A stretch of DNA of 64,000 bases. Source: Salegentibacter mishustinae. Lineage in GTDB: Bacteria > Bacteroidota > Bacteroidia > Flavobacteriales > Flavobacteriaceae. A program made the position numbers and the translations under genes. This document shows positions 1 to 64,000 of the stretch, piece by piece. How positions within the stretch are numbered: position 1 is the stretch's first letter; the number at the start of each line of letters is the position of its first letter. The notes below the pieces were generated by a model. The model ran no database searches, was not told the DNA's origin, and saw only the letters and a list, made by a program, of their open reading frames with translations. The DNA lies in the NCBI RefSeq assembly GCF_002900095.1, contig NZ_LLKN01000001.1:434001-498000 (forward strand). Direction: 5' to 3'.

Positions 1-76
1 CTTGAGACTTAAAATCTTTAAGAAGTTTGAAGCCCAAAGCGCCCGAAGCACCGGCAATTAAAATTGATTTAGACAT
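1..76 (-). CDS. NAD(P)-binding Rossmann-fold protein, N-terminal fragment
   Basis: Only the first 25 codons are inside the window; the gene runs off the left edge. The start ATG is the complement of 74-76. The visible peptide has a beta strand followed by GASGALG, the glycine-rich dinucleotide loop of short-chain dehydrogenases, NmrA-like proteins and sugar epimerases. The subfamily cannot be told from this fragment. The next gene in the same direction (DUF1622) starts at 574, about 150 bp upstream of this start. Confidence 0.6.
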   Translation of the reverse strand, partial: MSKSILIAGASGALGFKLLKDFKSQ

Positions 77-229
77 TTAATTTATTCGAAATTAGAAAGC
101 ACGATCTATTTTCTAAAGTTAAGTAATGCCAAAGGAAAAAGGCGACATCTTATGATTTTGGAAAGAAATTATAGGAAAATTTTAGACTTTTCAGAATTAT
201 AATCAAAATCCCATTGCAGTGTTCAATGT

Positions 230-574
230 TTAATTCTTGTTTTTCTGCCAGGGAAACTTTCCTTCTAATTCAACCTGGAGTGAAAGACTTAAAAAGGTTC
301 TAATTAAAACGATTAAACCTAAAATAAATACCGATTTTAATGTTGGTGTTGTGACCACGGTAGCCATTATATCTGCAGCAATTAATATTTCCAGTCCTAA
401 AAGAATAGATTTCCCAACCGACTGTCGCAGCTCTAAATAACTATCCGGGTTCTTACTTCTAATTGAAAACATAAATTTCCCGATGGAATATAATGAGCCA
501 AGGAAAATAGTTAGTACCCCAATTGTTTCTGTAATTTTTGCAACATAATCAATATATACTTCAATGTTTCCCAT
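230..574 (-). CDS. DUF1622 family small membrane protein
   Basis: The 114-residue product has three hydrophobic segments, at roughly residues 10-35, 53-72 and 78-98. The middle part contains LGLEILIAADIMATV, the signature I associate with DUF1622 inner-membrane proteins. No catalytic motif is visible and the molecular function of the family is unknown. Its length fits the family. The neighbours are unrelated, so context gives no role. The family call is fairly secure and the function is open. Confidence 0.75.
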   Translation of the reverse strand: MGNIEVYIDYVAKITETIGVLTIFLGSLYSIGKFMFSIRSKNPDSYLELRQSVGKSILLGLEILIAADIMATVVTTPTLKSVFILGLIVLIRTFLSLSLQVELEGKFPWQKNKN

Positions 575-894
575 TACTCAATTTTGATTTCCGATTAAGT
601 AAACCCACGCTTTCAGCTAAGAACAAGGAAAAATCAAGACGCAGGTATTCTAATTTAGACTGTTTTGATAATGAAGTTAATTATTTTCTTGAAAAATTCA
701 AGTCTATGGAAGATAATCCTTATTGATCTGACACGAATGGATTAAAATAAACATTACAATTTACCCAAGTGAAGATCGGCTTGAAATTAGTGTGATTTTG
801 AGATTTTTATTTTCTTACCACAATATATCCGCACTTCCCTGGCGCTAATTGCTTGCAGAAGGTTCTAAATGGTAATTCCACTCGTAATTAATTG
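575..894. other. Intergenic region, no convincing gene
   Basis: This stretch separates the DUF1622 gene from the acyl-CoA ligase gene. A 62-codon plus-strand frame at 538-726 overlaps the DUF1622 start, has no recognisable domain and looks accidental. Part of 735-860 is AT-rich with weak resemblance to the repeat described at 2803-2917, but too diverged to call. The right end carries the ligase promoter. Confidence 0.4.
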
Positions 895-902
895 TACATT
901 TG
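895..902 (+). promoter_or_regulatory. Bacteroidota-type -7 element upstream of the acyl-CoA ligase
   Basis: TACATTTG matches the TAnnTTTG consensus used by the Bacteroidota primary sigma factor. It lies 51 bp before the ATG at 954. I see no clean TTG -33 box at the usual spacing, so the call is moderate. Confidence 0.45.
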
Positions 903-953
903 CAGCCTTAAAAAAGGGAGTATTCTATTTTAATTTGAAACCAATAGCAGTTT

Positions 954-2750
954 ATGGATAATAAACACTTAGTAGAAGTTATAAAACAAAATACCCAACG
1001 TTTTAAAAGCAAGAATGCCTTTTATTATAAGAATAACGAGCTTGATAAGTGGGAAGGCATCTCCTGGTTAGAATTTTATAATCGTGTAGAAAAGCTGTCT
1101 AAAGCACTCTTAAATTTTGGAATATCAGAACAGCAAAAGCTTGCTATTTTTGCCGAAAATATGCCTAATTGGATCATTGCAGATCTTGCTATTATGAGTG
1201 TAAAAGCGGTAAGCGTTCCAATTTTTGCGACAAATTCTACAAAGGAAGCTGAATATATTATCAATGATGTCGAGGTAAGCCTGCTTTTTGTTGGCGATCA
1301 AAGTGAATATGATAAGGCTTATGAACTTCTGGAAACTTCGGGGCATTTAAAATTAATTGTAGCCTTAACAAATACGATCAAACTTCAACCTTCAAATAAA
1401 TCTATGTATTTAGAAGATTTTGTTGCGGTTGAATCTACTAAAGAACTCGAAACCGAACTTCAAAAAAGATATTACGAGCTCGATTTAAATGATATTGCAA
1501 GTATTATTTATACCTCGGGAACTACCGGCGAACCAAAAGGGGTTATGTTGGATCATCATAATTTTGCAGGTTTTTTAAAAGCCCATGAATCTGAAATAGA
1601 CCTTTCGAAAGAAGATGCTTCCTTAAGTTTCTTACCCTTAAGTCATATTTACGAACGCAGCTGGGTGTTCTTTTGTTTAAATACTGGAGTTGAGGTTTAT
1701 TTTAATCAGGACCCTAAAAAGATAGCAGAGGTTTTAAAAGAAGTAAAACCCACGGTAATGTGTACCGTGCCTCGTATTTTTGAGAAAATTTTTGCAGCAA
1801 TCCAGGAGAAACGAAAAGAAGCTTCCCCGGCTAAAATGAAGCTGGCAAGTTGGGCTTTAGGAATTGGTAATAATTATTATAACAAGCACAAAAGACTCGA
1901 AAAAAAGGTGCCATTGGCTTTGCAATTGAAATATAAAATAGCCGATAAACTAGTGTTGAGTAAATTGAGAGAAGTATTTGGGGGGCGTATAAAATTTATG
2001 CCTTGTGGAGGTGCTCCTTTAGCGGCAGATATGGTTTCGTTTTTTCATTCCTTCGGCCTTAATGTTAAATGTGGCTATGGATTAACTGAAACTACCGCAA
2101 CCGTTACTTTTTTTGGCGACACCCATTTTGAATTTAATTCTGCCGGGAAACCCCTAAAAGGCACTCAAATTAAAATTGCTGAAAACAACGAGATTTTAGT
2201 AAAAGGTCCCGGGGTAATGAAGGGATATTACAAAAAACCCGAAGCTACGGCCCAGGCTTTTAAAAATGGTTGGTTTCGTACCGGTGACGCAGGGAAAATA
2301 GATGAAAAAGGCAACCTGGTAATTACCGATAGGATAAAAGATTTAATGAAGACTTCCGGCGGGAAATATATTGCTCCCCAAAAATTGGAAAGCGCCTTAA
2401 TTAACGACTCATTTATCGAGCAAATTGCCGTAATTGGAGATCAGCAAAAATATGTTACTGCATTGGCTGTGCCCAGTTTTGAGAATTTAAAGAAATACGC
2501 CTTAGAGCACAAAATCAGCTTTGATAATGTAGAAGAATTAATTCATCATAACCAGATTAAAGATCTTTTTGAAAGACGATTTGAAGAGCTTCAAAAGGAA
2601 TTTTCTAAATTCGAGAAAATTAAAAAGTTCACCTTGCTGTCTGAAGAATTTAGCATAGAATCAGGAGAAATTACAGCCACCTTAAAATTAAAACGAAAGG
2701 TAATTCAGAAAAAATACAAAACGCTTATCGATAAAATGTATTCAGAATAA
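954..2750 (+). CDS. Long-chain acyl-CoA synthetase (AMP-forming ligase)
   Basis: This 598-residue enzyme activates a fatty acid with ATP to acyl-AMP and then forms acyl-CoA, feeding beta-oxidation or lipid synthesis. The adenylate-forming signature YTSGTTGEPKG is at about residue 186, and the A5 motif GYGLTETT is near 373. The WFRTGD motif, with its ribose-binding aspartate, and the C-terminal catalytic lysine region (ITDRIKDLMKTSGGKYI) follow. No membrane segment or signal peptide is seen, as expected for a cytoplasmic enzyme. Length is typical of the long-chain (FadD15-like) branch. It stands alone: the next gene on this strand is far away. The family is secure; the chain-length preference is inferred. 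Confidence 0.92.
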   Translation: MDNKHLVEVIKQNTQRFKSKNAFYYKNNELDKWEGISWLEFYNRVEKLSKALLNFGISEQQKLAIFAENMPNWIIADLAIMSVKAVSVPIFATNSTKEAEYIINDVEVSLLFVGDQSEYDKAYELLETSGHLKLIVALTNTIKLQPSNKSMYLEDFVAVESTKELETELQKRYYELDLNDIASIIYTSGTTGEPKGVMLDHHNFAGFLKAHESEIDLSKEDASLSFLPLSHIYERSWVFFCLNTGVEVYFNQDPKKIAEVLKEVKPTVMCTVPRIFEKIFAAIQEKRKEASPAKMKLASWALGIGNNYYNKHKRLEKKVPLALQLKYKIADKLVLSKLREVFGGRIKFMPCGGAPLAADMVSFFHSFGLNVKCGYGLTETTATVTFFGDTHFEFNSAGKPLKGTQIKIAENNEILVKGPGVMKGYYKKPEATAQAFKNGWFRTGDAGKIDEKGNLVITDRIKDLMKTSGGKYIAPQKLESALINDSFIEQIAVIGDQQKYVTALAVPSFENLKKYALEHKISFDNVEELIHHNQIKDLFERRFEELQKEFSKFEKIKKFTLLSEEFSIESGEITATLKLKRKVIQKKYKTLIDKMYSE

Positions 2751-2802
2751 GAGTTTTTGGGCCCTGGCTAGCAGCGGTTCTAAATAGCATTTAGCCTCAA
2801 CG

Positions 2803-2917
2803 CTTACGTATATTCGTCAGTTATAGTAATGAAGATACCGATTTGCCCGATTTAGTGTTTTTATTTTTAATTTCTATAAACTTTCTATCAGCTGAATGGC
2901 CGCAATTGCGAATATTC
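2803..2917 (-). repeat. 115-bp dispersed repeat, copy 1, immediately 3' of the RES/Xre module
   Basis: Read on the minus strand, this segment closely matches 60603-60714 on the plus strand. Shared blocks include ATATTCGCAATTGCGGCC followed by ATT, then GTATCTTCATT, and AACTGACGAATA near the far end. It begins about 25 bp after the stop codon of the RES gene. The outer part ends in GCGTTGAGGC, which recalls the right simple site of integron attC elements. The match between the two copies is seen directly; the attC comparison is inference. Confidence 0.7.
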
Positions 2918-2941
2918 GATAGTGGCACTAGTTTTTTTAAA

Positions 2942-3421
2942 TTAATCTTTTTTGGTTTGTTTGAAACGTTCATCAAACTTTAAAGATTTTTTCGATACAA
3001 CCGTTATCTTTTTAGAATCAGGGTGATTTGGATTTATTAGATAATTATATTCTGGCTTTACAATGCTACTTGGTACTTTTAAAACAGCAGCTTCATTATC
3101 ATTTACAAAATCATCACCTATAAATTGGGTTTCCAGAATTGGAGGTTTGAAATCCCAGTTTTCTGGTAAATCTTTATGTTTTAGTTCGAGTATTTCTATA
3201 TCATCGGGAATATCAATTTCCACATAATAACGATCTGTTGGCAAGTCTTCGTTTAGATCTAAATGAACAGAAACCTCTAAAGTAGCTAAAGCTCTTGATT
3301 CTGATGTATAGACTAGATACGTATTAAAACTATTCCATCTGTATCCATCTGTACGAGCTGCTCCAATTCCTTTTAGTGTAGTTTCAAGATATTTTTTTCT
3401 TTCTATCCTATATACTCTCAT
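2942..3421 (-). CDS. RES domain toxin (NAD+-degrading type)
   Basis: This 159-residue protein has the RES fold pattern: an N-terminal RVYRIER strand, then GIGAARTDGYRWN, then ESRALATLEVSVHL. This is the arrangement in the MbcT/ParT/RES toxins. Characterised relatives phosphorolyse or hydrolyse NAD+, or ADP-ribosylate targets, and so stop growth. Its start ATG overlaps the stop codon of the upstream Xre/MbcA antitoxin gene by one base (TAATG), so translation is probably coupled. A dispersed repeat follows the stop codon. The family is clear; which NAD+ chemistry it performs cannot be read from sequence. Confidence 0.88.
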   Translation of the reverse strand: MRVYRIERKKYLETTLKGIGAARTDGYRWNSFNTYLVYTSESRALATLEVSVHLDLNEDLPTDRYYVEIDIPDDIEILELKHKDLPENWDFKPPILETQFIGDDFVNDNEAAVLKVPSSIVKPEYNYLINPNHPDSKKITVVSKKSLKFDERFKQTKKD

Positions 3422-3930
3422 TAGGCTAAATTTCCGTATTCAAGTCTATTTAAAGTATTTCGAACTTCTTGAATTCCAGTTAATGAATCGAATAGGCTTA
3501 TTGGTGTTGCTCCACCCAATGAGATGTTGGGTTTTTGTAACCAACGTTGAAATTTTTCCTTTTCGGAATTGAATACATTTAGTCCAAATTCTAACAATTC
3601 TGTTAAAACTAAAATAATTTCACTATCTCTACCACTTAATAAATTTTTATCTCTCTTTCCTTTATTGTAAGTGGTTTGTGGTAAATCCAAAAAATGAAGT
3701 ACTTGTTTAATAGATAAATTGGATTTATCACTAACAAATTCAATGGATTCATAGGGTAATCCTTCTCTTATAAGAGAAACTCTTTCCATCCTACTACTCC
3801 AAACATATGAATTGTCAGATACTTTAATAGTCCATTTTTGACTCTTCGCTTTTCTAGTCGCTTTAGCGCGCTGAACACTTCTTTTTGGATTAAAAGATTT
3901 GTTTCCTGATTTTTTATCCTTAACCGGCAT
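3421..3930 (-). CDS. Xre/MbcA/ParS-type antitoxin of the RES toxin
   Basis: This 169-residue protein is the first gene of the RES module. It has a very basic N terminus (residues 1-35), a helical Xre-like middle (about 60-110), and a C-terminal DUF2384 toxin-binding domain with the pattern W-x(7)-LGGATPISLFDS-x(6)-V near residues 129-160. Such antitoxins cap the toxin active site and repress their own operon. The N-terminal basic extension is longer than in many relatives. Inverted repeats just upstream (3942-3971) are the likely binding site. Gene order, antitoxin then toxin with overlapping ends, supports the assignment. Confidence 0.86.
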   Translation of the reverse strand: MPVKDKKSGNKSFNPKRSVQRAKATRKAKSQKWTIKVSDNSYVWSSRMERVSLIREGLPYESIEFVSDKSNLSIKQVLHFLDLPQTTYNKGKRDKNLLSGRDSEIILVLTELLEFGLNVFNSEKEKFQRWLQKPNISLGGATPISLFDSLTGIQEVRNTLNRLEYGNLA

Positions 3931-3941
3931 AACAATAAATT

Positions 3942-3971
3942 TGCTGTTAAATTACAGCAATATTACTGTAA
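3942..3971. promoter_or_regulatory. Overlapping inverted repeats, candidate operator of the RES/Xre operon
   Basis: Two overlapping dyads lie 12 to 42 bp upstream of the antitoxin start. One is TGCTGT-N6-ACAGCA at 3942-3959. The other is a 20-bp near-palindrome, TTACAGCAATATTACTGTAA, at 3952-3971 with one mismatched base pair. They sit where an autorepressing Xre-type antitoxin would bind. Function is inferred from position and symmetry. Confidence 0.55.
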
Positions 3972-4116
3972 AAGCAAATATTGTTTAAAAATTAGTATCA
4001 ACAGGTTTTGGTGAGCCTTCATATTTATATAATTATAAGCTATTGCATTTTTACAAAAGTAAAATTATGGTTATGAGCCGTTTACCCGTTTGGATAGAAT
4101 TTCACAGCTGTAGTGC

Positions 4117-5067
4117 TTACCACGCTTCTGTCCATAGCTTTTGTTCTTTCTTTGAAAGGAATGTCCAGGCTACAATTCGGCTGCTTTTATTGCCGGTTCC
4201 CATCTCAATGGTTTTAGACTGAGTGGGTTTTACTTTTTCCAGTAATTTATAAATACCCTTAAGGTTAGATTGCTTTGATACCAAAGTTGAAAACCAGAAA
4301 CAGCTTTTAGCAAATTCTTCACTTTCGAGAATCATGTTTTTGATGAATTGATATTCTCCTCCTTCGTAGATAAGTTCATTTTTAGCTCCTGAGAAATTTA
4401 GTTTAGCTTCATTTCTTTTATTCCCTGAGAGATTCCTTACTTTTCGTCGACTACCTCTTTGAGCGTCCTCAACAGAGGCGTGAAAGGGTGGGTTGCAAAT
4501 AGTGAAATCAATTTTATCTTTTTTATCGATTATGCCTCGAAAAATTGCAGCCGGATCTTTTTGTAATCTACAATCCACTTTGTCTTTTAAAGATGGATTT
4601 GAATTGATAATTTGCTGAGCTGAGGCAATTGATTTGGGATCAACGTCAGAAGCTATAAAGTTCCAATCGTATTCTGTAACGCCAATAATAGGGTAGATAC
4701 TCGTTGCTCCCACTCCAACATCAAGACCACAAATTTGACTTCCTTTTTGTATTTCACCGGCATTGCTTTCGCTAAGCAAGTCAGCAATATAATGAAGGTA
4801 ATCAGCCCTACCTGGGATGGGTGGGCATAAATTCTCATCAGGGAACTCCCAATTGTTTATACCATAATAATGCTTTAGGAGCGCTTGATTTAAAAGTTTT
4901 ACTGCGATTGGATTTGAAAAATCTACTGAATCCCCTCCATATTTATTGGGCTTAATATGGTTTTTTAATTTTGGAATAGCATCTACCAGAGCTTTCAAGT
5001 CATAAGGATCCCGGTTTCTATTCCGCTTATGAAGACTTGTTTTGATTGATGGATTTTTTGATGGCAT
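4117..5067 (-). CDS. rlmF: RlmF-like 23S rRNA (adenine-N6)-methyltransferase
   Basis: This 316-residue protein matches the RlmF/YbiN family, which methylates N6 of an adenine (A1618 in E. coli) of 23S rRNA using S-adenosylmethionine. It starts with a basic tail, then the family pattern NPIAVKLLNQALLKHYYGI at about residues 52-70. The SAM-binding region follows (GLDVGVGATSIYPIIG near 115), then the catalytic NPPF motif (CNPPFHASVEDA near 190). Length agrees with the family. It stands alone between the RES module and the histidine kinase. Cytoplasmic. The exact target adenine is inferred from the family. Confidence 0.88.
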   Translation of the reverse strand: MPSKNPSIKTSLHKRNRNRDPYDLKALVDAIPKLKNHIKPNKYGGDSVDFSNPIAVKLLNQALLKHYYGINNWEFPDENLCPPIPGRADYLHYIADLLSESNAGEIQKGSQICGLDVGVGATSIYPIIGVTEYDWNFIASDVDPKSIASAQQIINSNPSLKDKVDCRLQKDPAAIFRGIIDKKDKIDFTICNPPFHASVEDAQRGSRRKVRNLSGNKRNEAKLNFSGAKNELIYEGGEYQFIKNMILESEEFAKSCFWFSTLVSKQSNLKGIYKLLEKVKPTQSKTIEMGTGNKSSRIVAWTFLSKKEQKLWTEAW

Positions 5068-5258
5068 AGGATGCTGAGGTTTCTTAGATGTGCATTAGAC
5101 AACACTTCATGCGTAACAGTCCTGCTTATGGCCATTTGGCCAAGAAAGGGACGTGGATCTGTCGGCTTAGTATTGGTTTGTTGGTCAAGTTAAATATTTT
5201 CTTTCTAAGGCTGCAGGCTATAGGCAAAATTATTGATCGAGTCCTTAACTAAACCAAA

Positions 5259-7133
5259 TCATCGAGCAAAATCAAATTCAATATGGGTTCCATCTTCTAC
5301 ACGTTCCCTCATTTTCCCATTGAGCTGTTGAGTAAGTAATTTCACCAACTGGGAACCAAAACCGGTACCTATGGGAGCAAGCCCCCTGGTTTTACCTACA
5401 CCATTATCCCTAATTTCTAATTTTAAGTTCTGGTCGCTATCTTTTTCTAAACTGATATTGATAACGCCTTTTTGTTTTTCAGGAAATGCATATTTAAGTG
5501 CATTAGTAAGAAGTTCATTTACAATAAGACCAATCGGAACTGCTGTATCCACATCTAGTTCCAGGTTATCCATCGCACATTCTATTTTCACTTTATCTGC
5601 TGCATTAAAACTATCTAAAATACCTTCACTCAGATTGATAAAATAATCCTTCATTTCAATACTTCCAAGATTTTCTCCCTGATATAATTTCTGATGAATA
5701 ATTCCCATAGACTGCACCCTGTTCTGGCTGGCTATCATAGCGTCTTTAGTGGCCGGATCCTCTATTTGAGCCGATTGCAAAGCGATTAAGCTTTTCACCA
5801 TTTCCAGGTTATTCTTTACGCGGTGGTGTATTTCTTTCAGCAATAATTCTTTTTCGGCATTTTTAGCCCGTATAATTTTAGTGGCTTTTTTATTCTTGTA
5901 GAAGAAATAAAGTAAAGAAAGCAGAAACAAAAGCAATAATGAGGCTATCACGATAAAGAGCGTTTGCGTCTTACTTTTTTGTTCGATCAAAGCAGCTTGA
6001 GATGCCAGGGCTTCATCCTTTTTCCCGGTTTCATACTTTATAGCCATTTCAGATTCAATACTACTAATCTTGTCCTCAAGCATCTTTTCTGAATTGGCAT
6101 ATGCTTTTTCTCTATAACGCAGGGCATTTTCAAAATCGTCTAACTGCCTGTAAGTTTCCGATAGATCTAAATAAGGTTGAACGATACCAATTTGACCTTT
6201 ATCTTCATAAGCGCTCACCCCGGCTAAAAGGTGGTCTAAAGCCTGCTCATATTCTTCCTGCAACAAATAAATTTTCCCAATTTCGGTACGATAAGTGGCG
6301 CAACGTTCTTCTCCAATATGTTCTACACAAAGTTCCCAGGCTTTTAAATAATCTTTTAAAGCATTCTCATAATCCTCTGCTTTAATATATACGTCACCGC
6401 GATGGGAATATGCCCTAACCGGTACAAAAATTTCTTCCGGAACTTTTGTTCTAACAATTTCCAGGCATTCTTCTGTTGCCGCGTAGGCTTTTTCATATTC
6501 CCCCAATTCCCCATATCCAATAATTAAATTGAATTGGGCGATGGCTAAAGAACTGTAATTCTTGGTTTTCTCTAATAAGGGAATCGCCTGGTTTGTGTAG
6601 GTTACAGATTTTTCAAAATCTCCAGTCACGCGATATTTCACCCCTAAAGTACGATAAGCACTTCCAAGGCCCGCATCGTCATTTAATTCTTCATATAAGT
6701 CGATTGACTTGAACAAGACCTCCTGGGCTTTTTCTAATTCTCCTGTATTTAGATAATCAATGGAAAGAGACCTGTAAGCATCAGCAATTTTCTTTTTATC
6801 ATTCGCTTTTATATGATAATCCAGTGCTTTTTCTGCGTGATACACTACTGAGTCTGGTGAAAAAACCCCATTATAAGAATGCCAGTTCGCTAAAGATTCG
6901 TGAACCTGGGCAGTTATACTATCTGGCGCCGATTTTAAACTACGCTTTAAAGTGTTTAGTGCTATGGGATGAAATTCTTCTAAATGCTCTCCTGAGGTCT
7001 CGTGAGAGCGCATCCAGTTAAGGCTGGAGTCTATAGGCTGATCCTTTAGATCAGTTGCGCTTAAATTTTTGGACTGCGAAAAACCGAGCCCGGAATAAAA
7101 ACAAACCATTACAATTTCGAAAATTATTTTCAT
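5259..7133 (-). CDS. TPR-repeat sensor histidine kinase (HisKA_2 type)
   Basis: This 624-residue protein has a signal sequence (residues 1-19) and a periplasmic array of tetratricopeptide repeats over about residues 80-380. One membrane helix follows near 392-412, then a cytoplasmic kinase. The H-box EIHHRVKNNLEMVKSLIALQ is near 433, the N-box IVNELLTNALKYAFPE near 540, and a G-box (RDNGVGK, then GTGFGSQLV) comes after. This is the HisKA_2/HATPase layout common in Bacteroidota. No response regulator gene is adjacent, so it is an orphan kinase whose partner is elsewhere. Its signal is unknown. Confidence 0.85.
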   Translation of the reverse strand: MKIIFEIVMVCFYSGLGFSQSKNLSATDLKDQPIDSSLNWMRSHETSGEHLEEFHPIALNTLKRSLKSAPDSITAQVHESLANWHSYNGVFSPDSVVYHAEKALDYHIKANDKKKIADAYRSLSIDYLNTGELEKAQEVLFKSIDLYEELNDDAGLGSAYRTLGVKYRVTGDFEKSVTYTNQAIPLLEKTKNYSSLAIAQFNLIIGYGELGEYEKAYAATEECLEIVRTKVPEEIFVPVRAYSHRGDVYIKAEDYENALKDYLKAWELCVEHIGEERCATYRTEIGKIYLLQEEYEQALDHLLAGVSAYEDKGQIGIVQPYLDLSETYRQLDDFENALRYREKAYANSEKMLEDKISSIESEMAIKYETGKKDEALASQAALIEQKSKTQTLFIVIASLLLLFLLSLLYFFYKNKKATKIIRAKNAEKELLLKEIHHRVKNNLEMVKSLIALQSAQIEDPATKDAMIASQNRVQSMGIIHQKLYQGENLGSIEMKDYFINLSEGILDSFNAADKVKIECAMDNLELDVDTAVPIGLIVNELLTNALKYAFPEKQKGVINISLEKDSDQNLKLEIRDNGVGKTRGLAPIGTGFGSQLVKLLTQQLNGKMRERVEDGTHIEFDFAR

Positions 7134-7384
7134 AGCTATTGAAATACTGGGAACAAAGTATCATAGCTATGAATATACAACAATCTCCTTTAAAATTTAC
7201 ACGAATAATTTTATAAAGATCTGGATACCAGTTATTTTTCTGTATTGTTAGATTACTATAGAAGAAAATATATTATTGTATTAAGTGGAAAGCGGTATAG
7301 TTCTCCCGTTTTATTGTCGAATTTTTCGGAAAATATGACCTATGTATCTGGCCAGTTAATAATTAAACAGCCTAAAGAGTATAA

Positions 7385-7816
7385 TTAAGCATCGTCGGTT
7401 TCAAAATACAAATGATAATGATTACTGCATCCCGGGTTAAAACTAGCTTCACAATTTGGGCAGGTATTACTAGATTCCATGTATTCATTGATACTAAGTT
7501 CGTGGCCACAAACACCACATAAAATGGCTTTTTCTGCAAACTCAGTTTTAGGCCATACCTCGTGTTCGTGATTAGCCGCTTCTTCGTGACATGAAAAACA
7601 GGGATAATATTTATCGCAACATTTAAATTTAATAGCGATTACATCCAGTGCTGAATGCCAATGTATACAACGAGTTTGTTTGTCTATAGATTGGCCATAA
7701 ACAGTAGTCCCGTTAAGCTGAAAAATATTAGTAGATTCCGGCATCTTTTCCTGGGCATAAGTTGCGTTGAAACAATACAATACTATTAAGAAGTTGATTA
7801 GGTACTTTATTTTCAT
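7385..7816 (-). CDS. CHY zinc-finger protein with a signal peptide
   Basis: The body contains the CHY zinc-finger pattern: VYGQSIDKQTRCIHWHS, then DVIAIKFKCC-KYYPCFSCHEE, then CGVC and CPNC pairs. In characterised eukaryotic relatives (Hot13) this domain binds zinc. I place the start at the ATG at 7816, giving 143 residues, because it puts a clean signal sequence at the N terminus (MKIKYLINFLIVLYCF, then ATYAQ). An upstream in-frame ATG at 7861 would add 15 residues before it. Bacterial members are usually cytoplasmic as far as I know, so the export signal is unusual. Role unknown. Confidence 0.72.
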   Translation of the reverse strand: MKIKYLINFLIVLYCFNATYAQEKMPESTNIFQLNGTTVYGQSIDKQTRCIHWHSALDVIAIKFKCCDKYYPCFSCHEEAANHEHEVWPKTEFAEKAILCGVCGHELSINEYMESSNTCPNCEASFNPGCSNHYHLYFETDDA

Positions 7817-7861
7817 TATTTGATAATTCATTTCAAATATTAAGGAGTTATAGTTCCCCAT

Positions 7862-8192
7862 AAAGTTTCAAAAGTAAGTATTTCGTAGGTTCTATTTCAA
7901 GATTGGCAATTTACTTTTTTCATCTTGAGCATTTTCCTTTTGATTTTAAAATGTATTCAATCGTAAATACGAATGAAAAGAAGATTTCTTTCATTTTTCA
8001 TTTACTTCTTCCAGCGCCTTCGCATTACCTTTTGATGCTGCTGTATTTTCAAGCTTTGAAATTATAGAGGAGCAATAAATAGCCTGCCGGTTTATGTGCT
8101 CCGGTTAATTTCAAAGCTTGTTTCTTGAGCAGCAAAAGGGAAGGTTTATGGAAAAGATTTCTAAAGAAAAAATAAAATCTGAATCGGGGAAA
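7862..8192. other. Intergenic region with a possible gene remnant of the mobile element
   Basis: No intact gene is seen. On the minus strand, 7991-8104 is a 37-codon open stretch ending in a stop, with a hydrophilic helical tail (ASKGNAKALEEVNEK). Codon use is plausible, but there is a stop just upstream and no start. It lies directly downstream of the BfmA-like gene, where further mobilisation genes would be expected, so it may be the 3' end of a deleted gene. This is weak evidence. Confidence 0.25.
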
Positions 8193-8549
8193 TTACTTGT
8201 AAAAATCCGGATGGGTATCGTCTTCCTCGTAATCTCTTTTTCGATTCTCGTAATTATTTTTAGGATCTGCAGCTTCCATCAGGGCCTCCAAAATTGATAA
8301 AGTTGGGTTTACTTTGTTCTTTTCCATATCTTTCGTTATTGCGATCACTGCATTGATCCTCCTCTTAATAATATTTTCAATTCGCCTGCCGGTAGGTCCA
8401 AAATTTTCTTTGGGAGAAATCTCGTTGTAAAAGAAAAAATCCAGCATTCCTGCCATTGCCTCCGAATGTGTTTTGTAATGTGTTCGAGAAAATTGCTGAA
8501 AGCGTTCGGCTATTTTCTTTTCGATAGTAATGTTTTTAACCTCTTTCAT
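8193..8549 (-). CDS. BfmA/BtgA family mobilisation protein
   Basis: This 118-residue protein resembles the BfmA/BtgA accessory mobilisation proteins of Bacteroidota conjugative and mobilisable elements, which help the relaxase at oriT. Typical features are the short ribbon-helix-helix-like start (residues 1-45, with ITIEKKIAERFQQFS and HSEAMAGMLDFFF) and the following FGPTGRRIENIIKRRINAVIAI segment near 54-75. No relaxase gene follows, so the element appears decayed. Family assignment is by recall of this characteristic pattern. The integrase gene at 9047-10282, also on the minus strand, lies upstream of it. Confidence 0.78.
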   Translation of the reverse strand: MKEVKNITIEKKIAERFQQFSRTHYKTHSEAMAGMLDFFFYNEISPKENFGPTGRRIENIIKRRINAVIAITKDMEKNKVNPTLSILEALMEAADPKNNYENRKRDYEEDDTHPDFYK

Positions 8550-9046
8550 AATTCAGTCTTTTTTAAGGTTTACTGGTTTTTTGAACCATTTTATAGGGGC
8601 TAAGAGCCCAAAACCAGTAAACCCTGTTTTATTTATTTTTTTTTATTATTCTTAATTACCTGATAATCAGATTATAAATCAGGAAAGGTAATACTTAACG
8701 GGGCTCTGCCCGTTATCCTCTTGCTCTACCTTTTCGTCCCACAGGGACAAAAACTTCAACTATTAAATCGAATTTAATAGCGCGTTAAATAATTAAAAAG
8801 TGAAACGTGTTTTTTAAGATTGGAGAAGAAAATATTTGAATAAAATTGTATTGATAAGGAAGAATTATGGAGAATTGTGTAAAACAAAAATAGATGATAA
8901 AAACTAAATCCTTTGTTAGAAACTTAGTAGGATTGATAAGCGTCTAATTTTAAAGTGAGGCAATTATTACCTCTATTGCCCCACTTTAAAGATTGCTTTA
9001 AGATTAAAATCGTTAAACCTGTTTTCTCTGAACAGAAAGGTGAATT
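8550..9046. other. Intergenic region with clustered hairpins, candidate oriT
   Basis: This gap between the mobilisation gene and the integrase has no gene. Within 8697-8778 there are three hairpins close together. The first is AACGGG/CCCGTT with a 6-base loop (8697-8714). The second is GTCCC/GGGAC with a 3-base loop (8736-8748). The third is ATTAAAT/ATTTAAT (8762-8778). Clustered inverted repeats just upstream of a mobilisation gene are what an origin of transfer looks like, but no nic site can be confirmed from sequence alone. Confidence 0.3.
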
Positions 9047-10282
9047 CTAATTATTCTCCCTATCATCCAATTTATCCTGCAGCTTCAACATATCTTCACT
9101 CAATTTATTCTCTAGTACCCTGGCATAAATTTGAGTAGTAGCAATTTTTGTATGCCCCAATAATTTAGAAACTGTTTCAATAGGCACCCCGTTTGCCAAA
9201 GTAATGGTGGTTGCAAAAGTATGCCTGGCCATATGAAAGGTCAGATTCTTTTTAATTCCGCAGAAATTCGCAACTTCTTTAAGATACTGGTTAACTTTCC
9301 CGTTTGAGATTTTCGGAAACAACTTATTTCTAATCACCGACATTGGATGATCTTCATATTTCTCTAATAATTGTAAAGCTTTTTTGAGAAGCGGTACTTT
9401 TACAGGGGTATTAGTTTTACTTCTTTTAGTAAAAATCCACTTATTATTATCCATTCCCGTAAGAATGTTGTTTTCACTTAGTTCCAGGATATCTGAAAAA
9501 GGGATCCCGGTATAACAACTAAAAACAAATAGATCCCTAACCCTATCAAGACCATCGCTAGCAAAATCAAAGTCCTCAATTAGTTTCAACTCATTGGCGT
9601 TAAGAAAATCCCTGCGTTTATCTTCAAAAGTAGGTTGCCATCTTACAAATGGATCTTTATCTACCCATTCAAGATGAAAAGCAAGAGTTACAATTTTTCG
9701 GAGTCGCTGAGCATGTTTCATTACTGTATTATTAGCCATACTATTAATGTGCCCTTTTGGCCAATATTTAAAAAGGAATACCGCGAAGTCATTAATAAAT
9801 TTATAGTTGAGTTCGGACAGATAAATATCATCCGATTTAAATTCCTGCTTTAAGTACTTTCGAACATATTTTTCTGTCACATTAAAATTCCGAATAGAAC
9901 CTGCGGCCAGGGTAGCTTCAATTTTTACAGCATGATAATCAATAGCATTAAATAAGGTTTTACCCTTGGGTCCTTCCCCCAAAAAGTTATTTTTAAGTAG
10001 CTCTGAAGTGATCTTCTTATTTTGAAACCTATGATCCTGATAATTTTGAAAAATCTTTGTTCGGGTTTCTTCAATAAATAGATTACCGGCCTGGGCGGCT
10101 TTAGATTTCCCATTTAGCCTTTGGGCGTTCGCATCCCATAAATCTATTGGAACTTTGTATTTCAGGCTAACATTAACCTTTTTTCCATTTATGCTAAGTC
10201 TTACATAAAGTGGCGCTAAATTGTGCTTTGTTCTGGCAGTATAAGCCCAGAAATTAATCGAAAAAGTTTGTGAAGTACGCAT
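9047..10282 (-). CDS. Bacteroidota-type tyrosine recombinase (integrase)
   Basis: This 411-residue site-specific recombinase has an N-terminal arm-binding domain (about residues 1-90), a SAM-like core-binding domain (about 105-205) and a catalytic domain (about 220-400). The catalytic box HMARHTFATTITLANG, the LLGHTKIATTQIYARV block with the GH histidine, and the nucleophile Tyr are intact. The position of the first catalytic arginine reads CYTGIPFSDI, so the Arg is replaced by Pro. IntDOT of CTnDOT also lacks this Arg. The gene starts about 225 bp from the 3' end of tRNA-Arg, a common integration target. The left boundary of the element was not found. Confidence 0.9.
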   Translation of the reverse strand: MRTSQTFSINFWAYTARTKHNLAPLYVRLSINGKKVNVSLKYKVPIDLWDANAQRLNGKSKAAQAGNLFIEETRTKIFQNYQDHRFQNKKITSELLKNNFLGEGPKGKTLFNAIDYHAVKIEATLAAGSIRNFNVTEKYVRKYLKQEFKSDDIYLSELNYKFINDFAVFLFKYWPKGHINSMANNTVMKHAQRLRKIVTLAFHLEWVDKDPFVRWQPTFEDKRRDFLNANELKLIEDFDFASDGLDRVRDLFVFSCYTGIPFSDILELSENNILTGMDNNKWIFTKRSKTNTPVKVPLLKKALQLLEKYEDHPMSVIRNKLFPKISNGKVNQYLKEVANFCGIKKNLTFHMARHTFATTITLANGVPIETVSKLLGHTKIATTQIYARVLENKLSEDMLKLQDKLDDRENN

Positions 10283-10448
10283 AATAATCGTCTTTAATGT
10301 TAATAATTAAAAGGACGAAGTCAAAATCAAGCACTCATAAACCATTGAAAACCAAAGCGTCAACATTTTTACGGCTTGAAATCTGTGTTGACGATCTGTG
10401 AACTTTTAAATATAAAAAATCCATTTCAAATATAATACACAAAAACAT

Positions 10449-10482
10449 AAAACCCTGTAAATCATATGATTTACAGGGTTTT
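10449..10482. terminator. 34-bp perfect palindrome, likely terminator of tRNA-Arg
   Basis: The segment is a perfect inverted repeat with arms built on AAACCCTGTAAATCAT, centred at 10465/10466. It lies 25 bp past the 3' end of the tRNA gene in the direction of tRNA transcription and is flanked by short T runs. It most likely ends the tRNA transcript. It also sits between the integrase gene and the tRNA, so a role at the attachment site is possible. Confidence 0.6.
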
Positions 10483-10506
10483 GATAATTTTTGATAGTTA
10501 CTTTAG

Positions 10507-10580
10507 TGACCCCGGCAGGATTCAAACCTGCAACCCTCAGAGCCGAAATCTGATGCGCTATTCAGTTGCGCCACGGGGCC
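10507..10580 (-). tRNA. tRNA-Arg (anticodon UCG)
   Basis: The minus strand folds as a 74-nt tRNA. The acceptor arm is GGCCCCG with CGGGGTC, the D arm GCGC/GCGC, and the anticodon stem TCAGA/TCTGA. That stem holds the loop TTTCGGC, giving anticodon UCG. The T arm is GCAGG/CCTGC with loop TTTGAAT, and the discriminator base is A. CCA is not encoded. The anticodon reads CGA (arginine). The gene lies beside an integrase, a common insertion target. Confidence 0.93.
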
Positions 10581-10586
10581 TTATTT

Positions 10587-10635
10587 AGTTAGCAGTTAGC
10601 AGTTAGCAGTTAGCAGTTAGCAGTTAGCAGTTAGC
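10587..10635. repeat. Tandem heptanucleotide repeat, 7 x AGTTAGC
   Basis: Seven exact head-to-tail copies of AGTTAGC occupy 49 bp, ending 7 bp before the 5' end of the tRNA-Arg gene. The array therefore covers the place where the tRNA promoter should be. Perfect short tandem repeats of this kind are prone to slipped-strand copy-number change. Confidence 0.95.
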
Positions 10636-10673
10636 AAAACTAAGAATATTTCTTTTCAAACTTATTTTGAAAA

Positions 10674-11126
10674 TTACTTACTCAATTTCTTCTTAACAAT
10701 GGTAGAAATGGTTTTACCATCGGCTCTACCGGCTAGCTCAGCACTTGCCATTCCCATCACTTTTCCCATATCCTGCATTCCGCTGGCTCCGGTTTTAGCG
10801 ATAACTTCGTCTACTTTAGCTTCAATCTCAGCTTCGCTTAATTGTTCCGGTAAAAAAGACTCGATCACAGCAGCTTGCTTTTCTTCAGGCTCTGCCAAAT
10901 CTGGTCTGTTTTGTTCTCGGTATATCGCAGCACTGTCTTTACGCTGCTTTACCAATTTTTGCAGAAGCTTTAACTCCTCATCTTCGGTTAAACCATCTTT
11001 TGCAGAACTTTCGGTATTTGCCAATAAAATAGCTCCTTTTACCGATCGTAAAGCTTCCAGCTTTTCGCTGTCTTTAGCTTTCATAGCAGCCTTCATCTCT
11101 GCCATTACTTTATCCTGTAAACTCAT
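10674..11126 (-). CDS. GatB/YqeY domain protein
   Basis: This 150-residue protein matches the YqeY family, made of the helical tRNA-interacting domain found at the C terminus of GatB. The N terminus MSLQDKVMAEMKAAMKAKD and the middle KLVKQRKDSAAIYREQNRPDLAEPEEKQAAVIESFLPEQLS (split by charge) are typical. So is the C-terminal GKVMGMASAELAGRADGKTIS block. It probably acts in the cytoplasm in a translation-linked role, but no activity is established. Length matches the family. It is a single-gene unit upstream of the tRNA-Arg gene and transcribed in the same direction. Confidence 0.9.
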   Translation of the reverse strand: MSLQDKVMAEMKAAMKAKDSEKLEALRSVKGAILLANTESSAKDGLTEDEELKLLQKLVKQRKDSAAIYREQNRPDLAEPEEKQAAVIESFLPEQLSEAEIEAKVDEVIAKTGASGMQDMGKVMGMASAELAGRADGKTISTIVKKKLSK

Positions 11127-11257
11127 AGCTTTTAAGTGTCATTTCTGCGCAGGCAGAAATCTAATTTCAGCAGCGAAGATAAAATATTAAAATTAAATTC
11201 CCCACTTATTCTCCCTTCAAAATTAAGTATCTTGAGGCTTCAAACATAGCTTTTATT

Positions 11258-12157
11258 ATGAAAAACCTTTTTATTTACACCCTTCTTTTTCTAAGCTTTT
11301 CAATTTCAGCGCAAGAGCGATTTATAGAGGATTCTTTTAAACTCAAAAAAACAGAAACCAAAACTTACGTAACCAAAAATGGCGAAGCTTTAAAGCTGGA
11401 TATCTATCAACCTAAAAATGATACCATGCAACAAAGGCCTGTGATTATATTTATGCACGGTGGCGGATTTGCGGGTGGTACACGAACCAATCCCGCCGAA
11501 GTTAAATTTGCAGAAAAAGCGGCCAAGAAAGGTTATGTAGCCGTACAGATATCTTACCGGTTAACCCGAAAAGGACAATCTTTTGGTTGCGATTATGAAG
11601 CCGCAGGAAAAATGAAAACCTTTAAACTGGCTGCCGAGGACTTTATAGATGCAGTTAGTTTTATGGTGAAAAATAAGGACGAATACGGCATAGATACTTC
11701 CAAAATAATTGTTGGTGGAAGCAGCGCCGGGGCCGAAGCGGTTTTAAACGCCGTCTATAACCAAAGGTTAATGTTTCAGGATACTTCTAAATACAAAAAC
11801 ATAGATCTTGCCGGGGTTTTCTCTCTTGCCGGCGCAATTGTAGATGCGCGATATATTACTGAAGAAAACGCCGTTCCCGGAATATTTTTCCACGGAACCG
11901 AAGATAATTTAGTGCCTTATGCAACCGCACCTCATCACTGGTGTGACCCGGGCCAGCCGGGATATATTATGCTAGACGGGTCAAGAACAATTACCCAAAA
12001 GCTGGCAAATTTGAATACCGCTTATATGCTTTATAGTTTCGAAGGCGGAAAACACGAACATTCAGGAATGCCTTTTGACTATTTACCGGAAGTTTTTGAG
12101 TTTTTCAACTCGGTGTTTTTGAATGGTGAAAACCGGCAACTCGAAGTCTGGAAATAA
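11258..12157 (+). CDS. Secreted alpha/beta-hydrolase, carboxylesterase type
   Basis: This 299-residue protein has a signal peptide (residues 1-18, ending SISAQ) and an alpha/beta-hydrolase fold of the BD-FAE/lipase-like kind. It shows the oxyanion motif HGGGFAGG near residue 68, the nucleophile elbow GGSSAGAEA near 154, the acid in HGTEDNLVPY near 215, and the histidine in GGKHEHSG near 268. These are the full catalytic parts of an esterase. It lies 24 bp upstream of the GH2 gene on the same strand, next to a large glycan operon. A role in removing ester groups from the glycan is therefore likely but inferred. Confidence 0.85.
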   Translation: MKNLFIYTLLFLSFSISAQERFIEDSFKLKKTETKTYVTKNGEALKLDIYQPKNDTMQQRPVIIFMHGGGFAGGTRTNPAEVKFAEKAAKKGYVAVQISYRLTRKGQSFGCDYEAAGKMKTFKLAAEDFIDAVSFMVKNKDEYGIDTSKIIVGGSSAGAEAVLNAVYNQRLMFQDTSKYKNIDLAGVFSLAGAIVDARYITEENAVPGIFFHGTEDNLVPYATAPHHWCDPGQPGYIMLDGSRTITQKLANLNTAYMLYSFEGGKHEHSGMPFDYLPEVFEFFNSVFLNGENRQLEVWK

Positions 12158-12181
12158 GAAAACTCGTTCAAAATTATTCCT

Positions 12182-14389
12182 ATGAGATCTGCTTACTATT
12201 TTTTTATTCTAATTTTCCTGTGGAGCTTTAATCTTGCTGCGCAACGAAATATCCAAACCATAAATTCTGCCTGGGAGTTTTCTTCAGAAAAAAACGAAAA
12301 AACAAAAGTTGTAAATATTCCACATACCTGGAATGCCGAAGATGCTTTTCGCGATGGCAAGGAATATTTCCGCGGAAAAGGAACTTATAAAAAGTCGCTT
12401 TTTGTTCCGCAGGAATGGCAGCAAAAACGAGCATTTTTAAAATTTGAAGGTAGCAATCAAATCACTACTGTGTATGTTAATGAGGAAAAAGTAGGCGAAC
12501 ATCGCGGCGGATACACAGGTTTTGTTTTCGATCTTTCTGAAGCGCTAAATTATGGAGAAGCAAACCAGCTACGAATCGTAGTAGATAATGCTCACAATAC
12601 CGATATTCCTCCGCTGGATGCCGATTTTAACTTCTACGGTGGAATTTATCGTGATCTACAACTTATTCTCACTAACCAAATCCACTTTGAATTAGAAAAT
12701 GAAGCCACCGGGAATATGCTGATTAAAACCCCTGAAGTGTCGGCGGAAAAAGCGCAAATCACTTTTGAAACCAAAATCGTAAATCATTCAAAAGTTTCTA
12801 AAGACCTCCATGTTAGTGTAGATATTTTTAATCCTGAAAAGCGAAAAATCGAAAGTTTATCCAAAAAAGTTCAGCTCTCTTCGGCTGAAACTAAATCGAT
12901 TAATTTCAGCAAAGTAATTACTGATCCTGACTTATGGTCACCAGATTCTCCAAAACTTTATGAAGCTGTAGCAAAGATTTCTGAAGAGAATTCCAAAGAA
13001 ATTTTAGATGAAATAGATTCCAAATTCGGACTACGATGGTTTGAGGTAAGTACTGAAAAAGGTTTCGTTTTAAATGGAAAGCCTATAAAACTGATTGGAG
13101 CGAACCGTCACCAGGATTTTGAAGGTTTAGGAAATGCATTGCCCAACTCTATCCATAGATCAGATTATAAAACCATAAAAGAAATGGGCGCAAGTGTGAT
13201 TCGTACCGCTCATTATCCGCAGGATCCCGAAGTTTATAAAATTTGTGACGAACTTGGGTTATTGGTATGGACCGAAGTTCCCGTAATCAACGATGTCACC
13301 GATACCAATGCTTACCACGATGTTTCGCTTAAAATGCAGCGCGAACAAATCCTTCAATTCTATAATCATCCTTCCATAGTAATGTGGGGACTTATGAATG
13401 AGATCTTTATCAGGCTGGTTTTTAACAACCAGATGACTGAAGAGGAGAAAGAAGCCAAAATAAGAACTACGGTAGCCCTGGCTGAAAAACTCGAGAAAGA
13501 AACCAAACGTCTAGATCCCGATCGTTTAAGTGTGATGGCCTTGCACGAAAACAAATTATACAACGAATCTGGCATTGCCGATATTCCCGACGTAATTGGC
13601 TGGAATTTATATTTTGGCTGGTATTCTCCCGGCCTGGAAAGTTTTGGAGAATTTTTAGACGAACAACACAAGCGATACCCAAACCGCCCCTTATTTATCT
13701 CTGAATACGGTCCCGGCGCCGATTCCAGGATCCAGACGGATGAGCCAAAACCCTGGGATTATTCTGAAGCTTACCAGCTGAAATTGCACCGCAGTTATAT
13801 AAACCAGGTGCAGGAACGCGATTACGTATTTGGAATGACCGCCTGGAATTTTGCCGATTTCGGTTCGTCTTTCCGGCAGGATTCGAGGCCTTATATTAAC
13901 CAAAAAGGTTTGGTAAATATAGACCGAAGCAAAAAGGACATCTATCATTATTACCAGGCCAGGCTTTTGGAAGAGCCTTTTATATATATCGCAGGGAAAA
14001 ATTATAAAAATCGATATCCAAAAGATGCAAATGATAGCTTAAGAATCACCGTATTTTCAAATGCTGAAGAAGTCAAACTAGAGGTTGATAATACTGAATT
14101 CACTTCAGAAGTCGAAGATGGCATTGCCATTTTCGAACTTTCGCTTCAGGAAGGAAATCATGAGTTAATTGCTACAGATGATACAGTTTCACATTCCCGG
14201 GAAATTGAAGTGAAATTCAGAAAAAATCTTGTTGCTGAAATTGATCAATATGCGATACTGGTAAATGTAGGCACTCACGTAAATTTTACCGATGAATCAA
14301 CCGGCGAAACCTGGATTAGCGACCAGGAATATAAAGCAGGCAGCTTTGGATATGTTGGCGGAAGTGTTTATCAAAAAAAACAGCAGTAA
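12182..14389 (+). CDS. Glycoside hydrolase family 2 enzyme, reading frame broken near the 3' end
   Basis: The 735-residue frame has a signal peptide (1-19) and then the GH2 sugar-binding jelly roll. An immunoglobulin-like domain and the TIM barrel follow. The acid/base Glu is in WGLMNE near residue 407 and the nucleophile Glu in FISEYGPG near 507. The C-terminal malectin-like domain begins with INVGTH-like and ESTGETWISDQEY sequence, but the frame stops at 14389. The rest of that domain continues in the +1 frame (14379-14780). The break falls in a run of eight A at 14373-14380; seven A would restore the frame. The catalytic domains are complete, so a shortened enzyme could still be active. 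Substrate is probably a beta-linked sugar. Confidence 0.85.
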   Translation: MRSAYYFFILIFLWSFNLAAQRNIQTINSAWEFSSEKNEKTKVVNIPHTWNAEDAFRDGKEYFRGKGTYKKSLFVPQEWQQKRAFLKFEGSNQITTVYVNEEKVGEHRGGYTGFVFDLSEALNYGEANQLRIVVDNAHNTDIPPLDADFNFYGGIYRDLQLILTNQIHFELENEATGNMLIKTPEVSAEKAQITFETKIVNHSKVSKDLHVSVDIFNPEKRKIESLSKKVQLSSAETKSINFSKVITDPDLWSPDSPKLYEAVAKISEENSKEILDEIDSKFGLRWFEVSTEKGFVLNGKPIKLIGANRHQDFEGLGNALPNSIHRSDYKTIKEMGASVIRTAHYPQDPEVYKICDELGLLVWTEVPVINDVTDTNAYHDVSLKMQREQILQFYNHPSIVMWGLMNEIFIRLVFNNQMTEEEKEAKIRTTVALAEKLEKETKRLDPDRLSVMALHENKLYNESGIADIPDVIGWNLYFGWYSPGLESFGEFLDEQHKRYPNRPLFISEYGPGADSRIQTDEPKPWDYSEAYQLKLHRSYINQVQERDYVFGMTAWNFADFGSSFRQDSRPYINQKGLVNIDRSKKDIYHYYQARLLEEPFIYIAGKNYKNRYPKDANDSLRITVFSNAEEVKLEVDNTEFTSEVEDGIAIFELSLQEGNHELIATDDTVSHSREIEVKFRKNLVAEIDQYAILVNVGTHVNFTDESTGETWISDQEYKAGSFGYVGGSVYQKKQQ

Positions 14390-14780
14390 ATTTCAGGGAA
14401 CTGCTTCAGATATCCAGGGCACAGAAAACGATCCGCTTTTTCAAACTATGCGTGAAGGCATCGAGGCTTATAAATTCGATGTAGAAAAAGGGAAATACCG
14501 CGTCACCCTTCTTTTTGCCGAACCTGAACACAATGCTTCCGAAGAAAATATTTATAACCTCAGTGAAGCTGAGAAAAAGAATATAACAGATTTAAGAAGT
14601 TTCGATATAAAAATTAATGGAAAAACACTTTCCAGAGACCTCAACCTGGCCCGGGATTGTGGCAGGCTTCAGGCTGTTGAAATTTCTTATGAAATAAAAA
14701 CCGATGCCGGGATTGAGATTGAATTCGACGAGAATTCGGGCAAAGCATTGTTATCTGGAATTAAATTAGAGAAATTGTAA
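14379..14780 (+). pseudogene. Out-of-frame 3' part of the GH2 gene (malectin-like domain)
   Basis: This segment continues the C-terminal malectin-like domain of the GH2 protein in a different frame. It includes the typical malectin pattern LFQTMREG, then YKFDVEKGKYRVTLLFAEPEH and FDIKINGK, and ends at a proper stop at 14780. It has no start of its own at the domain boundary. It is best read as the end of the GH2 gene, separated by a one-base indel in the A8 tract. Transcriptional slippage at A8 or a sequencing error are alternatives to true mutation. Confidence 0.75.
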
Positions 14781-14806
14781 TAAGTCTTTTTAAAGCACTT
14801 GGAAAT

Positions 14807-14829
14807 AAAAAAACCCCGCCGCAGCGGGA
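14807..14829 (-). terminator. Rho-independent terminator of the glycan enzyme operon
   Basis: On the minus strand a CCCGC-TGCG-GCGGG hairpin is followed by a run of seven T. It lies about 55 bp beyond the stop codon of the GH3 gene, the last gene of the minus-strand operon. Confidence 0.8.
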
Positions 14830-14882
14830 TTAGTAAGCCCCAGGACAGTAGGGTGTCCCAGGGTTTTGCATCAATAAAAAAT

Positions 14883-17156
14883 CTACTCCTCTACCGTAAA
14901 TTCATTGGTAAATTCGTGGTCTGAACTTCCGGCTACGAAAAACTCGAATTCGCCGGGTTCTACTACAAATTCCAGATCTGCATTATAAAATTTCAGGTCT
15001 TCAGCGGTAAGCTCAAAACTCACATCTTTTGTTTCACCTTTCTTTAAACTTATCTTTTTAAACGCTTTCAATTCCTTCATTGGCGGCGTAATACTTCTCA
15101 CCTTATCGTGAATATACAACTGCACTACTTCTTCCCCATCAAAATCACCGGTATTGGTAACCGTAGTGGTAATAGTAATACTGCCATTTTTGTTTAATTT
15201 ATCACTACTTGCTTTTGTCTCCCCGTATTCAAAATCGGTGTACGAAAGTCCGTATCCAAATGGCAATTGCGGGGTATTTTCAACATCCAAATAATTAGAC
15301 TTGAATTTCTGGAATTCAGAAGGTGATGCTGCAGGTCTACCTGTGGTTTTCATTCGATAGTAAATTGGAATTTGACCAACATTTCTTGGCCAGGTAGCAG
15401 TTAACTTTCCTGAAGGATTATAATCTCCAAAAAGCACATCGGCTATAGCATTTCCGGCTTCTACACCTGGATGCCAAACCTGAAGGATACTTACCGGCAT
15501 ATCCATTTCTTCGGAAATTACCAACGGACGGCCACTCATTAAAACTAAAACTACAGGCTTCCCGGTTTTCACGAGTTCCCTAATCAATTTCTTCTGACTA
15601 TCAGGAATATTTAAATTGGTACGGCTGGCAGCTTCCCCGCTCATTTCGGTAGCTTCTCCAACCACAGCCACAATTACATCGGCATCTTTAGAAACCTGTA
15701 AAGCTTCTTCCATCATGGCTTCAGGAGTTTCTTCTGAAATTTCAATCCGCGGACCAAAAACATTTACATTTTTAGCAAAGGTAGTATCGTTACTAATATT
15801 GGCTCCTTTTGCATAAGAAATTTTAGCATCTGGAGCTACATTTTTTATCCCTTCCATCACCGGAACTGAAAGCTGAGGATCCCCGGTTGGCGCCCAGGTG
15901 CCAAGCATATTATTCTTATTATTTGCCAATGGACCAACCAATGCTATTTTTGCATCTTTAGCTAAAGGCAGTGTATTTTCATGCTTTTTCAAAAGCACAA
16001 AAGAACGTTTTGCCGCCTTCCTCGCTACTGCCCTATTTTCTTCGGAAAGAATGTCTTTTTCTGGTCTGCTTTCATCTGAATATAAATATGGATCGTCTAA
16101 AAGCCCCAATTTATGTTTTGCTTCCAGAATTCTACGAGCCGCTTTGGTGATCTGTTCTTCGGAAACTTTACCTTCTTCTACAGATTTCTTGAGGGTGGTT
16201 AAAAATCCTTCTCCAACCATATCCATATCAAGCCCCGCGTTTATAGCCAAAGCCGAAACATCCTGCAGGTCTCCCATTCCGTGAGCGATCATTTCATTTA
16301 CCGAAGTATAATCTGAAACAACAAAACCTTCAAATCCCCAACGCTCGCGAAGTAAATCGGTAATCAACCATTTATTCCCTGAAGCAGGAACTCCGTGAAT
16401 ATCGTTAAAAGAAGTCATTGCGCTGGCAACACCTGCATCTACTGCTGCTTTATATGGTGGTAAATATTCATTGAACATTTTCAATTTACTCATATCTACC
16501 GAATTATAATCCCGGCCGGCCTCAGAAGCTCCATAAAGCGCTAAATGCTTTACGGTAGCGATCATTGTATTGGGCGCAGTAAAATCATCTCCCTGGTAAC
16601 CCTCAACCATTGCTTTCGCAACCTGTGAACCCAAATAAGGGTCTTCCCCGGCACCTTCAGCAATACGACCCCAACGCGGATCACGAGCTATGTCTACCAT
16701 TGGCGAGAAATTCCAGTTAATCCCATCGGCGGTGGCTTCTTTTGCTGCAATTTGAGCGGTTTCTTTTATCAAATCCATATCCCAGCTGGAAGAAAGTCCC
16801 AGAGGAATAGGAAAAGTGGTTTTATATCCGTGAATAACATCAGAGCCAATTAGCAACGGAATTCCAAGACGGGAATTCTCAACGGCTAATTTTTGGGCTT
16901 GTCTTACTTTTTCAGGGCTGGAGACACCAAAAACGCCACCAACATTTCCTTCTTTAATTTTGGTTTCTACGCCTTCACTTACTACAGATCCTGTGGCAAC
17001 GCCACCACCGGGTGTTACGAGGTTTAACTGACCTATTTTCTCCTCCAGGCTCATTTTTCCCAGTATTTCTTCCACCTCCGGAATTTGCGTTTGCGCCTGT
17101 AACACAGAGGCTCCTGCCATAAGGAATAGGCTAATTGACATATAAATCTTTCTCAT
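14883..17156 (-). CDS. Glycoside hydrolase family 3 beta-glucosidase, secreted
   Basis: This 757-residue BglX-like enzyme has a signal peptide (1-22), the GH3 TIM barrel (about 30-360), the alpha/beta sandwich (about 390-620) and a C-terminal fibronectin III-like domain (about 660-750). The nucleophile is the Asp in FVVSDY near residue 282. The substrate-site motif KHLALYGASEAGRDYN is near 205. GH3 enzymes of this type release glucose from the non-reducing end of beta-glucosides. One Bacteroides relative, BT3567, acts on beta-1,2-linked gluco-oligosaccharides. This is the last gene of the operon and would finish the oligosaccharides made by the GH144 enzymes. Family secure; linkage inferred. 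Confidence 0.93.
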   Translation of the reverse strand: MRKIYMSISLFLMAGASVLQAQTQIPEVEEILGKMSLEEKIGQLNLVTPGGGVATGSVVSEGVETKIKEGNVGGVFGVSSPEKVRQAQKLAVENSRLGIPLLIGSDVIHGYKTTFPIPLGLSSSWDMDLIKETAQIAAKEATADGINWNFSPMVDIARDPRWGRIAEGAGEDPYLGSQVAKAMVEGYQGDDFTAPNTMIATVKHLALYGASEAGRDYNSVDMSKLKMFNEYLPPYKAAVDAGVASAMTSFNDIHGVPASGNKWLITDLLRERWGFEGFVVSDYTSVNEMIAHGMGDLQDVSALAINAGLDMDMVGEGFLTTLKKSVEEGKVSEEQITKAARRILEAKHKLGLLDDPYLYSDESRPEKDILSEENRAVARKAAKRSFVLLKKHENTLPLAKDAKIALVGPLANNKNNMLGTWAPTGDPQLSVPVMEGIKNVAPDAKISYAKGANISNDTTFAKNVNVFGPRIEISEETPEAMMEEALQVSKDADVIVAVVGEATEMSGEAASRTNLNIPDSQKKLIRELVKTGKPVVLVLMSGRPLVISEEMDMPVSILQVWHPGVEAGNAIADVLFGDYNPSGKLTATWPRNVGQIPIYYRMKTTGRPAASPSEFQKFKSNYLDVENTPQLPFGYGLSYTDFEYGETKASSDKLNKNGSITITTTVTNTGDFDGEEVVQLYIHDKVRSITPPMKELKAFKKISLKKGETKDVSFELTAEDLKFYNADLEFVVEPGEFEFFVAGSSDHEFTNEFTVEE

Positions 17157-17186
17157 ATCGATTGGTTTAATTAATTCTCAATTTTT

Positions 17187-18992
17187 TTATTCTACATATA
17201 TAACTTCAGATCGCTCTGAAATCCCATTTTCATTAAATGCTTCAATCTGAAAGTAATATTCGGTATCCCGATCCAGGTTGCGCATAAAATGTTCATTGCT
17301 ATCATAAATTAACCAGGCGTGGTATAATTTATCAGGAGCAATACCCCAGCGAATATTATAGCCCTGAGCTCCCTTTACTGCTTTCCAGGTGAAAGATGCA
17401 TCTCTTCGGTCTTCCTCGCGAGAAACTTCGAAGCTTTTTACCCTTGAAGGTTTCTTGCCAAAACCTTTTCCAAACACCCTAATTTCAGATAAAGCCAGGT
17501 TATTCCCCGGAACTTCAATATTGTTATAACGCACGTATTTTGCCCTTACAGGCTGGTTAAGCGTGATATAGGCATTCGGCGTATCTTCAAAGCTCTTACT
17601 TCTATCTTCAACGGTTTTCCAGTTTTCACCATCTTCTGAGACCTCTAAGGTATACCGGTGACGTAAACCTTCGGTACGGGTATAAATACCAGCCTCCTGG
17701 TCGTGAAAATTTAGTTGAAACGCATAGATGTTTCCCGGCGCCAGCATTTCTATCTCCACCCATTGATTATCGTCATTAGCTTCAGCAACCCAAAAAGATT
17801 TTGGACTTTCATCGGTTAACAAGTTCGAGATAATTTCACCTTCGCTATTCTTTTCCAGTGGCATTTCGGTAATATCAAAATCACCATCCGTGGCAGTGCT
17901 TTTTCTAATTTGCATTTGAGAAGAGGATACTGTTGTCTCTCCTTTATAGGAAAGCAACATCCAGCCATTGTGAAGTCCCGCTTTTGTGGGATGATCTGGC
18001 CCATACAAAGGATAATCACCGTAGCTTGTAATGGTGTACATTAAACCTTCGTCGTCAAAATAGGTTGGAAACATAGCCAGCCTGCGTTCCCAATGAGAAT
18101 TAGAAGCCAGTGCCATGGTGGCAAAATGCCAGTATTGTCCGTTGGTTTGTTGCATGGTAATCCCGTGGCCGGCACCATTGGTAAACCCGCCCGGCTTGAA
18201 ACTTATGGGATTGTTTTTCATGTATTTAAAAGGACCAAGCGGTGTTTCGCCCACATAAGCGGCATCGGCATAAACATTAAATTGTGTCCCTGGAGCTGCG
18301 TACTGTAAATAGTATTTTCCATTATGTTTAGTCATTGAAGCACCTTCCATATAACCTTCCTTTAAGGTTGGATGGTAATTATTCTCCCCAAAGCGTTCCC
18401 AGCCGTGTTCTTCTTCTACCAGGTTAATAAGTTCCTTCTCTACACCGGTTTCAAGAAAACGATCGTCTTTGTCCAGCATTTTTACTTTAAGTGGATGTAC
18501 ATTGGATGAACCCCAATACAAATAGGTTTTCCCGTCATCATCTATAAATAATTCTGAATCCTGTATATTATTAGAAATAGAAGCCGTTGGAGTCCATTTA
18601 CCGCTTTTCGGATCATCGGTGTACAAAATACTTCCATAACCTGCGGGATCCCCTGCAAAATAAACAAGTGAGTCATTATAATTAAAAGCGGTTGGTGCGT
18701 TGGAACCTTCAAAATACCATTGCTCTGGTTTTATAAATTCCCAGTTGATTAAATCTTTAGAATGCCAATACCCAAAAGAACGGGTAACAAACATATAATA
18801 TTCGCCCTGAAATTCAATTACGGCAGGATCGGCACCTGAACGATAGGAAATATTATTACTGGAATTATATACCATATAGGTATAATCAATATCCAACGGA
18901 TTGATATAGGTTTCCGGCACTACCTCCTGTGCACTTATAAAAGGACTAATAAGCAAGGCCGTACCTATAAGTATGTATTTGAAATTTTTCAT
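17187..18992 (-). CDS. Glycoside hydrolase family 43-like protein with C-terminal F5/8 and Fn3 domains
   Basis: This 601-residue secreted protein (signal peptide 1-21) has a five-bladed propeller. GH43-style acidic residues are in SGADPAVI (base), QDSELFIDDDGKTYLYWGS (pKa modulator) and YMEGASMTKHNGKYY (acid). A discoidin/F5/8 type C domain covers about residues 375-505, with WVEIEMLAPGNIYAFQLNF. A fibronectin III domain follows at about 515-600, with GYNIRWGIAP. GH43 enzymes usually remove arabinose, xylose or galactose, which suggests a branched or heterogeneous substrate. It lies in the enzyme operon, 30 bp before GH3. The subfamily is not determined. Confidence 0.85.
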   Translation of the reverse strand: MKNFKYILIGTALLISPFISAQEVVPETYINPLDIDYTYMVYNSSNNISYRSGADPAVIEFQGEYYMFVTRSFGYWHSKDLINWEFIKPEQWYFEGSNAPTAFNYNDSLVYFAGDPAGYGSILYTDDPKSGKWTPTASISNNIQDSELFIDDDGKTYLYWGSSNVHPLKVKMLDKDDRFLETGVEKELINLVEEEHGWERFGENNYHPTLKEGYMEGASMTKHNGKYYLQYAAPGTQFNVYADAAYVGETPLGPFKYMKNNPISFKPGGFTNGAGHGITMQQTNGQYWHFATMALASNSHWERRLAMFPTYFDDEGLMYTITSYGDYPLYGPDHPTKAGLHNGWMLLSYKGETTVSSSQMQIRKSTATDGDFDITEMPLEKNSEGEIISNLLTDESPKSFWVAEANDDNQWVEIEMLAPGNIYAFQLNFHDQEAGIYTRTEGLRHRYTLEVSEDGENWKTVEDRSKSFEDTPNAYITLNQPVRAKYVRYNNIEVPGNNLALSEIRVFGKGFGKKPSRVKSFEVSREEDRRDASFTWKAVKGAQGYNIRWGIAPDKLYHAWLIYDSNEHFMRNLDRDTEYYFQIEAFNENGISERSEVIYVE

Positions 18993-18999
18993 CTACTAA

Positions 19000-19809
19000 T
19001 TATTTTCCATTTTCATTTTCCAGGCTATGCGAGAATAACCAGGGCAATAAATTAGGTTCTGCAAAGGCTGAATCCCAGCTGTTATGATTATCGTCGGGAT
19101 ATAAAGAAAGCTTGGCATTTCCACCGTAGTGATTAATAGATCGCGCCATTGCTTCAGAATACCTTGGAAGCACAACGTCATCTTTTTTTCCGTGGAAAAG
19201 CCAAATATTAAAACCTTCCGGATATTCTTTAGCTATTTCAGGGTTTGCACCGCCGCAAATAGCGAAGGCTGCTGCAAACATTTCAGGCTTTTTATAGATT
19301 ATCTCGAAAGTTCCCATTCCTCCCATGGAGAGTCCGCCTACATAAATTCGATCTTTATTGACGTAGGTCTTTGAAGTCATTTCATCCATAAGATCCATGA
19401 CTAATTGCAGCGATTTGGTAGCAGGTTTTTCATTCATAAAATCGAATTGAAAAGGAATCGTATCCCTCTTTACCTCAACCTTTGCCCAATAGTCCTCCTT
19501 TGGTGCCTGCGGAAAAATAACTATTGCAGGAAATTCATCCTGATTTTTCAAAAACAAATCACTACCGTGGGTTAATTGTGACTGATTATTACTACCTCTT
19601 TCTCCCGCACCGTGCAGAAACAAAACCACAGGGTATTGTTTTTCTTCAGAAAAATCCTTCGGGAAAAGAATACGGTAATTTAGGGTATCAGAATTTTTAA
19701 TAAAATGTTCTTTCTTAAAGGCTTCATTCTCCTGTGCTTCTACTGAAAGTGGCACAATGAGTAAAATAAACAGTAAAACCGCTAAGACGTTTAAAAATCG
19801 CTTTTTCAT
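19000..19809 (-). CDS. Secreted alpha/beta-hydrolase esterase (prolyl oligopeptidase/CE1-like)
   Basis: This 269-residue protein has a signal peptide (1-25) and the layout of secreted CE1/PHB-depolymerase-like esterases. It shows the FLHGAGERGSNN oxyanion region near residue 65, the nucleophile in GGLSMGGMG near 159, Asp in FHGKKDDVV near 213, and His in DDNHNSWD near 243. Such enzymes cut ester bonds, often on decorated polysaccharides. It lies 7 bp upstream of the GH43 gene, in the same operon. Together with the metallophosphoesterase it suggests removal of non-sugar substituents. The ester group is not known. Confidence 0.85.
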   Translation of the reverse strand: MKKRFLNVLAVLLFILLIVPLSVEAQENEAFKKEHFIKNSDTLNYRILFPKDFSEEKQYPVVLFLHGAGERGSNNQSQLTHGSDLFLKNQDEFPAIVIFPQAPKEDYWAKVEVKRDTIPFQFDFMNEKPATKSLQLVMDLMDEMTSKTYVNKDRIYVGGLSMGGMGTFEIIYKKPEMFAAAFAICGGANPEIAKEYPEGFNIWLFHGKKDDVVLPRYSEAMARSINHYGGNAKLSLYPDDNHNSWDSAFAEPNLLPWLFSHSLENENGK

Positions 19810-19862
19810 ATTTTATTCATTTTATAAACCTCACAGGTTTTTGAAATCTATGAGGTTTGGTG

Positions 19863-20861
19863 TTATTTAAACAATACATTTTTAAAAGTGAAACCATTTG
19901 CTTTCTCCTTTTTAAACTCGTCAAGCCAGGGCGAGTAGGTTTTCACTTCAATTCTTTGATTTTCGGGATTGACTTTAATGATTCTTAAAAAACCATTTCC
20001 ACCATTTTCTGAGCCTTCAACCCCTTTTTGATAATTGGCAAGCATCTGGTAAACCTTATTCCCATTTTTACCTTCGCTTACTAAAGTTCCGACGCCCGAT
20101 TTAAGAATATGCCCTGAAAACACCATTGAAATATTTCCGTGTTTTTTAATTAGTTTTTCCCAAAGTTGAGCGCCGTTATTTGGAGTTTCTTCACCGGTAT
20201 CTTTACCTATTCCATAATTCTCAGGCAGCCACCAATCTTCACCATCGTGCAGTGTGCTATCTTCGTAAACATAAGCGTGAGTGACAATGATGAAATTATG
20301 CTCCGGATATTTTGTTATCATTTTATCTGCCCAGGCTATGGTTTTATTACGGGGGCCAAATTCTAATGAAAGCACCATCCATTTTTGTTCGCCAATAGTA
20401 AATTCACTTAATAAATTATCTATCTTCCCTTCCGGAAACGTGGTCTTAAGATTAGCAAAATCACTAGCAGTAAAGTAGGCGTTAGCTAAAGAAGTATTCC
20501 TGGTGTCGGCAAACTTCCCGCTTTCACTTCCCATATCATGATTCCCTAACCCAAAAGAAAATGGTAGCTTCCCCTGAATTATATTAAAGCCTTTTTTAGC
20601 AATATCCCATTCTTTCCCGTTGTTATTCTGCGTAATATCACCAACATGCAACGCGAAAGAAAATCTATCTTTATTATTTGCCAACCAACGCATTTGGTGT
20701 AAGTAGATTTCTGGATATTCTTCAACATAAGTCTGGGTATCGGGCAGCACTACAAATTCAAAAGACTTCTGTTGAGCCAATGAAGAACCTGTAATCAATA
20801 CCGTGATAAGTATCAAAATAAAACTCCGAATACCTTTAAGATATGTTAGCTCGTAATTCAT
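19863..20861 (-). CDS. Secreted metallophosphoesterase
   Basis: This 332-residue calcineurin-like phosphoesterase has a signal sequence ending near residue 30 and all metal-binding motifs: LPDTQ near 39, LHVGDITQNN near 79, GLGNHD near 104, VTHAY near 190, and FSGHILKSG near 248. Members hydrolyse phosphomonoesters or diesters. It starts 6 bp after the second GH144 gene and is 54 bp from the esterase, so it is part of the glycan operon. A phosphatase or phosphodiesterase here would fit a glycan carrying phospho-substituents, such as phosphoglycerol on beta-1,2-glucans. That substrate is inference. Confidence 0.87.
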   Translation of the reverse strand: MNYELTYLKGIRSFILILITVLITGSSLAQQKSFEFVVLPDTQTYVEEYPEIYLHQMRWLANNKDRFSFALHVGDITQNNNGKEWDIAKKGFNIIQGKLPFSFGLGNHDMGSESGKFADTRNTSLANAYFTASDFANLKTTFPEGKIDNLLSEFTIGEQKWMVLSLEFGPRNKTIAWADKMITKYPEHNFIIVTHAYVYEDSTLHDGEDWWLPENYGIGKDTGEETPNNGAQLWEKLIKKHGNISMVFSGHILKSGVGTLVSEGKNGNKVYQMLANYQKGVEGSENGGNGFLRIIKVNPENQRIEVKTYSPWLDEFKKEKANGFTFKNVLFK

Positions 20862-20866
20862 ATAAA

Positions 20867-22243
20867 TTAATCAGCAGTATTAAACCCTAATTTTTCGAGA
20901 CCGTTTTGTACTTCTTGAGCGCCCATAAATAGATCCCAAATTAATCCAGATCTGTAATTTTCTATCATCACCACTTGTGGTCCCTGGTCTATAGCCAGAT
21001 ATTTTGGAGCTACCCAATCTTCACCTTCAAGGCTAAAAGCATCGTAAAAACCGGCAGGTCCCCAGAGCAATTCATTTTGATCTTCGAAGAAATAACGCAT
21101 TGCATTCATTGAAAGTTCCGGCGTGTAAGGGATAGAACTAATCGCCGCAGTTGGGGAAACAACTCCTCGATCAGTATCTGGAGAATGAGCCGTGTAGCCT
21201 ATACCGTCGTTTTCATTTCGGGTATAACTAGCTGTTAGTCCCCATGAATTTCCATTATAAGTTTCAAAATCATTTGGATTTTCCTGGGTATACTCATAGT
21301 TAATTCGGGTATGATTTACATTCAAATCCCAGTAATTAGCATACTTATCTTCAAGTCCTTTTGGGTTCAATCCTAAATAAGAATAATGTGCCCAAAAAAG
21401 CGGCCCGGCTTTATCACCCCTGGTGTTATGTTTTAGAATTAACGGAATTCCGTATGCTTCTTTATCGCTTACAATATCGCCGCTACGAGCCCAACCATCG
21501 TGATAAGCTTTAGCATCGATCGCGTGATCTGGAGAAGAAGCAGCCATAACGTAAGTGATCAAACACTCGTTATAGCCTTCTATCATAAAATCCATTTCCC
21601 ACTGATAATCCGGTGACCAGTGCCAGTAAAGTCCGTTTTTATTATTGGTATACCATTCCCATTCTATGCCTTTCCAAAGCTCATCGTATTTAGCAGCTAC
21701 TGCTTTTTCTTCTTCGTTTCCATTTTTCAAATATTCACGAACTACAATAAATCCCTGCGCTAAAAATGAAGTTTCCACAAGATCTCCTCCATTATCTTTA
21801 TCGCTAAAAGCCTGAACTTCACCGGTTTCTCCATTTATCCAATGTGGCCATACCCCGTGAAATCTTGGAGCATTATCTAAAAAACCAGCGATCTTATCTA
21901 AGCGGGCAACAGCCGAATCACGCTCAATCCATTTCCGTTCCATCCCAGAAACTATAGCCATAAGTCCGAATCCCGATCCTCCTGTGGTTACCACGTGGGA
22001 ATCATTTTTTGGGTATTCACCATCTGGATGATAGCGTTCTCGTGCCATTCCCGAATTTGGCTCGGCATAATCCCAGAAATATTTAAGGGTTTGCTTTTGA
22101 ACCGTATCTAATAATACTTCCCTGGAAAGAGATGAGGTTTCAGTTTTTTCTAATTCCTGCTTCTCCTTATTTGATTCGTTCTTACAGCTAAAAAGCACGA
22201 AACCGATTAGAAGAAAACTTAGAATTGATTTATAGTTGGTCAT
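20867..22243 (-). CDS. GH144-type endo-beta-1,2-glucanase family lipoprotein (copy 2)
   Basis: This 458-residue lipoprotein has a lipobox (GFVLFSC, Cys near residue 20). Its alpha-toroid domain is of the type often annotated as glucoamylase-like (PF10091), now family GH144. Conserved patterns are QTLKYFWDYAEPNSGMARER near 50, TTGGSGFGLMAIV near 86, HWINGETG near 137, and YWHWSPDYQWEMD near 208. The end has GPAGFYDAF and YLAIDQGPQVVMIENYRSGL. GH144 members characterised so far cut beta-1,2-glucan to sophoro-oligosaccharides. It follows a closely related gene 25 bp away, so the pair looks like a tandem duplication. The sequence after the lipid Cys lacks a clear surface-export acidic stretch. 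Confidence 0.85.
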   Translation of the reverse strand: MTNYKSILSFLLIGFVLFSCKNESNKEKQELEKTETSSLSREVLLDTVQKQTLKYFWDYAEPNSGMARERYHPDGEYPKNDSHVVTTGGSGFGLMAIVSGMERKWIERDSAVARLDKIAGFLDNAPRFHGVWPHWINGETGEVQAFSDKDNGGDLVETSFLAQGFIVVREYLKNGNEEEKAVAAKYDELWKGIEWEWYTNNKNGLYWHWSPDYQWEMDFMIEGYNECLITYVMAASSPDHAIDAKAYHDGWARSGDIVSDKEAYGIPLILKHNTRGDKAGPLFWAHYSYLGLNPKGLEDKYANYWDLNVNHTRINYEYTQENPNDFETYNGNSWGLTASYTRNENDGIGYTAHSPDTDRGVVSPTAAISSIPYTPELSMNAMRYFFEDQNELLWGPAGFYDAFSLEGEDWVAPKYLAIDQGPQVVMIENYRSGLIWDLFMGAQEVQNGLEKLGFNTAD

Positions 22244-22268
22244 TTTGTATAATTTTTAATTTTCGGAA

Positions 22269-23606
22269 TTAATAATTAAACTCCAGTTTGTCTAAACCGG
22301 CTTGTATTTCTTCATCTTGCATAAAAAGATCCCAAAGCAAGCCTGTTCGGTAATTTTCTATCATAGTAATTATTGGACCCTGGTCTATGGCAAGGTAACC
22401 ATCGGCTACCCAGTTTTCCTCTTCAGAAAACGCATCATAAAAACCGTAAGGTCCCCACAATTTATCTCCCATTTCTTCATAAAAATAGCGTAAGGCTTTC
22501 ATAGAGTCTTCTGGAGTATATGGAAAAGAAGACAAGGCAGCAGTAGGTGTGATCACTCCTAAATCGTTGGCCGGGCTGTGCGCGGAATAACCTTCATAAT
22601 TATCGCTGGCGGTAAAACCCCAACTGTTTTCTCCATAGCCTTCATAATTCCGTGGATTATCTATTGCGTAATTATAGTGAATAAGACTATGTGCGGTATT
22701 TTGATCCCAGTAATTAGCGTATTGATCGCTCAGGTTTCGAGGATCAAGACCTATAAAAGAATAATGGGCAAAGAATAAGGGACCGCCGTATGATGGGCCA
22801 AGTGGTAACTCAAGTCCGTAGTGTTGACGATTATTTACCATAGCACCATTTGATGCCCAACCCTGGTGATAAACTTCAGGTTCTATAGAATGAGTGGGTG
22901 ATGATGCAGCAAGTACATACACCATTAGAGATTCGTTCCATCCCTGAATTTTTAAATCTTTCTGAAAATTATAAGTTGGGGACCAGTGCCAGTAAAGCAC
23001 ATTTTCTCCCTGGGTGTACCAATCCCATTCTACAGCTTCCCACAATTCAGTAATTCGTTCTGAAATACTTGTTTCTTCGGCAAAATACTGTCTATTTATA
23101 AGTAAGCCCTGCATCAGGAAAGCAGTTTCTACCAGATCGCCGCCATCATCCATATCTCCAAAGGGACGTGTTTGTGCAACATCGTCTAAATACCAATGTG
23201 AAAAAGCGCCGTGATATGTAGGAACTTCTTCCAAAAAGTCAAGAATTTTTTCCAGTCTTTCAGTTGCTTGCGCTCTACTTATCCAACCACGCTCTACAGC
23301 TACCGGAAAAGCTGCGAGGCCAAAACCGGAGCCACCAATGGTAACAATATTCCTTCCTTCACCTCCATAAGCATCATCCTGCGAGCGTTCACGCGCTAAG
23401 CCCGAATTTTCCCCGGCAAAATCCCAGAAATATTTAAAGGTTTGTTGTTGAACTTTTTCCAACAATTCTGAATCACTTAAAATTTCCTCCTCTCCTTCGG
23501 GCTCCTGTCCAGGTTGATAAGGTTCCTGGTAACCAGGTCCATCATCAGAAGAACAGGAAGAAAAAACAAACAGTAATCCTATAAAATATAAGCATCTATA
23601 CAGCAT
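22269..23606 (-). CDS. GH144-type endo-beta-1,2-glucanase family lipoprotein (copy 1)
   Basis: This 445-residue lipoprotein has its lipid Cys in FSSCSSDDG near residue 19. The acidic stretch just after the Cys resembles the lipoprotein export signal that sends Bacteroidota lipoproteins to the cell surface. The catalytic toroid matches the downstream paralogue throughout: QQTFKYFWDFAGENSGLARER, TIGGSGFGLAAF, VLYWHWSPTYNFQKD, GPYGFYDAF, YLAIDQGPIITMIENYRTGL. It is separated from the binding-protein gene upstream by 249 bp containing a terminator and a repeat, so it probably begins a second transcription unit. Endo-beta-1,2-glucanase activity is inferred from family members. Confidence 0.85.
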   Translation of the reverse strand: MLYRCLYFIGLLFVFSSCSSDDGPGYQEPYQPGQEPEGEEEILSDSELLEKVQQQTFKYFWDFAGENSGLARERSQDDAYGGEGRNIVTIGGSGFGLAAFPVAVERGWISRAQATERLEKILDFLEEVPTYHGAFSHWYLDDVAQTRPFGDMDDGGDLVETAFLMQGLLINRQYFAEETSISERITELWEAVEWDWYTQGENVLYWHWSPTYNFQKDLKIQGWNESLMVYVLAASSPTHSIEPEVYHQGWASNGAMVNNRQHYGLELPLGPSYGGPLFFAHYSFIGLDPRNLSDQYANYWDQNTAHSLIHYNYAIDNPRNYEGYGENSWGFTASDNYEGYSAHSPANDLGVITPTAALSSFPYTPEDSMKALRYFYEEMGDKLWGPYGFYDAFSEEENWVADGYLAIDQGPIITMIENYRTGLLWDLFMQDEEIQAGLDKLEFNY

Positions 23607-23719
23607 GAAGTTTTGATTATGAAAGAATTAAGTAATGATTCTCTAATTATTTTAAGAATATAGAACCTCTCTCACTAAAATAATATTAGCAAGTCTAAAA
23701 AATAAAACTGACGCAAAAG

Positions 23720-23808
23720 GCCTATTTTCGTAAAGCCGTCCCTAAGCTTCGGGATGTTTCAGCTTCTAATATGTTTCTTAGGTTCTGAAATAAATTCAGA
23801 ATGACGAT
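23720..23808. repeat. Dispersed palindromic repeat remnant between the binding-protein and GH144 genes
   Basis: The segment contains TTCTGAAATAAATTCAGAA (23783-23801), a 7-bp-arm hairpin adjoining ATGACG, preceded by a second short dyad around CCTAAGCTTCGGG. Sequences with the core TCATTCTGAATTTATTTCAGAA are a familiar intergenic repeat in flavobacterial genomes (recalled, not searched). No coding potential is seen in 23607-23855. Confidence 0.45.
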
Positions 23809-23812
23809 TTTT

Positions 23813-23846
23813 AAAAAATTCCGACCCAGGATAGGGCCGGAATTTA
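23813..23846 (-). terminator. Rho-independent terminator after the surface binding-protein gene
   Basis: On the minus strand, ATTCCGGCCC pairs with GGGTCGGAAT (ten pairs, one G-U) around a 6-base loop and is followed by six T. It starts about 10 bp after the stop codon of the LamG protein gene. It would separate susC-susD-binding protein from the enzyme genes, or reduce read-through into them. Confidence 0.75.
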
Positions 23847-23855
23847 TTTTAAAAA

Positions 23856-25592
23856 CTATTCAGCTATAATTATAGCTTCAATCTCATCTTCAGTTAAAGC
23901 TTTGTTATAGAAACGAAGATTGTCCATATAACTTTGATCGGCAAGGTGACCCCATTCTGTAAATCTTGGAGCACCAGACATTATAGAAACAATATCGGTT
24001 CCTGTCCAATCTATTCCCCCTGAAACAGTTCCAGTATTTACCGGTTCTCCATCAAAATAGATTACGGTTTCAGAGTTTGAGATTGTAAAAGCTACGTGAA
24101 CCCACTCTCCAAGTGTTGCGTCTATAGCTCCACCATCGTTCCAACTATCAGAAGTGCCGTTTCCTACATTTAGTTTTATAGTTTGAGAATCAGCTCCTCC
24201 TTCTCTAAAGAGACGGAAACCACTTGTTCTATTGTTTTGCGCATCCGGATTATCTTCATCCTCAGGGCTTACAACAATAATTCCTGCACGGTTTGGATCG
24301 GCATTAATTTTATACCAGAAAGTGGCACTAAATTCTTCACTTAAAAGACCTTCTGAAGGCAATTGCAGGTAAGATCCTTCAGCACCAGCATAGGCATTGT
24401 TTCCTTCTACACTTTCTCCTGCAAATCCCGGAGAACCAACTTCTATTACTTCGCGGTTGGAAACCATATCTCTATAATCTCCATTAAAAGGCATATCTAA
24501 AGTAATGGAAGAAGCATTGATTAGCTGCTGAATATCTTCCTGGGCTAATGCAGTATTAAACAATCTAAGTTCATCTATATTACTACCAATATCAGATTTA
24601 TGATCCCAATAGCTAAAGGTTTCTCCACCTGCACCAACAGTAAGTTGTTCTACCCCGGTCCAATCAATAGCAGCCGTCGGAGCTCCGGTATTTACCGGCA
24701 TACCATTGATGTAAAGCACAGTTTCTGTAGGAGTTATGCTAAATGCAATATGAACCCATTCGTTATTGGTAACATCAATTATTCCACCATCATTCCAGCT
24801 TTCTCCGGTTCCGGTTCCAACATTTAATTTGATTCGCTGCTCTTCTGCAGAACCTTCTCTGAATAAACGGAAACCTTGCTGGCGACTTTGAGCCTCTCCA
24901 GATCCTTCTGCTCCGGCTACAAGAATTCCTGCACGATTCGCTTCATCTGTATTAACTTTATACCAGAAGGCTCCACTAAATTCGCTTCCAAGATCTTCCT
25001 GGTTAAGCGGTACGTCAATATAAGATTCTGAGGTTCCTTCATAGGTTCCTGTGCCTAAATAAGCTTCACTTGAAACAGCCGGGCTCCCGGTTTCATCAGC
25101 CATATAAATATTTACCAATTCGGTAAAATCTCCATCAAAAGGCATATAGAAAAACTCTCCGGCGTATTTAGGCGTGTAAGGAGGTTCTTTACTAAAGTTT
25201 ACAGTTTTACTGGTGGTGTTTCCGGCAATATCTGTAGCATTAATAGTTAAAGTATGTTCTCCATTGGTTACATTATCAAAGCTCACCTGCTTATTTACTA
25301 TTCGGTAATCAAGAAATTCATCGAAAGTGGCAACCTGATTTCCGTTTACCATCACTTCAATCATATCAACTTCTATATCGTCAACTACCTCAAACCTAAT
25401 ATTTATTGAAGCTACAGCTTCGGGCACCTGAATTGTGGTTCCCTCGTTAGGATAGTTAATATTCACTTCGGGACTACCGGCATCGGCTCCCGGGTCTACC
25501 TTTGTTAGCGGATCTATATTATCATAATCACAAGAAGCAAGTAGTAGCACTAATGAAAATAGACCCAAAAAATATTTATTTATTTTTTTCAT
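23856..25592 (-). CDS. Surface glycan-binding lipoprotein with Ig-like and two LamG-like domains
   Basis: This 578-residue lipoprotein has its lipid Cys in LLASCDYDN near residue 21, followed by acidic residues fitting surface export. An Ig-like domain spans about residues 40-133. Two related concanavalin-type (LamG/laminin G-like) domains follow, at about 145-365 and 370-575. Each contains the shared motif GGxID-x-EWVHIAFxI-x-YI/FDG-PVNTG, so they are internal duplicates. It lies 7 bp after susD, the usual place for a surface glycan-binding protein (SusE/F position). It has no catalytic signature. It probably holds the glucan at the cell surface; the ligand is inferred from the neighbours. 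Confidence 0.85.
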   Translation of the reverse strand: MKKINKYFLGLFSLVLLLASCDYDNIDPLTKVDPGADAGSPEVNINYPNEGTTIQVPEAVASINIRFEVVDDIEVDMIEVMVNGNQVATFDEFLDYRIVNKQVSFDNVTNGEHTLTINATDIAGNTTSKTVNFSKEPPYTPKYAGEFFYMPFDGDFTELVNIYMADETGSPAVSSEAYLGTGTYEGTSESYIDVPLNQEDLGSEFSGAFWYKVNTDEANRAGILVAGAEGSGEAQSRQQGFRLFREGSAEEQRIKLNVGTGTGESWNDGGIIDVTNNEWVHIAFSITPTETVLYINGMPVNTGAPTAAIDWTGVEQLTVGAGGETFSYWDHKSDIGSNIDELRLFNTALAQEDIQQLINASSITLDMPFNGDYRDMVSNREVIEVGSPGFAGESVEGNNAYAGAEGSYLQLPSEGLLSEEFSATFWYKINADPNRAGIIVVSPEDEDNPDAQNNRTSGFRLFREGGADSQTIKLNVGNGTSDSWNDGGAIDATLGEWVHVAFTISNSETVIYFDGEPVNTGTVSGGIDWTGTDIVSIMSGAPRFTEWGHLADQSYMDNLRFYNKALTEDEIEAIIIAE

Positions 25593-25599
25593 TGTCTTA

Positions 25600-27174
25600 T
25601 TAATTTAATTGTAACAAAATTTCGTTCATCGGTGTATCTCTATCTACTGCAGTTGCTTCGATAGGTAGTGCATCTAATTGTGCCTGTGGATAAGGAAGAT
25701 ATTCATCGTCGGCTGAAAAGTTTCTTCCATCATAACTTAATTCGCCATATTTATCGTGACGAATCATATCATAATATCTAATACCCCATTCCATAGCCAA
25801 TTCCGCAAACTTTTCGTCTAAAACCTGCTGGTGGGTTACACCACTCAAGGCTGGCATACCAGCGCGGTCTCTTACTATATTTACAGCCTCATCTGCTGAT
25901 ATAGCTGAACCGTTGGCGCCAAGTGTTATTGCTTCAGCATACATTAAAAGAACTTCAGCATATCGAATTATGATCATATTCTTCCCAGCACTGTAATTAT
26001 TTCTACCATCTGTAAGTTGAACGGAAGGAAGGTAATGCTTACCACTTGCAAATTTTGCACGTGCATAGTCGTTAATAATATCTCCAGAAGGAGTTGTATT
26101 AGAAACAAATTCCGGCACTTCTACCCCATTGGCTTCAAGATCTGCGATTCCTCTATCGGTAAAAAGCACACTTGTTTCCAACCTGGTTTCCTCATTACGA
26201 TCAATCATAAACTCTATCCATTTGTTGCTAGGCTCATAAAAGCCCCAACCACTCTGTGCATTTTCACGTTCAGGGGTCCAGTTTTGCGGACCAAAGGGTG
26301 CGTATAAATGATACAATTCACCACCGGCTTCTGTCCCATAATCCGAATACTGAATTTCAAGTAAACTTTCGTTACTCAATTCTCCAGGTTTTTTGAATAA
26401 TTGGTAAAAATCTGGGTAAAGAGAAAATTTACCTGAGCTTATAATTGCCCCGGCAGCATCGGCTACCTCCTGGTAGTTTTCTAACTCCTGGTGAGCGAGT
26501 GCCTTAATAGCGTAAGCGGTATATTGTGTAACTCCTCCCTGGATATCTGTACGTTCGTTTGGACGTGCGTCTGGCAAGTTCTCGATAGCTGAATCCATCT
26601 CGTCTGAAATAAACTGCATTACATCTGCTTTAGAGGAAACACCCTGCTCCAATTCTGCTTCAGGCTGGTTGGAAGTAATGATAAATACATCTTCCCAAAC
26701 CCTTGCAAGGTTAAAATGAAGGTAAGCTCTTAGCACTTTAATTTCAGCGATATATTGATCGGCTCTTGCTACATCTTCGGCATCAGCGAATTCTTTAAAA
26801 TTCTCCAGTTGAAGAATTGCAGTATTCATATTAATAATATCATTATAATGTACATTCCAAAGAGAATTGTACATCCAATAATCCTTATTATAAGTGAACA
26901 TATCTGTATCGGCAAAAGGCTGTTGATCTCCCAATCCACCGGCATTTACATCATCACCTCTTACCCCAAGTAGAAGTGGTTCTTCCCATCCTCTTGTTGC
27001 AAATTCGTAATAAGCACCAATTAGTGGCTGGTCCATATTACTGGCATCGGTATAATCAAGATCTCCGGTATTCAACTGTCCTTCCCGTACATCAAGCTTC
27101 TCACTACACGAAGTTACTCCTACGCCAAAGACAAGGCACAGCAGTAAAATTTTAATTAAACTATACTTTTTCAT
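25600..27174 (-). CDS. SusD/RagB family outer-membrane glycan-binding lipoprotein
   Basis: This 524-residue protein has a lipobox (GVGVTSCSEK, Cys near 23) and the SusD helical fold. The N-terminal part has DYTDASNMDQPLIGAYYEFA, TPR-like helices carry AEIKVLRAYLHFNLARVWED near 145, and the C-terminal part has IIRYAEVLLMYAEAI near 400 and ELAMEWGIRYYDMIRHD near 465. SusD proteins form the lid of the SusC transporter and hand glycans to it. It is 10 bp downstream of susC, forming the diagnostic pair. Substrate is not readable from the sequence alone. Confidence 0.95.
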   Translation of the reverse strand: MKKYSLIKILLLCLVFGVGVTSCSEKLDVREGQLNTGDLDYTDASNMDQPLIGAYYEFATRGWEEPLLLGVRGDDVNAGGLGDQQPFADTDMFTYNKDYWMYNSLWNVHYNDIINMNTAILQLENFKEFADAEDVARADQYIAEIKVLRAYLHFNLARVWEDVFIITSNQPEAELEQGVSSKADVMQFISDEMDSAIENLPDARPNERTDIQGGVTQYTAYAIKALAHQELENYQEVADAAGAIISSGKFSLYPDFYQLFKKPGELSNESLLEIQYSDYGTEAGGELYHLYAPFGPQNWTPERENAQSGWGFYEPSNKWIEFMIDRNEETRLETSVLFTDRGIADLEANGVEVPEFVSNTTPSGDIINDYARAKFASGKHYLPSVQLTDGRNNYSAGKNMIIIRYAEVLLMYAEAITLGANGSAISADEAVNIVRDRAGMPALSGVTHQQVLDEKFAELAMEWGIRYYDMIRHDKYGELSYDGRNFSADDEYLPYPQAQLDALPIEATAVDRDTPMNEILLQLN

Positions 27175-27184
27175 AATAATATTT

Positions 27185-30100
27185 TTAGAATTTTAAGTTA
27201 ACACCTACAGTGTAAATTGCAGGAACAGGATATGTTTGCCTGTCTACACCATCTGATACTTCAGGATTGAAACCATTGTAGCTAAAAAAGGAAAACGGCT
27301 TCTCTGCAGTAAAGTAGATTCTAGTTTCCGGAAGTCCATCTGCTACAATATTATAAGCCAATCGAATGTTTTGAATTCGGAAGAAATCTCCATCCTCTAC
27401 CCAGAAATCACTTAATCTCTGGTTCCAGGCTTTACGTAAACCTGCAGAAGAAGGATAAGTATTACTGGTTCCTTCCCCGTGCCATCTATTAATTGCAAGA
27501 TCGGCATCCATATTGGTATCTTGCGTAAAGATAATTTCACCTCTTTTTCTATTTAAGATCTTATTACCGGTTTGACCGTAAAAATCTACAGAGAAATCAA
27601 AGGCTTTATAAGTAACTCCTATATTACCTCCAAAAGTGTACTTTGGAAGGAATGATCCAAGAATCACCCTGTCAGAATCATCTATTACTCCATCGCCATT
27701 TTGATCACGATAAATTAAATCTCCAGGTACAAGGTTGTTTTCTACGGCAACAGGATCTGCTGCAATTTCTTGTTCATTTTGATAAACTCCTACTCTTTCA
27801 TAGCCATAGAAACCTAATAATGGCCCACCTTCAATAGTACGTTGTCTAAATTCAGCTGAACCGGAATCTATATAACCCCTGTCATCCTCAATTTCAAGCG
27901 CCTCATTTTTAAGTGTAGTAAAGTTTGCACCTATTCTAAAGCTAAAATCTTCTGTAACTTGTTGGTTCCAATTAGCTACAAGTTCTAAACCTTCGTTTCT
28001 AATAACTCCAGAATTCCTATCTACACTTCTATTTACAATTGGGATATAAACCGGAAGAATTGCATCTTGCGTATCTCTTATATAGTAGTCGGCATCAATA
28101 GATAGTCTTCTCTTAAATGCCTCAAGATTTAGACCAAAGTTATACTCCTCAATAACTTCCCAGGTATTATTTGAAAACACACTAGTTGAAGTAGTACCGG
28201 TACGAGGTTGATCTCCAATTGGAGCCGTAACAACTTCAATAGTATTAGAACCGGCACTTGGCGCAACATTATCGTTACCTAATTTACCCCAACTGGCTCT
28301 AAGTTTAAAGAAATCTAACACATCATTCTCTGCAAGAAATTCTTCTTCAGAGACTACCCAACCTAAACCAACAGATGGGAAGTATCCCCAGGGATCTAAG
28401 GTGAATTTTGAAGAACCATCGGCTCTAAAAGTACCATATAATAAATACTTGTCTTTAAAGCTATAAGAAACCCTTCCAAAATAAGATAACCCATAAAACC
28501 TTCTACCAATCTCTTCTACATTGTTAGCAAATGAATCCGGATCGGCAAAATCAAGATACCAGCTGGTTTCAAGACCAATTCCCGTAATATCGAAACCTGT
28601 AGCTTCAAATCGGTTACTAGCTTCATCCCTAAAAGAGGCACCAGCCATCACTGTAAGATCGTGGTCTCCAAATGTATCATCATAGGTAAGTACATTATCC
28701 CAGTATTGATTGGAAAAGTTATTATTTTCCCTTTTAATACTAGACCGTCTTTCAAAATTATTACCAAGTGTGTATGGTAAATTTACTTCACGTAGTTCTA
28801 AACTAGAATAATCGTGACTATATGTAGTCTTGATATCTAATTTATCCTCGATTAATTCATATTGCAAGAATGCAGAGGTTAACTGCTTTCTAATTTTTTG
28901 CCTATTCTCATTATAGGTAAGGTCCTGAAAAGGGTTTTGCGTACCTCTATATCCTAATAGTTGAGCATTAGAATAACGTATGGGTCCGGCTTCAGTATTC
29001 ATTTCATCAATAACCGGCATTGTTGGTACCGCGAAATAAGCTCTAAACCACGCGCCATTCTCTGGAGCATACTTGGTAGCATTACTAAAAATAGAATTCA
29101 CTCCCATTTTTAAACGATCGGTTAGGTCTATCTCTACTTTAGATCGAATATTAAAACGTTCGTAATTATTTTTCATATCCAGGATTCCTTCCTGTCCTGT
29201 ATAATTGGCTCCAACTGCATAAACAATGCTTTCACCACCTCCAGAGGCAGAGATACTATGGTTTTGAATCAAGCCCTGTCTAAGTATCTCTTTATACCAA
29301 TCGGTATTCACTGCGGGTACATTGGGATTAATTCGACTACGCCCATATCGCTGTATCGCATTTTCGATAAATTGAGTTTCGGGAGCTGAACCAGATTCTC
29401 TTGCCATAGTAGCAAACTGCTCCGTATTTGCCAACTTTACTACATTTTGGGCACGTTGAAAACCAGTATACCCATCGTATTCAAATTGAGGCTTCTGATT
29501 TTTTCTACCAGATTTTGTTTCAATAATCACAACGCCATTGGCTGCTCTAACACCATAAATAGCGGAAGATGAAGCATCCTTTAGCACGTTTACAGATTTA
29601 ATATCCTTAGTATTAAGGAAATCAATATTATCATATAAAGTACCATCTACCACGTATAACACATTCGTAGCTTCCCCAAAGGTTCCAAGACCTCTAATCC
29701 TTACTGTTGGAGAATCCCCCGGAGCACCAGAGTTCACAATCTGTACCCCAGAAACCTTACCTTGTAAAGATTGCATTACGTTAGCCGTAGGAGTTTTTTC
29801 GATCTCCTCAGCATTTAAACTAGCAATAGAACCTGTTAAGTCCCTTTTTTCCTGAGTACCATAACCAATTACCACCACTTCATCAAGTTGATCTGCATCT
29901 TCCTTTAAGGTAATAGTGTAATCGTTATTCTGACTTACGGTAAATTCCTGTGGAAGAAAACCGAGGAAAGTTACTCTTACGACATCGCCTTCTTCAACAT
30001 TTTCAAGAGTAAAATTTCCGTCAAAGTCGGTTACGTCAAAAATTTCTTTGTCAGTTACCTTTACTTCGGCTCCCGGTAAAGGCATTTCATTTTGGTCCGT

Positions 30101-30187
30101 TATTACACCTGAAATTGTTTTGGCTTCCTGAGCGAATCCAAAACCAGATAAAAGGACCATACAAAGGGAAAATAATTTTAATTTCAT
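27185..30187 (-). CDS. SusC/RagA family TonB-linked outer-membrane transporter
   Basis: This 1000-residue porin has a signal peptide (1-19). A carboxypeptidase-D-like regulatory domain follows (about 23-100: ISGVITDQNEMPLPGAEV and FDGNFTLENVEEGD). The plug domain is at about 105-225, with VVVIGYGTQEKRDLTGS, PTANVMQSLQGKVSGVQI and RIRGLGTF. A 22-strand barrel makes up the rest, ending in an aromatic-rich strand. With SusD it imports oligosaccharides at the expense of TonB energy. There is no N-terminal signalling extension, so regulation is not by an anti-sigma factor. It is the first gene of the PUL operon; the propeller/LuxR regulator lies just upstream. Confidence 0.96.
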   Translation of the reverse strand: MKLKLFSLCMVLLSGFGFAQEAKTISGVITDQNEMPLPGAEVKVTDKEIFDVTDFDGNFTLENVEEGDVVRVTFLGFLPQEFTVSQNNDYTITLKEDADQLDEVVVIGYGTQEKRDLTGSIASLNAEEIEKTPTANVMQSLQGKVSGVQIVNSGAPGDSPTVRIRGLGTFGEATNVLYVVDGTLYDNIDFLNTKDIKSVNVLKDASSSAIYGVRAANGVVIIETKSGRKNQKPQFEYDGYTGFQRAQNVVKLANTEQFATMARESGSAPETQFIENAIQRYGRSRINPNVPAVNTDWYKEILRQGLIQNHSISASGGGESIVYAVGANYTGQEGILDMKNNYERFNIRSKVEIDLTDRLKMGVNSIFSNATKYAPENGAWFRAYFAVPTMPVIDEMNTEAGPIRYSNAQLLGYRGTQNPFQDLTYNENRQKIRKQLTSAFLQYELIEDKLDIKTTYSHDYSSLELREVNLPYTLGNNFERRSSIKRENNNFSNQYWDNVLTYDDTFGDHDLTVMAGASFRDEASNRFEATGFDITGIGLETSWYLDFADPDSFANNVEEIGRRFYGLSYFGRVSYSFKDKYLLYGTFRADGSSKFTLDPWGYFPSVGLGWVVSEEEFLAENDVLDFFKLRASWGKLGNDNVAPSAGSNTIEVVTAPIGDQPRTGTTSTSVFSNNTWEVIEEYNFGLNLEAFKRRLSIDADYYIRDTQDAILPVYIPIVNRSVDRNSGVIRNEGLELVANWNQQVTEDFSFRIGANFTTLKNEALEIEDDRGYIDSGSAEFRQRTIEGGPLLGFYGYERVGVYQNEQEIAADPVAVENNLVPGDLIYRDQNGDGVIDDSDRVILGSFLPKYTFGGNIGVTYKAFDFSVDFYGQTGNKILNRKRGEIIFTQDTNMDADLAINRWHGEGTSNTYPSSAGLRKAWNQRLSDFWVEDGDFFRIQNIRLAYNIVADGLPETRIYFTAEKPFSFFSYNGFNPEVSDGVDRQTYPVPAIYTVGVNLKF

Positions 30188-30411
30188 ACGGTTGAATTTT
30201 TACTGAATTTTAACAGAAAGATACAACTAAGGCTTGTTCTTCCGCAAACGATATAGTACACTACTGCTACATCAAATATATTAAGTCTTTAAATATCTAA
30301 ATAACAGCTATTTAAACTATTTTTGAAGTAAAATTTTAACAGTGATTTAAATCGATGATGTAGTAATGATGTATTGCTATTTTGTTAAAATTAGAAGTTT
30401 AAATTAACAAC
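30188..30411 (-). promoter_or_regulatory. PUL promoter region with repeated TGATGTA motifs
   Basis: Upstream of susC, TGATGTA occurs at 30356-30362 and again at 30367-30373, exactly 11 bp apart (one helical turn). An inverted copy, TACATCA, is at 30268-30274. Repeats phased by one turn on one side of a promoter are typical of activator binding sites. A CGTTTGC-containing stretch at 30242-30255 on the minus strand is a poor match to the -7 consensus. Binding by the adjacent LuxR-type regulator is inferred. Confidence 0.45.
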
Positions 30412-33159
30412 CTAGTAATTTTTGATGAGAAAATTTGTCAAATTCTCCTTCTTATTCAGAGCCATTTTTTTTCGTAATCTGTACCGGTGAACTTCCACTC
30501 CCCTAACTGAAATACCCATTAAAGGAGCAATCTCTTTTGAAGTAAGATTCATTTTTAAATAAGAGCAAAGTTTTAAATCTTTGTTAGTGAGTTTAGGATA
30601 GTTTTTCAAGATATCCTTAAAAAAGTCTTCGTGTAATTCATTAAAGTTAGTTTCAAAAACTTTCCATTCATCTTTATTTTTAATCGCCCTGTTAATCTTA
30701 TTGAGAATGTGCTTCATCTTAAATTCATTAGAGAAACTATTCTTATCCTTATTTAATTCACTTTGAATCTCCATAAGCATTTCATTCTTCTTGGCGGCAA
30801 CCATTGTGGTATTGGCAAGCTCCTTACGTTTAAGGTTTATTTGGCTCACAAGGCGCTCTTTTTCTAAATTATTAATGCGCTCCTGGTGTTCCTTTTCAAA
30901 CTTTTCTTCAAGCAATAATTGATGCTTTTTAAGCTTTAACTGATTAAACCAATAAACCAGGCCTATAAGTGCAAGAAAGATTAAAATATAAACCAGTTTC
31001 ATTAAATTAGAAAGGTACCAGGGTGGCTTTATACTAAAGCCAAAACTGCTCTTCTTAGCAATATTAGCCTGTGGGCCGATCGCTAAGAGTTCTAACTCAT
31101 AATTACCATGATCGAGATTTTGCAGGTTTATCACCCCATTATTTACCTCGCCACTTAGAGTATCTTCACCTCTTAACCTATATTTTAAACCCATAGCCCC
31201 AGAAGTAGGGAAGGAAGTATAAATATTTAGATCTCTTGAACTTTTATAAGGCACCACAGGTTTATTTTCCAGACTAAACCGGCCATCTAAATCAAAGAAA
31301 CCTTTCACCTGTGGTTTGCTTACGTGAATATTTTCTAGATCATTGATATATTTATTCAGGTCAATACGCGCAAAACCATCATTTAAAGCTACGTAGTATA
31401 ATGAGTCTCCATTTTTAAGAATTCTCTCGTAATTTTTTACAAGTCTATTTCCTAAACTTCCGGGAGCAACTACTATGGTCTTGTTAAAATCGGTGAATTT
31501 TAAAGAATTATTTTCGGTATTACTAAACCAATAAGAATTCACATCCTTAAGCAACAGTTTATGCTTTCGGAAAGGTTTCATCTCTTCAAAGATCTCTAAA
31601 GAATCTTTGAAGGAATTATATTTAAACCAGTGATCTCCATTAAATATGGCCAACTGATTATTGATCTCAAAAATATTCGTATTGATGCTATTCCCGCCAT
31701 CTGGGATAGCGATTTTCTCCACAAAGCTGGTTTTTGTAAAATTATCGGTAAATCCAGATCTATAAAGTCCTTCGTAAGGATGGGCGGCCCATAGTGTATT
31801 CTCATCCTCAAAAACCACGTTCTTCACCGGAAAATTTAAACTATCTATTTCATAGATACTGTCACTAGAATGACTGAATTTTCTAATCCCGGTGTAACTG
31901 CTTATCAAATACTCCTTATTAGCATACGGAAGCTCACTAATTTTGAAACTACCGGTGGCTGTTTCTACCGGTATCAAACTATTTCCATCTACATAATAGG
32001 TGCCGGTATTGTGATTTACAAATAAGGTATCATTTAAAATCTCCAGATTCCAGGTATGACCCTCAGCTCCATCTATAATTTGCAGCTCATCATCTACAAA
32101 ATTGTAAACTCCGGTATTACTTGCAAGGAACATTTTATTGTTGTGAAATGCTAGATCGTAAACTGCCCCTAACTCCCCGGTATCATCGGTATAAAATTTA
32201 ACCGGCGAATCAATTTCAATTCGATCAATTCCATTGTCAAGACTTAACCAAATATTCCCATATTTCTCTACAAATCCTAAAACGGTATTATTCTGCAGTC
32301 CGTTATTCCTATTAAGAACTGTATAGGTTTTTTCGCGGCTATCGTAGTTTATCACGCCATTTTTTACAGTACCAAGTAATACCCTATCGTCACCAAATGA
32401 CATTATATGATTTAACTCAGAGCGCTTTAATTCTTGGAGTAAATTACTGTCCTCATAAAGCGAGAACGTTTCATCATTATACTTATAAAGCTTTTCACGC
32501 GTGCCAATTATCAAATCCCGTCCCTGAATGGCCATATCAATAATCATCTCCTCTTCTAAAAGTTCCTGGTTTGGCAACTTCTCCAATTCATTATTAACAT
32601 CTAGAAAATAAAGTCCTTTTTTCCTCAATGCCAGTAAAAGTCGATCTTTATAAACTATCATTTTATTGCTAACCACATTTTGAACAGGTTCTATAGTATT
32701 ATGATCGTACTTATAAATAGCGCCAAAAGACCTGAAATAAATATCTCCCTTAAATTCAAGAATTTCCCAGAACTCTTCACTCTGCATGGCATATTTACCA
32801 AGTTTTGGAATTAAAGATGTATAATACATTTTTCCTGTTTCATCCTTTTTCCAATACCCAAATTCTTTATAAGAACCAGTAAAGATTTTATCTTCATATA
32901 CAAAAACTGAACGTATAATGCTACCGTTAGGCAAAGGAAGAAGCTCCCAGGATTGACCATCATAACTTAATAAGCCTTGATTATTGGCCACGTAAATTAC
33001 GCCTTCTTCATTTACATCAATATCCCAGTTTTGGCTTGCAGCATTATAGCTTGTAGAAGAATAATTATGTATAGGTGGCGTAAGTTGCTGAGAAAAAAGG
33101 TTAGTATACTGAAATACAAAGACAAACAGAGCTATTATTTTAGGAGTAAAGAGCTTCAT
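30412..33159 (-). CDS. Membrane-spanning PUL regulator: periplasmic propeller plus LuxR-type DNA-binding domain
   Basis: This 915-residue protein has a signal sequence (1-23) and a long periplasmic region of two-component-regulator-type propeller repeats (about 40-620). A triple-tyrosine (Y_Y_Y) domain follows near 640-720, one membrane helix near 727-748 and a coiled coil to about 830. The C terminus is a LuxR-type helix-turn-helix (LTNKDLKLCSYLKMNLTSKEI and GISVRGVEVHRYRLRKKM). There is no kinase or receiver domain, so it would sense glycan in the periplasm and bind DNA directly from the membrane. It is the gene directly upstream of susC on the same strand, so it probably controls this locus. 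The mechanism is inferred. Confidence 0.88.
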   Translation of the reverse strand: MKLFTPKIIALFVFVFQYTNLFSQQLTPPIHNYSSTSYNAASQNWDIDVNEEGVIYVANNQGLLSYDGQSWELLPLPNGSIIRSVFVYEDKIFTGSYKEFGYWKKDETGKMYYTSLIPKLGKYAMQSEEFWEILEFKGDIYFRSFGAIYKYDHNTIEPVQNVVSNKMIVYKDRLLLALRKKGLYFLDVNNELEKLPNQELLEEEMIIDMAIQGRDLIIGTREKLYKYNDETFSLYEDSNLLQELKRSELNHIMSFGDDRVLLGTVKNGVINYDSREKTYTVLNRNNGLQNNTVLGFVEKYGNIWLSLDNGIDRIEIDSPVKFYTDDTGELGAVYDLAFHNNKMFLASNTGVYNFVDDELQIIDGAEGHTWNLEILNDTLFVNHNTGTYYVDGNSLIPVETATGSFKISELPYANKEYLISSYTGIRKFSHSSDSIYEIDSLNFPVKNVVFEDENTLWAAHPYEGLYRSGFTDNFTKTSFVEKIAIPDGGNSINTNIFEINNQLAIFNGDHWFKYNSFKDSLEIFEEMKPFRKHKLLLKDVNSYWFSNTENNSLKFTDFNKTIVVAPGSLGNRLVKNYERILKNGDSLYYVALNDGFARIDLNKYINDLENIHVSKPQVKGFFDLDGRFSLENKPVVPYKSSRDLNIYTSFPTSGAMGLKYRLRGEDTLSGEVNNGVINLQNLDHGNYELELLAIGPQANIAKKSSFGFSIKPPWYLSNLMKLVYILIFLALIGLVYWFNQLKLKKHQLLLEEKFEKEHQERINNLEKERLVSQINLKRKELANTTMVAAKKNEMLMEIQSELNKDKNSFSNEFKMKHILNKINRAIKNKDEWKVFETNFNELHEDFFKDILKNYPKLTNKDLKLCSYLKMNLTSKEIAPLMGISVRGVEVHRYRLRKKMALNKKENLTNFLIKNY

Positions 33160-33256
33160 AAATTCAATTTGAGCAGTTTTTGTATAGTTCTAATTTACGG
33201 CAAAAATACATACTTTTTGTACTTTAGAGCTTTCTCAATTACATAAACAACTCTTT

Positions 33257-34942
33257 ATGAAATCTAAAAACGCACTTCCTTTAATTCTTAGCTTTCTTTT
33301 TCTGGCTATTTCTCTTATTTCCTGTAAAAATAATTCTGAAGAAAAAGAATTAGATAAAGACCAAAAGAAGAAGCGTCCCAACATAGTTTTCATAATGACC
33401 GACGATCATGCAGCCCAGGCAATTAGTGCTTACGGGCATCCGGTAAGTAAATTAGCACCTACTCCCAATATTGACCGCATTGCTAATAATGGAGTTAAGT
33501 TCAATAATAATTTTTGTACAAATTCTATTTGCGGACCCAGCCGCGCCGTTATTCTAACCGGCAAACACAGCCATTTAAATGGTTTTAGAATGAATGGGGA
33601 AACCTTTGATGGTTCACAACCTACACTTCCAAAATATCTAAAGGAAGCAGGTTATCAAACAGCACTATTTGGTAAATGGCATTTACACGGTTCTCCCCAG
33701 GGTTTTGATGATTGGAACATTCTTGTGGACCAGGGAAATTATTATAATTCCGATTTTATAAAAAATAAAGATACTACCAGGATTGAAGGCTATGCCACAG
33801 ATATAATCACCGAAATGGGATTAGACTGGCTAAAAAATAATCGAGATAAAGAAAAACCCTTTATGCTAATGGTCCAGCACAAAGCCCCTCACAGAAACTG
33901 GATGCCGGCACTAAGACATATTAATAAATACGATTCTATTGAATTCCCATTACCCAAAAGTTATTTTTCAGATCATAAGGGGCAGGTAGCTGCGCAAGAG
34001 CAGTTACAGACCATTTATAAAGATATGTACGAAGGGCACGATCTAAAAATGACCGTGGCCAAAGGAAGCGATTCTTTGAGGCATAATCCGTGGAAAACAG
34101 ATTTTGAAAGAATGACGAAGGCACAAAGAGACGCCTGGAATAAAGCATATCGACCTAAAAATAATGCTTTCCATGAAGCAAATTTATCGGGCAAAGAGCT
34201 TGACAAATGGAAAGGCCAACGCTATCTAAGAGATTATCTTGCTACCGTAGCCGCAGTAGATGAAGGCGTGGGAAAAATTTTAGATTATCTCGAAGAATCA
34301 GGTTTAGTTGAAAATACTTTAATTGTTTACACCACAGACCAGGGCTTCTATTTAGGAGAAAAAGGATTTTTTGACAAACGCTTTATGTACGAAGAGTCTT
34401 TAGCCATGCCTATGCTGATGCAATATCCCGGTGTTATTGAAGCGGGTAGCGAGATTGATGCGCTTACCCAAAACCTGGATTTTGCGCCAACTTTCCTGGA
34501 TTTTGCCAACGCTGAAATCCCTGAAGAAATGCAGGGTAGATCCCTGCGGTCATTGATGAATAATTCAATCTCAGATGAAGACTTTAGAAATGCCATTTAT
34601 TATCATTACTATGATTTTCCAGCCTTTCATATGGTAAAAAGGCACTACGGCATTAGAACCGATCGGTTTAAGTTAATGCACTTTTATGACGATATTGATG
34701 TATGGGAAATGTATGATCTACAGAAAGATCCTCGAGAAATGAATAATATCTACAATCATCCAGATTATGCCGAGGTTAGAAAAGAACTACATTCCAGTTT
34801 GGATTCCCTTCAGCAAAAATATAATGTTACCGAAGAAGAATTTGCTACCACCCCGGAATCTAAGGTAGATCAGGCCTACAGGAACTTTGCACGAATGGCA
34901 GGAGAAGACCCGGAAAATTATCCCGGTTACAAAAATGAATAG
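33257..34942 (+). CDS. Sulfatase lipoprotein (S1 family)
   Basis: This 561-residue arylsulfatase-superfamily enzyme has a lipobox (AISLISCKNN, Cys near residue 23). The metal-site Asp pair is in NIVFIMTDDHAAQ, and the formylglycine motif CGPSR with Cys near residue 92 is followed by TGKHSHLNG. Further motifs are FGKWHLHG, QHKAPHRNW and YTTDQGFYLGEKG. The Cys must be converted to formylglycine by a maturase, which is not in this window. It removes sulfate esters, most often from marine polysaccharides. It is divergent from the PUL regulator with about 100 bp between starts, so it may belong to the locus. Substrate unknown. Confidence 0.92.
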   Translation: MKSKNALPLILSFLFLAISLISCKNNSEEKELDKDQKKKRPNIVFIMTDDHAAQAISAYGHPVSKLAPTPNIDRIANNGVKFNNNFCTNSICGPSRAVILTGKHSHLNGFRMNGETFDGSQPTLPKYLKEAGYQTALFGKWHLHGSPQGFDDWNILVDQGNYYNSDFIKNKDTTRIEGYATDIITEMGLDWLKNNRDKEKPFMLMVQHKAPHRNWMPALRHINKYDSIEFPLPKSYFSDHKGQVAAQEQLQTIYKDMYEGHDLKMTVAKGSDSLRHNPWKTDFERMTKAQRDAWNKAYRPKNNAFHEANLSGKELDKWKGQRYLRDYLATVAAVDEGVGKILDYLEESGLVENTLIVYTTDQGFYLGEKGFFDKRFMYEESLAMPMLMQYPGVIEAGSEIDALTQNLDFAPTFLDFANAEIPEEMQGRSLRSLMNNSISDEDFRNAIYYHYYDFPAFHMVKRHYGIRTDRFKLMHFYDDIDVWEMYDLQKDPREMNNIYNHPDYAEVRKELHSSLDSLQQKYNVTEEEFATTPESKVDQAYRNFARMAGEDPENYPGYKNE

Positions 34943-35024
34943 TTTTCATAACTAAATAAAGATAGATTAGTAACTATTCCTATTTGTTGGATTTTTTCCT
35001 ATTTTTGGTTCAAATTTCAGAATT

Positions 35025-36284
35025 ATGATGTTTGAACGAATTAAGGAAAAACTCGAAATTCTTGCAGATGCAGCAAAATACGATGTTTCCTGCTCCAGCA
35101 GCGGTAGTAAACGTAGAAATAAGAATAAAGGTTTGGGAAATTCAGATGGGATGGGAATTTGCCATTCCTACACCCAGGACGGGCGCTGCGTATCATTATT
35201 AAAGATCTTACTTACCAATCATTGCATATTTGACTGTGCTTATTGCGTTACCCGCCGAAGTAACGATATAAAAAGAGCTGCTTTTAAAGTTCAGGAAGTA
35301 GTAGATCTAACCATTAATTTCTACCGAAGAAATTATATTGAAGGCCTGTTTTTGAGTTCCGGGATTTTCAAGGATGCCGATTTCACTATGGAGCGACTTA
35401 TACGGGTAGCAAAAAAGCTGAGGCTGGAAGAGAACTTTAATGGCTACATTCATTTAAAATCTATTCCCGGTGCAAGTGACGAACTTATGCGTGAAGCCGG
35501 CCTATATGCCGACAGGCTAAGTGTGAATATTGAGATTCCAACAATCTCCGGTCTAAAAAAACTGGCACCAGAGAAAAATCATTCTGATTTTATTAAACCA
35601 ATGAATAAAGTGAAGAATGAAATTATACAATATAATTCTGAAAAAAAATTAATTAAAAGCACACCAAAATATGCACCTGCCGGACAAAGCACCCAGATGA
35701 TAGTTGGAGCCTCTGGAGAAAGCGACCGGGAAATTATGCTTTCGGCAAATTATTATTATAAAAATTACAATATGAAACGGGTGTATTACTCGGGCTATGT
35801 CCCAATAAGTAATGATCCCAGATTACCATCCCTTGGCTCTCAAGTACCCATGCTAAGAGAAAACCGCCTTTATCAAACCGACTGGCTCATGCGTTTCTAT
35901 GGTTTTGATGTAAACGAATTATTAAACCAGCAATTTCCAAATTTAGATGTAGAGGTAGATCCCAAACTAAGCTGGGCTCTAAGAAATCAGCATCAGTTTC
36001 CCGTAGATGTAAATAGCGCCGAAAAAGAAATGCTTTTAAGAATTCCGGGGGTTGGTTTAAAATCTGCTCATAAAATAGTCCAGGCCAGAAGGTTTAGAAA
36101 ACTCAATTTTGATCATCTAAAAGCAATAGGCGTGGCTTTAAACCGTGCTCGCTATTTTATTATTTGTGACTCCCGAGGTTGGGAAACGCGAGATCTGGCT
36201 CCGTCAAAAATAAAATCTTTAATTCTTCGGAATTCGGTTGGAAAATTTAGGAAAGAATACAGCAGTCAACTAAGTTTATTTTAG
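35025..36284 (+). CDS. Radical SAM protein of the putative DNA modification/repair type (TIGR03916-like)
   Basis: This 419-residue protein has the radical SAM cluster motif CIFDCAYC, with Cys residues near 67, 71 and 74. A barrel with IEGLFLSSGIF and YIHLKSIPGAS follows. Near 330 is a helix-hairpin-helix DNA-binding element (LLRIPGVGLKSAHKIVQARRF). This matches the family described as putative DNA modification/repair radical SAM protein, often encoded next to a DUF4130 partner and linked to uracil-DNA-glycosylase-like proteins. The start could also be the next Met, one codon later. The DUF4130 gene starts 2 bp after the stop. No reaction has been established for the family. Confidence 0.88.
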   Translation: MMFERIKEKLEILADAAKYDVSCSSSGSKRRNKNKGLGNSDGMGICHSYTQDGRCVSLLKILLTNHCIFDCAYCVTRRSNDIKRAAFKVQEVVDLTINFYRRNYIEGLFLSSGIFKDADFTMERLIRVAKKLRLEENFNGYIHLKSIPGASDELMREAGLYADRLSVNIEIPTISGLKKLAPEKNHSDFIKPMNKVKNEIIQYNSEKKLIKSTPKYAPAGQSTQMIVGASGESDREIMLSANYYYKNYNMKRVYYSGYVPISNDPRLPSLGSQVPMLRENRLYQTDWLMRFYGFDVNELLNQQFPNLDVEVDPKLSWALRNQHQFPVDVNSAEKEMLLRIPGVGLKSAHKIVQARRFRKLNFDHLKAIGVALNRARYFIICDSRGWETRDLAPSKIKSLILRNSVGKFRKEYSSQLSLF

Positions 36285-36285
36285 A

Positions 36286-37068
36286 ATGGAACCATCTACC
36301 TGTCTTATTTATGATGGCACCTTCCATGGCTTACTTACCTGCGTTTATACCGCATTTGAAGAAAAATTAGTGGTTAATAATATTCTCCCGCCGGGCACAC
36401 CTCAAACGGACATGTTTGCCGAAAATATGGAGGTTTTTACCGATGAAGCTAAAGCTAAACGGGTTTGGCAGGGATTTCAAAAATATGCAACTCCACGGGG
36501 ACAAAATGCGATCTATTACGCCTACCTGAGTGAACTTCCTAAGATTGAACTCGATATTTTAAGGTATTTTCAGCATACCTTTAAATTTAAAACAAGTGTT
36601 GACGGTGATTTAGCGAATAATCATATATTAAATATTGCGCAAACTGCTAAAAAAGTGGCAAGAGAAAAGCATAGAATGGAAGCATTTGTAAGGTTTCAAC
36701 TTACTAAAGACAATATCTATTTTTCTAATATTGAACCAGATTTTAATGTACTTCCAATAATCGAGAAGCATTTTACGTCTCGTTATAGCGATCAACAATG
36801 GATTATTTATGATCTAAAACGAAAGTTTGGGTTATATTACGACCTACAGGAAACGAGAGTAATTCATATCGATTTTTCCAAAAACTTATCCTCACTAGAA
36901 GAAAAAGAGCATTTATTTGATGCTTCAGAAATTGAATTTCAGCAATTATGGAAGAAATATTTCGAGGCCACCACCATCAAATCCCGCATAAACACAAGGC
37001 TTCACCACCAACATGTACCCAAGCGATATTGGAAATATTTGAGTGAAAAGAATCCCTTGCATAATTAA
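36286..37068 (+). CDS. DUF4130 family putative DNA repair protein (TIGR03915-like)
   Basis: This 260-residue protein matches the partner family of the upstream radical SAM gene. The start has YDGTFHGLLTCVYTAFEEK, then HNILNIAQTAKKVAREKHRMEAF-like sequence near 118-140, RFQLTKDNIYFSNIEPDFNVLP near 145, and FTSRYSDQQWIIYDLKRKFGLYYD. In some bacteria the domain is joined to a uracil-DNA glycosylase fold. The gene pair is separated by one base and is surely co-transcribed. No catalytic residues can be assigned from sequence alone. The pairing is the main functional clue. Confidence 0.85.
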   Translation: MEPSTCLIYDGTFHGLLTCVYTAFEEKLVVNNILPPGTPQTDMFAENMEVFTDEAKAKRVWQGFQKYATPRGQNAIYYAYLSELPKIELDILRYFQHTFKFKTSVDGDLANNHILNIAQTAKKVAREKHRMEAFVRFQLTKDNIYFSNIEPDFNVLPIIEKHFTSRYSDQQWIIYDLKRKFGLYYDLQETRVIHIDFSKNLSSLEEKEHLFDASEIEFQQLWKKYFEATTIKSRINTRLHHQHVPKRYWKYLSEKNPLHN

Positions 37069-37085
37069 AAAATAGTTTAAATTTG
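37057..37085 (+). promoter_or_regulatory. Bacteroidota promoter of the first small lipoprotein gene
   Basis: TTG at 37057-37059 and TAAATTTG at 37078-37085 are separated by 18 bp, a near-perfect match to the TTG-N(17-23)-TAnnTTTG consensus. The lipoprotein ATG is 30 bp further on. The promoter overlaps the end of the DUF4130 gene. Confidence 0.75.
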
Positions 37086-37114
37086 CTACTTCAACTAATT
37101 AAACATATTCTAAA

Positions 37115-37351
37115 ATGAAAAAATTATTTTTACTTTTTGCTGTTGCAACAATGTCTCTTTCTATCTACTCTTGTAGAGAAACTACTGAAGAAAAAACTGA
37201 AGACGCTATGGAGTCTGCAGGTGAAGATATAGAAAACGCAGCTGAAGAAGCAGGAAACGAAATGGAAGAAGCTGGAAACGAAATGGAAGCTGAAGCCGAA
37301 GAAACTGAAGCTGAAATGGAAGAAGAAATGAACGAAGACGATAATATGTAA
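37115..37351 (+). CDS. Small acidic lipoprotein (paralogue 1)
   Basis: The 78-residue product has a lipoprotein signal with lipid Cys in SIYSCRETT near residue 20. The mature part is a single glutamate-rich helix built from imperfect repeats such as AGNEMEEAGNEMEAEAEE. It is strongly acidic, with almost no lysine beyond the first few mature residues. It has its own promoter upstream and a terminator downstream. The next gene encodes a paralogue that begins with the same CRETT-x-EKTEDA mature N terminus. No known domain; an envelope role is likely from the signal alone. Confidence 0.8.
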   Translation: MKKLFLLFAVATMSLSIYSCRETTEEKTEDAMESAGEDIENAAEEAGNEMEEAGNEMEAEAEETEAEMEEEMNEDDNM

Positions 37352-37374
37352 TCGTTTCATTTTTGAAAAATTCC

Positions 37375-37408
37375 AAAAGCTGCTTTCTTCACGGGAAGCA
37401 GCTTTTTT
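37375..37408 (+). terminator. Rho-independent terminator after small lipoprotein 1
   Basis: AAAAGCTGCTT at 37375-37385 pairs with AAGCAGCTTTT at 37396-37406 around a 10-base loop and ends in a T run, starting 23 bp after the stop codon. Confidence 0.85.
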
Positions 37409-37429
37409 AATTAAAATTAAAATGTAAAT

Positions 37430-37660
37430 ATGAAGAAGTCAGTTTTAATATTAGGTGCCATTTTCGCCCTAAGCTTATATTCATGCCGCGAAACCACTCA
37501 GGAAAAAACGGAAGATGCTGTAGAAGCCATTGGCGAAGACATTGAAGACAATGTAAATAAAGCCGGAGACAAAGTTAAAGAAGGGGCTGAAAAAGTAGAG
37601 AAAGGTGCCGAAAAGATAGAAAAAGAGATCGATGAAGAGATTCACGAAGACGATCATTAA
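37430..37660 (+). CDS. Small charged lipoprotein (paralogue 2)
   Basis: The 76-residue product has lipid Cys in SLYSCRETT near residue 19. The mature part starts like its neighbour (CRETTQEKTEDA) and continues as a lysine/glutamate helix with 7-residue-like units GAEKVEK and GAEKIEK. This resembles LEA or YtxH-type amphipathic repeats. It is close to charge-balanced, unlike the strongly acidic paralogue upstream. The two genes look like a tandem duplication whose tails have diverged. Terminators on both sides suggest separate control. Function unknown. Confidence 0.78.
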   Translation: MKKSVLILGAIFALSLYSCRETTQEKTEDAVEAIGEDIEDNVNKAGDKVKEGAEKVEKGAEKIEKEIDEEIHEDDH

Positions 37661-37680
37661 TCGGTAACAGGATAATACAT

Positions 37681-37722
37681 AAAGCTGTTTTGGTAAGTAA
37701 CTCCCGAACAGCTTTATTTTTT
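37681..37722. terminator. Bidirectional terminator between lipoprotein 2 and the polyprenyl synthase gene
   Basis: AAAGCTGTT at 37681-37689 pairs with AACAGCTTT at 37707-37715 and is followed by a T run. It overlaps the last codon of the convergent prenyl synthase gene, so it can end both transcripts. Confidence 0.75.
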
Positions 37723-38691
37723 ACGCTCTATCACGTAATTTACCATAAGCTCTAAAGAATCACGATAAGCTGAGGCAGGATATTCTTCCAAAATCACTAA
37801 AGCTTCCTGCTGAAATTCTTCCATACGCTTTACGGAATAATCGAGGCCTCCTTTATCTTTCACAAACTGGATCACCTCATTCACCCGCTTCTTATTCTTG
37901 TTGTGATTTTTAACCGAATTAATCACCCAGTCTTTCTCTTTCTTAGTTGAATTATTTAAAGCATAGATCAGCGGCAAAGTCATTTTTTGCTCTTTAATAT
38001 CTATGCCCGTAGGTTTTCCTATTTTTTCATCACCGTAATCAAAAAGATCATCTTTTATCTGAAAGGCCATCCCTATTAACTCCCCAAATTTCCGCATTTT
38101 TTCAACCGCATCAGAATCTGGTTTCACTGAAGCAGCACCCAGACTGCAGCAAGCTGCAATAAGCGTAGCAGTTTTTTGGCGAATAATATCGTAATAAACT
38201 TCCTCAGTAATATCCAGTCTTCTGGCTTTTTCAATTTGCAGCAGTTCACCTTCGCTCATCTCTCTTACAGCAACCGAGATAATCTTTAATAGATCGAAAT
38301 CATTGTTATCTATAGAAAGTAGCAAGCCTTTAGAAAGTAAATAATCTCCAACCAGAACAGCAATTTTATTTTTCCACAAAGCATTAATGCTGAAGAATCC
38401 ACGGCGGCGGTTAGAGTCATCTACCACATCATCATGAACTAAAGTAGCGGTATGTATAAGTTCTATAACTGAAGCTCCCCGATAAGTACGCTCGTTCACA
38501 TTGCCTTCAGAAACCATTTTGGCGACCAGGAACACAAACATAGGCCGCATTTGCTTTCCTTTGCGGTTAACAATGTAATGAGTGATCCTGTTAAGAAGGG
38601 CAACCTTAGAAGACATGGCTTCCAGGAACTTTCTTTCAAAAAGTTCCATTTCTTTCTCGACCGGAAGTTTTATTTGGGAAATTACTTTCAT
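37714..38691 (-). CDS. Trans-polyprenyl diphosphate synthase
   Basis: This 325-residue enzyme condenses isopentenyl diphosphate onto an allylic diphosphate to give the long side chain of menaquinone or a related lipid. The first aspartate-rich motif is HDDVVDDSNRRRG near residue 92. The second is QIKDDLFDYGDE near 212, followed by GKPTGIDIKEQKMTLPLIYAL. The N-terminal MRPMFVF block is also conserved. Length and motifs fit the octaprenyl/heptaprenyl class; chain length cannot be settled here. Cytoplasmic or membrane-associated. Upstream on the same strand is rlmN, with a terminator between. Confidence 0.92.
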   Translation of the reverse strand: MKVISQIKLPVEKEMELFERKFLEAMSSKVALLNRITHYIVNRKGKQMRPMFVFLVAKMVSEGNVNERTYRGASVIELIHTATLVHDDVVDDSNRRRGFFSINALWKNKIAVLVGDYLLSKGLLLSIDNNDFDLLKIISVAVREMSEGELLQIEKARRLDITEEVYYDIIRQKTATLIAACCSLGAASVKPDSDAVEKMRKFGELIGMAFQIKDDLFDYGDEKIGKPTGIDIKEQKMTLPLIYALNNSTKKEKDWVINSVKNHNKNKKRVNEVIQFVKDKGGLDYSVKRMEEFQQEALVILEEYPASAYRDSLELMVNYVIERKK

Positions 38692-38802
38692 TAAGCCACC
38701 AAAGATAATTATTTATAGAGAATATTCAGTGGTGGTTTTTCTTTCAAAATCAAGAATATTAGGCAGGTTTGAAAGATTCTAAGAATTATTTTAAAATTTA
38801 GG

Positions 38803-38835
38803 GCCTGCTGAACCAATTTCAGTGCTCCAGCAGGC
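38803..38835 (-). terminator. Hairpin terminator after rlmN
   Basis: GCCTGCTG at 38803-38810 pairs perfectly with CAGCAGGC at 38828-38835 around a 17-base loop, starting 2 bp beyond the rlmN stop codon. The minus-strand T tract is imperfect, so the strength is uncertain. Confidence 0.6.
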
Positions 38836-38837
38836 TT

Positions 38838-39881
38838 TTAAGCCGATTTATTCGCTAATTGTCCACAGGCAGCATCGATGTCTTTTCCGCGAGAACGTCT
38901 TACCGTTACTGTAATCCCATTACGCTCTAAAATTTGATGATACATATCTGTAGCTTTTGAGGAAGCTTGCTGGAAGTTCCCATCATCGATAGGGTTATAT
39001 TCAATTAAATTCACTTTACAAGGTACATAATTACAAAAACGCACCAGAGCTTCAGCATCTTTACGGGTATCGTTAATATCTTTCCAAACAATGTACTCGT
39101 AAGTAATTCGACTTTTTGTTTTAGAATACCAGTATTCTAAAGATTCTCTTAGATCATCTAAAGGAAAAGTTTCATTAAAAGGCATTATTTGAGTCCTAAC
39201 CTCATCGGTTGCGGCGTGAAGAGAAACGGCAAGTTTTATTTTAGCTTCGTCATCAGCCAGTTTTTTAATCATTTTAGGCACTCCAGAGGTAGAAATAGTA
39301 ATACGCTTGGGAGACATTCCCAAACCTTCGGGAGAAGTGATCTTTTCAACCGCTTTCATTACGTTCTTATAATTCATAAGCGGCTCGCCCATTCCCATAA
39401 AAACAATATTACTCAAAGGCCTGTCAAAATACAAGCGACTTTCATTGTCTATAGCCACTACCTGATCGTAAATTTCATCTGGATTAAGGTTTCGCATTCT
39501 TTTTAGGCGGGCGGTTGCGCAAAACTGGCAATCTAAACTACAACCTACCTGCGAAGAAACACAAGCCGTAGTTCTGGTAGCCGTAGGAATTAAAACCGAC
39601 TCCACAGTAAGTTGATCGTGTAGCTTCACGGCATTTTTAATGGTACCGTCGCTACTACGCTGCATCCGGTCTACACGAATATGGTTTATCACAAAATTCT
39701 CGTCTAGCATTTCACGGGTAGCTTTAGAGATATTGGTCATCGCCTCAAAACTGTGTGCTCCCTTATTCCAAAGCCATTCATAAACCTGACTTCCGCGGAA
39801 AGATTTATCGCCATTTGCTACAAAAAATTCCTGCAGTTGTGCTTTGGTAAGTGCCCGTATGTCTTTCTTCTTATTTTTCAC
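38838..39881 (-). CDS. rlmN: Dual-specificity 23S rRNA/tRNA adenine-C2 methyltransferase RlmN
   Basis: This 347-residue radical SAM enzyme methylates C2 of A2503 in 23S rRNA and of A37 in some tRNAs. The cluster motif CSLDCQFC lies near residues 114-121, after the conserved SSQVGC stretch whose Cys precedes it. Other family blocks are VFMGMGEPLMNY, RITISTSGV, LAVSLHA and NLIEYNP. The C-terminal RRSRGKDIDAACGQLA contains the Cys that carries the methyl group. Length is normal for the family. It is a single-gene unit with hairpins on both sides. Secure call. Confidence 0.96.
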   Translation of the reverse strand: MKNKKKDIRALTKAQLQEFFVANGDKSFRGSQVYEWLWNKGAHSFEAMTNISKATREMLDENFVINHIRVDRMQRSSDGTIKNAVKLHDQLTVESVLIPTATRTTACVSSQVGCSLDCQFCATARLKRMRNLNPDEIYDQVVAIDNESRLYFDRPLSNIVFMGMGEPLMNYKNVMKAVEKITSPEGLGMSPKRITISTSGVPKMIKKLADDEAKIKLAVSLHAATDEVRTQIMPFNETFPLDDLRESLEYWYSKTKSRITYEYIVWKDINDTRKDAEALVRFCNYVPCKVNLIEYNPIDDGNFQQASSKATDMYHQILERNGITVTVRRSRGKDIDAACGQLANKSA

Positions 39882-39959
39882 GATGCAAAAGTACTAAGAA
39901 TTAAAGGATTTTTAAGTTAAGCCTAAGCTAAGTGTTTTAATTTCTGACTTTAAGCTAAA

Positions 39960-39999
39960 CAAAAAGCCACAACTTAATTTTATAAGCTGTGGCTTTTTA
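39960..39999 (-). terminator. Rho-independent terminator after queA
   Basis: AAAAAGCCACA pairs with TGTGGCTTTTT across 39960-39999 and gives T runs in both directions. It lies about 20 bp after the queA stop codon. Confidence 0.85.
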
Positions 40000-40019
40000 A
40001 TATAATTTCTTTTTAGAAA

Positions 40020-41075
40020 CTAGATAATCAACATCGCATCTCCATAAGTATAGAAACGATATTTCTCTTTTACCGCTTCCTCATAAGCACGCTTCATAAA
40101 ATCGTGACCAGCGAAGGCCGAGATCATCATAAGCAGTGTAGATTTTGGCGTATGGAAGTTGGTGATCATGCAGTTCGCTATACTAAAATCGTAAGGAGGA
40201 AAAATAAATTTATTAGTCCAACCACTAAATTCATTTAAAGTATGGTTTGAAGAAACTGCACTTTCCATAACACGCATTACCGTGGTACCTACTGCACAAA
40301 CTTTCCTGTTTTCGAGTTTCGCTTTGTTTATAGTTTCAGTAGCTTTCTTTTCAATAAAAGCCTCTTCGCTATCCATTTTATGTTTGCTAAGATCTTCTAC
40401 CTCAACTGGGCTAAAAGTTCCTAAACCAACGTGTAAAGTAACTTCAGCAAAATCTACTCCTTTAATTTCCAATCGCTTTAAAAGATGTTTTGAAAAGTGA
40501 AGTCCCGCAGTTGGTGCTGCCACAGCTCCTTCTTCTTTAGCGTAAATAGTTTGGTAACGCTCCTGGTCTTCAGGCTGTACGTCACGCTTTATATATTTTG
40601 GAAGTGGAGTTTCCCCAAGTTCCTTTAATTTCTTTCTGAAATCTTCATAAGAACCATCGTAAAGAAAACGAAGCGTTCTTCCGCGAGATGTAGTGTTATC
40701 TATAACCTCAGCCACTAAACTTTCGTCATCCCCAAAGTAAAGTTTATTCCCGATTCTAATTTTTCTTGCAGGATCTACAAGTACATCCCAAAGTTTGGTT
40801 TCAGGATTTAATTCTCTTAATAGGAATACTTCAATCCGTGCACCGGTTTTCTCTTTATTTCCATATAAACGAGCAGGAAAAACCTTGGTATTGTTCAATA
40901 CCATAACATCTTCTGGCTCGAAGTAATCTAGAATATCTTTAAATTGTTTGTGCTCAATTGTTTGTTCTTTTCGGTTAAGAACCATAAGCCTTGCTTCATC
41001 CCTGTTCTCTGAAGGATACTCGGCCAAAAGTTCATCCGGAAGTTCAAAATTGAAGTGTGAAAGTTTCATTCCCAT
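40020..41075 (-). CDS. queA: S-adenosylmethionine:tRNA ribosyltransferase-isomerase QueA
   Basis: This 351-residue enzyme adds the ribosyl part of SAM to preQ1 in tRNA, giving epoxyqueuosine. Typical blocks are the N-terminal [35 protein letters not shown] near 54, [12 protein letters not shown] near 190 and [11 protein letters not shown] near 215. The C-terminal part has [18 protein letters not shown]. Either of the first two Met codons, two codons apart (41075 or 41069), could start translation; the second gives the usual MKLSxF beginning. It is followed by its own terminator and lies downstream of aroA. Confidence 0.95.
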
Positions 41076-41161
41076 AATTGAATTTTTAGAAGCGGCAAAT
41101 ATACAATCTCAATATAGGGGTTGTCAAGTATTTAACGGTTTATTTAAAAAATGCTTTTAAA

Positions 41162-42385
41162 TTAAGGTTTTTCAACTTCGAAATTGAGTTTTTGAAAATC
41201 TTCCCAAAACCCTGGATAAGATTTGGAAACTACGTCGGCATCTTTAATTTCAAAAGGAACTTTTAGACCTAAAGGAGCAAAGGCCATCGCCATACGATGA
41301 TCGTTATAAGTAGCTACCGAAACATTCTTTGAAAAATTTTCCTGTGGAAAAAGTTCCAAACTATCCTGAGTAACCTCTACTCTACTACCAAATTTTTCAA
41401 TTTCGGTTTTTAGAGCTACCAGCCTATCGGTTTCCTTAATTTTCAAGGTATGCAAGCCGGTTAAATAACAAGGTACGTTCAAAGCTAAACAGGTTACCGC
41501 TATAGTTTGCGCGATATCTGGTGAGTTTTGAAGGTTTTCCTCTATTCTTTTTGGTTTGCTGCCAGGACGTTTTTCCAATAAAACATAGTCTTCTCTATAT
41601 GTAGTGGATACGCCAAATTGTTTATAGATCTCTGCAAGACAAGAATCTCCCTGCAAACTGGTTTTTCTGTAAGTGCTTAATTTAAGTTCAGCAGATTCAC
41701 TAATTGCAGCCAAACTATAATAATACGAAGCAGAGCTCCAATCTGATTCTACTGCCAAAGTTTGTTCTACTAATTGTTCTGCCGGTTCAACCTTAATGGT
41801 ATTCCCTTTAAAAGCTCCGGTTATACCGGCTCTTTGCAGTATCTCTAAGGTCATCTTAATATAAGGTGTAGAAGTTATCTTACCTTCTAAATTAATTTCC
41901 AGCCCATTGGGTAAAGAAGGCGCAATAAGCATTAGTGCTGAAATATACTGGCTGCTAATATTGGCTTCCAGGCTTACCGTTTTAGCTTCTAATTTCTTCC
42001 CTCTAATTCTAATTGGCGGATAACCTTCGTTCTTTTCATAAGAAATATCGGCTCCCATTTTTTTAAGCGCATCTACCAATAATTTAACCGGCCGCTCCGT
42101 CATTCGTTTACTTCCGGTTAGAACCACTTCTCTTCCTTCTAAAGCAGAAAAATAAGCAGTTAAAAAGCGCATTGCGGTACCTGCGTGATGAATATCTATT
42201 AATTCATCTTCACTCTCCAGGGCCTTTTGCAAATAGTGTGAATCATCACTATTAGAAAGGTTGCTGATCTTTAAACCAGGGTATAAAGCCTGTAGAATTA
42301 ACAACCGGTTCGACTCACTTTTTGAGCCGGTAATTTTAATATTTCCGGAGAGATGCTTTTTGGTATTTGAGATCTTTAAATTCAT
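41162..42385 (-). CDS. aroA: 3-phosphoshikimate 1-carboxyvinyltransferase (EPSP synthase)
   Basis: This 407-residue enzyme joins phosphoenolpyruvate to shikimate-3-phosphate, the sixth shikimate-pathway step. Visible blocks are GSKSESNRLLILQAL near residue 20, GTAMRFLTAYF near 69, GSKRMTERPVKLLVDALKKMGA near 90, and SSQYISALMLIAP near 145. The C-terminal part has LKIKETDRLVALKTEIEKFG and YNDHRMAMAFAPLGL. It lies downstream of the rsgA/dtd genes, a few kilobases from the aromatic amino acid operon on the same strand. Co-transcription with that operon is possible but unproven. Secure call. Confidence 0.95.
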   Translation of the reverse strand: MNLKISNTKKHLSGNIKITGSKSESNRLLILQALYPGLKISNLSNSDDSHYLQKALESEDELIDIHHAGTAMRFLTAYFSALEGREVVLTGSKRMTERPVKLLVDALKKMGADISYEKNEGYPPIRIRGKKLEAKTVSLEANISSQYISALMLIAPSLPNGLEINLEGKITSTPYIKMTLEILQRAGITGAFKGNTIKVEPAEQLVEQTLAVESDWSSASYYYSLAAISESAELKLSTYRKTSLQGDSCLAEIYKQFGVSTTYREDYVLLEKRPGSKPKRIEENLQNSPDIAQTIAVTCLALNVPCYLTGLHTLKIKETDRLVALKTEIEKFGSRVEVTQDSLELFPQENFSKNVSVATYNDHRMAMAFAPLGLKVPFEIKDADVVSKSYPGFWEDFQKLNFEVEKP

Positions 42386-42397
42386 TATCTGCCTGTA

Positions 42398-42661
42398 TTA
42401 ATTTTCAGCATCTTTCTTATTTTTTCCTCTAAATTGTCCGAACGAGATTATAAAACCATAAGCAAAGGCAGCAAGGAACTGGCCTATAAGAAAGCGAAAT
42501 AATTTACCGTCTTCTGTACGTTCGGTAAAATAGGCTTCAAAATGAAATCCGCCGTATTCAAACAGCACACTTACAATATCATAAACAATAAGGAAGCCTA
42601 TCCCAAGCAATAAAACCGATTTCCAGAAGGCTCTTTTCGAAATCATTTCTTTGAACTTCAT
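42398..42661 (-). CDS. Small membrane protein of unknown function
   Basis: The 87-residue product has two hydrophobic helices, at about residues 12-32 and 57-77, with a charged loop containing FTERTEDGK between them and a lysine-rich C terminus. I do not recognise a family. Its start ATG overlaps the stop codon of the MazG-like gene by one base, and aroA starts 12 bp after its end, so it belongs to a compact operon. It was retained because it is tightly packed between real genes on the same strand. Confidence 0.65.
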   Translation of the reverse strand: MKFKEMISKRAFWKSVLLLGIGFLIVYDIVSVLFEYGGFHFEAYFTERTEDGKLFRFLIGQFLAAFAYGFIISFGQFRGKNKKDAEN

Positions 42662-42987
42662 TATTTTAACTTTTCGTTATTATGATGCCTGTCGTGATCT
42701 CTTTTTGTTTTTATATCCAGTTTTTTATCGAAAGCTTTCTGGAGGTTAACCCCGGTTTGATTGGCTAGACAAAGCACTACAAACATCACATCTGCCAGTT
42801 CTTCTCCTAAATCTTTTTCTTTGTCTGATTCCTTTTCACTTTGCTCTCCATAACGGCGTGCTATAATTCGGGCAACTTCGCCTACTTCTTCGGTAAGTTG
42901 CGCCATATTGGTAAGCTCATTGAAATATCGAACTCCGTGTTCATTTATCCAGTCGTCTACAGCTTTTTGAGCGTTTTTTATGTTCAT
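42661..42987 (-). CDS. MazG-like nucleotide pyrophosphohydrolase
   Basis: This 108-residue protein of the all-alpha NTP pyrophosphatase superfamily hydrolyses (d)NTPs to monophosphates. The metal-binding pattern is visible as LTEEVGEVARIIARRYGE near residue 30, followed by GEELADVMFVVLCLA near 63. It is a single-domain short form. Its stop overlaps the start of the next gene and it lies 2 bp after dtd, so it is probably a house-cleaning enzyme in this compact operon. The exact nucleotide substrate is not known. Confidence 0.87.
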   Translation of the reverse strand: MNIKNAQKAVDDWINEHGVRYFNELTNMAQLTEEVGEVARIIARRYGEQSEKESDKEKDLGEELADVMFVVLCLANQTGVNLQKAFDKKLDIKTKRDHDRHHNNEKLK

Positions 42988-42989
42988 TT

Positions 42990-43442
42990 TTATTCCCTTT
43001 GTTTTGAATCTACAATTATCGTTACCGGGCCATCATTAATCAGCTCCACCTTCATATCGGCGCCAAATTTCCCACTTCCAATCGGCTTTCCTAAAGCTTC
43101 CTCTAGTTTTTCTAGGAATTTTTCATAAAGCGGAACCGCAACATCTGGCTTTGCCGCTTTTATAAAACTTGGGCGGTTTCCTTTTTTGGTAGAAGCGTGC
43201 AAAGTAAACTGACTCACCACTATGGCATCACCTTCTACATCTAGCAAAGACAAGTTCATGGCATCATTTTCATCATTAAAAATGCGCATTTTCACGATCT
43301 TATTACAAAGCCAGTCTATATCTTCCTGACCGTCCTCGGCTTCAATTCCCAGTAAAATTAAAAGCCCATGCTGCATCACTGCATTAATTTCGTGATGCAC
43401 TTGCACTGAAGCTTTAGAAACGCGCTGTAATACTACTCTCAT
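42990..43442 (-). CDS. dtd: D-aminoacyl-tRNA deacylase
   Basis: This 150-residue enzyme hydrolyses D-amino acids mischarged on tRNA. It has the N-terminal MRVVLQRVSKASV, the SQFTLHAST active-site block near residue 77, and the C-terminal cross-subunit motif NDGPVTII near 137. Length is typical. It overlaps the rsgA stop by 4 bp (ATGA), indicating coupled translation. Cytoplasmic, active as a dimer. Secure call. Confidence 0.95.
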   Translation of the reverse strand: MRVVLQRVSKASVQVHHEINAVMQHGLLILLGIEAEDGQEDIDWLCNKIVKMRIFNDENDAMNLSLLDVEGDAIVVSQFTLHASTKKGNRPSFIKAAKPDVAVPLYEKFLEKLEEALGKPIGSGKFGADMKVELINDGPVTIIVDSKQRE

Positions 43443-44389
43443 TTTTTTGGATAAATATCTGTTCTATAATTGTCTTCTTCCCCTTCCAAAATTTGCAAAT
43501 AACTCTTATAACGGCTCCAGGCGATCTCGCCTTCCTCTAAAGCATCTTTTACGGCACATTTTGGTTCCTCCAGATGTAAACAGTTGTGGAATTTACAATC
43601 TTGTTTTAGTTCAAAAAATTCAGGAAAATAATCTCCCAATTCTTCACGTTCAATTTCTACTACTCCAAAACCTTTAATTCCAGGAGTGTCAATAATTCTT
43701 GCATCAAAACTAAGATCAAACATTTCTGCAAAAGTAGTGGTATGTTGCCCCTGTTTATGCTGATCAGAGATCTGGGAAGTTTTTAAGTTTAAACCGGGTT
43801 CTATAGCATTGATCAAGGTGGATTTTCCAGTACCACTATGGCCGGCAAACATACTTGTTTTCCCCAGCATCATCTCCTTCACTTTATCTACATTTTTACC
43901 GGTAGTTGCTGAGATCCCTATACATTCATAACCTGCATTTCTATATATCGCTGCTAGATATTTCACCTCCACCAATTCGTCTTCATTATAGCTATCAACT
44001 TTATTGAAAAGTAAAACCGCCTTTACGTGGTAAGCTTCAGCAGTCACTAAAAAACGATCTATAAAAGTGGTAAGCGTTGGCGGATTATTAAGTGTAACCA
44101 GTAAAAATACCTGGTCTATATTGGAAGCGATAATATGAGTTTGCTTAGAAAGATTAACCGATTTTCTAATAATGTAATTTTCGCGTTTTTCAATCTTTTT
44201 GATCACTCCCTGCTCTGCGCCTTCCTTATCTTCAATATCAAATTCTACGCGGTCACCCACAGCAACAGGATTGGTGCTTTTAATACCTTTAATCCTGAAT
44301 TTCCCTTTTATTCGGCAATCATAAAACGTTCCCGCTTCACTTTTCACCTGATACCAGCTTCCGGTAGACTTATAAACGGTTCCTTTCAT
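43439..44389 (-). CDS. rsgA: Small-ribosomal-subunit biogenesis GTPase RsgA
   Basis: This 316-residue circularly permuted GTPase has an N-terminal OB fold (about 1-70) and a GTPase core. G4 (LLFNKVDSYN, near 130) precedes G1 (GHSGTGKSTLIN, near 182) and G3 (IIDTPGIKGFG). A C-terminal zinc-binding region has C-x(4)-C-x-H-x(5)-C spacing (DCKFHNCLHLEEPKC near 262). It checks late 30S assembly near the decoding centre. Four-base overlap with dtd downstream. Secure call. Confidence 0.95.
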   Translation of the reverse strand: MKGTVYKSTGSWYQVKSEAGTFYDCRIKGKFRIKGIKSTNPVAVGDRVEFDIEDKEGAEQGVIKKIEKRENYIIRKSVNLSKQTHIIASNIDQVFLLVTLNNPPTLTTFIDRFLVTAEAYHVKAVLLFNKVDSYNEDELVEVKYLAAIYRNAGYECIGISATTGKNVDKVKEMMLGKTSMFAGHSGTGKSTLINAIEPGLNLKTSQISDQHKQGQHTTTFAEMFDLSFDARIIDTPGIKGFGVVEIEREELGDYFPEFFELKQDCKFHNCLHLEEPKCAVKDALEEGEIAWSRYKSYLQILEGEEDNYRTDIYPKK

Positions 44390-44406
44390 TCACATTATGG
44401 TTTTTT

Positions 44407-44541
44407 AAGTGGCTGTTTGAAAATTTTAAATGATGAACGTCATTACGAACGGAGTGAAGTAATCTCAAATTGATTTACAACCTATTGTACAGATTGCTTC
44501 GTACCTCGCAATGACGAAAATATATTTTCAAACAACCACTT
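44407..44541. mobile_element. 135-bp MITE-like element with 18-bp terminal inverted repeats
   Basis: The ends AAGTGGCTGTTTGAAAAT (44407-44424) and its inverted partner ATTTTCAAACAACCACTT (44524-44541) match with one difference. Inside is a second inverted pair: CGTCATTACGAACGGAGTG against a CGAGGTACGAAGCAATCT-like arm, a core I recall as common in flavobacterial intergenic repeats. No coding potential. It lies between the DAHP synthase gene and rsgA. Confidence 0.7.
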
Positions 44542-44607
44542 TGCTAAAATAGCAAATGCAACATTCACTACTTGCCTTTAAACCAAAAATCATGGAAAAC
44601 AAGATTT

Positions 44608-45690
44608 TTAAGCTTTCATTATTTTCTCCTGGTGGTTAATGGATTCCTGGTGAACCGCTTTAAATAAACGCAGAATAAATTCTTCACTTAATCCATGTTG
44701 CTCTCCTTCCAAAACCATATTTCCAAGAATTTCGTTCCATCTTTTGGTTTGTAAAACCGAAACGTTCTGTGCCTTTTTCACCTGGCCAATTTCATCTGAA
44801 ATTTTCATTCTTTTTGAAAGCAGCTCGATCAGTTGATTATCAGCTACATCAATTTTAGCTCTTAAAGTGCTTAATTTATTCTGAAATTCTTCACTTTCTG
44901 AAACCTCTTTTCTAATCTTCAAATCTTTCATAATCTGAACAAGTGTTGCGGGGGTGATTTGCTGTGCAGCGTCACTCCAGGCATCATCAGGAGTGTGGTG
45001 GGTCTCAACCATTAGTCCGTCGTAATTAAGGTCTAAAGCGGTTTGGCAAAGATCAAAAATAATATCTCTACGCCCTGCGATATGCGAAGGATCTAAAATT
45101 AGTGGAAGATCTGGAAATTTATTCTGAAGCTCAATAGCGATCTGCCACTCAGGGTTATTTCTGTATTTCGTTTTTTCGTAAGCTGAAAATCCACGGTGAA
45201 TTACTCCTAAATTTTTGATATCGGCAGTATGAAAACGTTCTACAGCTCCCAACCAAAGTGAAAGGTCTGGATTAACCGGGTTTTTCACCAATACCGTTTT
45301 ATCGGTACCTTTAAGTGCATCAGCGATATCCTGAACAATAAACGGCGAAACCGTTGTTCTGGCGCCAATCCAAAGAATATCAACGTCGTTTTCTAAAGCA
45401 AGATCTACGTGGTGAGCATTCGCAACTTCGGTAGTGGTTAGCATTCCGGTTTCTTCTTTGGCCTTTTTTAACCATTTTAAACCTAGCGCTCCAACTCCTT
45501 CAAAATTTCCCGGTCTGGTTCTGGGTTTCCAAATTCCGGCGCGTAAAACCGTGGCGTCAGTATCTTTTAACTGGTGAGCGATCTTTAAAACCTGTTCTTC
45601 GGTTTCAGCGCTACAAGGCCCTGCGATTACTAGCGGATGATCTAATCCGAAATCGTCGAGCCACTTTCTTTGTTCTTTGTTGTTTTCCAT
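44608..45690 (-). CDS. Bifunctional DAHP synthase/chorismate mutase
   Basis: This 360-residue protein joins a KDOPS-like (type I-beta) 3-deoxy-7-phosphoheptulonate synthase to a C-terminal type II chorismate mutase. The synthase spans residues 1-260 with IAGPCSAET, VLRAGIWKPRTRPGNFEG, WIGARTTVSPF, LVKNPVNPD and LILDPSHIAGRRD. The mutase spans about 268-350 with LRAKIDVADNQLIELLSKRMKI. It would both open the shikimate pathway and turn chorismate into prephenate for the products of the upstream genes. In this fusion type the mutase domain can also serve as a feedback sensor. It is the last gene of the Phe/Tyr operon. Confidence 0.94.
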   Translation of the reverse strand: MENNKEQRKWLDDFGLDHPLVIAGPCSAETEEQVLKIAHQLKDTDATVLRAGIWKPRTRPGNFEGVGALGLKWLKKAKEETGMLTTTEVANAHHVDLALENDVDILWIGARTTVSPFIVQDIADALKGTDKTVLVKNPVNPDLSLWLGAVERFHTADIKNLGVIHRGFSAYEKTKYRNNPEWQIAIELQNKFPDLPLILDPSHIAGRRDIIFDLCQTALDLNYDGLMVETHHTPDDAWSDAAQQITPATLVQIMKDLKIRKEVSESEEFQNKLSTLRAKIDVADNQLIELLSKRMKISDEIGQVKKAQNVSVLQTKRWNEILGNMVLEGEQHGLSEEFILRLFKAVHQESINHQEKIMKA

Positions 45691-45713
45691 AATTTAAAAT
45701 TTAATCCTGATTT

Positions 45714-46562
45714 TTAATTTATTCCGTTTAAAATTGTTTTGATATGATTGGTGCGTTGCATTTCATTATAAACTTCCTGAAAATCATCATTTTCCAGTAA
45801 GTCTTTAAAATGCGTAAGGTTATTAATATATTCAGTTAAAGTTTCCAGCACATTCTCTTTATTTTCCCTGAATATTGGCGACCACATAGCCGGGGAACTT
45901 TTGGCAAGTCTCACAGTAGAAGCAAATCCACTGCCTGCCAAATCAAATATATCACGCTCGTTACGTTCTTTTTCCAATACTGTTTTTCCCAGCATAAATG
46001 AACTTATATGCGATAAATGCGAAACATAAGCGATATGCCTATCGTGGGAAACCGGATCCATATATCGAATTCGCATTCCCAATTTCTGAAATATGTTTAG
46101 CGCTCTTTCCTGAAGTTTAAAAGCTGTTTTTTCTACCTCGCAGATAATATTGGTCTTATTCCTATATAGATTAGGAATTGCTGCTTCGGGCCCGGAAAAC
46201 TCAGTACCCGCAATAGGATGAGCCGCTAAAAAGTTTCTCCGGTTTTGATGATTTGCAATTTGTTTGCAAAGCCCCGACTTGGTAGAACCGGCATCAAAAA
46301 CCAGGGTGTTTTCACCGGCCAAATCTAAAACTTCAATCACTACTTTATTGGCAACATCTACCGGAACGGCCACCAAAACCACATCGGCGTGTTGTACATC
46401 TTCCATTTTTGAAAAATGATCTATAATTCCAAGTTCTTTCGCTTTTTTTAAGTTTTGCTCATCGGCATCACTTCCAAAGATTTCCGCTTCGGGAAAAGCC
46501 GATTTAATATCCAGCGCGAAAGAGCCGCCTATAAGTCCTATTCCTATTATTTGAACTTTCAT
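45714..46562 (-). CDS. tyrA: Prephenate dehydrogenase
   Basis: This 282-residue enzyme oxidatively decarboxylates prephenate to 4-hydroxyphenylpyruvate for tyrosine. It has the NAD-binding loop GIGLIGGSFALD near residue 7, then VLVAVPVDV, FDAGSTKSG, and the catalytic region AAHPIAGTEFSGPEAA near 115, with HVSHLSH-like YVSHLSHISSF near 178. It has no ACT domain, so feedback by Tyr is not obvious from the sequence. It lies between the aminotransferase and DAHP synthase genes in one operon. Secure call. Confidence 0.93.
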   Translation of the reverse strand: MKVQIIGIGLIGGSFALDIKSAFPEAEIFGSDADEQNLKKAKELGIIDHFSKMEDVQHADVVLVAVPVDVANKVVIEVLDLAGENTLVFDAGSTKSGLCKQIANHQNRRNFLAAHPIAGTEFSGPEAAIPNLYRNKTNIICEVEKTAFKLQERALNIFQKLGMRIRYMDPVSHDRHIAYVSHLSHISSFMLGKTVLEKERNERDIFDLAGSGFASTVRLAKSSPAMWSPIFRENKENVLETLTEYINNLTHFKDLLENDDFQEVYNEMQRTNHIKTILNGIN

Positions 46563-46638
46563 CTAATTTAATTTTATCTCCCGACCTGGGATTTTTCTAA
46601 AGCTTTAGGTGCATAACCTGTTCCTTTTGCGTCCAGCA

Positions 46639-47790
46639 TCATGCTGGTTTTATTCTTTTAATCGCCCGGTTGATATTTTCTTCGGTTGCGCAAAGTGAAA
46701 ATCGAATATATCCTTCGCCATTACTTCCAAAAATAAAACCAGGCGCGGTAAAAATGTGGTATTTATTTAGCAGAAAATCTACAAAAGCTTCTGCGTTTGT
46801 TCCCTTAGGAACCTTTGCCCAAACAAACATTCCGGTTTGATCTTTTTCAGGTTCGCATTGCAAAGCTTCAGCCAATTTCAATACTTTTTCTTTTCTGCTT
46901 TGATAAATCTCATTTTGGGCAGAAAACCAATCTCCGTTTAAACGCAAAGCAGCTGCCGCTCCGGCCTGAAGCGGATAAAACATTCCGCTATCCATATTGG
47001 TTTTCACTTTTAAAACCGTGTTTAGATTTTTCTCGCTTCCACAAAGCATTCCTATTCTCCAACCGGCCATATTAAAACTTTTGCTCAAAGAGTTCAGTTC
47101 TAAAACTACATCTTTGGCTCCTTCCGCTTTTAAAATACTTTTTGGATTGTCGTTAAGGATAAAACTGTAAGGATTATCGTTTACAATGAGGATGTTGTTT
47201 TCTTTTCCAAACTTTACCAAATCAGCAAAAAGCTTTTCATTGGCAGAAGCTCCGGTTGGCATATGCGGATAATTAACCCACATTAATTTCACTTTACTCA
47301 AATCTTTCTTTGCCAATTCTTCTAAATTCGGCAACCAGTTTCCTTCTGCATTTAGATCATAATAAACCGCTTTTGCGCCTACAAGTTCTGTAACCGAAGA
47401 ATACGTTGGATACCCGGGATTTGGAATTAACACCTCATCGCCTTCATTTAAAAAAGCCATAGAAATATGGGTGATTCCCTCTTTGCTCCCCATTAGCGGA
47501 AGAATTTCAGTTTCAGCATTCAGAGAAACCTGGTAATGATTTTGATAAAATTCAGCGATGGCATTTCTAAAATCAGGTGTGCCTTTATAAGGCTGATATT
47601 GGTGCGCACCGGTATTTACCAAAGCTTCGTTTAAAGCTGAGATAACCTGCTGTGGTGGCGCCAAATCTGGGCTACCAATACCAAGATTAATAATATCTTT
47701 CCCGGCAGCTGCCATGGCACGCACTTCCCTTAACTTCGAAGAAAAGTAGTACTCTTTTACATGATCCAACCTTTTGGCCTGTTCTATCAT
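46639..47790 (-). CDS. Class I/II PLP-dependent aminotransferase, aromatic operon
   Basis: This 383-residue fold-type I aminotransferase has IINLGIGSPDLAPP near residue 35, NPGYPTYSS near 122, NYPHMPTGA near 165, and the PLP-binding lysine in LNSLSKSFNMAGWRIG near 237. The C-terminal arginine is in GYIRFSLCA. Its place directly between prephenate dehydratase (overlapping by one base) and tyrA argues that it transaminates phenylpyruvate, hydroxyphenylpyruvate or prephenate. Alternatively it could be a general aspartate or LL-DAP-like aminotransferase; the sequence alone does not decide. Confidence 0.9.
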   Translation of the reverse strand: MIEQAKRLDHVKEYYFSSKLREVRAMAAAGKDIINLGIGSPDLAPPQQVISALNEALVNTGAHQYQPYKGTPDFRNAIAEFYQNHYQVSLNAETEILPLMGSKEGITHISMAFLNEGDEVLIPNPGYPTYSSVTELVGAKAVYYDLNAEGNWLPNLEELAKKDLSKVKLMWVNYPHMPTGASANEKLFADLVKFGKENNILIVNDNPYSFILNDNPKSILKAEGAKDVVLELNSLSKSFNMAGWRIGMLCGSEKNLNTVLKVKTNMDSGMFYPLQAGAAAALRLNGDWFSAQNEIYQSRKEKVLKLAEALQCEPEKDQTGMFVWAKVPKGTNAEAFVDFLLNKYHIFTAPGFIFGSNGEGYIRFSLCATEENINRAIKRIKPA

Positions 47791-48614
47791 TACAAACTAT
47801 TTTTGTAGGTTCCTAAAATTGTTAATCGCTCGGTCATTACTTCTAAAATATCCATCGCCTTCTGGAATTCAGCATAATTTTCAAAGATCACATCAATAAA
47901 AAATGAATATTTCCACGGAAATTCTATAATGGGCATACTTTGTATTTTCGTCATATCCAGGTTAAAATCCCTCAAAATATTCAATACCGAAACCAGGCTG
48001 CCTCGCTTACTTTCCAGTTCAAACTTTAAAGAAGCTTTATCTATTTTATCGCCATTTGGCTCTTTTTTCTTAGTACTGATAATTAAAAAACGAGTGGCAT
48101 TGCTTTTCTTGGTATGAATACTTTCTGCAAGAATTTCAAGTCCGAATAATTGTGCCGCTGCTTTACTCGCCACCGCCGCAACTTTTGTACTTCCTTTTTC
48201 TGAAATTCTTCGGGCTACTTCGGCAGTATCACTGTCTTCAATTAACTTAATATGCGGATATTTTTTAAAGAATTCTTTGCACTGCAACAAGGCCATAGGA
48301 TGCGAATAGACTTTTTTAATGTTCTCTATTTTTTGTCCCGGCATAGCCATAAAATTCATATCTATTGGGATGTAATGCTCGCCTACTACTTTTAGATTAT
48401 TTTCATCTATCAAAGCGTAATTCGGTAAAATTGAACCGGCGATAGAGTTTTCTATAGCCATCACGCCTTCGTTAGCTTCACCTTTTATTAGACTTTTGGT
48501 AAGCTCAGCAAAAGACATACATTCCAAAACTTCAACCTCCTGATGGTAATATTCCTGGGCCACCAAATGGTGAAATGAGCCCTGTACTCCCTGAATTGCA
48601 ATAATTTTATCCAT
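47790..48614 (-). CDS. pheA: Prephenate dehydratase
   Basis: This 274-residue enzyme converts prephenate to phenylpyruvate. The catalytic domain spans about 1-180 with IAIQGVQGSFHH at the start, IENSIAGSILPNY near 76, and the TRF motif in SNATRFLIIST near 175. A C-terminal ACT regulatory domain follows (about 190-270, with GSLVSVLNILRDFNLDMTKIQS), which in the family binds Phe for feedback inhibition. I chose ATG 48614 because the in-frame TTG at 48623 would only add three residues. It is the first structural gene of the operon and lies 17 bp after the terminator of the leader region. A Phe/Tyr-rich leader ORF precedes it. Confidence 0.94.
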   Translation of the reverse strand: MDKIIAIQGVQGSFHHLVAQEYYHQEVEVLECMSFAELTKSLIKGEANEGVMAIENSIAGSILPNYALIDENNLKVVGEHYIPIDMNFMAMPGQKIENIKKVYSHPMALLQCKEFFKKYPHIKLIEDSDTAEVARRISEKGSTKVAAVASKAAAQLFGLEILAESIHTKKSNATRFLIISTKKKEPNGDKIDKASLKFELESKRGSLVSVLNILRDFNLDMTKIQSMPIIEFPWKYSFFIDVIFENYAEFQKAMDILEVMTERLTILGTYKNSL

Positions 48615-48631
48615 TAATCTCAATATTGAGT

Positions 48632-48666
48632 AAAAAAAAAGTCCCGATGTTTATCGGGACTTTTTT
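48632..48666 (-). terminator. Attenuator terminator ahead of pheA
   Basis: On the minus strand GTCCCGAT-AAAC-ATCGGGAC forms an 8-bp stem with a 4-base loop, flanked by A6 and followed by nine T. It lies after the leader ORF stop and before the pheA start, so it can only act on the operon's own transcript. TCCCG in its 5' arm (48655-48659) is complementary to CGGGA inside the leader ORF (48696-48700), which allows an alternative antiterminator pairing. Confidence 0.85.
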
Positions 48667-48684
48667 ATATAATTTCTTACTTAA

Positions 48685-48762
48685 TTACATAGCATTCCCG
48701 TTCCTATCTCTGAAATAGAAATAAAAAAAGTAAAATGCGTTCCAGCTAATTAAGTAATTCAT
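48685..48762 (-). CDS. Phe/Tyr-rich leader peptide of the aromatic amino acid operon
   Basis: A 25-codon frame starts at ATG 48762 and ends in TAA at 48685-48687. The peptide begins MNYLISWNA, continues with eight consecutive aromatic codons (F Y F F Y F Y F), and ends RDRNGNAM. Five Phe and three Tyr codons in a row, plus a Tyr and a Trp earlier, have no plausible explanation other than sensing charged tRNA-Phe and tRNA-Tyr, as in the pheL leader of enterobacteria. A promoter lies 19 bp upstream and a strong terminator 18 bp downstream. The CGGGA segment lies 9 bp after the last aromatic codon, so a stalled ribosome would leave it free to disrupt the terminator. Confidence 0.8.
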   Translation of the reverse strand: MNYLISWNAFYFFYFYFRDRNGNAM

Positions 48763-48780
48763 TGTTTCGTTGTTATGGGG

Positions 48781-48808
48781 CTAAAGTAGAATATTATTAC
48801 CTAAACAA
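48781..48808 (-). promoter_or_regulatory. Promoter of the leader-pheA operon
   Basis: On the minus strand TTG (complement of 48806-48808) and TACTTTAG (complement of 48781-48788) are 17 bp apart, fitting the TTG/TAnnTTTG consensus with one mismatch. Transcription would start roughly 10 bp before the leader ATG. Confidence 0.65.
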
Positions 48809-48980
48809 AAACCCTTTTTTAGCTTTTTTTAAGCTTCTAAGAGCTTTTTACAAACTTGATTTTTTTTCTAAAGAATCATCGAAAGATTTATAATAGCTTT
48901 TAAAATAACCACTTAGTAATTCCGAAATCCCTAACAAGATGACTTTACTAAAACCCGATATATCTATTTTCGAACTATTA

Positions 48981-49007
48981 TTGGCGCGTTAAAAATCCTT
49001 ACTTTTG
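48981..49007 (+). promoter_or_regulatory. Promoter of gldA
   Basis: TTGG at 48981 and TACTTTTG at 49000-49007 form a good Bacteroidota promoter with 16-bp spacing. Transcription would begin at about 49012-49015, which places the upstream ATG at 49013 at or before the transcript start and favours ATG 49022 as the true start of gldA. Confidence 0.7.
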
Positions 49008-49021
49008 AAAAAATGCTTGCT

Positions 49022-49939
49022 ATGTCTATTCATGTTGAAGGAATTTCAAAATTTTATGGCGAACAAAAAGCGCTGGATTCTGTTTCTTTTAAGCTGAACA
49101 AAGGAGAAATTGTGGGTTTTTTGGGACCTAACGGCGCCGGAAAATCTACTTTAATGAAAATCCTTACCGGTTATTTAACTGCTTCAGAAGGAAAAGCAGA
49201 AGTAAACGGAATTTCCCTTGAAGACGATTTACATAAAATTCAGCAGCAAATTGGATATCTACCGGAACACAATCCATTATATACTGAAATGTACGTTCGG
49301 GAATACCTGGAATTTAATTCAAGGATCTATAAAACCGATAAATCACGCATAGAAGAAGTTATTGAACTCACCGGTCTAAAACCCGAAGCCAATAAAAAAA
49401 TAGAGCACCTCTCTAAAGGCTATCGCCAACGTGTTGGACTGGCTACTGCCCTGCTACACGATCCACAGGTTTTGATTCTAGATGAGCCTACCACTGGATT
49501 GGATCCTAATCAATTAGTAGAGATCAGAAATCTTATTAAGAATATTGGAAAGGAAAAATTGGGAAAAACAATATTTCTTTCTACTCATATTATGCAGGAA
49601 GTTGAAGCCGTTTGCGACCGGGTAATTATTATTAATAAAGGAAAGGTAGTTGCCGATAAAAACTTAAAAGATTTAAGGGAAGAAAATGAACAGGTAATTT
49701 TTGTGGAATTCGATTACCGGGTAGAGCAAGTTGCGCTTCAGAAATTACCGCATCTTATTTCAGCAAAAAATGTAGGCGGATTTGCCTATGAACTCACCTT
49801 TGACACCAAAAAAGATATGCGCCCTGCAGTATTCGATTTTGCCCATGATAACGGATTGAAAACTTTACAGCTAAATCAAAAAACAAAGAATTTAGAAAGT
49901 TTATTTGCTGAACTTACAGCCCCCCAACAAGCCCCCTAA
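49022..49939 (+). CDS. gldA: Gliding-motility ABC transporter ATP-binding protein GldA
   Basis: This 305-residue ABC ATPase has Walker A (FLGPNGAGKSTLMK near residue 36), a Q-loop (IGYLPEHNPLY), the signature (LSKGYRQRVGLATALLHDP near 136) and Walker B (VLILDEPTTGLDP). These are the features of GldA, the ATPase of the Gld A/F/G transporter required for gliding in Flavobacterium. The start at 49022 is chosen from promoter position. The last residues (TAPQQAP) are encoded inside a GC-rich repeat element that has evidently replaced the natural 3' end. The membrane partners GldF and GldG are not next to it. Confidence 0.9.
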   Translation: MSIHVEGISKFYGEQKALDSVSFKLNKGEIVGFLGPNGAGKSTLMKILTGYLTASEGKAEVNGISLEDDLHKIQQQIGYLPEHNPLYTEMYVREYLEFNSRIYKTDKSRIEEVIELTGLKPEANKKIEHLSKGYRQRVGLATALLHDPQVLILDEPTTGLDPNQLVEIRNLIKNIGKEKLGKTIFLSTHIMQEVEAVCDRVIIINKGKVVADKNLKDLREENEQVIFVEFDYRVEQVALQKLPHLISAKNVGGFAYELTFDTKKDMRPAVFDFAHDNGLKTLQLNQKTKNLESLFAELTAPQQAP

Positions 49940-50063
49940 CCCCCGAAGGGGGAACTCTAAGCGTTGCGCAATATACCTAGCCAACTCGACTGAATTTATT
50001 TTGAATAAATAATAAAACCAAAGAATCAGCAACTAAACTCCCCCTTCGGGGGCCAGGGGAGCT
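49931..50063. mobile_element. 133-bp MITE-like element with GC-rich palindromic ends
   Basis: The left end (49931-49956) and the inverted right end (50036-50063) share the layout GCCCCCT-(A/G)(A/G)-CCCCC-GAA-GGGGGA. Each end is itself a small palindrome. The 79 bp between them are AT-rich and non-coding. The left end contains the gldA stop codon and the right end abuts the stop of the next gene. Ends of the same design flank the DUF559 insertion in metH, so this looks like an empty relative. Confidence 0.75.
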
Positions 50064-50064
50064 G

Positions 50065-50820
50065 CTATTCAAATATAAGTCGGCCGGTGTAGTGTTCTTC
50101 AATATCAACTTCCGGTGGACGGTTTTTTGAGATTATATCTCCAAACCCAAAAATATCACCTTTTAAAGACTGTTGCGGATTGATAATTAATTTGTTGGTG
50201 CCCCGGTGTAAAATATCGTAATGCTGAACGATCAAATCTCCGGCTTCCAGTCTGCCATCACCATTTGCAAAGAAGAGATTTACATTTTCGGCTTTCCCGG
50301 TTAGGAAATAATTAGAAATATTATCGTTGGTAATTCTTAGATTTTCAACTTCCAGATCAAGGATAAAATCACCATTGGTATGAATATCGGGATCGCGCTC
50401 CTGGTTAAAGGACCGCAACCAAAGTTCGGGAAAATTAAGCGTTCCTATACTTTCAATTGCGCTGCCACTGCTATTCTGTAACCAGTTTAAAGTTGGTGTA
50501 GTGACATAGATTTTTGTGATCTCGTAATCCCGAAAAAGATTACAGGAATTTTCATTTCTCAGTTCAAGTCGGTTATCTACAACTTCAGCATAAACATCTT
50601 CTCGAAGATTTTCCCCGGTTTCGATCCTCACTTTATATTCATCGCCTTGCTCAATAAACAGTTTCACACGTTCATAAACTATAATTTCTTCAAAAGCATC
50701 AACACTAAATTCTTCAGAAATAATTTCTCCGGAAGTCTTTACACAAGTCGGCGCTTCTTCAGAATCACATCCTAAAAAGAAGAAAATTAATATCGCTATT
50801 CCTAAAACCTGCTTTCTCAT
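50065..50820 (-). CDS. DUF2807 (GIN domain)-type lipoprotein
   Basis: This 251-residue lipoprotein has lipid Cys in FFLGCDSEE near residue 18, with an acidic stretch after it. The body has a beta-helical head-GIN/DUF2807 pattern: FEEIIVYERVKLFIEQGDEYKVRIETG near 43, then repeats such as GDFILDLEVENLRITN and GDGRLEAGDLIVQHYDI. Proteins of this type are envelope-located and of unknown function. It overlaps the PagL-like gene by 4 bp, suggesting a two-gene operon acting in the outer membrane. Its stop codon lies right against the GC-rich MITE-like element. Confidence 0.75.
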   Translation of the reverse strand: MRKQVLGIAILIFFFLGCDSEEAPTCVKTSGEIISEEFSVDAFEEIIVYERVKLFIEQGDEYKVRIETGENLREDVYAEVVDNRLELRNENSCNLFRDYEITKIYVTTPTLNWLQNSSGSAIESIGTLNFPELWLRSFNQERDPDIHTNGDFILDLEVENLRITNDNISNYFLTGKAENVNLFFANGDGRLEAGDLIVQHYDILHRGTNKLIINPQQSLKGDIFGFGDIISKNRPPEVDIEEHYTGRLIFE

Positions 50821-51917
50821 AGTCTATATCCTATTGAAAGTTCTACAGCTTCGGCATTTGCATAATGAGAGCGAACAGTAAGCGATGCCCAAAGATCCTC
50901 GGTGATCTTTCTTTGCAGACCAACCCTGTTATATAGTTGATCTACAAAATGTTCGTAAGGATAATATGCATAATACCCCAAATGCGTGATCACCGATAAT
51001 TTATTGAAGTTTAGCTGATGCCCAACAAAAACGCCTACTCGCTTGGAATCTTCATCTCCAGTAGTATTTCCGGAAGGAAAAGCTACCGACTGATAATAAA
51101 TACGTTCTTCCATAGCTTTGGAAAAGAAAACTTCGGCTCCTGCCTGCAGTGTACTTTTATGGTTAAGCACCTTATCGGCATAAGCTGAAAAAGTTAAAAA
51201 CGGATACTGCTTAGAACCAATAATTCCCATAGTATTTACGCCGCTTCGCAACACAAAATTAAAATGAATGGGTTCTGTATATTTTTCTCGGGGGCCTTTC
51301 GGAATATAATTAGGTAGGTTTTGATGATCCAAAACGTAATTTACTCCCAGGTTAAAGGTAATGGTGTTTGTGCTGGCATTGGGCGACTTAAAGTCGGCGT
51401 TGGAATAATGAATCAGGGAAAGCCCGGCCTGCAAGCCCAAACCTTCAAAAATATTTTCTTTTTTAAAATTTGCCATCAGGTAAGTAGAGCTGAGCAAGCG
51501 TGAACCATAGGCATTATTCTTATAATTATCATCTGGATGATATGGATTGGAAGCATACGCCAGCCCCTGCCCTATTCTAAACATTAAATTTCTTTTGAAC
51601 AGGTAAAAATTCATATGCGCATATAGGCCGTAATTTTCACCTAAACTGGGATTTTTCATATCCTGGTAGATAAAAGAAGCACCAACATCGGGATAGTTAT
51701 AGCGCTTTTCCCAATCTTCAAATCCGAAACTTTTTTTATTGAACCCCAGAATTAAACCGGTTGGATGCCCGGTAATTAAATGGGCAATATCAGGATTGTG
51801 TTCAGCAATGGTTCCGTAGAAATAACTGGCATCAAAAGAATAATAGTTCTCCCCGAACTCCTGGGCAGAACTATTAAAAATGCTGAAAAGAAAAATAAGG
51901 GCGGTAATTTTCTTCAT
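50817..51917 (-). CDS. PagL-like lipid A deacylase / acyloxyacyl hydrolase family protein
   Basis: This protein of about 366 residues has a signal peptide (MKKITALIFLFSIF, ending SSAQ). I place the start at 51917; an ATG three codons upstream is also possible. It is predicted to be a beta-barrel outer-membrane enzyme. The HYSNADFKSPN block near residue 180 matches the His-Ser-Asn active-site motif of PagL lipid A 3-O-deacylases. It is longer than proteobacterial PagL, as usual in Bacteroidota. It would remove an acyl chain from lipid A; this is inferred from the motif. It overlaps the DUF2807 gene by 4 bp. Confidence 0.78.
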   Translation of the reverse strand: MKKITALIFLFSIFNSSAQEFGENYYSFDASYFYGTIAEHNPDIAHLITGHPTGLILGFNKKSFGFEDWEKRYNYPDVGASFIYQDMKNPSLGENYGLYAHMNFYLFKRNLMFRIGQGLAYASNPYHPDDNYKNNAYGSRLLSSTYLMANFKKENIFEGLGLQAGLSLIHYSNADFKSPNASTNTITFNLGVNYVLDHQNLPNYIPKGPREKYTEPIHFNFVLRSGVNTMGIIGSKQYPFLTFSAYADKVLNHKSTLQAGAEVFFSKAMEERIYYQSVAFPSGNTTGDEDSKRVGVFVGHQLNFNKLSVITHLGYYAYYPYEHFVDQLYNRVGLQRKITEDLWASLTVRSHYANAEAVELSIGYRL

Positions 51918-52033
51918 TACCGGCAAATGTAGGAGAAATTTTAATTAAACAGATTATCTTCAAAATTTACCTGGGCTTTAGTTTGAACAAGCCTACAAGG
52001 TATTCCAAACCTTGCAGATTGGAAGATTTGAAT

Positions 52034-52990
52034 TTAAAAAACCGCTTTTGCAATTTTTTGAATATTGGTACTTTTTCCCATGGAATAATAATGTAAAACC
52101 GGAACACCCGCTTTTACCAGTTCTTTACTTTGCTTAATCCCCCACTCTATGCCAACTTGGCGAACTTCTTTGTTATCCTTACATTTTTCAACTTCGCTGA
52201 TAAGATCTTCGGGCATATCTACGTGAAATCTATGCGGAATTATACTTAGTTGCCGTTTTGTAGCCAAAGGTTTCAACCCAGGAATTATAGGAACGCTAAT
52301 TCCGCTTTCGCGACACTTATCTACGAATTCAAAATATTTACTATTATCAAAAAACATTTGCGTCACCACATATTCAGCGCCAGCTTCAATTTTTTCCTTC
52401 AGCCTGCAAATATCTTTATCAAGACTTGGGGCTTCCATATGTTTTTCGGGATAACCGGCCACGCCAACGCAAAAGTTGGTATTATGACCTTTCTCAATCA
52501 CCTCATCCTGGTAATTCCCTCTATTCATTTCCATAATTTGCTCCACCAGGTCTTTCGCAAATTTATTGCCTTTTGGTTCCGGGGTAAAATAGGTTTCACT
52601 CTTAATGGCATCACCTCGCAAGGCCACCACATTTTGAATCCCCAGGAAATCGAGATCAATGAGAAAGTTTTCGGTGTCTTCTTTGCTAAAACCTCCGCAT
52701 AGAATATGAGGTACGGCATCTACGCCATATTTACTCTGTATAGCGGCACAAATTCCCACCGTACCGGGACGTTTTCTTACAATTCTCTTTTCCAGTAATC
52801 CGTTTTCTTTTTCGTTAAAAACGTATTCTTCGCGATGATAGGTGACATCTATAAATGGCGGTTTAAATTCCATTAAAGGATCTATTCCGTCATAAATTGA
52901 TTGAATATTTTGCCCTTTTAATGGCGGCAAAATTTCAAAAGAGAATAAAGATCTTCCTTTAGCTTTTTCTATATGTTCGGTAATTTTCAT
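52034..52990 (-). CDS. metF: 5,10-methylenetetrahydrofolate reductase
   Basis: This 318-residue flavoenzyme makes 5-methyltetrahydrofolate for methionine synthase. It has FSFEILPP near residue 16, FIDVTYHREE near 47, HILCGGFSKEDT near 95, NVVALRGD near 123, and YVVTQMFFDNSKYFEF near 205. I prefer ATG 52990, giving MKITEHIEK, over the upstream ATG 53023, which would overlap metH by 11 bp and add a non-conserved tail. It is the last gene of the metH1-metH2-metF operon under a SAM riboswitch. Secure call. Confidence 0.95.
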   Translation of the reverse strand: MKITEHIEKAKGRSLFSFEILPPLKGQNIQSIYDGIDPLMEFKPPFIDVTYHREEYVFNEKENGLLEKRIVRKRPGTVGICAAIQSKYGVDAVPHILCGGFSKEDTENFLIDLDFLGIQNVVALRGDAIKSETYFTPEPKGNKFAKDLVEQIMEMNRGNYQDEVIEKGHNTNFCVGVAGYPEKHMEAPSLDKDICRLKEKIEAGAEYVVTQMFFDNSKYFEFVDKCRESGISVPIIPGLKPLATKRQLSIIPHRFHVDMPEDLISEVEKCKDNKEVRQVGIEWGIKQSKELVKAGVPVLHYYSMGKSTNIQKIAKAVF

Positions 52991-53012
52991 TCTTTTTAAT
53001 TCACTTAAGTTT

Positions 53013-56000
53013 TTAATCTGCAATATTAGGGTTGAGCCATTTTTCGGCTTTTTTCAAGGGAATTCCTTTTCTTTCGGCAAAATCTTTCACCTGGTCATCT
53101 TTAATTTTCCCCAGGCCAAAATAACGGGCTTCGGGGTTAGCGAAATAATATCCGCTAACACTGGCTGCCGGCCACATCGCTAAACTTTCGGTAAGTTCAA
53201 CTCCAATTCGTTCCTTTACCTTTAAAATTTCCCAAATACTCAACTTTTCCAAATGATCTGGGCAGGCAGGATAGCCCGGGGCGGGACGAATTCCTTTATA
53301 AGTTTCCTTTATTAATTCTTCATTGCTTAAATTCTCTTCGGGCGCATAACCCCAGTCTTCCCGTCTTATTTTTTTATGTAAATATTCCGCAAAAGCTTCG
53401 GCGAGTCGATCGGCCAGCGCTTTGATCATTATCGAATTATAATCGTCATGATTTTCTTCAAATTTTTTGGCAAGTTCTGCGGTTCCAAAACCTGTAGTGA
53501 CGCAAAAACACCCAATATAATCCTGGATTCCACTTTCCTTTGGCGCAATAAAGTCCGAAAGTGCAAAATTTGGTTTTCCGCCGTGCTTTTTTAATTGTTG
53601 GCGAAGCGTTCTGAAAACCATCTTTTTTTCTTCGGAATTTTCTTCATATTCAACTTCAATATCATCATCATTAAGCGTATTCGCCGGAAACAATCCGTAA
53701 ACCGCTTTCGCTTTCAGCAATTTTTCATCCAGAATCCTTTTCAGCAAAACTTTAGCATCTTTGAACAAAGAAGTTGCCTGTTCCCCAACTACCTTATCGG
53801 TTAAAATATCGGGATACCTGCCGTGGAGATCCCAGCTTCTAAAAAACGGGCTCCAGTCTATATAAGCTTCCAGTTCTTTTAAATCGAAATCATCTATTTG
53901 CTGAATTCCTATTTTATTTGGCTCTGTAATTTGGGTTGTTTTCCAATCTATGGAATACTTATTTTTTCGCGCTTCTTCAATAGAAAGAAAAGATTTCACT
54001 TTACTTCTTTTCTTAAAATTAAGCCTGAATTTATCATATTCGGCTTTAAGATCGCTCATATATTTAGTACGCGTTTCTTCCTTTAAAAGATCGCCAATTA
54101 CTGTGACTGCACGCGATGCATCGTTCACATGTGCCACCGCATTTTTATACTGCGGATCTATTTTCACCGCCGTATGCGCTTTTGAAGTGGTGGCGCCACC
54201 AATAAGTAGAGGCACGTCAAAATTTTGGCGTTCCATTTCCTTGGCCAAAAAAACCATCTCGTCTAACGAAGGTGTTATTAGTCCGCTTAAACCAATAGCA
54301 TCTACGCCTTCTGCTTTTGCAGTTTCTATAATTTTTTCCGGAGGCACCATTACGCCCAGGTCAATAATTTCATAATTATTACAGCCTAAAACCACACTCA
54401 CAATATTCTTCCCAATATCGTGAACATCTCCTTTAACGGTTGCCATAAGAACTTTTCCCGCCCCCCCGGCCCCCGATGGGGGAGCTTTCTTGAGCGTTCG
54501 TAAAATTTTATCCAGCACCTGATCTAAATTAGTGAGCACTTCTTCATTAGTAAACCTAATCACACGGAAGTCGTGTTCTTTTAACCAGGCCGTCCTCTCC
54601 TTATCACTTTTTTTATTTTCGGGTAATTGATGAATTAAACCATCAACTTCTACTACAAGTTTCTTTTTAAGGCATACAAAATCGGCTATATAACTCCCAA
54701 TAATATGCTGCCTTCTAAACTTAAAGCCTTCAAGTTGCTTATTTTTCAGTGATTCCCAGAGGACAGTTTCAGCTTCGGTTGGCTGGTTATATCGGTTCTT
54801 TTTAGCAAATTCTTTCATTAAACCGTAGAGTGCCGGTTCAGCCGTCTGCCAGTAGCGCTCCCCCTTTGGGGGTTGGGGGGCTTCTTTTGCTGCTTCAATA
54901 TATGGTAAAAGGTAGGCCACTGCTTTTTTCATAACCCTGGCCGATTTTACTACCTGCGGAAGGAACATTTTCCCGCTTCCAAAGAGATCGCCTACTACGT
55001 TCATGCCAATCATTAAATGACCTTCTATTACCTCAATAGGTTTTTCGGCTTCCTGGCGAGCCTGTTCTATATCCTCTAAAATATAAGCGTCTATTCCTTT
55101 CACCAAAGCGTGGGTAATCCTGTCCTGAAGCAGATTTTCCCTCCACGAAAGATCGACTTTGCTTGCTTTTTTAGAGCCCACTACAGTGTCTGCGAATTCA
55201 AGTAAACGCTCGGTAGCGTCTTCTCTTCTATCAAGAATTACATCTTCTACATGTTCTAAAAGGTCTTTGGGAATATTATCATAAACTTCCAGAAGCGCGG
55301 GATTTACGATCCCGATATTCATTCCTGCTTTAATCGCATAATATAAAAACACCGAATGCATCGCTTCCCGCACCGGGTTATTTCCGCGGAAAGAAAATGA
55401 AACATTACTCACCCCGCCACTAATACTGCAATGCGGAAGATTTTCTTTTACCCAACGCGTTCCTTCAATAAAATCTATGGCATTGCGTTTATGCTCGTCC
55501 ATCCCCGTTCCTACAGGAAAAATATTCAGGTCAAAAATGATGTCTTCCGGCGGAAATTTCACTTTATCCACCAAAATCTCATAGGAACGTTTTGCGATTT
55601 CAATTCTACGTTCATAATTATCGGCCTGCCCAACTTCATCAAAAGCCATAACGATAACGGCTGCACCATAGCGCTTTATTTTTTTAGCGTGTTCAATAAA
55701 TTCTGTTTCGCCTTCTTTAAGGCTTATAGAATTCACCACGCATTTTCCCTGCACCACCTGTAAACCGGCTTCAATAATTTCCCATTTAGAACTATCTATC
55801 ATAATAGGAACACGGGCAATATCAGGTTCAGCAACAATTAGGTTCAGGAATTTAACCATGGCTTCTTTACCGTCAATAAGACCATCGTCCATATTAATGT
55901 CGATAATCTGCGCGCCACCGTCCACCTGGTCTCTTGCTACTTCCAGGGCTTCTTCAAATTTTTCCTCTTTAATTAACCGAAGAAATCTTTTGGAACCTGC

Positions 56001-56147
56001 AACATTAGTACGCTCCCCAACATTTACAAAATTGCTGTCGGGAGTAATTATTAAAGGTTCGAGACCAGATAATTTTAAAGGCCTGACTATTTTTTCTACT
56101 CCGGTAGATTTTTCCTGATCTTTTTCTTTATTCATCGTTTCTATCAT
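53013..56147 (-). CDS. metH: Methionine synthase, pterin/cobalamin/activation subunit with an in-frame DUF559 insertion
   Basis: The 1044-residue product carries the methyltetrahydrofolate domain ([16 protein letters not shown] near residue 40), the cobalamin domain with cap, and the activation domain ([12 protein letters not shown] near 970). The cobalamin ligand motif DVHDIG is near 572. The homocysteine-binding domain is a separate gene upstream, overlapping by 4 bp. Between the cap helix (LLPYIEAAK, ending at 421) and the cobalamin Rossmann domain ([16 protein letters not shown]) are 142 extra residues (422-563). They contain a DUF559 endonuclease-like domain and are bounded by Pro/Gly-rich peptides encoded by inverted repeats. 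Without them the protein would be about 902 residues, the usual size. The reading frame is fully open, so the enzyme is probably made with the insert in a tolerant linker. Confidence 0.93.
54459..54884 (-). mobile_element. DUF559 endonuclease element inserted in frame in metH
   Basis: The 426-bp insertion (142 codons) encodes a Vsr/PD-(D/E)XK-like DUF559 domain. It shows [37 protein letters not shown], the catalytic-type YIADFVC and VVEVDG, and the closing [13 protein letters not shown]. At each end lies a GC-rich palindrome, 54459-54486 and 54857-54881, in inverted orientation. Each has the design GCCCCCC-NN-CCCCC-NNN-GGGGGAGC. The insertion length is a multiple of three and both repeats are read through as APQPPKGER and [10 protein letters not shown]. 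The DUF559 domain shares frame and strand with metH and has no obvious separate promoter. An AUG at Met near residue 447 could start an independent product. Confidence 0.85.
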
Positions 56148-57160
56148 AAAGCAGTCGAAAACTCAGGTTTTACTATTTTTCTTGGATCGTATTCTTTAGC
56201 GATTTCAGCAATAGCTTTAATGTGTTCAGGTGTAGTCCCGCAACAACCGCCTAAAATATTCACTAATCCTTTTTCTAAATATTCTTTGATCTGGCTGGCC
56301 ATTTCTTCAGCATCCTGGTCGTATTCACCAAAGGCATTTGGTAAGCCGGCGTTGGGATAAGCAGAAACCCCGGAACTGGCAAAACGGTTTAGAACTTCCA
56401 GGTGCGGAGTTAACTGTTTGGCGCCCAATGCACAGTTAAAACCCACACTCAATAAGGGAATATGTGATACTGAAATTAGAAAAGCCTCAGCCGTTTGCCC
56501 GGAAAGTGTTCTCCCGGAAGCATCGGTAATCGTTCCGCTTACCATTATAGGAATATCTAACTGCAATTCTTCCTTAAGTTCATCTATAGCAAAAAGTGCA
56601 GCTTTAGCATTTAAAGTGTCAAAAACGGTTTCTACCAGGAGAATATCCACGCCACCTTCTATTAAAGCTTTGGCCTGTTGTTTATAAGCTACGCGTAATT
56701 CTTCAAAAGAAATTGCTCTAAAGCCGGGATCGTTCACATCTGGGCTCATACTCGCGGTTTTGTTAGTTGGGCCAATGGCACCGGCCACAAAACGAGGTTT
56801 TTCCGGATTTTCCTCAGTCATTTTCATGGCAACTTCTTTGGCGATCCTGGCCGACTCATAATTGAGTTCGTCTACCAACTCCTCCATCTTATAATCGGCC
56901 ATAGCGATTGTGGTTGCAGAAAACGTATTGGTTTCTACAATATCGGCGCCGGCTTCAAAATATTTACGATGAATGGTGGCGATTGCTTCAGGCTGCGTAA
57001 GGGACAAAAGATCATTATTTCCCTGTACGGAAACCGGCCAATCGCTAAAACGTTTCCCACGGAAATCTTCTTCAGAGAATTTATATTCCTGAAGCATCGT
57101 GCCCATGGCACCGTCTAAAATGAGTATATTTTTTTGAAGTTGTTCTTCTAATTTTGACAT
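56144..57160 (-). CDS. metH: Methionine synthase, homocysteine S-methyltransferase subunit
   Basis: This 338-residue protein equals the N-terminal module of MetH. It starts [17 protein letters not shown] (residues 12-28) and has [16 protein letters not shown] near 75 and [18 protein letters not shown] near 124. The zinc-binding Cys residues are in [12 protein letters not shown] (near 240) and [12 protein letters not shown] (near 309). It transfers the methyl group from the cobalamin of the partner subunit to homocysteine. Splitting MetH into two genes is usual in flavobacteria. The stop overlaps the second gene by ATGA. A SAM riboswitch lies in the leader. Confidence 0.95.
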
Positions 57161-57214
57161 ATAATTTTATCTAAAATCACTATCAAAAAAAGAAGCGGGA
57201 AAGTATTCTTTCTT

Positions 57215-57321
57215 GTTATCTATCTGCGCCAAAGAAGCGAAGTAGAATGTAGCACCTTCTCCCATTACAGGAGGGTTGCCAAGGTTTCAACGGGTCTATT
57301 CCCTCAACCTTTCTTGATAAC
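57215..57321 (-). promoter_or_regulatory. SAM-I (S-box) riboswitch upstream of metH/metF
   Basis: On the minus strand the leader contains the SAM-I aptamer pattern. P1 is GTTATC (57316-57321) with GATAAC (57215-57220), with AAGAAAGGTTGAGGGA just inside its 5' arm. It continues with GACCCGTTGAAACCTTGGCAACC and GAGAAGGTGCTACATTC (each in order, with short linkers). The GATGAAACC-like and GGCAACC blocks are the conserved core. A T7 run at 57185-57191 follows a short hairpin (GAAAG/CTTTC) and is a plausible terminator in the expression platform. It should shut off metH and metF when SAM is plentiful. Confidence 0.9.
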
Positions 57322-57517
57322 GATATTGTAAAACAATGAACTTGAACTAGCAAATATACGGCACAGGCTTCTAAACGCAAGGCCTTGCAGTTATTTTTAT
57401 GAATAATATATTTTAAATGTTTTTCTGAGATATTTTTTCAGAAAAAAGGAAAATCAATATGTAAAAAATAAATATTGTATTCTAAAAAGACCAGAATAAT
57501 CAGAACTTTCCAATCAA

Positions 57518-58024
57518 TTAAAAAGAAGGATTTCCAAATTTATTAAATGAAATCGAATCGCCGGCGCTTAATTCTTCCAGGAAAATTTTCAACTCTTCTT
57601 TCATTTGTTTGTTCTGAAGAGTTATTTCGTAATTATATTTTTCACCTGAAAGGGTCGTAAAATAAATATGATTTTTATTTCCGTATAAAGTATATTTCCA
57701 GAAACTGGCGTAACCTCCATATTTGAAACCGATTTCCTTCAATTCGGAAATTAAAAATTTCTGCTTAGAATTGGCTAAATCTATTTTCATCCTGGTTTCA
57801 TCTATCTCAATATCACCAAGATATTTCGGCTTAATAAACGACAGACTAAAGGCTCCAAACATTCCCGCAAAATAGGCAATCCCTGCAGTTGTATTGATCC
57901 AGGGCTCCTGTACATCGAACACATACAACACAATTGCTCCGCCCATCAAAAGAGCTATCAATAAAATCCTTAAGAAGACCGAAGGCTTCCAGGTTTTAAC
58001 TATTCTGGTTTCGAAGGAGTTCAT
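57518..58024 (-). CDS. Hypothetical membrane protein with two helices
   Basis: The 168-residue product has two hydrophobic helices near residues 15-35 and 44-64. A C-terminal cytoplasmic domain of about 100 residues follows, with a beta-strand pattern (DIEIDETRMKIDLANSK, FKYGGYASFWKYTLYG and HIYFTTLSGEKYNYEI). This recalls PH-like domains of bacterial membrane proteins, but I do not recognise a named family. Its start overlaps the OsmC stop codon by one base, so the two are co-transcribed. Confidence 0.65.
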   Translation of the reverse strand: MNSFETRIVKTWKPSVFLRILLIALLMGGAIVLYVFDVQEPWINTTAGIAYFAGMFGAFSLSFIKPKYLGDIEIDETRMKIDLANSKQKFLISELKEIGFKYGGYASFWKYTLYGNKNHIYFTTLSGEKYNYEITLQNKQMKEELKIFLEELSAGDSISFNKFGNPSF

Positions 58025-58446
58025 TAATTGATAAGCTCACCATTTAAAGTGATCGCATAATTGATCTCGGCGGCTTTTTCCAACATTTTAGAAACCGAAC
58101 AGTATTTTTCCATAGAAAGATCTACGGCACGTTTTGCTTTCGACGCAGGCACATCTCCTTTTAGAAGAAAATTAACCTGAATTTTCTTAAAAACATTAGG
58201 AACGGCTCCATCTTCCCTAAAACCTTCAACTTCTACCTGAAGATCTTCAAGTTCCAGGTGTTGCTTTTTTAAGATCATTACAATATCAATACTGCTGCAA
58301 CCTGCAATAGCCCGCAGTAAAAGATCCATTGGGCTGGCTCCCTTTGGCTCGGCATCGGTTTTATTGTCTAAATGAACAACGTCTCCACGCTCGTTTACAG
58401 TTTCAAAATGGTAATCTTTATTAAGTCTTTTAAGGTTGATCTTCAT
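58024..58446 (-). CDS. OsmC family protein
   Basis: This 140-residue protein of the OsmC/Ohr fold shows GASPMDLLLRAIAGCSSIDIVMIL near residue 36, with the Cys in the AGC turn. The second conserved block is KAKRAVDLSMEKYCSVSKML near 106, with the second Cys. OsmC proteins reduce organic hydroperoxides using these two cysteines. I chose ATG 58446, which gives the usual MKINLKR start; an ATG seven codons upstream is less likely. It is followed directly by a small membrane protein gene. Confidence 0.9.
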   Translation of the reverse strand: MKINLKRLNKDYHFETVNERGDVVHLDNKTDAEPKGASPMDLLLRAIAGCSSIDIVMILKKQHLELEDLQVEVEGFREDGAVPNVFKKIQVNFLLKGDVPASKAKRAVDLSMEKYCSVSKMLEKAAEINYAITLNGELIN

Positions 58447-58709
58447 GGTAAATCTTGTTTTAAACAAATTTAGGGAAAGCTTATTAAAAAACCTTATAGT
58501 TCTAAAGCTTATGCCAGGTTAGGGTTTCACGTAAAGGATATTAACGAATTTTTGATAGATTTACAGGAAGTTAAAAAAACTGCTTTTATCCCGACCAAAA
58601 TCTGATTTAATAGTTTCGAAAGGTGGGGATATAATGAGTTATAAGCCATTTTTCATAGAAAATTTGATTTATATAATTTGATTTTTAAAAATAAAACCTT
58701 TACCTTAGC
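58447..58709. other. Intergenic region upstream of the AbiE module
   Basis: No open frame with coding character is seen between the OsmC start and the first operator palindrome. The sequence is AT-rich, with no tRNA-like fold and no copy of the repeat that lies on the other side of the AbiE genes. Confidence 0.5.
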
Positions 58710-58737
58710 ATCGTGTTATCGTATACGATAACACGAT
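58710..58737. promoter_or_regulatory. 28-bp perfect palindrome, candidate AbiEi operator 1
   Basis: The palindrome is built on GTTATCGTATACGATAAC and lies 107 bp upstream of the AbiEi start. It shares the 12-bp core ATCGTATACGAT with a second palindrome at 58806-58831. AbiEi-type antitoxins of known systems repress their own promoter by binding paired repeats, so this is a likely operator. Confidence 0.75.
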
Positions 58738-58772
58738 AAAGGCTTATTTCGCTAAATACGATAAAAACTGAC

Positions 58773-58803
58773 TTGAATATTTGCATTTTTATTAATACCT
58801 TTA
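58773..58803 (+). promoter_or_regulatory. Promoter of the AbiEi gene
   Basis: TTG at 58773-58775 and TACCTTTA at 58796-58803 are spaced by 20 bp, close to the Bacteroidota consensus with one mismatch at the last base. The promoter lies between the two operator palindromes, and operator 2 begins 2 bp after the -7 box. Confidence 0.6.
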
Positions 58804-58805
58804 CA

Positions 58806-58831
58806 TACTATAATCGTATACGATTATAGTA
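58806..58831. promoter_or_regulatory. 26-bp perfect palindrome, candidate AbiEi operator 2
   Basis: The palindrome is built on TATAATCGTATACGATTATA and covers the expected transcription start, 13 bp before the AbiEi ATG. It has the same ATCGTATACGAT core as operator 1; the two centres are 95 bp apart (about nine helical turns), which would permit a repression loop. Confidence 0.8.
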
Positions 58832-58844
58832 AATAGTATTAATA

Positions 58845-59726
58845 ATGCGAAAAGAATCATTTGAGGCGGCCCAACCCAGTATAAAAGAATATTTTTCTCA
58901 AATAAATGAGAAAGCATTTACTACACATGATTTGTCAATAATTTTCGAAAATAAAAGATTCGATTGGAAAATAGCCGCCTATAGAAATTCGAAACACTTT
59001 ATAAAGTTTTTAGCTGATAATAACATTCTCAACTCAACTAAACTAAAACATCAAGTATCTGGATCAATAAAAACCATTCTCTCAAAACGAAATGGTAATT
59101 TTTACGACATTGCTCTTACAATAAAAAAAGATGGTTATCTAAGTAACTATACAGCAATGGCCATCCATGAGTTAACTCTACAAATACCTAAATCCATTTA
59201 TATAAGTTTTCTAAAAAGTGATGACAGAGTAGCACAAAAAACCATAGGTAAATTATCTCAAGATAGCATTGATAAAGCTTTTTCAAAAAAGCAGCGACAA
59301 ACATCTGAAATTTATAAATCTGAAAAAGAGAATTACAGAATTTACTTAATTCAGAAAAATTTTACATTAGATAATGTTGGTGTGATTACTAAAAACGGTC
59401 TAAGGTATACTGATTTAGAAAGAACACTAATAGATATAGCAATAAGACCTGCATATTCTGGAGGTGTATTTGAGGTATTAGATGCTTTTTCAGCAGCAAA
59501 AGAGAAAGTAGATTTAGTTAAATTAGAGCGATATTTAAATACTTTAGATTACACTTATCCTTATCATCAGTTAATTGGTTTTTATTTAAATAAAGCAAAT
59601 TATAATCAAGAAGAATTAAGAATTTTTCAAAATAAAATAACCAATTATAATTTTTATCTTACTTATAATATTTCAAATAAGGAATTTGATCAAGATTGGA
59701 AAATATTCTATCCTAAAGGATTTTGA
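58845..59726 (+). CDS. AbiEi-type antitoxin / transcriptional regulator
   Basis: The 293-residue protein has an N-terminal winged-helix region (about residues 10-80, with AFTTHDLSIIFENKRFDWKIA). A C-terminal AbiEi-like domain contains NFTLDNVGVITKNGLRYTDLERTLIDIAIRP near 180 and GGVFEVLDAFSAAKEKV. It would neutralise the nucleotidyltransferase toxin encoded opposite it and repress its own promoter at the two palindromes. Codon use is markedly AT-rich compared with the flanking housekeeping genes, suggesting transfer. Its 3' end overlaps the toxin gene by 14 bp in convergent orientation. Confidence 0.85.
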   Translation: MRKESFEAAQPSIKEYFSQINEKAFTTHDLSIIFENKRFDWKIAAYRNSKHFIKFLADNNILNSTKLKHQVSGSIKTILSKRNGNFYDIALTIKKDGYLSNYTAMAIHELTLQIPKSIYISFLKSDDRVAQKTIGKLSQDSIDKAFSKKQRQTSEIYKSEKENYRIYLIQKNFTLDNVGVITKNGLRYTDLERTLIDIAIRPAYSGGVFEVLDAFSAAKEKVDLVKLERYLNTLDYTYPYHQLIGFYLNKANYNQEELRIFQNKITNYNFYLTYNISNKEFDQDWKIFYPKGF

Positions 59727-60549
59727 TTCTTTCAATTAAATCCATTACATATTCAAAATAAAAATCAAATCCCAAATTCTCTGAACCTAATGTATCCTCG
59801 ACACTGCTCCAGTTTTCCTTCTGCAAATCATGATACTCATTAAGTAATCCTAAAAATTCAATTGGCACCCTTTTGGCCTGGAATATTTCTTTCATTAAAT
59901 TCTTATTTTCTTCAGTAGAAAGATCCATGGAGAATTGATTACAAATATTCCAAATATCATAAAAATCTCTAGCCCTTCCTTTTGTTCTAGCAGTAGAAAC
60001 AATTTTCTGATATTCTGGAATAGATTGACAGAGTGCTCTTAATTTTTCAATTACAATCATTTCTGGAGTATATACCATAAGTACAGTACCATCAAGATCG
60101 TGTTTCTTTGCGCTCTGGATATATTCAAAACTACTTATATCAATCGAAAATTTAGTAGATTGTCCAAGTATCTTGATAGCTTCCCTTCTTGTTTTATCTA
60201 AATCTTCATCATACCAATTTTCTTTATGAGCAATCTTAAATTCAATATTATATCCTTTCCATTCCTTGACTTTATTAGTTTTTGGTTTTTCTTTAAACCT
60301 AATATCAAAAGCTATTAAATTCTCTTTATGAAATTCATCATTTAAAAGGGCATCCAAAGCTCCATTAATTCTATTGTAGTCCAAATCCGAAAAATCCCCT
60401 TCAATCGAAAAATCAATATCCATTGAAGCCCTGTCTGTTATATCATAAACCAACTGCAAAGCATTTCCTCCTTTCAAAACCAACCCGTACATCAATTGCT
60501 CATCATGCATCAAAGCTTTTAGAGTTAAAATCTTTATTTTATCTAACAT
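59713..60549 (-). CDS. AbiEii/AbiGii-type nucleotidyltransferase toxin
   Basis: The 278-residue protein has the DNA-polymerase-beta-like nucleotidyltransferase signature of AbiEii: GLVLKGGNALQLVYDITDR followed by ASMDIDFSIEGDF, giving the GGNA and DxD metal motifs near residues 26-50. The conserved YTPEMIVIEKLRALCQ region is near 158, and GRARDFYDIWNI near 190. Known relatives inactivate tRNA by adding nucleotides to the acceptor end. It is convergent with the antitoxin gene, an unusual layout, and has its own promoter-like TATATTTG (complement of 60568-60575) upstream. Confidence 0.87.
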   Translation of the reverse strand: MLDKIKILTLKALMHDEQLMYGLVLKGGNALQLVYDITDRASMDIDFSIEGDFSDLDYNRINGALDALLNDEFHKENLIAFDIRFKEKPKTNKVKEWKGYNIEFKIAHKENWYDEDLDKTRREAIKILGQSTKFSIDISSFEYIQSAKKHDLDGTVLMVYTPEMIVIEKLRALCQSIPEYQKIVSTARTKGRARDFYDIWNICNQFSMDLSTEENKNLMKEIFQAKRVPIEFLGLLNEYHDLQKENWSSVEDTLGSENLGFDFYFEYVMDLIERIKIL

Positions 60550-60567
60550 TTAATTTTTAATTTAATT

Positions 60568-60575
60568 CAAATATA
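60568..60575 (-). promoter_or_regulatory. -7 element of the toxin gene
   Basis: TATATTTG on the minus strand matches TAnnTTTG exactly, 18 bp before the toxin ATG. A TTG lies 22 bp upstream of it, within the left boundary of the dispersed repeat. This allows the toxin to be transcribed independently of the antitoxin. Confidence 0.5.
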
Positions 60576-60602
60576 GTTTTTTCAAAACGTCTTATAACAA
60601 CG

Positions 60603-60714
60603 CATATTCGCAATTGCGGCCATTGTGCTAAAAGAAAGTTTAATAGAAACCAGGAACAAAAAATACTATATCGGACAAATCCGTATCTTCATTGCCACAA
60701 CTGACGAATAAACA
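60603..60714 (+). repeat. 115-bp dispersed repeat, copy 2, beside the AbiE module
   Basis: This is the second copy of the repeat seen on the minus strand at 2803-2917. It lies 54 bp from the toxin start. The left edge reads TAACAACGCATATTCGC, recalling the left simple site of attC elements; the right edge past CTGACGAATA is diverged. Non-coding. Confidence 0.7.
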
Positions 60715-60802
60715 AGACCTTTAAATTTTTAAACCATCTTCCCTTGTCAATGGAAGGTGACATTCCGGAGAAATGACGGAGCCTCAACCACCCCGACCTA
60801 TC

Positions 60803-60908
60803 GGCCACCCCTCCTTTTAAAGGAGGGGAGCTAATAATCTTATAAAACATTTCTTTTATTCCCCCATTGGAGCTTGTCCCGAATTTACTTCGGGAGGCCA
60901 GGGGGCTT
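60803..60908. mobile_element. GC-rich repeat-bounded MITE-like element at the end of the reductase gene
   Basis: The left end has CCACCCCTCC-TTTTAAA-GGAGGGGAGCT and the right end (inverted) TAAGCCCCCTGGCC, with CCCCCATTGG nearby. This is the same design as the elements at 49931-50063 and in metH. In the right end the second palindrome arm is interrupted by a short insert with its own dyad. The TAA stop of the ferredoxin-NADP reductase gene is part of the element end. Confidence 0.6.
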
Positions 60909-61971
60909 ATCCAATACTCTGCACCACTTCCTTTTTGGCTTCTTTTTTACTACCGTCAAATCCGGTTACACCGCCAACGGTGGTGTATTTAAGCACATAT
61001 TTTTTATCCGGAAAAATTCGCTGATAAGCACTTTGACACATAATCGCTGCTTCGTGAAATCCGGAAAGGATCAGTTTTAATTTTCCTTTATAGGTGTTTA
61101 CATCACCAATGGCGTAAACCCCGGGAATATTGGTTTGATAATCGTAAGAATTATCAACTTTTATCGCGTTTTTCTCTATTTCCAGTCCCCAGCTTCCGAT
61201 TGGGCCAAGTTTAGGCGACAACCCAAAAAGCGGAATAAAATCATCTACATCTTTAAATTCTTCCCCGCGAGCTTCATCTTTATGTCTAATTACTACTTGC
61301 TCAAGATTATCTTCGCCTCTAAGACCAACCACCTCAGCATTGGTAATCATTTCGATCTTACCGAGTTTTGCCAATTCCGAAACTCTTTCTACAGAATCCA
61401 ATGCGCCACGAAATTCAGCTCTACGGTGTACCAAAGCAACTTCAGCAGCGACATCAGCTAGGTAAATCGCCCAGTCTAAAGCTGAATCTCCACCACCGGC
61501 AATCACTACTTTTTTATCACGATAAACTTCCGGATCTTTAATAAAATAAGAAACACCCTTATCTTCAAAATCGGTGATATTAGCAATTGGGGGTTTTCTT
61601 GGTTCAAAAGAACCGAGACCGCCGGCAATAGCCACTACCGGGGCGTGGTGTTTTGTGCCTTTATTTGTGGTTACTATAAATGTACCATCGTCCAGTTTTT
61701 CCAAGGTTTCGGCGCGTTCTCCCAAAGTGAAGCCTGGTTCAAAAGGTTTTATTTGTTCCATTAAATTTCCAACTAAATCTCCCGCTAAAATCTCCGGAAA
61801 TGCAGGAATATCATAAATCGGTTTTTTAGGATATATCTCAGAACACTGCCCGCCGGGTTGCGGCAAGGCGTCTATTAAATGGGTTTTTAATTTTAGCAAT
61901 CCCGCTTCAAAAACGGTAAATAATCCGGTTGGCCCGGCTCCTATGATGAGGATATCTGTTTTAATCATCAC
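60907..61971 (-). CDS. Ferredoxin--NADP+ reductase, thioredoxin-reductase-like (type 2)
   Basis: This 354-residue FAD/NADPH enzyme shows the FAD loop IIGAGPTGLFTVFEAG near residue 8, the QPGGQCSEIYP block near 41, and the NADPH loop VVIAGGGDSALDWAIYL near 155. The C-terminal FAD motif GVYAIGDVNTYKGKLKLILSGFHEAA is near 285. It lacks the CxxC of thioredoxin reductase, which marks the FNR branch. It would supply reduced ferredoxin to the neighbouring sulfite/nitrite reductase. The start overlaps the siroheme gene by 11 bp. Its last codons abut the repeat element. Confidence 0.9.
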   Translation of the reverse strand: MMIKTDILIIGAGPTGLFTVFEAGLLKLKTHLIDALPQPGGQCSEIYPKKPIYDIPAFPEILAGDLVGNLMEQIKPFEPGFTLGERAETLEKLDDGTFIVTTNKGTKHHAPVVAIAGGLGSFEPRKPPIANITDFEDKGVSYFIKDPEVYRDKKVVIAGGGDSALDWAIYLADVAAEVALVHRRAEFRGALDSVERVSELAKLGKIEMITNAEVVGLRGEDNLEQVVIRHKDEARGEEFKDVDDFIPLFGLSPKLGPIGSWGLEIEKNAIKVDNSYDYQTNIPGVYAIGDVNTYKGKLKLILSGFHEAAIMCQSAYQRIFPDKKYVLKYTTVGGVTGFDGSKKEAKKEVVQSIG

Positions 61972-62554
61972 TCTTGTTTTTAACTTTTAAAGATTCGGTT
62001 ATAGAATTCATTTGATCGACTTTAGCCTCAAAATCACCTTTAATATTACTTCGGTATTCATTTAAATTTTCTACCATTTGGTTTACATTTTCGGGAATTA
62101 CTTCTTCAAAAAATTGCCGTAAACGTTTTGCCGCGGTGGGCGATTTGCCGTTGGTGGAAATCGCGATTTTTACGTGACCTTTATTCACAATTCCGCCCAT
62201 ATAAAAATCACAGAGTTCGGGCGTATCGGCGATATTGGCCAATAAATAACGTTTTTTGGCGTGTTTGTAAACGCGTTTATTCAATTTTGCATCGTTAGTG
62301 GCAGCAATTACAAAATGCCTGTTTTTAAGGTATTTTCTTCTATACCTGCCTTTAGTCAATTTTGCGCCGTGTTTTTTTGCCAGTTCTTCTGTTTCCGGTA
62401 AAAACCATTTAGCTACCACTTCCACCTTGGCATTCGGGCTCGATTTAAACAGAAAATGTAGTTTTTCGTGACCTACCTGTCCGCCTCCAACTACAAGAAT
62501 ATTCAGTTTATTTACTTTTAAAAAGACCGGGTATAATTCGTTTCTTTCTTCCAT
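61961..62554 (-). CDS. Precorrin-2 dehydrogenase / siroheme synthase N-terminal-type protein
   Basis: This 197-residue protein matches the Met8/CysG N-terminal module. It has the NAD loop LNILVVGGGQVGHEKLHFL near residue 15, then VIAATNDAKLN near 82, and the dimerisation/catalytic region FYMGGIVNKGHVKIAISTNGKSPTAAKRLR near 118-145. It oxidises precorrin-2 to sirohydrochlorin and may insert iron. The ATG at 62554 is chosen because the upstream in-frame residues come from the repeat at 62560-62585. It lies between cobA and the reductase, completing siroheme for sulfite reductase. Confidence 0.9.
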   Translation of the reverse strand: MEERNELYPVFLKVNKLNILVVGGGQVGHEKLHFLFKSSPNAKVEVVAKWFLPETEELAKKHGAKLTKGRYRRKYLKNRHFVIAATNDAKLNKRVYKHAKKRYLLANIADTPELCDFYMGGIVNKGHVKIAISTNGKSPTAAKRLRQFFEEVIPENVNQMVENLNEYRSNIKGDFEAKVDQMNSITESLKVKNKSDD

Positions 62555-62559
62555 AAGCC

Positions 62560-62585
62560 AGCCCCTAGCCCCCAAAGGGAGAATT
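62560..62585. repeat. Solitary GC-rich palindromic repeat between cobA and the siroheme gene
   Basis: AGCCCCTAGCCCCCAAAGGG and the following GAGAATT match one end of the elements at 49931 and in metH. No inverted partner is seen nearby. It encodes the last residues of the cobA product (SPFGG) and occupies the space just before the next ATG. Confidence 0.65.
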
Positions 62586-63350
62586 TATAATTACTGATTC
62601 TTGAATTGAATTTTCCAGAACCGCTTTAAGTTGTCCGCTTTCACGAACTACTTCGCCAATCACGATAATTGCCGGGGCGGTAAGTTGTTTTTCAGCTACT
62701 ACTTTTTCTATACTTTTTATCATTCCAAAGCCTGACTTTTCATTATTGGTAGTTCCATTCTGAATAATTCCAACCGGAGTATTTTCTTTTCCGTAGTAGC
62801 TAAAAATATCCACGATTTCAGGGAGTTTTGCCATTCCCATTAGAATCACTACCGTAGCCGTAGATTGTGCCGCGAGCCGAACATCTTCTGAAAGTTTCTT
62901 TTGGGTGGTGGTTCCTGTAATTACCCAAAAACTCTCGGAAGTTCCTCGTTGGGTAAGCGGAATTCCAATATTTGCAGGAACTGCTATTGAAGACGTAATT
63001 CCTGAAACAACTGCAGTTTCCAAGCCTTTACTTTTGGCATAATTAATTTCTTCAGATCCTCTGCCGAAAATAAAAGGATCGCCTCCTTTTAACCGAACCA
63101 CGTGCCCTCTTTCCAAAGCATATTTCACAATAAGCTCGTTGATCTCATCTTGAGAATACCTATGCTTATCTTTTCGTTTTCCAACAAAAATATGCTCGGC
63201 TTGAGGCGCATATTCCAGTAATTCGCGGTTAATAAGCGCATCAAAAAGCACAACTTTGGCATCTTTTAAAGTATTTAATGCTTTAAGTGTTATCAATTCC
63301 GGGTCTCCGGGACCAGCGCCTACCACGCTTAGTTTTGGTGAATTATACAT
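62565..63350 (-). CDS. cobA: Uroporphyrinogen-III C-methyltransferase
   Basis: This 261-residue SAM-dependent enzyme methylates uroporphyrinogen III twice to precorrin-2. The start has LSVVGAGPGDPELITLKALNTL, then VRLKGGDPFIFGRGSEE near 90, VVSGITSSIAVPANIGIPLTQRG near 113, and VVILMGMAKLPEIV near 163. ATG 63350 gives the conserved beginning; an ATG nine codons upstream overlaps the preceding gene further. The C-terminal SPFGG is encoded by a repeat. With the two downstream genes and the reductase upstream it forms the siroheme and sulfite-reduction cluster. Confidence 0.94.
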   Translation of the reverse strand: MYNSPKLSVVGAGPGDPELITLKALNTLKDAKVVLFDALINRELLEYAPQAEHIFVGKRKDKHRYSQDEINELIVKYALERGHVVRLKGGDPFIFGRGSEEINYAKSKGLETAVVSGITSSIAVPANIGIPLTQRGTSESFWVITGTTTQKKLSEDVRLAAQSTATVVILMGMAKLPEIVDIFSYYGKENTPVGIIQNGTTNNEKSGFGMIKSIEKVVAEKQLTAPAIIVIGEVVRESGQLKAVLENSIQESVIINSPFGG

Positions 63351-64000
63351 TTTGTACCTCCTTTGTTCTAAATGCATCTACCCTTTTTAGGAATAGTTGC
63401 GCGTCTTCTAAATATTTATTGGCAAAAGCTTCGGTTGGCTCTTGCTCGTTCATTTGATAAGCGAATTCTTTGAAGGAAGTCGATAATTCGATTTTACCGG
63501 TGTCTACAAACAACTCGTCAAACTGTGCAATTATTCCTGCTTGCGTATTGGTTTTCAAATCTTCGGCCAACAACAATGCTTTAGCCGAATTCACTATTGA
63601 AGTATAGGAATGATAAATACTATCTGCCCAGGCTTTTCTTTCCTGTGCACTTTTGGCATTATCTATTTTCTCTTCGCTTTCAAATAATAAGGTAGCGATA
63701 AGATCTATTACCACGCCGGCACACTCGCCCACTCCCACTGCTTTTATATAAGGTTTTTCGTGACCCCAATCCACAAATTCATTTTCTGTTAGGTTTGAGG
63801 TATCGGCCAAATCTTTTAGCAAATCGTAGAAATAAGTTTTTCCCTGGCGATCGTAATATTCGGCGAATTTCTCTTCGGAATTTGCTTTCGCTTCAAAATC
63901 GTTAAGTAACAATCGTAAAGCTTGCGGCCCGCGTTTACTGGGCACTTTTATCACTTTATCGGCAAAGCGGCCTTTTCCATTTCCCAGCGTTCCACCGCCA
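63343..64000 (-). CDS. HEPN-domain C-terminal part of a nitrite/sulfite reductase, partial
   Basis: The frame stays open to the right edge, so this is the last 218 codons of a larger gene. The first visible residues, GGTLGNGKGRFADKVIKVP followed by SKRGPQALRLLL, are the end of a siroheme-dependent reductase. The remainder (about 200 residues) is a helical HEPN-like domain (FEAKANSEEKFAEYYDRQG, AGVVIDLIATLLFESEEKID and IYHSYTSIVNSAKALLL). I recall this fusion as common in flavobacterial sulfite/nitrite reductases. It overlaps cobA by 8 bp. The reductase identity is supported by the siroheme and ferredoxin-reductase genes beside it. Confidence 0.82.
   Translation of the reverse strand, partial: GGGTLGNGKGRFADKVIKVPSKRGPQALRLLLNDFEAKANSEEKFAEYYDRQGKTYFYDLLKDLADTSNLTENEFVDWGHEKPYIKAVGVGECAGVVIDLIATLLFESEEKIDNAKSAQERKAWADSIYHSYTSIVNSAKALLLAEDLKTNTQAGIIAQFDELFVDTGKIELSTSFKEFAYQMNEQEPTEAFANKYLEDAQLFLKRVDAFRTKEVQNV

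Follow-up and report, generated by a model that had tools for sequence, protein, structure and literature searches.

A candidate selfish nuclease cassette: a DUF559 domain between inverted REP-like hairpins, carried in frame inside methionine synthase and other proteins of Bacteroidota

The methionine synthase gene (metH) of Salegentibacter mishustinae is interrupted, in frame, by a DUF559 endonuclease-type domain lying between two inverted REP-like hairpins, and we give a probability of roughly 0.55 to the reading that this insert is a selfish nuclease cassette which remains unspliced in its host protein. Sequence comparison shows the anatomy of the element, its range of hosts, its polymorphism and some horizontal movement.

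The window, i.e., the whole stretch of 64,000 nucleotides that was analyzed, contains on its minus strand a metH frame of 1044 aa (53013-56147) encoding the folate, B12 and activation half of the enzyme. Its Pfam domains are, in order, Pterin_bind (residues 44-282), the B12-binding_2 cap (341-413), DUF559 (445-552), B12-binding (564-657) and Met_synt_B12 (755-1028). DUF559 (PF04480; 54492-54815, minus strand, contig 488492-488815) scores 121.1 bits against a gathering score of 20.6 (E 2.4e-35). The whole element, delimited by sequence, Pfam and comparison with congeners, occupies 54460-54881 (minus strand) and consists of REP-like repeat, DUF559 and inverted REP-like repeat, free of stops. On the coding strand, the N-terminal-side end is GCCCCCCAACCCCCAAAGGGGGAGC (54857-54881, minus strand), a Pro/Gly linker translated as EAPQPPKGE, and the C-terminal-side end is the inverted GCTCCCCCATCGGGGGCCGGGGGGGC (54460-54485, minus strand), a linker translated as KAPPSGAGG. 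The inverted match between these two ends scores 28, compared with 14-17 in six shifted controls. An initial annotation had placed a DUF559 domain between cap and cobalamin-binding domain, bounded by inverted GC-rich palindromes read as Pro/Gly linkers and with the MetH motifs intact around it, and these observations agree with it, host Pfam domains being recognized on both sides. Its figure of 142 codons is the span of the coordinates it gave; the insert is indeed in frame and stop-free, and the net gain is 135 codons, since shared host motifs are 181 residues apart in the filled allele and 46 in empty congeners.

Nor did the insertion turn out to be exact and clean, as first described. Empty alleles read IEADKSSKRSSAGK and variants, and the window's allele reads IEAAK, linker, DUF559, linker, AGK; as read from these alleles, the element is a substitution for a short host loop rather than a clean insertion. 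Comparing filled and empty alleles by eye revealed no target-site duplication. An intein had already been discounted in the initial annotation and was rejected here as well: the Pfam scan of the metH ORF found no Hint or splicing domain, and splice-junction residues are absent from the ends. An intron was likewise rejected, as an Rfam scan of 53900-55400 gave a single match, to ctRNA_p42d, at 19.1 bits against a gathering score of 50. The insert is present as well in records named as S. salarius, S. holothuriorum and S. echinorum, and it is therefore not an assembly artefact of a single genome.

Fifteen Salegentibacter genomes were searched, the window's own included, and 14 gave a metH match. 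Counting the window's genome, the site is filled in nine of the 14 and empty in five; alignment with relatives thus confirmed the insertion, five of the 13 other genomes with a match having an empty site. Four filled copies are decayed (G403, G408, G401, and G404), with nuclease motifs and DNA palindromes both eroded and EAETVLW replaced by EAETILG in three of the four. Even so, the 181-residue length between host motifs, and the frame, are kept in 9/9 filled copies, decayed ones included. Among three intact copies omega was 0.05-0.11. A host tree of 14 rows (MetH C-half plus metF) requires at least three changes between filled and empty, and pairs filled G400 with empty G257 (99/100). Synonymous divergence of the insert was compared with that of 1200 nt of flank. 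Between G400 and G402, insert dS was 0.40 and flank dS 1.20 (Fisher p 1.7e-6), and between G400 and the window 0.53 and 1.19 (Fisher p 4e-4); these were the only pairs of 36 with a significantly closer insert (p<0.01). As judged by these divergences, the insert is shown to have passed between Salegentibacter species without its flanks. In five of the 36 pairs the insert was more distant than the flanks (p<0.01; e.g., window and G401, p 3e-4), as would fit older, separate lineages.

Beyond the genus, 72 distinct filled MetH loci were collected, and insert and flanks were compared in the 107 pairs with host pS <= 0.65. The insert was closer in four pairs (p<0.01), more distant in nine, and neither in 94, so that descent of the MetH insert appears to be mostly vertical with some exchanges. 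Excess identity of the insert was found in Aquimarina (L103 and L107; 0.43 vs 1.13, p 3.4e-4) and in Winogradskyella (L104 and L105; 0.24 vs 0.61, p 2.5e-3). A recent single insertion in the window's genome is not supported, the metH site being filled across many genera and most pairs fitting vertical descent. MetH was matched in 117 of 149 sampled family genomes, with a frame of filled length in four (G000, G047, G146, and G015); frames of 956-966 codons (G075, G073, G021, and G080) were left out of the reading. When 28 of the sampled MetH loci were re-read at site 1, G047 was filled and G096 had a palindrome-only insert. Some metH genes hold two copies. In G215 these lie at two sites and share 86% aa and 81% DNA identity, and the double copies of L152 and L120 share 62% and 44% protein identity.

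DUF559 is embedded in many other proteins. PF04480 was present in 161/397 family genomes, and a profile of 17 embedded copies had matches in 163/395 phylum genomes. Among the 150 best DUF559 matches listed for family genomes, 59 sit within frames no shorter than 297 codons; for GIY-YIG, used as a control and matched in 149/149 family genomes, the by-eye count was 2 of the 150 best matches listed (417 and 435 codons). We read 191 distinct DUF559 elements, 176 in long frames and 15 freestanding, and assigned hosts by conserved flank motifs. As loci were picked as best matches and long frames, the counts per host that follow are not frequencies. Elements occur at four MetH sites (site 1, 74; site 3, 6; site 2, 3; N-half, 2), in tRNA synthetases (LeuRS site 1, 26; LeuRS site 2, 4; MetRS, 4; IleRS, 2), and in RecG (13), HemD (9), HsdR (4), Eco57I-like proteins (3) and HemF (3). 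HisD, acetyl-CoA synthetase, methylmalonyl-CoA mutase and HsdM have two each, and 15 elements are single cases, including L212 with masked flanks.

Hosts were checked with Pfam in 29 host proteins and four host pieces, and in 13 families a recognized host domain lies on both sides of DUF559: MetH, LeuRS, IleRS, MetRS, RecG, tryptophan dioxygenase, adenine deaminase, acetyl-CoA synthetase (AMP-binding), methylmalonyl-CoA mutase, UvrD-like helicases, HsdR, and Eco57I-type and type ISP restriction proteins. A host domain was recognized on one side in GH2, M23, HsdM, N6_N4 methylase and MmeI-like proteins, and DUF559 stands at the protein end in HisD, HemD, HemF, RNase H, GATase_5 and FGase. No host Pfam match was obtained for L211, an HsdS by eye. 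Nine HemD loci (L014, L027, L030, L042, and L070-L074) have DUF559 at the N-terminus, the domain falling on its own branch, and may represent either a single fusion or a pair of genes joined by read-through. Restriction-modification hosts recur among loci from the more distant phylum genomes (L201, L204-L210, and L213-L216). A MetRS insert on a contig labeled as a Streptomyces griseus MAG (L159) is very similar to that of a Chitinophaga MAG (L157), and the contig is probably misbinned or mislabeled.

The ends of the metH element are shown to belong to a genomic repeat family. The 13-nt palindrome core has six matches in the window with up to two mismatches, at five places, one being counted on both strands; 0.75 are expected, and 0/100 shuffles attained six. 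In the window's own genome the end repeat has nine copies at up to three mismatches (the metH copy counted), compared with 0 for a reversed-pattern control. Three further window features have no strand assigned. Two form a gene-less inverted REP-like pair between two ORFs, a nuclease-free, REPIN-like arrangement: copy 1 (49931-49955) provides the stop codon of an ABC-transporter-like ORF (49013-49939), and copy 2 lies at 50038-50062. The third is a solitary repeat (62561-62583) that encodes the C-terminus NSPFGG of the ORF at 62565-63377.

Across elements the recurring end form is GCCCCCC-NN-CCCCC-NNN-GGGGG-AGC, inverted at the opposite side, with variants. The two ends are identical over 28 nt in L143; in L215 they align over 40 columns with a single gap and a single mismatch. 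Against controls from windows shifted by 500-900 nt, with the 99th percentile as threshold, inverted ends were found in 76/175 embedded elements and direct ends in 22, leaving 99/175 below the inverted threshold; the possibility, raised initially, that the same palindrome-flanked unit recurs in other genes is borne out for its in-frame residence in many unrelated proteins, and for inverted ends at this strict threshold in the 76 only. The inverted score was better than the direct score in 131 of the 175, worse in 38 and tied in six. Hairpin stems of at least 7 were present on the N side of 81/175 embedded elements, on the C side of 65/175 and on both sides of 50, compared with 31/690 control windows. 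For freestanding genes the corresponding numbers were 10/15, 12/15 and 8, with 14/15 having a stem on one or both sides (control, 3/58), and direct similarity of the two sides beat inverted similarity in 10/15, inverted beating direct in 5/15. Two freestanding DUF559 genes of the window's own genome (L002 and L003) lie between other genes and have differing hairpin ends, those of L003 resembling, on visual inspection, another and longer repeat family.

The domain itself is of a nuclease type. A structure model of the MetH cap-DUF559-B12 region, built from 51 filled sequences, had a mean pLDDT of 79.5 and a pTM of 0.53, with pLDDT <50 at residues 1-4, 41-48, and both linkers (141-153 and 274-280). 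In Foldseek searches, the predicted fold of the insert matched 3HRL (TMt 0.90, rmsd 1.5) and the flanks matched MetH structures. By profile, DUF559 matches 3HRL (E 2.8e-30) and, over profile positions 51-122, PDB 3R3P (E 3.6e-6), an entry that bears the title 'Mobile intron protein'. On this profile evidence the embedded domain is kin to the mobile-intron nuclease 3R3P, which we take to be I-Bth0305I. Residues E32, D61, E72, D74 and H78 are invariant in 17 diverse embedded copies and probably have a catalytic role. A phage or plasmid vehicle was considered and rejected: the DUF559 relatives in 39 plasmid and three phage records are all distant (<60% identity), and the best among 71 viral-contig loci reached 51%.

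A weakly resolved tree of 118 DUF559 domains (123 columns; MetH site 1 thinned to 38 of 68 rows) separates HemD-fused, freestanding and embedded copies (SH-aLRT 99, 98, and 88, respectively), with the embedded branch holding 97/118 rows. Copies group by insertion site, with 18 site changes on the tree vs 72.7 when shuffled. The exceptions are a MetH site 2 copy beside a MetH site 1 copy in one genome, a GH2 copy among Ignavibacteria MetH site 1 copies, and LeuRS site 1 copies in more than one branch. Palindrome class was tried as a marker of nuclease lineage and dropped, linkers differing on two LeuRS site 1 branches in an informal comparison. By eye, insertions adjoin conserved motifs (a MetH motif, LeuRS TTRPDT, RecG TATPIPRT, and HsdR Walker A). 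This clustering by host site and this proximity to conserved motifs, together with the kinship to a mobile-intron nuclease and horizontal movement at the same site, are what classical site-specific homing would produce, each lineage cutting its own conserved empty allele and being copied in by repair, with the palindromes as linkers or hitchhikers that have no role in mobility. We regard such homing as the strongest competitor, though an unlikely one at perhaps half the weight of the preferred reading or less: hairpins accompany one or both sides of 14/15 freestanding DUF559 genes, hairpin ends recur across hosts that have no common target sequence visible, and three of the insertion sites also harbor solo ends.

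Those solo GC palindromes lie in MetH site 1 (G096), MetH site 2 (G176 and G396) and LeuRS site 2 (L015 and L033), three of the loops used by DUF559. LeuRS site 1, re-read in 30 loci, holds DUF559 in two, and some of the others have in-frame repeats of unrelated families; MetH site 2 also holds other repeat families without DUF559. The nuclease-free repeats in the LeuRS editing-domain loop include a 22-bp perfect hairpin (L324) and translated repeats seen by eye (L329, L331, and L346). As solo palindromes and unrelated repeats occupy them, the insertion loops of DUF559 are general landing places, and since the LeuRS site 1 and MetH site 2 loops hold other families, recurrence at the same site may reflect tolerance alone. 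A solo palindrome may have preceded the cassette or may be what stays behind when the cassette is lost. Such entry of gene-less repeats into the same loops, in frame, would be expected if another enzyme (e.g., a Y1 transposase) or plain recombination between dispersed repeats moves the REP-like sequences and DUF559 is trapped cargo, and intragenic REPs are known (PMC3733652, partial text). We think this improbable, more so than homing, given that a single nuclease family is found in all hosts read, GIY-YIG having two long frames of 150 matches listed, and that conserved residues are kept by purifying selection. That DUF559 was domesticated, i.e., fused to each host and retained for a benefit to or regulation of the enzyme, would suit the constant 181-residue length and the vertical descent of most MetH pairs, but is very hard to credit with the insert absent from 5/14 genus genomes, motifs eroded in four copies, and hosts in metabolism, tRNA charging, helicases and restriction that have no evident common need.

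Under the preferred reading, an unspliced selfish cassette, we infer from sequence that DUF559 drives movement. Its cuts would fall at or close to the REP-like ends or, alternatively, at empty sites, and recombination repair would then copy the cassette into the cut site. Survivors would be the copies that land in frame within a tolerant loop, and we propose that they survive because a GC palindrome, when translated, can serve as a Pro/Gly linker. The cassette would stay unspliced and be inherited with the host gene, occasionally spreading again at the same site and decaying in place with the host frame preserved. Several observations sit uneasily with this scheme: the insert is the closer partner in only 4/107 MetH pairs and 2/36 Salegentibacter pairs (5/36 being more distant); clustering by site is unlike the expectation from free REP-to-REP movement; 99/175 embedded elements fall below the threshold for inverted ends, and freestanding genes more often have direct ones (10 vs 5 of 15); DUF559-free repeat families occupy LeuRS site 1 and MetH site 2 loops; and target-site duplication is not apparent by eye.

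A broader proposal, which we hold more tentatively and judge to fall short of even odds, is that these elements form an undescribed, phylum-wide class of mobile element living inside proteins, in which DUF559 would recognize its own hairpin ends, jump between genes and persist unspliced through ends that act as neutral linkers, with solo REP-like inserts as the non-autonomous or relic form. No description of protein-embedded DUF559 was found in the literature searched, from which most subscription papers and bioRxiv preprints were out of scope. Homing nucleases in conserved genes usually spare the host by means of self-splicing introns or inteins (PMC3943268, partial text). Here a nuclease-type domain appears to reside permanently in MetH, tRNA synthetases, RecG and other proteins. 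If so, selfish DNA would have another route into conserved genes, one that also gives rise to new multidomain proteins; the inserts would amount to a natural experiment on the insertion tolerance of protein loops, and the unexpected Pro/Gly linkers and endonuclease domains of annotated Bacteroidota enzymes would be explained.

Each known system shares part of this arrangement. Freestanding DUF559 or Vsr-like proteins, such as 3HRL and Caulobacter VsrA, have the same domain, but are separate genes, and embedded copies form their own branch. VsrA has been linked to DNA damage (PMC12907096, partial text), and in Legionella a DUF559 gene lies within repeated segments that the authors consider potential, unconfirmed recombination hotspots (PMC12308824, partial text). 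EDxHD is named as a homing family (PMC3943268, partial text), and the catalytic domain of EDxHD homing endonucleases (I-Bth0305I) is related by profile (3R3P, E 3.6e-6); unlike these, the metH element has no self-splicing intron or intein around it, stays in the host frame, has REP-like ends, and enters many kinds of host. Inteins with a homing nuclease are also translated in frame within conserved enzymes and have a nuclease-type domain inside, whereas the metH element has no Hint or splicing domain and no junction residues, and its linker ends are permanent. In fungal mitochondrial rps3, LAGLIDADG ORFs are homing nucleases joined in frame to a single organellar gene, at its end or close to it. 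They resemble our element in joining an unspliced nuclease frame to a host gene; our element differs in its kind of nuclease, in its internal sites, in its repeat ends and in having many hosts, all bacterial. Rickettsia palindromic elements and intragenic REPs are short palindromes in frame within functional genes, including tRNA synthetases and repair genes (PMC3733652, partial text). The ends of the metH element are likewise in-frame palindromes within a protein gene; the partial text of that source mentions no nuclease domain for the Rickettsia elements, whereas here two inverted copies enclose DUF559. REPs and REPINs are multicopy hairpin repeats that also occur as inverted pairs, and the metH end repeat has nine genomic copies and one such pair (49931-50062), with no GTAG or CGTC tag evident by eye in the printed repeats. 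As in REPIN/RAYT systems, according to partial source text, hairpin repeats occur both as inverted pairs and as scattered solo copies, and one nuclease gene is associated with them; unlike in those systems, that gene encodes DUF559 instead of a Y1 transposase and is fused into host ORFs.
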